Source: a virus. Taken from it: a stretch of 21,500 nt of DNA. The position numbers and the translations under genes were made by a program. Position 1 is the first letter of the stretch. Every line of letters begins with the position of its first letter. The notes beneath the pieces are model-generated. The model was not told the DNA's origin. It saw nothing but the letters and a program-made list of their open reading frames with translations, and made no database searches. This document shows positions 1 to 21,500 of the stretch, one piece after another. The stretch lies in the IMG/VR virus record IMGVR_UViG_3300042468_000821, positions 1-21,500 of that record. The stretch is one strand, 5' to 3'.

Positions 1-3000
1 CATCTCGCCCAAGGCGGACTTCATTCCCCTGCGCGCTACGGACTACGAGATCAACACCACGGTCAAGGAAGCCATGGGTCTCGGCACGCGCGGCATCTAT
101 GTTGACGCCAAGAAGGGCCAGCGCCCGCGGATCTTCGTTAACCTAGACAAGATGGCGACCGGCGACGTGGCTGGCCATGAGATCGGCCACGCCATCCTCA
201 AGAGCGACATCCTCGGCGGCGAGGTGAAGCGCGGCATGCGGGCCATGGTTGACCAGCAGTATGGCACCGATGGAGTCGCCGCCCGCGGACGCGAATACGT
301 CACAGCGAATCTCACGCAGGAAGTGCGCGACGGCACAACCGGTATCCAATTGAACGTGTTGCGCCCCGATGAGGTGACGCGCATTGCCGCGGCCGGTGGC
401 GACGAAGCGGCCGAGCAGGCGCTGAAGAATGAGTTTATCCGCGAGCGCTGGGCCAACGACACCGACTGGCGCAAGCAGGCCATCGAGGAGCGCGCCGACA
501 TGCTGAACCAAGAGCGCTTGGCGCAGGGCGAGATCTCTTGGGACTGGGCGCGCGACGAGATTGCCGCGGAGACATTCAGCGGGCTTGGCAAGGGTCTCAA
601 CCTTTCCGGCGTTCGTGCCAGTGGTCCGCTGAGTCGCGCGGTTGGCGCTGCCTCTGCAGGCTTCGAGGCCATGGGCGCTCGGATGCGCGGCAACGGCCGA
701 CTGGAGACACCCAACCGGCTCTTCGTGGAAAACCCGCTCTTCGACACGCCGGAGATGCGCAAGGCGGTCAACAACTACGTCAAGACGTTCGACCGCTATC
801 TGGTCGGTCTGGAAAAGGAAGGCTCCGTCAAACAGCGCGGCACGCCGATTGCGCCGACCGGCAAGGCCAGCGATGCCATCCGCAGTCCTCACACTCGCCT
901 GCACAAGAACGGCAATGTGGTTGAAAACGATTTGTTCTTTCAGCGTCCAGACGGAACAGTCGTTCCTAAGTCACAGCAGCAGATCAATACGCAGGACAAG
1001 TCGCGCGCTGCCACGATTAAGTCGATCAATGACCGGACCAAGTTCGTTAACGAGAACAGCAACGAGTGGGGCGCTCGCAAACTTAGCAATGGCCGCGTCG
1101 AAGTTGGCGGACCCAACCTGCCGCCCCAGTTCGACTACTTCATCCAGATACCGGAGTACCATCGCAATCTCGTTCGAGAGTTTGAGGCCGGACGCGCAGA
1201 AGGTCGCAGCTATTTGTATTCCATCAACGTCATCGGCAGCCGCGACTCAGGAACGTACAAGGTCACAAACTACGGCAACATCGAGGCCAAGACCGGCGAG
1301 ATGGTTCCCTTCGGTGCCGCCGTCTCGACCAAGAATCATGTGCTGATCAAGGCGATTGACCTTAACTCGTTCCGCGCTTCGGCCATCCGCGCTATCGACA
1401 ACGAGCAGCTCGGCGAGTTTGGCAATGACCTCCGCGCGGTGGAGACCGGCTTAAAGCAACTTCTCAGCAACTACGAGAACGGCGTTGCGGGCGAGACAGG
1501 ACTAGGCGTGACGCGCAAGAACATCCTCAACGGATTGCTGGGCACCGGCACGGTGATGCAGCGCCAGAGCAACCCCGCTTGGCACACGCTGAACAACCAA
1601 GGCAGCGTCCGCACGTTCCGTCTGGACCGCATCAACTACGCGGAGCCATACGGCACCGGCTACTTCCCGCACTACAACAAGATCAACATCAACGCGCTGC
1701 CGGACGACGCCGGTCGCATGTCTCTGGATCAATACGGACAGTTCGACGCCGACCGTAAGGCGGCTTGGATGAACAAGGAGGCGGTGAAGCGCGGCTTTAG
1801 CAACGCAACCAATTGGCAAAACGCAGACGCGCAGGGATTCCAAGCGGCGGATGGGCAGTATCGGCAGCAGTTTCCGGCGGGCGGTGCGGCGCAGCGTGGG
1901 AGCGCTATGCCAGATGCTACAACCACATCAAAGGCTGCTAAAACGCTGGAAGACCTCAAGCGCACTTCGTTCATTCCTACCAAAGTAGCGTCTGATGTTC
2001 TTGGAGGGTTTCCAGAATATCTAAAGCCGGTTGCGCAGTTTATTGCAGATCAGCGCGGCAAGCTCGTCGAGGGCAAGATGAACATGCGCGACATCACCAA
2101 GGCTTATGTGATGACGATTGCTTCGCAAGGCTCTGGAGCGAGAGCCGTTGAGGTTATTGCCAGCAACTTGGCCAAGAAGGACATTCCATTTGCCCCCACT
2201 CAGGAGTTTTTGACCACAGACAAACAGGGGCGCGCGGCAATTCGTCCCGAAGAAGCTGCCGCCTATTGGCTTGGCACCGAAGCAGGACAGCGCGCCCTCA
2301 ACAACGCGGAGAGCGGCGTGTTTAATCCCAGCGACTGGCAGGAGATGGTCGCTCTGCGCAAGGCATACGGAGATGACAGGTTTGCCACTGTGCGCGCATT
2401 TTCGCCGGAGAACATCGCACGCATTCCGCAGGTTCTTGCCGATATCAATGCAAGCCGCGGCAACACCGACGCCGTATTGACAGCCGTACAAAAGCTCAAC
2501 GGAATTTCTACAGGCAAGAAGGGCTTCATTTCACACCTTCTCGGCATTGGCGACGTGCCGACGATTGATGCTGTGGAGATCAATTTTTGGCTGACCGGAA
2601 AAGGAGACGTTGGGAAGCTCAACACTAAGCGCGCCGACCTTGTTCGCCGCGTCAAGGAGTCGGTCAGCGACAGGCGCGTCAGCGAGGAGTTGTTCCGGCG
2701 CATTGACAACCGCATCAACGGATTGCGCGATCAGGTGCAGGGAGGGGCTGAGGTCGATCCAGAGGTCTGGTCGCACGTCATGCATCACTGGCTTTGGGAC
2801 AAGGCCAAGAAGATCGAGACGACACACGAAGGCATGTACAGGGCGCAGGCCAGCTTTTTGCCGGACACCGTCATCAGCGACGAAGGCGGCACCGTCTGGC
2901 GCACGCTGCAAGAGGCTCCTGTTATTACGCTCAAAGACCTGCGCGGGAGAAAGGTCTTTGCGTCCTTCGCGGACCTTACAAGCGCGGGCAAGTTGTACAG

Positions 3001-4690
3001 GGGTATTGATTCAAGCGAGGTGGCTATACCGGTGCGAACACACGGCGGACCAGAATGGCCGTTGCTACAAGCAGAGCGTGTTGGCGAGGAAACCAACGTG
3101 TGGTCTAATCAAGGCGCCGGAGTTTCAACAACCAAAGCCAAGCGCGCAGACGAGGGCGCAATCATGCTCGTCGCGGCCATGCACAAAAACGCGCACGTCA
3201 GCAACACGGAAACGTCCACGGCGGTCATTGCAACAAACGCAGCCTATGCGCGCGATGGAAGAATTGCCGGAGACAATTTGCAGCGCCTCGATGACATGAT
3301 TCGCGCGGAGATGCCTGACTTTGTTGGTATCGAGTCGCCGGACGTCATGGCGTACGTCAACAAGCTACCGTTCCAAGGAGAAAGAAGCAGAAGTCGCATC
3401 GCGCAGATTCTCGGATCGAAAGAAGCCGAAGCTCTGGGGGCGCCAAACTTGCAGCGCATATTGGACGAGATGCGCTCCTCGGAGTTTGACGGACTACGGA
3501 TCGGCGACGCGGTCATGGCTATCGAGCTAACGGCGGGCGCTCCGGTTCTTAAGCTCGGAGAGAATGGAACGCTGAAGCATCCATCTTATCAATACGCCGT
3601 GCGCGGAAGAGTTCTCGGCCGATTCGCGCGCCCCATTAACGTCGAGACGATCTTCGATGACTTTTACGCGCAGAGAAGGGCGCAGGGTAAGCCGCAGCAA
3701 GGAGACAGACGCGCGCTTGACTTGGCAAAGCCTGTGCAGGTGATCACTGACGCTATTGCTGACAGGATTCCAAGCACCGCATACACGGCGATCAAATCTC
3801 CGCGGCATGCGCAGCTTATCAACATGGCCGTCAACGATCAGTGGCGCTCTACCTCGGCAAGCGTGAAGCAGGGAGGCGTTAGTCCGGCAGACATTGTTAG
3901 CGCGCTGAATGCATCTCCCGCCAAAGTGGCTCTTTCTAGGTATGATCTAAAAACCCTTAGCGGCAAGGTGCGCGCAAAAGAGCTTGAGGTCTTCCAGCTA
4001 GGCGACTCCGGCGTGTACTTCGGAGTGCGGAAGGGCGATCCGGCGTCAGACTATGGTCTGGCTCCAGATGCGTATGGCTTTGGGCCGGATGAGCGCACGC
4101 TGACGCTGGTGATGAATAACGAGCGCAAGGCCGGAGGAATGGCCGACGCCATTGTCGTCAAGGCGCTGCAAAATGGTGTGACGGCGCTGGACTGTTTCGC
4201 CGTTAAAAGCGGCAGGTCTCCGAGTGGATTTTTGCCAGAGCTTTACGAGCGCTTTGGGTTTCAGAGGGTTGGAGAGATACCATTTGATCCTTCTTTTTAC
4301 TCGAAAACCGAGCTTGCGGATCTGAGGAAATACTGGAAGAGTACAGGGTGGGACGAGTCGGCAGGAATGCCTTCAATCGTCCTGATGAAATGGAAGGGAA
4401 CTAATGAACAAAGACCAAAAAGCCTACGAGAACTTGTTGGCCAAAGTTCGTCAGGTGTTCGCCAAGGAGATAAACGAGGGTCTCTATTCCGAGACGCAGA
4501 AGGATCTTCTGGACGGCTTCCTAGACGACGCGGTGGCTCGCAGCGGCGGACCGGACAAGGTGACGCTGGAGCAGGTCAAGGGGTGCAAGGATCTGATGCA
4601 GGAGTGCGGCTTGGCCGCGGCATCCTAGGTCCGGTTGAGGAGCTGATCGGATTGTCTCCGGCCGAGCTGCGCAACCTCGGCATTCAATAG
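1..4690 (+). CDS. Giant phage polyvalent protein (5' end outside window)
   Basis: The frame is open from base 2, so the true start lies upstream; the first in-window ATG is at 74. About 1,560 residues are visible. A zincin motif, HEIGH, lies at 176-190 with a possible third ligand in a DEIAAETF segment near 556-580. A helix-hairpin-helix-like segment (STGKKGFISHLLG, about 2505-2545) and a MHKNAHVSNTETS segment (about 3179-3220) resemble conserved blocks of very large phage proteins. The C-terminus (about 4070-4390) looks GNAT-like (ELYERFGFQRVG). Known for the class: such polyvalent proteins are late products, often packaged and ejected with DNA to act on the host. Inferred here: a virion or ejected protein with protease and acyltransferase-like modules. 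From about 4404 the frame turns Arg/Gly-rich and overlaps another gene, so its natural end may be near 4404. Confidence 0.75.
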   Translation, partial: ISPKADFIPLRATDYEINTTVKEAMGLGTRGIYVDAKKGQRPRIFVNLDKMATGDVAGHEIGHAILKSDILGGEVKRGMRAMVDQQYGTDGVAARGREYVTANLTQEVRDGTTGIQLNVLRPDEVTRIAAAGGDEAAEQALKNEFIRERWANDTDWRKQAIEERADMLNQERLAQGEISWDWARDEIAAETFSGLGKGLNLSGVRASGPLSRAVGAASAGFEAMGARMRGNGRLETPNRLFVENPLFDTPEMRKAVNNYVKTFDRYLVGLEKEGSVKQRGTPIAPTGKASDAIRSPHTRLHKNGNVVENDLFFQRPDGTVVPKSQQQINTQDKSRAATIKSINDRTKFVNENSNEWGARKLSNGRVEVGGPNLPPQFDYFIQIPEYHRNLVREFEAGRAEGRSYLYSINVIGSRDSGTYKVTNYGNIEAKTGEMVPFGAAVSTKNHVLIKAIDLNSFRASAIRAIDNEQLGEFGNDLRAVETGLKQLLSNYENGVAGETGLGVTRKNILNGLLGTGTVMQRQSNPAWHTLNNQGSVRTFRLDRINYAEPYGTGYFPHYNKININALPDDAGRMSLDQYGQFDADRKAAWMNKEAVKRGFSNATNWQNADAQGFQAADGQYRQQFPAGGAAQRGSAMPDATTTSKAAKTLEDLKRTSFIPTKVASDVLGGFPEYLKPVAQFIADQRGKLVEGKMNMRDITKAYVMTIASQGSGARAVEVIASNLAKKDIPFAPTQEFLTTDKQGRAAIRPEEAAAYWLGTEAGQRALNNAESGVFNPSDWQEMVALRKAYGDDRFATVRAFSPENIARIPQVLADINASRGNTDAVLTAVQKLNGISTGKKGFISHLLGIGDVPTIDAVEINFWLTGKGDVGKLNTKRADLVRRVKESVSDRRVSEELFRRIDNRINGLRDQVQGGAEVDPEVWSHVMHHWLWDKAKKIETTHEGMYRAQASFLPDTVISDEGGTVWRTLQEAPVITLKDLRGRKVFASFADLTSAGKLYRGIDSSEVAIPVRTHGGPEWPLLQAERVGEETNVWSNQGAGVSTTKAKRADEGAIMLVAAMHKNAHVSNTETSTAVIATNAAYARDGRIAGDNLQRLDDMIRAEMPDFVGIESPDVMAYVNKLPFQGERSRSRIAQILGSKEAEALGAPNLQRILDEMRSSEFDGLRIGDAVMAIELTAGAPVLKLGENGTLKHPSYQYAVRGRVLGRFARPINVETIFDDFYAQRRAQGKPQQGDRRALDLAKPVQVITDAIADRIPSTAYTAIKSPRHAQLINMAVNDQWRSTSASVKQGGVSPADIVSALNASPAKVALSRYDLKTLSGKVRAKELEVFQLGDSGVYFGVRKGDPASDYGLAPDAYGFGPDERTLTLVMNNERKAGGMADAIVVKALQNGVTALDCFAVKSGRSPSGFLPELYERFGFQRVGEIPFDPSFYSKTELADLRKYWKSTGWDESAGMPSIVLMKWKGTNEQRPKSLRELVGQSSSGVRQGDKRGSLFRDAEGSSGRLPRRRGGSQRRTGQGDAGAGQGVQGSDAGVRLGRGILGPVEELIGLSPAELRNLGIQ
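4404..4628 (+). CDS. Small helical protein nested at the end of the giant gene
   Basis: This ORF encodes 74 residues, charged and apparently helical (MNKDQKAYENLLAKVRQV), with no family I recognise. It lies in the +1 frame relative to the giant gene and wholly inside it. In this stretch its own translation looks like normal protein, while the giant frame becomes low-complexity Arg/Gly/Ser, so this is probably the real coding frame. The ATG sits in a TAATGA context. After its stop, the giant frame again reads like protein (GPVEELIGLSPAEL, to 4690), so a -1 frameshift, programmed or caused by an indel, could join the two pieces into a protein of about 95 residues. Confidence 0.6.
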   Translation: MNKDQKAYENLLAKVRQVFAKEINEGLYSETQKDLLDGFLDDAVARSGGPDKVTLEQVKGCKDLMQECGLAAAS

Positions 4691-4938
4691 CTGCATAACT
4701 TTTCAAGCATTCCGCAGGGAAGACTCTAACGTGTCGCGCTCGGTGCGAAGCCTTGGACAGACCCCAAGTAGGTGATCTGATTATGGCCCAAGGCAAAGAG
4801 CGCTGCTTGATAAATTTGCTGTAGCACAGACGACAGTCGGTAGCGCTCCGACCGCCGCCGGTTGTAAAACCGTCAAAAACGGCACTGCCAGATAAGGTGC
4901 CAGAGTGCCCGCCAACCCGCATGAATGCTGGGTCCGCA
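4691..4938. other. Gene-free stretch between late gene and att core
   Basis: No convincing gene is present. Possible hairpins are GTCGG/CCGAC at 4836-4840 and 4848-4852, and GGCACT/AGTGCC at 4881-4886 and 4904-4909. Neither is followed by a clear T-run. The stretch may carry the late-operon terminator and one integrase arm region, but no site is clear enough to call. A single GTCCGC hexamer at 4932-4937 abuts the att core. Confidence 0.4.
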
Positions 4939-4981
4939 GATGATTACAAATCAGGTGCTCTACCAGCTGAGCTATACCGGC
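4939..4981 (-). other. attP: attP core: 5' half of tRNA-Thr(TGT)
   Basis: Read on the minus strand from 4981, the sequence is a textbook tRNA 5' half. It has acceptor strand GCCGGTA, a D-arm GCTCAGCTGGTAGAGC, then anticodon stem CCTGA, loop TTTGTAA (anticodon TGT, Thr) and TCA. After that it stops matching a tRNA: the stem does not close, and there is no T-arm or acceptor 3' strand. A truncated tRNA ending at the anticodon stem, 160 bp from an integrase gene, is the classic mark of an attachment site inside a tRNA gene. The copy carries the 5' half, whereas most tRNA-targeting phages carry the 3' half. It is not a functional tRNA by itself. Confidence 0.8.
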
Positions 4982-5008
4982 GACTCTCAAATTCCAGAGA
5001 AAAAACCT

Positions 5009-5034
5009 GTCCGCACTTGTCCGCATGTATCCGA
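5009..5034 (+). promoter_or_regulatory. Three-part 10-bp-phased repeat near attP (site 1)
   Basis: The hexamers GTCCGC (5009), GTCCGC (5019) and ATCCGA (5029) are spaced exactly 10 bp apart in direct orientation. The same arrangement recurs at four other places in the window. Here it lies between the att core and the integrase gene, where excisionase sites of tyrosine-recombinase phages often lie, and 28 bp upstream of the tRNA half on the minus strand. No promoter is evident at this copy. Likely a binding site for a phage regulator or excisionase. Confidence 0.55.
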
Positions 5035-5109
5035 GTGTGGCATGTCGTTTGGCAGACAATCGGCCAAGATTTGCCAAACTTGCCAGCCAAACTGACAAAC
5101 TTTACTTGC

Positions 5110-5129
5110 GATGATTGGAAATCCGGTGC
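5110..5129. repeat. Imperfect second copy of the att anticodon-arm core
   Basis: These 20 bases match 4939-4958, the anticodon-arm part of the tRNA-derived core, at 17 of 20 positions and in the same orientation. They end 12 bp before the integrase ATG. The differing bases fall in the anticodon and one stem position. It may be a secondary integrase core or arm site, or the remnant of an older attachment specificity. Confidence 0.5.
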
Positions 5130-5141
5130 ATTGGGTGAGGC

Positions 5142-6263
5142 ATGGAAACCACTCACCCGATTAAATCCAGTTCGATCAGCGGCAAACTCTACAAGACCGA
5201 TGCGTCGCCCTTTTGGCAGCTCCGGTTCCACCACCCCAGCGACCGCAAACGCAAGCGCATCAGTCTTGGTACAGAAGACCTCGCGCTGGCGAAGGCCCGC
5301 GCCAAGGTCATTCTTGACGACACCGCCGCCAAGGGACTTGAAGCCCTGCGCGATCACGCGCGGCGCGACACATCTGAGTCGATTGGGAGAGCGATTGCGC
5401 ATTACGAGAAGTTCAGCAAGATCATCAGCACCCGCGACAATGTCAATTGTATGCTCCGATTCCTGCGATGCGCGCTTGAGATCGAGGACAACGAGGTCAT
5501 CAAGCAAAAGCCGCTTTCCATCCTCACGCCAGCCCTCATCTCCAAATACATGCGGAACTACAAGGGTAGCCCCTACTCCGTCCGTACTAACCTAGCTTCG
5601 ACCCGCGCCATTTTCGCCCACAGCCTCGAATGGGAAGGCTTTAATTTGCCCGACAACATTTCCAAGTTCTGCGAGGCGACAACAGGCATGAAAGCGCCAG
5701 TCAGCACCTTTGTCCGCATCGCGCCGGAGATTCTCGACAAGATGGAAGAAAGGAGCGCGGCAATCGGCGACTCCACGCGCCGCGCGTATTTACTAACTCG
5801 ATACCTCGGTATGACCCCCTCGGAGTGTGCCGCCGCCCGCAAGTCATGGATCGAGGACAGAGAGGACCGCAAGGTGATCGTCATTATCGAGCGGCCAGAG
5901 GAAGACGTGACGCTGAAGACCGGACACAATCGCGGTCGAGTCATGTCGCTTCCGAAGTGGATGTCCGCCGAGTTGCTAAATGTCGAGGGCGACTACTTAA
6001 TCACCGGCAAGACGTTTGAGACGCGCAAACGATTCATGGAGCGGTTTTTCAACGCATGGGTCCGCGAGTTCATCCCCGACCGGCGCTCTGCAGCCTACGA
6101 GCTGCGCCGCCAAGCCGGTTCCGACATGTTGAACGCGACCGGCAAGATCTCGCTCGTGCAGCACATGCTTGGCCATACGAGTCCGCAGACGACCGCTAGG
6201 TTCTACGCGGTCTATGACCGCGAGGTGGACGTCGCGTCAGTATGGGATAAGTCCACCAATTAG
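5142..6263 (+). CDS. int: Tyrosine recombinase / phage integrase
   Basis: This 373-residue protein catalyses site-specific recombination between attP and a host tRNA gene. The N-terminal part (about 15-60) resembles the arm-binding or DUF-type domain of phage integrases, followed by a SAM-like core-binding domain (about 75-185) and a catalytic domain (about 195-370). The C-terminal boxes are clear: LRR (R322), LGH (H345) and the nucleophile at Y355 in TTARFYAVY. The beta-hairpin Lys is K259. Two positions are unusual: the first box reads GMTPSE where G-L-R-x-S-E is expected (Thr225 for Arg I), and the HxLR box begins with Tyr319 instead of His. It lies directly beside the tRNA-derived att core and converges with the leftward genes. 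Start at the ATG at 5142; the Shine-Dalgarno (SD) sequence is weak. Confidence 0.88.
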   Translation: METTHPIKSSSISGKLYKTDASPFWQLRFHHPSDRKRKRISLGTEDLALAKARAKVILDDTAAKGLEALRDHARRDTSESIGRAIAHYEKFSKIISTRDNVNCMLRFLRCALEIEDNEVIKQKPLSILTPALISKYMRNYKGSPYSVRTNLASTRAIFAHSLEWEGFNLPDNISKFCEATTGMKAPVSTFVRIAPEILDKMEERSAAIGDSTRRAYLLTRYLGMTPSECAAARKSWIEDREDRKVIVIIERPEEDVTLKTGHNRGRVMSLPKWMSAELLNVEGDYLITGKTFETRKRFMERFFNAWVREFIPDRRSAAYELRRQAGSDMLNATGKISLVQHMLGHTSPQTTARFYAVYDREVDVASVWDKSTN

Positions 6264-6284
6264 ACATGTCCGGCGCGACGTGTC
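6263..6284. terminator. Stem-loop between convergent genes
   Basis: GACATGTC (6263-6270) pairs with GACGTGTC (6277-6284), giving an 8-bp stem with one G-U pair and a 6-nt loop. It fills the 37-base gap between the convergent integrase and leftward operon stops. There is no strong T-tract on either side, so bidirectional termination is inferred from position and structure. Confidence 0.45.
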
Positions 6285-6300
6285 GAAGAAACGCCGAAAT

Positions 6301-6525
6301 TTAGACATATGCCGCTTCCATGCGGCAAATGTGCGCCTCAATCGCCGCAACTTTTTCGGCGTATGGCAGGACATCGAGTTCTAGGCAGGCGTTGCGTACG
6401 CAGCCGTCGCTCAGGCACAGGCGGCGCATCATCGAGAACAGCTCCGGCGAGTCAAAGACGCGACCGGCGTGGCGCAGGCCGGACCATGGAAAGGTGCCGG
6501 TGGCGAAGTAATCGTGGCGCATCAT
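6301..6525 (-). CDS. Hypothetical protein, last gene of leftward operon
   Basis: This 74-residue protein of unknown family contains two cysteines in LCLSDGCVRNACLEL plus an upstream HDYF segment, and has a helical C-terminus. No motif is decisive. Its ATG overlaps the stop of the lipoprotein gene upstream, so the two are probably translationally coupled. It is the most distal gene of the leftward cluster and ends facing the integrase gene. Confidence 0.6.
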   Translation of the reverse strand: MMRHDYFATGTFPWSGLRHAGRVFDSPELFSMMRRLCLSDGCVRNACLELDVLPYAEKVAAIEAHICRMEAAYV

Positions 6526-6905
6526 CGGACCTGCAGGGTTTGCGCGGTCTGTGGCGCCTTCGGTTGCGTCGCCGAGTACCAGTGCGTGTAGCGCGGAACG
6601 CGCAGCAGCAGGCGAGACGGCACGCGGGAGCCGGAGGGATACAGCGCCTCCTCGTAGCTCTGCGTATCGTGCGGGACGTACGCTTGGAAGCGTGTCGGCT
6701 TCTGCCAGTTGCCAAACTTGTCGGCGACGACCTTGAGCTGCAGCGGTGTGGTGCCGACATACTCCGCGTTCATGTAGATGACGGCGCCGGTCGGAATGCT
6801 GCGGATGTCAATCGTCAGGACCGGCAGCGCCTGCTCGGTGTTGTAGTCGTTGGGTGTGGCGGCACAGCCTGCCAAGGCCAGCGCGAGGATGGCGAGCGGT
6901 CTCAT
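6522..6905 (-). CDS. PEGA-domain lipoprotein
   Basis: This 127-residue protein begins with a short lipoprotein signal peptide (MRPLAILALALAGC); the lipobox LAGC puts the acylated Cys at residue 14. A PEGA-type beta domain follows at about 32-60 (SIPTGAVIYMNAEYVGTTPL). PEGA domains occur in surface and cell-wall-associated proteins. The gene lies in the leftward cluster, has a good SD (GAGGAGG), and is coupled by 4-nt overlaps to both neighbours. Inferred role: envelope-located factor made by the lysogen or early in infection, such as superinfection exclusion or lysogenic conversion. The lipoprotein call is firm; the role is speculative. Confidence 0.8.
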   Translation of the reverse strand: MRPLAILALALAGCAATPNDYNTEQALPVLTIDIRSIPTGAVIYMNAEYVGTTPLQLKVVADKFGNWQKPTRFQAYVPHDTQSYEEALYPSGSRVPSRLLLRVPRYTHWYSATQPKAPQTAQTLQVR

Positions 6906-7087
6906 GCGACCTCCTCGATGGGCAGCATCAGTTGCGGGTCCGCGGCCTCCTTGCGGGCGAGCTGCACCATGTGCGCGTGGCTGATGACCAGCTCGGTCAA
7001 CTTGAGCGCCGCCTGCAGATCGTAATCATGGTCCGCGTTGAACGTGGCCGCGGACTGCGCGATGGCGTGGGTGTTGAGGGTGGTCAT
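6902..7087 (-). CDS. Small hypothetical protein
   Basis: This protein has 61 residues starting MTTLNTHAIAQSAATFNADH, mostly helical, with a central stretch DYDLQAALKLTELVISHAHM. The ATG at 7087 is chosen over the longer frame because it overlaps the stop of the gene upstream and fits the cluster's habit of starting with MTT/MNT. No family is recognised. It is coupled to the lipoprotein gene downstream by an ATGA overlap. Confidence 0.6.
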   Translation of the reverse strand: MTTLNTHAIAQSAATFNADHDYDLQAALKLTELVISHAHMVQLARKEAADPQLMLPIEEVA

Positions 7088-7302
7088 TTTGTTTGAACGG
7101 TTGCGCCAAATAAGTCGCGCAGGTTTGCGCCGCGCCAATGCACTCGATCTTCAAAGCCAAAGATTCCGGCATTAACGCGAACAGGCGTGTAAATGTACCA
7201 GCCGTCTATGCAATCGCATATGCGTGCATTTTTCCCAAACTTGTCGCGGATTCTTTTTTCGTAGTGCCGCGCCTCGTTCAGTCTTTGCAATTTTTTATTC
7301 AT
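7084..7302 (-). CDS. Small basic hypothetical protein
   Basis: This 72-residue protein has a basic helical N-terminus (MNKKLQRLNEARHYEKRIRDKF) and then a beta-rich part with CDCIDGWYIYTPV. No family is recognised. It starts 7 bases after the stop of the upstream gene without a visible SD, and overlaps the next gene at ATGA. It is probably transcribed from the promoter upstream of 7836. Confidence 0.6.
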   Translation of the reverse strand: MNKKLQRLNEARHYEKRIRDKFGKNARICDCIDGWYIYTPVRVNAGIFGFEDRVHWRGANLRDLFGATVQTK

Positions 7303-7308
7303 GACGAT

Positions 7309-7836
7309 TTACGCAGCCCTCCGGTTCAAGACAGGTATCTCCGAGTTCGCCGAGATGGCAACGCACTTCGGCTTGGCCTTCACGGTCACCGTCTGGCCCA
7401 TCAGGGTGGTGAACGTGCGGGGTTCGACCGGCAGCGCAATGTAGGCTGCCGTGGGTGTGACGCGCTCGACGCGCACCGGTCGGCCGTCGTAGCGGACGAG
7501 GTCGCCGGTGCGGAGGCGGGTGAGTTGCTGGTTGAAGTTCCAGCGGATGGTGGGCAGCGAGCGCTGGTGCGGAACGCGCCGCTCGTTGTCGTAGTGGGCA
7601 TGCACACAATGCGTTCCATCCGGCGTGTGCCCATTGTAGTGCGCGCGGCCGGACGAGAACTTCGTGCTGCCGCCCTCACGAATCCAAGCGATCACATCCT
7701 GCGCCTGCTCCTCGGTTGCGAAGTAGATCCACTCCCAATTTCCACCGCCATCGCGGGAGATGTATTTGTGCGGGCATTGGTCTTGTTGCGCAGCCGTGGT
7801 GTTCGCTGCGTCCGTTGTGGTGTATGTGTTTTGCAT
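7309..7836 (-). CDS. Hypothetical protein with SH3-like segment
   Basis: This 175-residue protein begins MQNTYTTTDAANTT. The middle reads like an alpha/beta domain (WEWIYFATEEQAQDVIAWI) and the second half contains a small beta-barrel-like stretch (RTGDLVRYDGRPVRVERV). Function unknown. The frame is open further upstream, but the ATG at 7836 is preferred because a strong promoter, TTGACA-17 bp-TAAAGT, ends 10 bp before it. The mRNA would then start about 4 nt from the ATG, essentially leaderless. The three-part repeat lies inside this promoter, so repression by a phage factor is expected. Confidence 0.7.
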   Translation of the reverse strand: MQNTYTTTDAANTTAAQQDQCPHKYISRDGGGNWEWIYFATEEQAQDVIAWIREGGSTKFSSGRAHYNGHTPDGTHCVHAHYDNERRVPHQRSLPTIRWNFNQQLTRLRTGDLVRYDGRPVRVERVTPTAAYIALPVEPRTFTTLMGQTVTVKAKPKCVAISANSEIPVLNRRAA

Positions 7837-7842
7837 AACAGT

Positions 7843-7875
7843 GAGGACTTTAGAGGACGACTGTGGACGTGTCAA
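7843..7875 (-). promoter_or_regulatory. Promoter-operator with three-part repeat (site 2)
   Basis: On the minus strand the -35 is TTGACA (7875-7870) and the -10 is TAAAGT (7852-7847), with a 17-bp spacer, close to sigma70 consensus. Three hexamers lie over the spacer, -10 and downstream region: on the plus strand GAGGAC at 7843, GAGGAC at 7853 and GTGGAC at 7863, exactly 10 bp apart. The predicted start is about 4 bases from the ATG at 7836. Bound protein would cover the -10, so repression is the simplest reading. The promoter overlaps the 3' end of the upstream gene. Confidence 0.72.
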
Positions 7876-8446
7876 ATAAATATTTTGAGGCGGGTTCCCC
7901 TGCCCCGACCGGCGCCGCCGCCGACTTGGCGGGGCGCTTGGCAACGGTGCCGGACTTGGTGAGCGTGGACTGGTATGCCAGCGCTGTCCGGCGCAGGTCC
8001 GCCCTCTGCTCGGCCGTCAAGGAGAAGCGCGCCCTGCTTTGCCCAAGAAAGCCGCCCTGCGTGTATTTTTTGCCGTCCTTGAACACGGCGTGAACGCGGA
8101 CGCACTTGAGGTCAGGCGAAGAGATGTGTCCGGCCTCCGCGCCGGTCAGGTGCTCAACTGACTCAACCTGTGCCCAGCCAGAGGGCATGCTGAATGATCC
8201 GGCCGAGACACCCTCCGAAAAGATCCAGTCACCGGCTTGGAAGTCTTCGAGCGGCTTGCGGCGGCGCTCGTCCAGCCACGTCTGCGCAGCGCGGCCGCGT
8301 TTGGTAAGCGTGGCCCCGCGGCCGTGGCACTTGAAGCACACGCCGCCGTAGACGGAGTACGGCATGCGTCCGTCGCCGCCACAGCGCGTGCAGGTTGTGT
8401 TTTCAAATAGCAGCTTGCGCTGCGCCGGTTGGGTTTGTGTGTTCAT
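7850..8446 (-). CDS. DnaJ-type zinc-finger protein
   Basis: This 198-residue protein carries a CxxCxGxG pair typical of DnaJ-type zinc fingers: C19-C22 (CTRCGGDG) and C37-C40 (CFKCHGRG), likely one zinc site. There is no J domain, so it is not a DnaJ chaperone. The rest (EDFQAGDWIFSEGV, then a basic Ala-rich tail) is unassigned. No SD is visible before the ATG at 8446; the upstream bases are CA-rich. Its last codons run through the promoter-operator of the next gene, so its C-terminus is constrained by, or is a by-product of, that regulatory DNA. Confidence 0.7.
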   Translation of the reverse strand: MNTQTQPAQRKLLFENTTCTRCGGDGRMPYSVYGGVCFKCHGRGATLTKRGRAAQTWLDERRRKPLEDFQAGDWIFSEGVSAGSFSMPSGWAQVESVEHLTGAEAGHISSPDLKCVRVHAVFKDGKKYTQGGFLGQSRARFSLTAEQRADLRRTALAYQSTLTKSGTVAKRPAKSAAAPVGAGEPASKYLFDTSTVVL

Positions 8447-8469
8447 GTGGTGTGGTGGTTAGTGGTTGT

Positions 8470-8490
8470 GCGCGGGGATTGGACCCGCGC
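8470..8490. terminator. GC-rich stem-loop between leftward genes
   Basis: GCGCGGG (8470-8476) pairs perfectly with CCCGCGC (8484-8490) around a 7-nt loop. It sits in the 52-base gap between two leftward genes. There is no T-run, so it may be a partial terminator or an mRNA-stability structure that sets different levels for the two genes. Confidence 0.4.
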
Positions 8491-8498
8491 GGGTTGAA

Positions 8499-8864
8499 TT
8501 AGGCAGCGAGCGTTCCGAGTTGTTTGCGGTTTTTGAACCACTTGCGACCATCCTGCGTCTTGGGGATGCGCAGGTTGTTATCGATGCGAATCTCGTCACC
8601 GACGATGTGGGCGACCGAGAACGGCGAGTCGCTGAGGCAGCTCATGAAAGGCTCGAACTTGTGGAGCAAGTCGATGTCCGCGCTGTAGACGTAGTAGACG
8701 TCGCCATTGTCGAGCACCGCCGCTTGGCTGCAGTGGCGGTCGATGTCGGCAATCGTGCGCTTGGCTTCGGCAGGATTGTAGCTGAGGTCCATGCCGCTGG
8801 CGGCGACTGCGTCAGCGAGCTTGGTGTGGTGGCTTTTGATTTGGTGTGTGGTGTGTGTATTCAT
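8499..8864 (-). CDS. Hypothetical protein under repeat-controlled promoter
   Basis: This 121-residue protein begins MNTHTTHQIKSHHTKLADAV. The rest is mixed alpha/beta (DNGDVYYVYSADIDLLHKFEPF) with a basic end (DGRKWFKNRKQLG). Family not recognised. The start at 8864 is chosen over an upstream ATG at 8903 because the promoter TTGTGC-17 bp-TAATGT ends 11 bp before it. The start-proximal sequence is nearly identical to that of the gene starting at 7836, including the 10 bases before the ATG. Both genes therefore share one control signal. Confidence 0.68.
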   Translation of the reverse strand: MNTHTTHQIKSHHTKLADAVAASGMDLSYNPAEAKRTIADIDRHCSQAAVLDNGDVYYVYSADIDLLHKFEPFMSCLSDSPFSVAHIVGDEIRIDNNLRIPKTQDGRKWFKNRKQLGTLAA

Positions 8865-8870
8865 TACAGT

Positions 8871-8903
8871 GAGGACATTAGCGGACATCTGTGGACTGCA
8901 CAA
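8871..8903 (-). promoter_or_regulatory. Promoter-operator with three-part repeat (site 3)
   Basis: On the minus strand the -35 is TTGTGC (8903-8898), the spacer 17 bp, and the -10 is TAATGT (8880-8875). On the plus strand the repeats are GAGGAC (8871), GCGGAC (8881) and GTGGAC (8891), again at 10-bp spacing. The distance from the first base of the -35 to the ATG is 39 bp, identical to the promoter before 7836. The transcript would be essentially leaderless. Confidence 0.7.
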
Positions 8904-8963
8904 GGAATATTTTAGCCCTTACATGAAAAAGTGCCTTTTACTCTGTAAATCAGGCCAAAAAAA

Positions 8964-9224
8964 TTACTGCTCGGCGAGAAACTGCTGCAGTTTTTCCTGC
9001 GTTTGCTTGAGGTGCCGCACCGTCATGCCTCGGAACTGGTCCGTGAGCGGCCCTCCGAATGCCTCCTCGCAGTCGAGAAAGAATTCGAGCGCCATCTGCG
9101 CATACCGGTTGTTGCTCACGCGGTGCGCGGGCGCAGCTCGCATGATTCTGGCGTGTAGCGTGGGCAGAAGCGAAACCGTGACGCGCTTGCTGTCGGGACG
9201 TGCTGCCCTTGTTTTGGTTTTCAT
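8964..9224 (-). CDS. Ribbon-helix-helix DNA-binding protein
   Basis: This 86-residue protein has a basic N-terminus followed by a beta-strand and two helices in the order of Arc/MetJ/CopG-type RHH proteins: SKRVTVSLLPTLHARIMRAA (about 12-31), then NNRYAQMALEFFLD. A C-terminal helix (about 62-86) may mediate oligomerisation. RHH dimers insert the paired strands into the major groove and often bind cooperatively to phased short repeats. The three-part repeat covers its own start region, suggesting autoregulation. It is divergent from the excisionase-like gene, the layout of a lysis-lysogeny switch. The start at 9224 is preferred over a longer frame because the repeat and a TTGACA element lie just upstream. 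Confidence 0.75.
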   Translation of the reverse strand: MKTKTRAARPDSKRVTVSLLPTLHARIMRAAPAHRVSNNRYAQMALEFFLDCEEAFGGPLTDQFRGMTVRHLKQTQEKLQQFLAEQ

Positions 9225-9226
9225 AC

Positions 9227-9262
9227 GTCCGCAAACGTCCGCCCAAGTCCTCACGATGTCAA
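9227..9262 (-). promoter_or_regulatory. Control region with three-part repeat (site 4)
   Basis: On the plus strand the hexamers are GTCCGC (9227), GTCCGC (9237) and GTCCTC (9247), 10 bp apart. On the minus strand TTGACA lies at 9262-9257, 38 bp from the RHH gene's ATG, nearly the same as in the other two promoters (39 bp). The -10 is poor (GACGTT at 17 bp). The repeat polarity is opposite to sites 2 and 3 relative to transcription. Likely the autoregulated RHH promoter and part of the switch facing the rightward genes. The rest of the gap to 9374 contains one more GTCCGC (9336-9341) but no clear rightward promoter. Confidence 0.6.
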
Positions 9263-9374
9263 CACCGGCCCATGCGCCGGACATGGGGTCTTCACCCTAT
9301 GACGCACGCCCCCCAAAAAAAAGATTTGCACGCCGGTCCGCATTGTGTGCACCTTTGCATACGCCATTACTTTT

Positions 9375-9566
9375 ATGACCACACCTCTTGTACTAACTGT
9401 CACCGAAGCGGCCAAAGCTGTCCGCTGCCGCCGCACCGTCCTCGAAGACTTCATCCGCACCGGAGAACTCACCGCGTTCTCGGTGGGCGGACAACGAGGG
9501 ACGCGCATCTCTCACCGCGCGCTCGAAGCCTTCATGACCAAGCGCGCCCTGCGCACCAGCAAGTAA
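9375..9566 (+). CDS. Excisionase / MerR-like HTH protein
   Basis: This 63-residue protein begins with the helix-turn-helix of the excisionase and MerR-like winged-helix families: LTVTEAAKAVRCRRTVLEDFIRTGEL, a wing with GGQRGTRIS, and a closing helix HRALEAFMTKR. Such proteins bend att DNA to direct excision, and some, like P2 Cox, also repress lysogeny promoters. It is the first rightward gene, divergent from the RHH gene, and an alternative candidate for binding the three-part repeats, including the one next to attP. No SD precedes the ATG. Confidence 0.7.
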   Translation: MTTPLVLTVTEAAKAVRCRRTVLEDFIRTGELTAFSVGGQRGTRISHRALEAFMTKRALRTSK

Positions 9567-9571
9567 CCTTT

Positions 9572-9703
9572 ATGACAAACACACCCACCATGCTCGAAGC
9601 ACTGAGCTACCTCACCGACACGACGTTTGTGTCCGTCGTCGCGCTGACGTTCAGCGTGTTCCTCGCCCTCGAAGCCATCAACCGCATCGGAGGACGGTCA
9701 TGA
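9572..9703 (+). CDS. Small single-pass membrane protein
   Basis: This 43-residue protein has one predicted membrane span (about 20-36, FVSVVALTFSVFLALEA) and a short basic tail. It lies 5 bases after the excisionase-like gene and overlaps the next gene at ATGA. There is no SD. The family is not recognised; an early membrane-acting phage peptide is possible. Confidence 0.55.
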   Translation: MTNTPTMLEALSYLTDTTFVSVVALTFSVFLALEAINRIGGRS

Positions 9704-10005
9704 TCGACATGAGCTACTACCAGCAGGAGATGTGCGAGTGCGGAGACCCTGAGTGCCTCGGCTCAACGCACGTCGCCGCGGCGATGGTGCAGACACTGCC
9801 GGTCCTGCGCGCCCCCATGCAAAGACTGCTCAACGAGCGCGACGAGGCGCGCCGGATGTGCGAGGTGCTGGCCGCGGCGCTGCCGGACCTAGCGCACGTC
9901 ACGACCTCGCCCAAGGCGATGGCCGCGGCGAGCAATGAGATCCACACCGCGCTGCTTGCCTATGTGAAGCTGCGCAAGGGTTGGGATGAAGGGAGCGCGA
10001 AGTGA
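9700..10005 (+). CDS. Hypothetical protein with Cys-rich N-terminus
   Basis: This 101-residue protein has an N-terminal CECGDPEC cluster (about 12-19) that may bind metal, followed by helices (MQRLLNERDEARRMCEVLAAAL). Function unknown. The ATG at 9700 has a good SD (GGAGGA) and overlaps the stop of the upstream gene; its own stop overlaps the next GTG. Confidence 0.65.
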   Translation: MIDMSYYQQEMCECGDPECLGSTHVAAAMVQTLPVLRAPMQRLLNERDEARRMCEVLAAALPDLAHVTTSPKAMAAASNEIHTALLAYVKLRKGWDEGSAK

Positions 10006-10328
10006 GCGACGCCGAGCGCATTCAACAGCTCGAAGCGCGACTGCGCAACACCGAAGAGCAGCTCACCACCTACAAGGACAAGATCGACAAGGACGATTTG
10101 ATCCGCTGCCTGCGCGCATCCCGCGACAGCTACCGGAACGAGACCATTCAACTCAAGGACAGGATCGCTGACCTTGAGCAACAGAACGACGGACTGCGCG
10201 ACGACAACATGAAGTGCGACGCGATGATGCGAGAAGCCCGCAGTGAGAGCCGCGACCTAAGAGCGCAGCTTGTCCGCGCCGCATGTGGCGAGATCAACCG
10301 GCTGCAACGCATGGAGGTCGCAGCATGA
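10002..10328 (+). CDS. Coiled-coil protein
   Basis: This 108-residue protein is almost entirely predicted coiled coil: repeated heptad-like hydrophobics from about residue 5 to 95 (RIQQLEARLRNTEEQL, DRIADLEQQNDGLRDDN). Start is GTG at 10002 within a GTGA overlap and behind an AAGGGAG SD. Small coiled-coil proteins are common among phage early genes; the partner is unknown. Confidence 0.65.
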   Translation: MSDAERIQQLEARLRNTEEQLTTYKDKIDKDDLIRCLRASRDSYRNETIQLKDRIADLEQQNDGLRDDNMKCDAMMREARSESRDLRAQLVRAACGEINRLQRMEVAA

Positions 10329-10642
10329 CGACCGCGCACCGACTCACCCACCGCGCCAAGGCGTTCAGCCTTGAGACCTACGAGAGCAGCTCCCGCTGGC
10401 GCTCGAATGCGGCCATGGCCATGGATCGCGTGAGCGACGGCACTGAGATCCTTGCCGACCTCGTAGACCATGTCTCGCGCGCTTTCCGCAAGGGACGCGC
10501 GTCCGCTCACCTCACCCGCAAAGAAGCCTACTTTGCGGCGCACGCATCCGGTCGCCGCGAAGCCTTCATGAGTGGCTACCGATTTGCCCTGAGATACCAA
10601 CGCCCAAGCCTAACCCCACATGAATATCGGAAAGAAAACTAA
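10325..10642 (+). CDS. Hypothetical early protein
   Basis: This 105-residue, basic, mostly helical protein contains EAYFAAHASGRREAFMSGYRF near the C-terminus. Family not recognised. ATG at 10325 is behind a GGAGG SD and overlaps the previous stop by 4 bases, so the in-frame ATG at 10283 is not preferred. Confidence 0.6.
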   Translation: MTTAHRLTHRAKAFSLETYESSSRWRSNAAMAMDRVSDGTEILADLVDHVSRAFRKGRASAHLTRKEAYFAAHASGRREAFMSGYRFALRYQRPSLTPHEYRKEN

Positions 10643-10730
10643 GACCTATCGAGGTGCCGCCCCAACGGTGCCTGCGCACATCATGCTAGTCATCGCGCAG
10701 CGCATTTGGAGGAAGCGTCGCCGTGGCTGA
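10620..10730 (+). CDS. Very small basic peptide
   Basis: This 36-residue ORF (MNIGKKTKTYRGAAPTVPAH...) has a hydrophobic middle and an Arg-rich end (RIWRKRRRG). It overlaps the preceding gene by 23 bases and the next by 8. No SD is visible. It fills the gap between two better-supported genes, so it may be real, but evidence is thin. Confidence 0.35.
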   Translation: MNIGKKTKTYRGAAPTVPAHIMLVIAQRIWRKRRRG

Positions 10731-10845
10731 CCTCGGCTTCATCTTCATCGGCTTCGCCGCGGGTATGCCTATTGGCGCGCTCGCCGCGTACGGCTTCATG
10801 TTCCTCTGGGCTATCCGGTGCGGGCGCGAGGAGGACGCGGAGTGA
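10723..10845 (+). CDS. Small membrane protein
   Basis: This 40-residue protein is mostly one hydrophobic segment (FIFIGFAAGMPIGALAAYGF, about 6-25) followed by a charged end (RCGREEDAE). GTG start at 10723 follows a GGAGGA SD. The GTGA overlap with the next gene supports translation. Function unknown. Confidence 0.55.
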   Translation: MADLGFIFIGFAAGMPIGALAAYGFMFLWAIRCGREEDAE

Positions 10846-11174
10846 CGACGAACAGCGTCAACCCGAAGACCGGCCTGACGCGGTATCCCGCGGCGCTGTG
10901 CTACTGGAACACCAGCGGCAAGCGCTGGGTGATCCAAAGCCGCGTGCAGGAGCTGTCCAGCGCGCTGCGTCGCATCAAGGGCGCGCGGCGCTTCGGATAC
11001 GCCATCATGGGCGGTCACCTGACCCTCTGGGCGATGGATTGCACCGCGGCCAAGGCCAAGAGCGTGATCAGGGGTCTGACCAAGATTTTGCGCGACATCT
11101 CAGCGCAGAACGCACCGGCTAAAATCAAGCAGGAGCCACTTTGTTTGAGCGGCAGGGTAGGAGGAGCGAAATAA
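10842..11174 (+). CDS. Hypothetical protein
   Basis: This 110-residue protein starts at GTG 10842 behind a strong GAGGAGG SD. The core looks like a small alpha/beta domain (YPAALCYWNTSGKRWVIQSR, then FGYAIMGGHLTLWAMDC), ending in a basic tail. No family is recognised. It is coupled to the small membrane protein upstream by a 4-base overlap. Confidence 0.65.
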   Translation: MTTNSVNPKTGLTRYPAALCYWNTSGKRWVIQSRVQELSSALRRIKGARRFGYAIMGGHLTLWAMDCTAAKAKSVIRGLTKILRDISAQNAPAKIKQEPLCLSGRVGGAK

Positions 11175-11176
11175 TC

Positions 11177-11794
11177 ATGGGAAGACCTAAAACACGCAGC
11201 AAGCCGAAGGGCACAGCGAAGAGCACGAAGCTCATCGAGGCGGAAGACGGACGCACCATCGTGAGCGTCCAAGGCCACACCGGAGAAGACGTCCCACCGG
11301 CCAAGGCCGCGGAGATCCTCGCCGCCCACGTCGCCGGTATGCCCGCCACACGCATCGCACGCGCTTTCAACACGTCCTACCACACCATCATTGCCCTGAT
11401 CCGCAACCGACCAGAAGCGCTAGAGAAGGCACGCCAGACGGCAGCCAACAACTGGAAGACGCTCGCAGCCGTTGGCACCGCCGAATTGCTTGATCGTGTG
11501 CCGGATATGAAAGACCACGGCTTGGTCATTATGTCGGCAGTGGCGACCGAGAAGGCCGAGCTACTCTCAGGCGGCGCCACGCAGCGCGTCGAGCATGTCA
11601 CGGCACCGGCCGCAGAGGCTTGGGATACGTTCGTGGCCGGACTCAAGGCGCGTGGCGATGTGGTGGATGTGGCGTTTGAACCGGTCGAGGTGGGCGGAGA
11701 CACGCCCCAAAAGACCGCTTCCGCCCTCCCGCCGGTCAACTCCACCCCGAAACCGGAGATCATCGATGCTGATGTTCAACGACTTACGCTATAA
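11177..11794 (+). CDS. HTH-containing phage protein
   Basis: This 205-residue protein has a basic N-terminus (MGRPKTRSKPKG) and a homeodomain-like helix-turn-helix at about 45-78 (AAEILAAHVAGMPATRIARAF, then NTSYHTIIALIRNRP), followed by helices and a Pro-rich tail. The ATG at 11177 has GGAGGAGCG upstream. It could be a transcriptional regulator or a small-terminase-like DNA-binding protein; its position far from the large terminase slightly favours a regulator. Confidence 0.65.
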   Translation: MGRPKTRSKPKGTAKSTKLIEAEDGRTIVSVQGHTGEDVPPAKAAEILAAHVAGMPATRIARAFNTSYHTIIALIRNRPEALEKARQTAANNWKTLAAVGTAELLDRVPDMKDHGLVIMSAVATEKAELLSGGATQRVEHVTAPAAEAWDTFVAGLKARGDVVDVAFEPVEVGGDTPQKTASALPPVNSTPKPEIIDADVQRLTL

Positions 11795-11851
11795 CCGAAT
11801 ACTATGTCCAGAATGTATAATGGAGCCACAGCGATTAACCCCTCGCACATT

Positions 11852-11877
11852 CCTCTGTACAGAGGGGGGGGAGGGGG
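11852..11877. other. Perfect palindrome followed by G8AG5 run
   Basis: The gap 11795-11946 has no gene. It holds a perfect 14-bp palindrome CCTCTGTACAGAGG (11852-11865) whose last bases merge into a G8-A-G5 run ending at 11877, followed by a T-rich stretch. It may be a terminator for the upstream operon or an operator. Only two G-runs are present, so a G-quadruplex is not supported. Confidence 0.4.
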
Positions 11878-11946
11878 TCTGACTTGATTTTTTCTTCGCA
11901 AACCCCCGACCGGTAAGCCCTCGCAAAATTTTTCACAAAAACACCC

Positions 11947-12423
11947 ATGCAAAACCTCATCGAAAAAGCCAAAGCCGCCTTCAAGCCTCAACCCCAACCC
12001 GCCCCCAAGCCAGCATCCGGTCCTAATCCGGTGTCCGAACAGGTAGCCGCCCTGCCGGTCGAGCCGGTGACGGCCGCAGAGCCGAAGCCGGAAGCCAGCC
12101 TAGTCGCCGCCCCCAAGTCCGCCAAGGAGCTGGCCGAGGAGACAGCGCGGCAGGTTGGTTTCCGGCAGGGCGACGAGTTCGCCAACATCAGGCTGTGCAA
12201 GGCTCAGACCCCGCGGAACTCGCACATGCTCTACATTGAGAACCTTCCGAACTGGTCAGAGCGGGCGATTTGCTGGGTGAAGGACGCTGAGAGCTGGAAG
12301 CCGGTGTGCCCGCCGCATGACAAGCTGAAGGTTAAATACACCGGCATGGCGAACGCGGACGGCGTTTTGATGTTCGAGTCGTCGGACATCTCGAAGCGCA
12401 ACCGTCTCAGGAGGGCACAATGA
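11947..12423 (+). CDS. Hypothetical protein upstream of initiator
   Basis: This 158-residue protein has a helical start, a Pro/Ala-rich linker (about 14-55), and a C-terminal domain of about 90 residues (FANIRLCKAQTPRNSHMLY, SERAICWVKDAESWKPVC). No family is recognised. There is no SD; the upstream bases are A/C-rich. It overlaps the replication initiator by 4 bases, which suggests a replication-related role. Confidence 0.6.
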   Translation: MQNLIEKAKAAFKPQPQPAPKPASGPNPVSEQVAALPVEPVTAAEPKPEASLVAAPKSAKELAEETARQVGFRQGDEFANIRLCKAQTPRNSHMLYIENLPNWSERAICWVKDAESWKPVCPPHDKLKVKYTGMANADGVLMFESSDISKRNRLRRAQ

Positions 12424-13268
12424 GCGTCGCCGCGACCTCTTACGTCTGGGAGAAGAGCGCGGCGGAAGGCGCCGACCGGCTGGTGCTGCTCGCGCTGGCT
12501 GACTTTGCGGATGAGTACGGCAACTGCTTTGGATCTTGGGGCAAGCTGTGCAGCAAGACGCGCTTGGCTCGCTCAACCGTTGCCCGCTCTTTGCGCCGCC
12601 TGCAGGATTTCGGCGAGCTGGCCATGGTCGAGAAGGGGCATCGCCGCATCGCCGGAAACGGCTCCGAGGCGACCGTTTGGCGCATTGTCGGACTGGCGCC
12701 GGAGATAGGTGTCAAATTGAGACGGGTCCAAAATTTGGACCCAAGTAGTGTCACGATTGGACCCAAGGAGTGTCAGAATCGGACCCCAACTATAAGTAAC
12801 AATAAGGAACATCTATTAGGTGACACTCCGGCGACTCCGTCGCCTTCGCATCCTCCCAAAAAGGACGAGGCAGCAACCGGCGCCCCCGAACCTAAACCGC
12901 GCAAGGCCAAGGTTCCGGTCGAGGTTGTCGGCCCCGATTCGCTTCCCCTACCCCACTCCGGCTCCGGCTTCCACAAATGGTGGGGCGAGTTTTGCGAATT
13001 TCGCACCGGCAAGATCCGCGGGCGAAACAACCCCATGACGTTGCGCGCCGCCAAGATCATCTTGGACGAACTGGCGACCGTCAACGAATGGCAAGCCGTC
13101 GAGGCGATCAAGACCGCCATCGCCTGCGCTTACGTTAAGCCCTACACCGACAAATACCGCGACAAGCGCGGAGGAGTGCATAACCCGCAGCCTCTGCCGC
13201 AGCAGACGTCCGGCCCCAGCGCCCTAGAGCGCAGCCTGCAGCGCGCGCGCATGGAGGTAGCAGCGTGA
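12420..13268 (+). CDS. Replication initiator, lambda O-like, with wHTH
   Basis: This 282-residue protein has an N-terminal winged helix-turn-helix (about 7-80: LVLLALADFADEYGN, SWGKLCSKTRLARSTVARSL, LQDFGELAMV) like that of phage replisome organisers. A Pro-rich linker (about 120-175) leads to a C-terminal helical domain (about 185-265). Known for the class: the initiator binds iterons within its own gene and recruits helicase. Here iterons lie exactly in the part encoding the linker, and a DnaB-like helicase gene is downstream. A strong AGGAGG SD precedes the ATG. Family membership is inferred from architecture. Confidence 0.72.
   Translation: MSVAATSYVWEKSAAEGADRLVLLALADFADEYGNCFGSWGKLCSKTRLARSTVARSLRRLQDFGELAMVEKGHRRIAGNGSEATVWRIVGLAPEIGVKLRRVQNLDPSSVTIGPKECQNRTPTISNNKEHLLGDTPATPSPSHPPKKDEAATGAPEPKPRKAKVPVEVVGPDSLPLPHSGSGFHKWWGEFCEFRTGKIRGRNNPMTLRAAKIILDELATVNEWQAVEAIKTAIACAYVKPYTDKYRDKRGGVHNPQPLPQQTSGPSALERSLQRARMEVAA
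12724..12829 (+). repeat. Iteron cluster, candidate replication origin
   Basis: Two 22-bp direct repeats (12735-12756 and 12757-12778) start TTGGACCCAAG and share AGTGTCA, differing at only three positions. A partial third copy starts at 12779. An inverted copy of the first part, GGGTCCAAA, lies at 12724-12732. GGAGTGTCA (12767-12775) recurs inverted at 12821-12829. AT-rich DNA (12791-12820) lies between, as expected of an unwinding element. The cluster is inside the initiator gene, as in lambda ori. Confidence 0.7.
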
Positions 13269-13735
13269 TAAACCGGATGGCCGAGTTTGACCTGTCGGCG
13301 TGCCGCAAAGGCGAGATCTCCGAGCAACTGTTTGCGGTCGGCGCCATGGTCCGCGACTTTGAGATTTTCGCACCGCGCGGGCACTCACAGACAGCCGACC
13401 TGTGCATTATCAAGGCGGGTCAGCGCCCGCTCATGGTGCAGGTCAAGACCGCTTACTTTGACGGCGTGCGCGGTGAGTATTCTATAAACGTCGGACGAGG
13501 GCGCTCAAGCAAGTCAGCCTACCTAAAGGGCGACTTTGACATCCTCGCCGCTTACCTGCCGGATCGAAATCAGTTTGTGCTTTGGACGCTCGAAGATCTG
13601 AAAGGGCGCAAAAAGGTCCGCTACTCCCCCACAAGACATCGAGCACCCAATAACTGGGACTTGCTAGACGATGTTGCACAATCGCTAACTAATTCTAGGG
13701 GTATGACAGCCCCTGTCCCACCCCCTTCTTTATAG
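13265..13735 (+). CDS. PD-(D/E)XK nuclease-like protein
   Basis: This 156-residue protein has the spacing of a PD-(D/E)XK fold: Glu in KGEISEQLF (E17/E20), Asp in TADLCIIK (D45) and QVK (Q59, K61), with Gln replacing the usual Glu. Such folds occur in resolvases, homing endonucleases and restriction enzymes. GTG start at 13265 follows a GGAGG SD and overlaps the initiator stop. Substrate unknown; a role in phage DNA processing is plausible. Confidence 0.65.
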   Translation: MINRMAEFDLSACRKGEISEQLFAVGAMVRDFEIFAPRGHSQTADLCIIKAGQRPLMVQVKTAYFDGVRGEYSINVGRGRSSKSAYLKGDFDILAAYLPDRNQFVLWTLEDLKGRKKVRYSPTRHRAPNNWDLLDDVAQSLTNSRGMTAPVPPPSL

Positions 13736-13746
13736 TTTCCCACATC

Positions 13747-13926
13747 ATGAAAAACCGTAAGACCAAACCCAAGTCGTCTCAGCCCAAGCTCGCTGAATAC
13801 ACCATCAACATGGAAACCATCACCGCGTCCGTGGACGACGCCAAGGCCACCCTCGACGCGCTCTACCTGCTGCTCAACGCAGTCATCGAGCAGCTCGCCG
13901 CGGCGCAAGGGAGGGCCAAGAAGTGA
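13747..13926 (+). CDS. Small hypothetical protein
   Basis: This 59-residue protein has a Lys-rich N-terminus (MKNRKTKPKSSQPK) and one long helix (about 24-55). There is no SD. It is separated from the upstream gene by 11 bases and overlaps the next gene at GTGA. No family is recognised. Confidence 0.5.
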   Translation: MKNRKTKPKSSQPKLAEYTINMETITASVDDAKATLDALYLLLNAVIEQLAAAQGRAKK

Positions 13927-14171
13927 ACCCTGACCTAGTAGTCGGCGAGATCGGCTTCGGTAGCAACTTCGGCTCCTCCGCGGAGCTGGAGTTCTACCGA
14001 GCGGAGGACAAGCGCAACTCGGCCGAAATGGCCAACCTCGAAGCGGAGAAGCGCGAGCTGATTAAGCGCGTCAATCGGCTCAAGCTCGTCTTGAAGCGGT
14101 GCGCGGCGCTCTCTCCCGACGTCAGCGACGAGAAGCACGAAGCCCTGCTCGCCGTGGAGGAGCCGCTGTGA
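13923..14171 (+). CDS. Small coiled-coil protein
   Basis: This 82-residue protein is mostly a charged coiled coil (about 20-60: AELEFYRAEDKRNSAEMANL and onward). GTG start at 13923 follows an AGGGAGG SD and overlaps the upstream stop; its own stop overlaps the next GTG. Function unknown. Confidence 0.6.
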   Translation: MNPDLVVGEIGFGSNFGSSAELEFYRAEDKRNSAEMANLEAEKRELIKRVNRLKLVLKRCAALSPDVSDEKHEALLAVEEPL

Positions 14172-14368
14172 GCGCCGGAAAAGGCGACGCCCCGCGGCCG
14201 ATAGACGGCTCAAAATACCGCGAAAACTGGGACGAAATTTTTTGCAGAAAACGCTTAAAAGTTGTTGCCCCTATGTCCGCATTTGTCCACACTTGCACGC
14301 ATCAAGACCCACCGGCTGCCACCACGCCGAACGACGTAGAAACGGCAGCCGATGAGACCCGAACTTAA
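14168..14368 (+). CDS. Small phage protein with GKGDxPRP motif
   Basis: This 66-residue protein begins SAGKGDAPRPIDGSKYRENW, a pattern (GKGD-x-PRP ... Y-x-x-N-[WYF]) I recognise from many short uncharacterised phage proteins, which usually end about 30 residues in. GTG start at 14168 follows GGAGGAG and overlaps the previous stop. The C-terminal half from about residue 33 is unusual: it is encoded across a three-part repeat (14275-14300) and may largely be translated regulatory DNA. Confidence 0.6.
   Translation: MSAGKGDAPRPIDGSKYRENWDEIFCRKRLKVVAPMSAFVHTCTHQDPPAATTPNDVETAADETRT
14275..14300 (+). promoter_or_regulatory. Three-part 10-bp-phased repeat before helicase genes (site 5)
   Basis: GTCCGC (14275), GTCCAC (14285) and the weaker GCACGC (14295) are spaced at 10 bp in direct orientation. 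They lie upstream of the genes leading into the DnaB-like helicase, inside the preceding ORF's 3' end. A TTGCCC at 14265 could be a -35, but the matching -10 is poor, so no promoter is called. The third hexamer is the most degenerate of the family. Confidence 0.5.
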
Positions 14369-14558
14369 ACAAACCCTGAAAAGCGTATGGCCCCATGTAG
14401 CAGACGATGTCATAGCGGTGGACGAAGCGTGCGACCGCTGGCTCAAGCGTCGCTACGAAATGCGTCAGCGACGGAGGGAGCGCAATGAGTCCGGTGCAGA
14501 CTTTCATCTACCTAGCTTTCCTCGCCCTGCTGGTTCTCGCCGTGCTGGCAGCGAGTGA
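14352..14558 (+). CDS. Small hypothetical protein
   Basis: This 68-residue ORF reads MRPELKQTLKSVWPHVADDV with a basic helical middle (CDRWLKRRYEMRQRRRERNE). The final 24 residues overlap the small membrane-protein gene in another frame and look less protein-like. It overlaps the preceding gene by 17 bases. SD weak. Function unknown. Confidence 0.5.
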   Translation: MRPELKQTLKSVWPHVADDVIAVDEACDRWLKRRYEMRQRRRERNESGADFHLPSFPRPAGSRRAGSE

Positions 14559-14583
14559 TGACGACGACGACAACTTTGTATGA
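14485..14583 (+). CDS. Tiny membrane peptide with acidic tail
   Basis: This 32-residue ORF has one strong hydrophobic helix (about 5-23, QTFIYLAFLALLVLAVLAA) followed by SDDDDDNFV. A GGAGGG SD sits about 9 bases before the ATG at 14485, and its stop overlaps the helicase ATG. Both support translation, possibly coupling helicase synthesis to it. It could be a membrane-acting phage peptide; no family is recognised. Confidence 0.55.
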   Translation: MSPVQTFIYLAFLALLVLAVLAASDDDDDNFV

Positions 14584-15983
14584 AAACCACCACCACCCCG
14601 CAAAGCCCAAACACCGAGAAGGCGGTCCTCGGCACACTCATGGCCGAACCAAAGCTCGCCGATGAGGTTGCCGGTCTGCACGCTGATCTTTTTTACACTC
14701 CGGCGCATCGCGCGATTTTTGATACTATCACCGAGATCCGCGCAGACGGCGGTGTGCCGAATATCATCGCGGTCACGCAGAGGCTCGACGCGCAGAAAAA
14801 GCTGATTTTTGTCGGCGGCGCCGGAGCTATCACCGAATTTCTTTTGCAAGCGTGCGGTGGTCTGGCCGCGCTTGAGTACCATGCCCAAACCTTGCGCGAT
14901 CTGCACGGCCGTCGCTCGATTATCTCCGCGGCAGTCGCCATGCAAGCGGCGGCGCACGACATGGCCGCGAACGCCGACGAGGTGCTGCAGTCCGCCGGAG
15001 AGAGTGTCCTGTCGCTCAGTCTCGGCGCGCCGACCGACTCGATGCGCAGCGCGGCCGACATCGTGCCCTCGCTTCTCGAAGAGCTGGAAGCGCTGATGGA
15101 CAACAAGCAGACGCTCGGCCTGCGCACCGGCTTCGCCGATCTGGATCAGGTGACCGGCGGTCTGCGCGGCGGCACGTTGACCGTCATCGCAGGACGTCCG
15201 GCCATGGGTAAGAGCGCGCTGATGATGAACATCGCGGACAACCTGATGCGCCGCAAGGTGCCGGTGCTCTACTTCAGCCTCGAAATGCCCGCCAATGAGT
15301 TAGCCGCTCGCGTAGTGTTGTCGCGCGCCAACACCAACACCGAGCTGGTCCGCAATGGATTTGTCGATCACGCCGGAAAGCGCCGCATCGGTTCCGCCGC
15401 TTTGGATTTTTCCGGTGAGCCTTTGTACATAGATGACCGCTGTGGCATGAGTCTCTTGGACATCCGCGGACGTGCAAGGTTGGCCGTTCGCAGGTGGGGC
15501 GTGAAGATTGTCTTTGTTGATTATTTGCAGCTCGTCTCGCACTCGAATGCGAAGTCGCGCGAGAATGAGGTCGGCTTTGTCAGCCGCGGATTAAAGGCCA
15601 TGGCCATGGAGCTAGGCATTCCAGTGGTCGCCGCCGCGCAGTTAAACAGGCAAGCGGAGAACCGGCCCGACAACCGGCCGAAGCTCTCCGATCTGCGCGA
15701 GAGCGGCAGCATCGAACAGGATGCCGATCTGGTCGCTCTCGTTCATCGCCCCGCTTACTACGCGGTCGCCGACGAGGAGCCAGAACCACAGGACGCGGAG
15801 TTAATCATTGCGAAACACAGGGCCGGACGAACCGGCACCTTGAATATGACGTGGCGCCCCAGCCTGACGCGCTTCGACGCGAAGGCGCCGGTCAGCAACA
15901 TCGTCTCCGCGCCACGCCTGACTGACGAGGGCAACAGCGTCTACGCACCGGACAAACAGCTCTGGGAGGCCATCAACGAATGA
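14580..15983 (+). CDS. dnaB: Replicative DNA helicase, DnaB-like
   Basis: This 467-residue protein, the usual length for DnaB, unwinds DNA 5'-3' at the fork as a ring hexamer. The N-terminal domain (about 10-110: EKAVLGTLM, HRAIFDTI) is followed by a linker helix and a RecA-like motor. Walker A is GRPAMGKS (205-212), Walker B is VFVDYLQL (D314), the sensor Gln lies in AAQLNR (Q354), then DLRESGSIEQDAD, and an arginine-finger region KHRAGRTG (412-419). All expected motifs are present. Initiator and origin are upstream, and resolvase and ssDNA-binding genes follow, forming a complete replication module. No SD; coupled by ATGA to the membrane peptide. Confidence 0.95.
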   Translation: MKTTTTPQSPNTEKAVLGTLMAEPKLADEVAGLHADLFYTPAHRAIFDTITEIRADGGVPNIIAVTQRLDAQKKLIFVGGAGAITEFLLQACGGLAALEYHAQTLRDLHGRRSIISAAVAMQAAAHDMAANADEVLQSAGESVLSLSLGAPTDSMRSAADIVPSLLEELEALMDNKQTLGLRTGFADLDQVTGGLRGGTLTVIAGRPAMGKSALMMNIADNLMRRKVPVLYFSLEMPANELAARVVLSRANTNTELVRNGFVDHAGKRRIGSAALDFSGEPLYIDDRCGMSLLDIRGRARLAVRRWGVKIVFVDYLQLVSHSNAKSRENEVGFVSRGLKAMAMELGIPVVAAAQLNRQAENRPDNRPKLSDLRESGSIEQDADLVALVHRPAYYAVADEEPEPQDAELIIAKHRAGRTGTLNMTWRPSLTRFDAKAPVSNIVSAPRLTDEGNSVYAPDKQLWEAINE

Positions 15984-16357
15984 TCAACTCCCGCCAGAAG
16001 GGCGCCTCGTTCGAGCGCGAGGTTGCCAAGGCTCTGACCGCTGAAGGTTTTTCGGCAAAGCGGGGCGCGCAGGTCTCGCAGGGATCTTGGGGGATCTCCG
16101 CACCAGACGTGATTGTGCCCTGCTTGCCGGACTGGCACTTCGAGTGCAAACGCCACGGCCGCGCGCGCTTCGACCTCGATGCGGCTATCGCTCAAGCCTA
16201 CCGCGACGCCGAGCGCAAAAACTGTGCCGTGATCCATCGCAAGGATCACTGCCGCATGCTGGTCACCCTCACGTTCGAGGACTTCTGCGAACTCATGCGC
16301 CACAGCGATTTTCCCATCCAACCAAAAACACCAAACCCACATACACAAAATGAATAA
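15980..16357 (+). CDS. Holliday-junction-resolvase-like nuclease
   Basis: This 125-residue protein has the archaeal-Hjc-like PD-(D/E)XK layout: QKGASFEREVAKAL with E12/E14, then APDVIVP (D43) and FECKRH (E55, K57), with helices after. Such enzymes cleave branched recombination intermediates before packaging. ATG at 15980 overlaps the helicase stop behind a GGGAGG SD. Fold assignment is fairly secure; junction specificity is inferred from context. Confidence 0.75.
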   Translation: MINSRQKGASFEREVAKALTAEGFSAKRGAQVSQGSWGISAPDVIVPCLPDWHFECKRHGRARFDLDAAIAQAYRDAERKNCAVIHRKDHCRMLVTLTFEDFCELMRHSDFPIQPKTPNPHTQNE

Positions 16358-16919
16358 AACCCTAACAACACCCGCGGGCGTCGCTCGCTATCCCAGACTC
16401 AACTCGCCGGACACCAAGTTCAGCGAGGAGGGCCAATACAAAGTAGACCTCGAAATGTCCGCCGAAGACGCGGAGCCGTTTCTCAAACAGATCGAGGCCA
16501 TGTTCTCGGAGTTTGTCGCTGACAAAAAGCGCGAGCTGAAAAAAGACACGCTCAAGATCCACGCAGCGCCATGGTCCGAAAACGACGGACTGGTGCAGCT
16601 CAAGCTGAAGGTCAAAGCGACCGGCAAGAGCAAGGACGGCGAGACGTACACGCGCCAACCGAAGCTGTTTGATGCTTCCGGTCAGATCACCAACGAAAAC
16701 ATCGGCGGCGGGAGCAAGCTCAAGGTCGCTGTGGTGCCATACTTTTGGTACACCGCGTCGCTCGGCGCCGGAATCACCTTGCAGCCCAAGGCAGTCCAGA
16801 TTTTGGATCTCGTCACTTGGTCTAGCGGCGGCACTGCCGAGGCTTACGGCTTCGAGGTAACTGAGGCGCCTCGCGCATCGGTCAAAACCGGAACCAACAA
16901 CGAAGAGGTCGAGTGGTAG
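16350..16919 (+). CDS. ssDNA-binding protein, T7 gp2.5 / DUF2815-like
   Basis: This 189-residue protein starts with the pattern typical of this OB-fold group: GVARYPRLNSPDTKFSEEGQ followed by YKVDLEMS. The middle is KLKVKATGKSKDGE. The C-terminal tail is acidic and ends with an aromatic residue (NNEEVEW), as in T7 gp2.5, where the tail contacts replisome proteins. It would coat single strands in replication and recombination. Gene order beside helicase and exonuclease fits. No SD; A/C-rich leader. Confidence 0.8.
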   Translation: MNKTLTTPAGVARYPRLNSPDTKFSEEGQYKVDLEMSAEDAEPFLKQIEAMFSEFVADKKRELKKDTLKIHAAPWSENDGLVQLKLKVKATGKSKDGETYTRQPKLFDASGQITNENIGGGSKLKVAVVPYFWYTASLGAGITLQPKAVQILDLVTWSSGGTAEAYGFEVTEAPRASVKTGTNNEEVEW

Positions 16920-16921
16920 CC

Positions 16922-17686
16922 ATGGCAACCACACGCAAAAGGGGGGCGGCAAAACGCCGCTCCCCTTCGGCCAAGGCCGCGGAGCCTGCGCCGGAGCGTT
17001 TCGCTGCAGACGGACGCAAACTCGTACGTTTGGAGAAGTTGAAAGCGCACCAGAAGTATATCCTCAAGGACGGCACGCAAGTGGTCGGCGCCTCGACCAT
17101 CTCCAAGATCGGCGATGACCAGAGCAACTTGATCCACTGGGCATGGGGGCTTGGCAACAAGAACCAAGACTACCGCAAAGTGCGCGACCGCGCGGCCGAC
17201 ATCGGGACGATCACGCACTTCTTAATCGAGTGCTTTTTCCACGGTTGGGCGGCTGACCTCTCCGAGTTCGCACCGGCCGACATCGAGAAGGCGGGCGTCG
17301 CGTTCGCCAACTTCCTGTCTTTCTGGGAGGAGCAAGGTCTCACCGTGTTAGAACCGGAAGTGCAGCTCGTCAGCGAGGCGCACCTGTTTGGCGGCACGAT
17401 CGACGCGCCGTCCGTAGACAAGGAAGGCCGCATTGTCTTGCTCGACTGGAAGACATCAAGCGGCATTTACCTGTCGCAAAAGCTGCAGCTCGCAGCCTAT
17501 GAGCGCCTATGGAATGAGAACCGGCCGGAGCAACGTGTTCAGCGCCGCGCCGTCGTTCGCATCGGCAAGGAAAAGGCAAACGACCACAGCATCGAGTGGA
17601 TGTTCTCTTCGGACAACGAGTGGGATCTGTTCAAGGCCCGCCTTGATCTGCACTACGCGAACCTCCGCTACAAGAAAGCCGCCTGA
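16922..17686 (+). CDS. RecB/Cas4-like PD-(D/E)XK exonuclease
   Basis: This 254-residue protein carries the full motif set of the RecB nuclease family: GTITHFLIE (H99, E103), GGTIDAP (D161), LLDWKTS (D175, K177) and QLAAY (Q189-Y193). It lacks an obvious Fe-S cysteine set. It probably processes DNA ends for recombination together with the adjacent ssDNA-binding protein. The start could be ATG at 16922 or GTG at 16913, which overlaps the upstream stop; the ATG is chosen but is not certain. Confidence 0.85.
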   Translation: MATTRKRGAAKRRSPSAKAAEPAPERFAADGRKLVRLEKLKAHQKYILKDGTQVVGASTISKIGDDQSNLIHWAWGLGNKNQDYRKVRDRAADIGTITHFLIECFFHGWAADLSEFAPADIEKAGVAFANFLSFWEEQGLTVLEPEVQLVSEAHLFGGTIDAPSVDKEGRIVLLDWKTSSGIYLSQKLQLAAYERLWNENRPEQRVQRRAVVRIGKEKANDHSIEWMFSSDNEWDLFKARLDLHYANLRYKKAA

Positions 17687-17934
17687 TGCCTCGCCGCAAA
17701 TACATAGCCATCATCCGTAGGAAGCTCGGCCGCGAAAAGGCGGACGGACTCACTATGGGTGATGGCCGCGTGTTCATTGATCCGCGGCAAAGCGGCATCA
17801 ACGAGCTGGACACCATCGTCCATGAGTTGCTGCACGACTGTTTCCCCCACCTGAGCGAAGAGGCCGTCGCCGATGCCGCCGGAGTCATGGCGCGCAGCAT
17901 GTGGCGCGACAAATGGAGGAGGGTCATGGAATGA
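17686..17934 (+). CDS. Mini zincin-like protein (HELLH)
   Basis: This 82-residue protein has an HExxH zinc-binding helix, IVHELLHDCF (H46, E47, H50), followed by a second helix with Glu residues (SEEAVADAAG) that may give the third ligand. It is very short for a peptidase; such minimal zincin-like phage proteins are uncharacterised. The ATG overlaps the exonuclease stop and its stop overlaps the next ATG. Proteolysis is not proven. Confidence 0.65.
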   Translation: MPRRKYIAIIRRKLGREKADGLTMGDGRVFIDPRQSGINELDTIVHELLHDCFPHLSEEAVADAAGVMARSMWRDKWRRVME

Positions 17935-18086
17935 CGTCCGCAATCCTCATCGCCTTGGTCGGACTGGCTTACTTTGCCGTAGCCGTCGATCAATTCTGCA
18001 TTCAGCACAACTTTTGGGCCGGTGTGGTCTGGTTTGGCTACAGCGTTAGCCAGATCGGTCTTTGGCACATGACCATCCGGCCATGA
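17931..18086 (+). CDS. Small membrane protein
   Basis: This 51-residue protein has two hydrophobic stretches (about 3-21 and 29-46), so it may form a hairpin in the membrane. ATG at 17931 follows a strong GGAGGAGG SD and overlaps the zincin-like gene. A holin-like role is possible but unsupported by any motif. Confidence 0.55.
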   Translation: MTSAILIALVGLAYFAVAVDQFCIQHNFWAGVVWFGYSVSQIGLWHMTIRP

Positions 18087-18089
18087 TTC

Positions 18090-18245
18090 ATGAGTAAATA
18101 CAGTATTATGACAGACGAAATTGCCGAAATCGACAAGACCATCGCCCTGCTGAAAACGCAGCGCACCAAACTTGTCGCCGCGGCGGCAAAGAAGAAAGCG
18201 GATGCGTTGTGCGCGGAGATGCGCAAGCGCAAGCAAGCGAAATGA
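18090..18245 (+). CDS. Small basic coiled-coil protein
   Basis: This 51-residue protein is mainly one charged helix with a coiled-coil pattern (EIAEIDKTIALLKTQRTKLV) and a Lys/Arg-rich end. A second ATG at 18108 is equally possible as start. No SD is seen. Function unknown. Confidence 0.45.
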   Translation: MSKYSIMTDEIAEIDKTIALLKTQRTKLVAAAAKKKADALCAEMRKRKQAK

Positions 18246-18409
18246 ATTTTCTGATGGCAAAAGCGGGTTCGTGCAGGCGCGCATGGTGGTGTGCGCCTCG
18301 GAGCAAGCCGGTATGCCCAGCCCCACGGAGCACGACCAGTGGGGCGCCATCAAACTTTAGAGCGTCAGGGAATGCGGCGGACGTTGTGGTCTGGTCATTT
18401 CATCACCCC
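18246..18409 (+). other. Stretch with no secure gene
   Basis: Two frames are open. One, overlapping the previous stop at ATGA (18242-18427), has Cys/Arg/Trp/Pro composition unlike a real protein. The other ends at 18360 and reads plausibly in its last 25 codons (MVVCASEQAGMPSPTEHDQW, from 18283) but has no SD. It may be a decayed or very small gene. Confidence 0.3.
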
Positions 18410-18436
18410 GCTCCTGTAACCGCATAAAACAGGAGC
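18410..18436 (+). promoter_or_regulatory. Hairpin that hides the Shine-Dalgarno of the next gene
   Basis: GCTCCTGT (18410-18417) pairs perfectly with ACAGGAGC (18429-18436) around an 11-nt loop. The 3' arm contains AGGAG, the SD for the ATG at 18443. Folding would block ribosome access, so translation may be controlled by this structure. It could also act as a weak terminator, but no T-run follows. Confidence 0.5.
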
Positions 18437-18442
18437 CGCTCT

Positions 18443-18859
18443 ATGTATTTTGAAACCGAACAACACCGCGAGGTCGAGGCGCGCATGCTGCAGGAGGTCG
18501 CCGACAAATACGGCTACACAGTCGAGCGCTGCAGCAAGGCGTATCCGGTGGACGCCGTCTTCATGCGCAACGGCGTGGCCAAGCGTCTGGTCGAAGCGCG
18601 GCGCCGCTACAACTCGAAGGACGCATACCCGACGCTTTGGTGGAGCCTGCAGAAATACGTCAGCCTTTCCCAATACAGCCAGATCCTGCCGACCACGCTC
18701 ATTGTCGAATGGACCGAGGGCATCTACGCGCTCGATATCACGCGCAAAGCGTATCCTGTTATTTATATGAGGCGCCCGAACGGCCGTTGCGCCGCGGACA
18801 ATGAGCCGTGTGTAGACATACCGGTGTCGGACTTTAAGGCGGTCATCGAGCGACAATGA
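18443..18859 (+). CDS. Nuclease-fold-like hypothetical protein
   Basis: This 138-residue protein has an N-terminal helix followed by a strand pattern resembling PD-(D/E)XK proteins: YPVDAVFMRNG (D37), then RLVEARRR with E51 and Arg53 where Lys is expected. Catalytic competence is doubtful. It may cooperate with the terminase two genes downstream. Start behind AGGAG within a hairpin; its stop overlaps the next ATG. Confidence 0.55.
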   Translation: MYFETEQHREVEARMLQEVADKYGYTVERCSKAYPVDAVFMRNGVAKRLVEARRRYNSKDAYPTLWWSLQKYVSLSQYSQILPTTLIVEWTEGIYALDITRKAYPVIYMRRPNGRCAADNEPCVDIPVSDFKAVIERQ

Positions 18860-19071
18860 TTAGCTGGTCACCATACCCCATGCGCGCCGAAGTCGCCGGT
18901 GTCGGCACCGCGTGGCTGCTCTACGTTCAGCCGCAGGGCGGCATGGCGAACGACATTTGGACTTTTGTGCCGGAGTCCACCGGCCAACCGCTGCACGTCC
19001 GCAGCGACCAGTTTCATTTTTCCGAGAATCCGACTTTAGACATAGCAACTTTGGGCGCTGACACGGCTTAA
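18856..19071 (+). CDS. Hypothetical protein
   Basis: This 71-residue protein is beta-rich with segments TAWLLYVQPQGG and DIWTFVPESTG. No family is recognised. It overlaps the preceding gene by 4 bases. The 89-base gap before the terminase gene holds no gene, only a GA-rich leader. Confidence 0.55.
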   Translation: MISWSPYPMRAEVAGVGTAWLLYVQPQGGMANDIWTFVPESTGQPLHVRSDQFHFSENPTLDIATLGADTA

Positions 19072-19160
19072 CAAATCGGTTCTGGGAGGGACCGCGCGTC
19101 AACCAGTCAGCGCCCATTACATTTTAGAGGGGAGAGCGCAGCGGAGCCTGCGCAGGGGGA

Positions 19161-20792
19161 GTGAACGAACAGAAACAACGGTTTCAGCCGACCGAGCACC
19201 CTGTCATGAAGATCGACACCGATCTTCTGAGCAAATTGGGGCCGGAGGAAGGCTGGCAATATCTCAAAACGAGGGAAGAGCTGATTGCGCGCGAGGCGAG
19301 CGATCCGTTCCGCTTTGGTTATGTGCCGCCGCTATGGAAAAAAGCCAGCGAACTCCTCGATAAACACCGAGAGCTGCTCGTCATGGGCGGAAACAGGAGC
19401 GGAAAAACGGAGTGGGCGGCGAAGGAGGTCATTAAATTGATGCACAGCAAGGCCGGAGCCGTCGTCTGGTGCTTTGCCGAGACATCCGCGACCAGTATCG
19501 AGTCGCAGCAGCCGCGTCTTTGGAAATTTATGCCCCCTGAGTGGCGTAATGCGCGCAAAAGTCAGGTGACGAACATAAGTTTCACGGTCAAAAACGGATT
19601 CAGTGAGGCCAAGTTCGTGGCCCCCAATGGCAGTATCTGCTGCTTCAAAAATTACGCACAGGATTTGAGTGTCATAGAAGGCGCCGAGCTGGACATGGCA
19701 TACTGCGACGAATTGGTGGGTCTTGACCTGCTAGACACGCTGCGATTCCGACTAATTGACCGCAATGGGCGGCTCGCGGTGACGTTCACGCCGGTCCAAG
19801 GCTACAGCCCGACCGTCGCGTCCTACTTGAACGGCGCAAAAACAGTCGAGGACGCCGACGCCGAGCTGCTGCCGAAGCGCGCAGAGAAGGACGGCGAGCA
19901 AATCATCACCGGATACGAAAAGGTGCCGGTCCTGCAGATGAGCACGCGCAACCGGCCGGTGCTCTACTTCCACACGCGCGCCAATCCATGGGCCGGATGG
20001 TCTCGCATGCGCAAGGAGCTGCAGAACGAGACCCGCGAGCGGATACTTTGTCGCGCCTATGGTGTGCCGACCAAGGCCATCTCTGGCCGCTTCCCCCTAT
20101 TCAATGAGAAGGTCCACGTCATCAGGCATAGCGACGTGCCGGAGGGTACGCGGTATCACTGGGTCGATCCTGCCAGCGGCAGAAACTGGTTTCAGCTCTG
20201 GTCCGTCCACGACTCGGCTGGTCGCTGCATAATTTATCGTGAATGGCCAAGCATGGATGACTACATCCCATCGATTGGCTTCGCAGGCGAGTGGGCGCTG
20301 CCGGATGGCAAGAAGATGGACGGAAAAGCGGGACCGGCGCAGAGCGACTTCGGTTTCGGCTTGGAGCGATACGTCGAAGAGATCAAGCGCGTCGAGAACG
20401 GCGAGAAGATCTTCGAGAGATACATGGACAGCCGTTTTGGCAACGCGCCGACGCTCGCGCGCGAGATGCCGACGACCCTAATCGATGAGATGGGCGAGCT
20501 GGGTGTGGACTTCCTCGCCGCACCGGCCGACTCGATTGACGAGGGCATCGCCATGGTCAACTCCATGCTGCACTACAACCCTGAGCAGCCGGTCAACGCG
20601 CTTAACCAGCCGAAGCTCTACATCTCGGAGCGCTGCAAGAACACGATCTACGCGCTGGCGACGTATACCGGAGCGGACGGCAAGAAAGGCGCGACGAAAG
20701 ATCCGGTTGACTGCGTGAAATTCATCGCGCTCTCCGGCGCCGGAAACGTGGACGGCGAGACGCTCATGTCCCGCGGAGGAGGAAGCTACTAG
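19161..20792 (+). CDS. terL: Large terminase subunit
   Basis: This 543-residue packaging motor has Walker A GGNRSGKT (76-83), Walker B LDMAYCDE (D183, E184), and a coupling motif VTFTPVQG a few strands later. The C-terminal RNase-H-like nuclease has VDPASGRNW (about 335-345) and a final acidic motif DPVDCVKF near the end. It powers DNA translocation into the procapsid and cuts concatemers. The start is uncertain: GTG at 19161 has a purine-rich SD only 1 base away, and the next ATG is at 19206 without an SD. A small terminase is not obvious beside it. Confidence 0.92.
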   Translation: MNEQKQRFQPTEHPVMKIDTDLLSKLGPEEGWQYLKTREELIAREASDPFRFGYVPPLWKKASELLDKHRELLVMGGNRSGKTEWAAKEVIKLMHSKAGAVVWCFAETSATSIESQQPRLWKFMPPEWRNARKSQVTNISFTVKNGFSEAKFVAPNGSICCFKNYAQDLSVIEGAELDMAYCDELVGLDLLDTLRFRLIDRNGRLAVTFTPVQGYSPTVASYLNGAKTVEDADAELLPKRAEKDGEQIITGYEKVPVLQMSTRNRPVLYFHTRANPWAGWSRMRKELQNETRERILCRAYGVPTKAISGRFPLFNEKVHVIRHSDVPEGTRYHWVDPASGRNWFQLWSVHDSAGRCIIYREWPSMDDYIPSIGFAGEWALPDGKKMDGKAGPAQSDFGFGLERYVEEIKRVENGEKIFERYMDSRFGNAPTLAREMPTTLIDEMGELGVDFLAAPADSIDEGIAMVNSMLHYNPEQPVNALNQPKLYISERCKNTIYALATYTGADGKKGATKDPVDCVKFIALSGAGNVDGETLMSRGGGSY

Positions 20793-20998
20793 TGGCCATC
20801 TCCGGTGTTGTTCCCCCGCCCCCGCGCGCGCGTCCTCCCAAAAGGCGCAGGGATGAGCCGCCTCGCTGTGGTGTCTGTACCAAGCCGCTTGGCATCGAAG
20901 ACATCCACGGCATCGACAACCAGCTCGGTGCGGTCTGCCACGAGTGTGGCCCACACGTCGTCGCAGCCAACAGCATTATGTATCCGTTCTACATCTGA
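20792..20998 (+). CDS. Zinc-ribbon-like small protein
   Basis: This 68-residue protein has a Pro/Arg-rich N-terminus and two CxxC knuckles, CGVC and CHEC, about 22 residues apart, with a nearby His, as in treble-clef or zinc-ribbon folds. GTG start at 20792 follows a GGAGGAGGA SD and overlaps the terminase stop by one base. Role unknown; possibly a packaging or structural accessory. Confidence 0.6.
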   Translation: MAISGVVPPPPRARPPKRRRDEPPRCGVCTKPLGIEDIHGIDNQLGAVCHECGPHVVAANSIMYPFYI

Positions 20999-21002
20999 CC
21001 TT

Positions 21003-21287
21003 ATGTTCACAAAAACCAAAACCATACCGGTGGACCGCTATGCCGTGTCCGACAACTACGACCCCAAGGGCGCTCTCGCGTTCAGCCGCGAGCAGGCGCC
21101 CAATGCCTACTTGGCCGTGATGACGGAGCTGCAGGACCGCATCGCCGACGCCGTCACGCTGTGCAGCACGATGGCGACATCGAAGGAGGGCGGATACCTC
21201 GCACACGCCGCCGGTCAGCTCTGCGCGCTGCAGGAACTGTGGGACGCGCTCGAAGCTCGGCGCGCGGAATCACATCGGGTGGAGTAG
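21003..21287 (+). CDS. Hypothetical protein downstream of terminase
   Basis: This 94-residue protein begins MFTKTKTIPVDRYAVSDNYD and continues mostly helical (LAVMTELQDRIADAVTLCST). It lies 4 bases after the zinc-ribbon gene without an SD. The frame is open upstream but overlaps that gene there, so the ATG at 21003 is preferred. No family is recognised. Confidence 0.55.
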   Translation: MFTKTKTIPVDRYAVSDNYDPKGALAFSREQAPNAYLAVMTELQDRIADAVTLCSTMATSKEGGYLAHAAGQLCALQELWDALEARRAESHRVE

Positions 21288-21500
21288 TTTTTGCGCAGTA
21301 GTTAAAGCGTGGCTTGAACTAATCGGAACAAGGTATGCGACGAAAGAAAAAGTGCATACGTTTTGTATCAAAAACACCGCACAAAAAGTGACACAAACTG
21401 TCATCACTTGCGCAGAAGTGTGTGCGATTCTATCCAAATGTCGCACGACGACATAAGCGATGTATCGCATAGCGACACCTTCCCGCCGCTGGCCTAACAG
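21288..21500. other. Gene-free, AT-richer stretch with dyads
   Basis: No convincing gene is present. It contains AAGTGA/TCACTT arms (21386-21391 and 21404-21409) around an offset TGACA/TGTCA pair, a GCGAT-GT-ATCGC palindrome (21457-21468), and TGTCGC/GCGACA arms (21439-21444 and 21472-21477). A 19-codon ORF at 21438-21497 is probably chance. The position after packaging genes suggests a control region for the next late genes, but no promoter is clear. Confidence 0.4.

Follow-up and report, generated by a model that had tools for sequence, protein, structure and literature searches.

In bacteriophage lambda, the gene for the initiator protein O contains the iterons to which O binds, and opening takes place in the AT-rich tract (PMC7466680, PMC3349717). 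Lambda ori comprises four iterons, which are imperfect inverted repeats with 6-bp arms and a 5-bp spacer, located in the linker-coding part of O (PMC7466680), a description that also fits the locus reported here. In phage P22, the origin is annotated inside the initiator gene, gene 18 (32840-32984) (PMC8022706). Origins inside initiator genes are textbook matter for lambda and P22, so that an element of this sort in a 21.5-kb virus fragment (the whole stretch of 21,500 nucleotides analysed, hereafter the window) is expected in kind.

We propose, with a probability of about 0.86, that the element is a phage replication origin within its own initiator gene, of the lambda O/P22 gene 18 type, and that it is read by the product of that gene. 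This reading relies on a phased repeat array that is unique in the genome of a relative, on its location in the linker-coding DNA, on covariation and natural swaps among relatives, on the layout shared with lambda and P22, on the AT-rich neighbour and the nearby replication genes, and on a survey of genes of the HTH_36 family. The gene and the elements it contains are the following.

12420..13268, + strand: initiator gene, 282 aa, with a winged helix-turn-helix domain (wHTH, residues 1-90), a disordered linker (95-167) and a C-terminal helical domain (~180-240); HTH_36, PF13730, E 1.1e-7; PHROG replication initiation and O-like profiles; predicted structure
12570..12611, + strand: recognition helix, codons 51-64; helix 51-64 in the model, residues 50, 52 and 56 varying with the half-site letters
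12708..12724, + strand: iteron 1, degenerate, abutting iteron 2; GGTGTCAAATTGAGACG, read from the sequence, homologous sites in relatives being better palindromes
12725..12741, + strand: iteron 2, perfect inverted repeat; GGTCCAAAATTTGGACC, 6/6 arm pairs
12747..12763, + strand: iteron 3, two unlike half-sites; AGTGTCACGATTGGACC
12769..12785, + strand: iteron 4, two unlike half-sites; AGTGTCAGAATCGGACC
12788..12827, + strand: AT-rich stretch, probable unwinding element; 70% A+T, AT-rich in relatives too
12830..12844, + strand: hairpin GGCGAC-TCC-GTCGCC, its stem preserved by compensatory changes in relatives

The initiator matches PF13730 at 32 bits (cut-off 25), as well as the PHROG profiles phrog_1032, 6643 and 391. 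HTH_36 is its sole Pfam match; no match was found to PF04492 (Phage_rep_O), which lambda O and P22 gp18 do match. By these profiles, the protein is a member of the HTH_36 initiators and not of the Phage_rep_O family. In an AlphaFold model built with 17 family members, the winged helix (1-90) is confident, while residues 95-167 have a pLDDT below 50. The iterons code for residues 97-122 and the AT-rich part for residues 123-136, both within this linker, which bears out the claim of an earlier, sequence-only reading that the repeats lie between the wHTH and the C-terminal domain. As modelled, the disordered linker is the stretch of weakest protein constraint. A fold search with the initiator returned generic winged helices only, none with an E-value below 0.01, and a sequence search for solved structures found none related to the family of this initiator or to lambda O.

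The repeats had been described as two near-perfect 22-bp direct repeats. Both are real (12735-12756 and 12757-12778), but at 86% identity "near-perfect" is too strong a word, and 22 bp is the period rather than the functional unit, which the alignment of relatives indicates to be a partly palindromic site of 17 bp. Four such sites underlie the repeats, with iterons 2, 3 and 4 at the 22-bp period and the degenerate iteron 1 to the left of the repeats originally reported. A partial third copy, TCGGACCCC, is indeed present at 12779-12787, as are the inverted half copies, GGGTCCAAAATTTGGACCC over 12724-12742 and inverted GTGTCACC at 12819-12826. Aligned relatives give the site formula GGT-XYZ-N5-Z'Y'X'-ACC, an inverted repeat that mostly recurs with a 22-bp period. 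The iterons, for which a search in related phages had been suggested, are found there as 17-bp sites whose spacing is kept and whose letters vary across the family.

Among the four sites of the window, only iteron 2 is a perfect palindrome (the segment 12726-12740 within it is one of only eight perfect 6-3-6 palindromes in the window), whereas iterons 1, 3 and 4 are poor ones. Iterons 3 and 4 each consist of two unlike halves, GTGTC and GGACC. Sibling groups carry clean inverted repeats (GGTGCAGGAAATGCACC in L096, AGTCTCAAAATGAGACC in L079 and GGTGTCAGCGCGACACC in L112). A similar mixture of half-sites recurs in L109 and L138/L141, relatives that are more distant and whose helix, ARSTIAR, is related, and the mixed half-sites are therefore probably a trait of the specificity class rather than a sign of decay. 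The palindromy of three window sites taken alone is not significant against synonymous shuffles (p 0.07) and becomes clear only once relatives are compared, so that the case rests on the direct repeat and on the relatives. Rfam gave no match within the window.

The AT-rich segment reported beside the repeats is confirmed: with 70% A+T in a window of 59% G+C, the 40-mer that starts at 12788 is among the seven most AT-rich ones of the window. To its right, inside coding DNA, lies a hairpin (12830-12844) that the earlier description had missed. Of 83 related gene copies, 78 have a perfect 6-bp stem in this position. Three of its six pairs are altered on both sides, with a covariation score exceeding all 500 shuffles, and matched variants such as GGCGAT/ATCGCC, GGCTGC/GCAGCC and GGCAAC/GTTGCC change the encoded amino acids, a pattern of selection on the DNA. 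As a single strand, the hairpin might serve helicase or primase loading; it might instead mark a recombination boundary. The idea that such a hairpin is a general trait of all HTH_36 origins was discarded, most of the diverse genes having no significant hairpin.

The letters of the sites follow the protein that very likely reads them, and this comparison across relatives supplies the strongest evidence for the origin reading. Over 55 distinct relatives, representing 12 helix types, the half-site triplet tracks the recognition helix: ARATVAR goes with CTC (partly GTC), ARRTVAD with GCA only, CRATVAN with CTA/CCA, the SRST types with GTC, and the helices ARST..AR with GTC plus CCA/CCG. Residues 52 and 56, picked post hoc, explain 83% of the half-site variance over the twelve helix types (permutation p ~1e-4, kinship being ignored). 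Relatives have also exchanged helix and sites together. The genes L048 and L090 are 93-100% identical as DNA up to nt 150 and, save for a single 30-nt step at 481 that drops to 70%, after nt 390; the block between (nt 154-390), which contains the recognition helix, the wing and the iterons, is only 37-80% identical. The same exchange between two specificity classes recurs in several other flanking backgrounds (L064/L094, L066/L093 and L052/L101). In L012, an N-terminus and iterons of the window type (97-100%) continue, just past the origin, into an L015-type C-terminal part (97-100%), and in L138/L141 the wHTH and iterons are retained while the C-terminal part is exchanged. As judged from these alignments, the natural swaps are stronger evidence than the covariation statistics that the wHTH reads the sites. 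Given the covariation, the swaps and the L012 joint, the wHTH of the window initiator very likely recognizes the putative binding sites at 12708-12785.

These data incline us, a little beyond an even chance, to a more specific proposal: that the initiator gene contains one exchangeable cassette of specificity, made up of helix, wing and iterons, which would have been moved repeatedly by recombination between otherwise near-identical genes and would obey a short, readable code relating residues 50, 52 and 56 to the inner half-site triplet, the covarying hairpin beside the AT-rich part being a further origin element. A search of the open literature found neither HTH_36 origins nor covariation of helix and iterons directly described in phages, which does not in itself prove absence.

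Covariation proves recognition at most, not initiation, and the initiator-bound sites could be an operator or a copy-control (incompatibility) element, with initiation taking place elsewhere. The GC skew has a bearing on this point. It was computed on a relative, G001 (the contig of L002; 40,701 bases), and on most of another, G002. The initiator gene is identical in G001, with which the window agrees at every point sampled from base 16,226 onward. The two ends of G001 share a direct terminal repeat of 127 bases, and the contig is for this reason probably a whole phage genome, ~40.6 kb long. The expectation that the skew minimum would lie at the origin failed: in G001 the minimum is at 10.9 kb and the iterons at 28.9 kb, ~18 kb apart, and on most of G002 the minimum is also away from the iterons. 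In the lambda control, the detrended skew measure fell within 1 kb of ori. GC skew in phages is dominated by gene direction, so that we regard these results as weak evidence and not as a refutation; moreover, no repeats were found at the 10.9-kb minimum of G001. An operator or copy-control role also leaves aside the AT-rich stretch and the conserved hairpin beside the sites, a layout that opening requires and repression does not. In lambda this layout is the origin, and in P22 it is annotated as such. We consider such a role unlikely. As an origin, the element may well be the only one of the phage.

The mosaic joints sit right after the iterons, and genes that diverge elsewhere agree in the bases around the hairpin. 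Both facts would be explained if this DNA were mainly a recombination boundary between the wHTH and C-terminal modules, kept since exchange at this place gives working genes. Shared homology does not, however, need compensatory stem pairs, and the iteron letters diverge strongly between classes, following the helix; this explanation is very improbable.

The repeat itself was compared with synonymous redraws of the gene that keep the protein. The observed 22-bp self-match is 30/44, a value that none of 20,000 redraws reaches (maximum 29), and the best 22-bp periodicity anywhere in the 40.7-kb genome G001 is that of the iterons, at 28,946. Since 22 is not divisible by three and iterons 2, 3 and 4 occupy three different reading frames, the array is not a peptide repeat, and the selection acts on DNA. 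That the repeats reflect the encoded peptide or chance and have no function as DNA, as a low-complexity linker with Pro, Ser and Thr and a possibly recent 22-bp duplication might have suggested, is already contradicted by the frames, by the shuffles and by a spacing that is kept while the letters change across the family, and can be given almost no credence.

Under the origin reading, the N-terminal winged helix would bind the 17-bp sites, probably as one dimer per site. With iterons about two helical turns apart, the bound initiators would build a nucleoprotein complex able to open the adjoining AT-rich stretch, where the phage DnaB would be loaded, presumably through the C-terminal domain of the initiator. 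Opening and DnaB loading are proposed by analogy with the lambda mechanism. The genes that follow the initiator are these.

13265-13732: PDDEXK_5 (PF11645) nuclease-like gene, directly after the initiator
14580..15983, + strand: phage DnaB-type replicative helicase, probable client of the initiator; Pfam DnaB_C E 2.9e-85; 28% identical to P22 gp12
15980-17686: RusA-like/PDDEXK_15 ORF, T7 Gp2.5-like SSB and PDDEXK_1 exonuclease-like ORF, head to tail after DnaB

Replication genes (DnaB, SSB and the RusA-like resolvase) thus adjoin the initiator. DnaB lies downstream of it in 23 of the 24 loci L002-L025, the remaining locus ending too soon. Relatives of either C-terminal type have DnaB proteins ~97% identical, so that DnaB does not track the C-terminal type, which says nothing for or against contact. 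No profile of a P-type helicase loader was found among the ORFs scanned between the initiator and DnaB, some small ORFs excepted. In most of the relatives examined, the next gene after the initiator is likewise a PDDEXK_5 gene, and a second copy lies upstream of the initiator in L080 and L096 (coordinates ~732-1184 and 2385-2801 in L080, ~665-1135 and 2430-2927 in L096). The 1538-aa ORF at 74-4690 had no match in the PHROG scan.

This family contributes a natural series of swaps of helix and binding site in genes that otherwise hardly vary, and so opens the rule by which HTH_36 initiators recognize DNA to direct testing. The series suggests that one short block is what phages swap to diversify the specificity of their origins, an exchange that would perhaps avoid competition with related phages or prophages that occupy one cell. 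For uncultured phages, origins could be predicted simply, by searching the part of each HTH_36 gene that encodes the linker for phased repeats.

Other HTH_36 initiators (for example Arthrobacter phage KellEzio gp40, Vibrio phage H20, and prophage genes in Alphaproteobacteria, Actinobacteria and Chloroflexi) have the domain family and the N-terminal motif in common with that of the window, and many phage and prophage members also have repeats in the linker-coding DNA. They differ from it by a wHTH identity of at most ~46%, by other half-site letters and by other C-terminal domains. In a set of 20 diverse HTH_36 genes, drawn from phages and from bacterial genomes, repeats in the linker DNA exceed synonymous shuffling at p <= 0.01 in 13 cases, compared with 1/20 in each of two control segments. 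Judging by this survey, the layout with repeats in the linker is general among HTH_36 genes.

At the level of sequence, the window initiator is linked to lambda O and P22 gp18 only by the PHROG profiles they share, with no significant similarity otherwise, and both of these systems differ from it by their iteron letters and by their initiator family. The sequence-only reading had likened the locus to lambda O/ori with an unrelated iteron sequence. The likeness stands as regards iterons followed by AT-rich DNA in the linker-coding part, and in lambda, too, the AT-rich DNA has an inverted repeat immediately on its right. The iterons are unrelated to those of lambda as far as the letters of the window go, but the sites are built as in lambda, from 6-bp arms around a 5-bp spacer, and the iteron GGTCTCAAAACGAGACC of the sibling L079 has 11 consecutive bases in common with lambda iteron 1. 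In P22, the repeats and AT-rich DNA are likewise followed by a hairpin, of C/G type (CCCCC..GGGGG), and the phage's own DnaB (gene 12) lies downstream, although in the window several small genes separate the initiator from DnaB. In lambda, P loads the host DnaB, whereas here the phage encodes its own, which makes the layout P22-like rather than lambda-like; on gene content, the helicase arrangement is that of P22, where the gene 18 initiator is paired with the gene 12 DnaB, and not that of lambda O and P.
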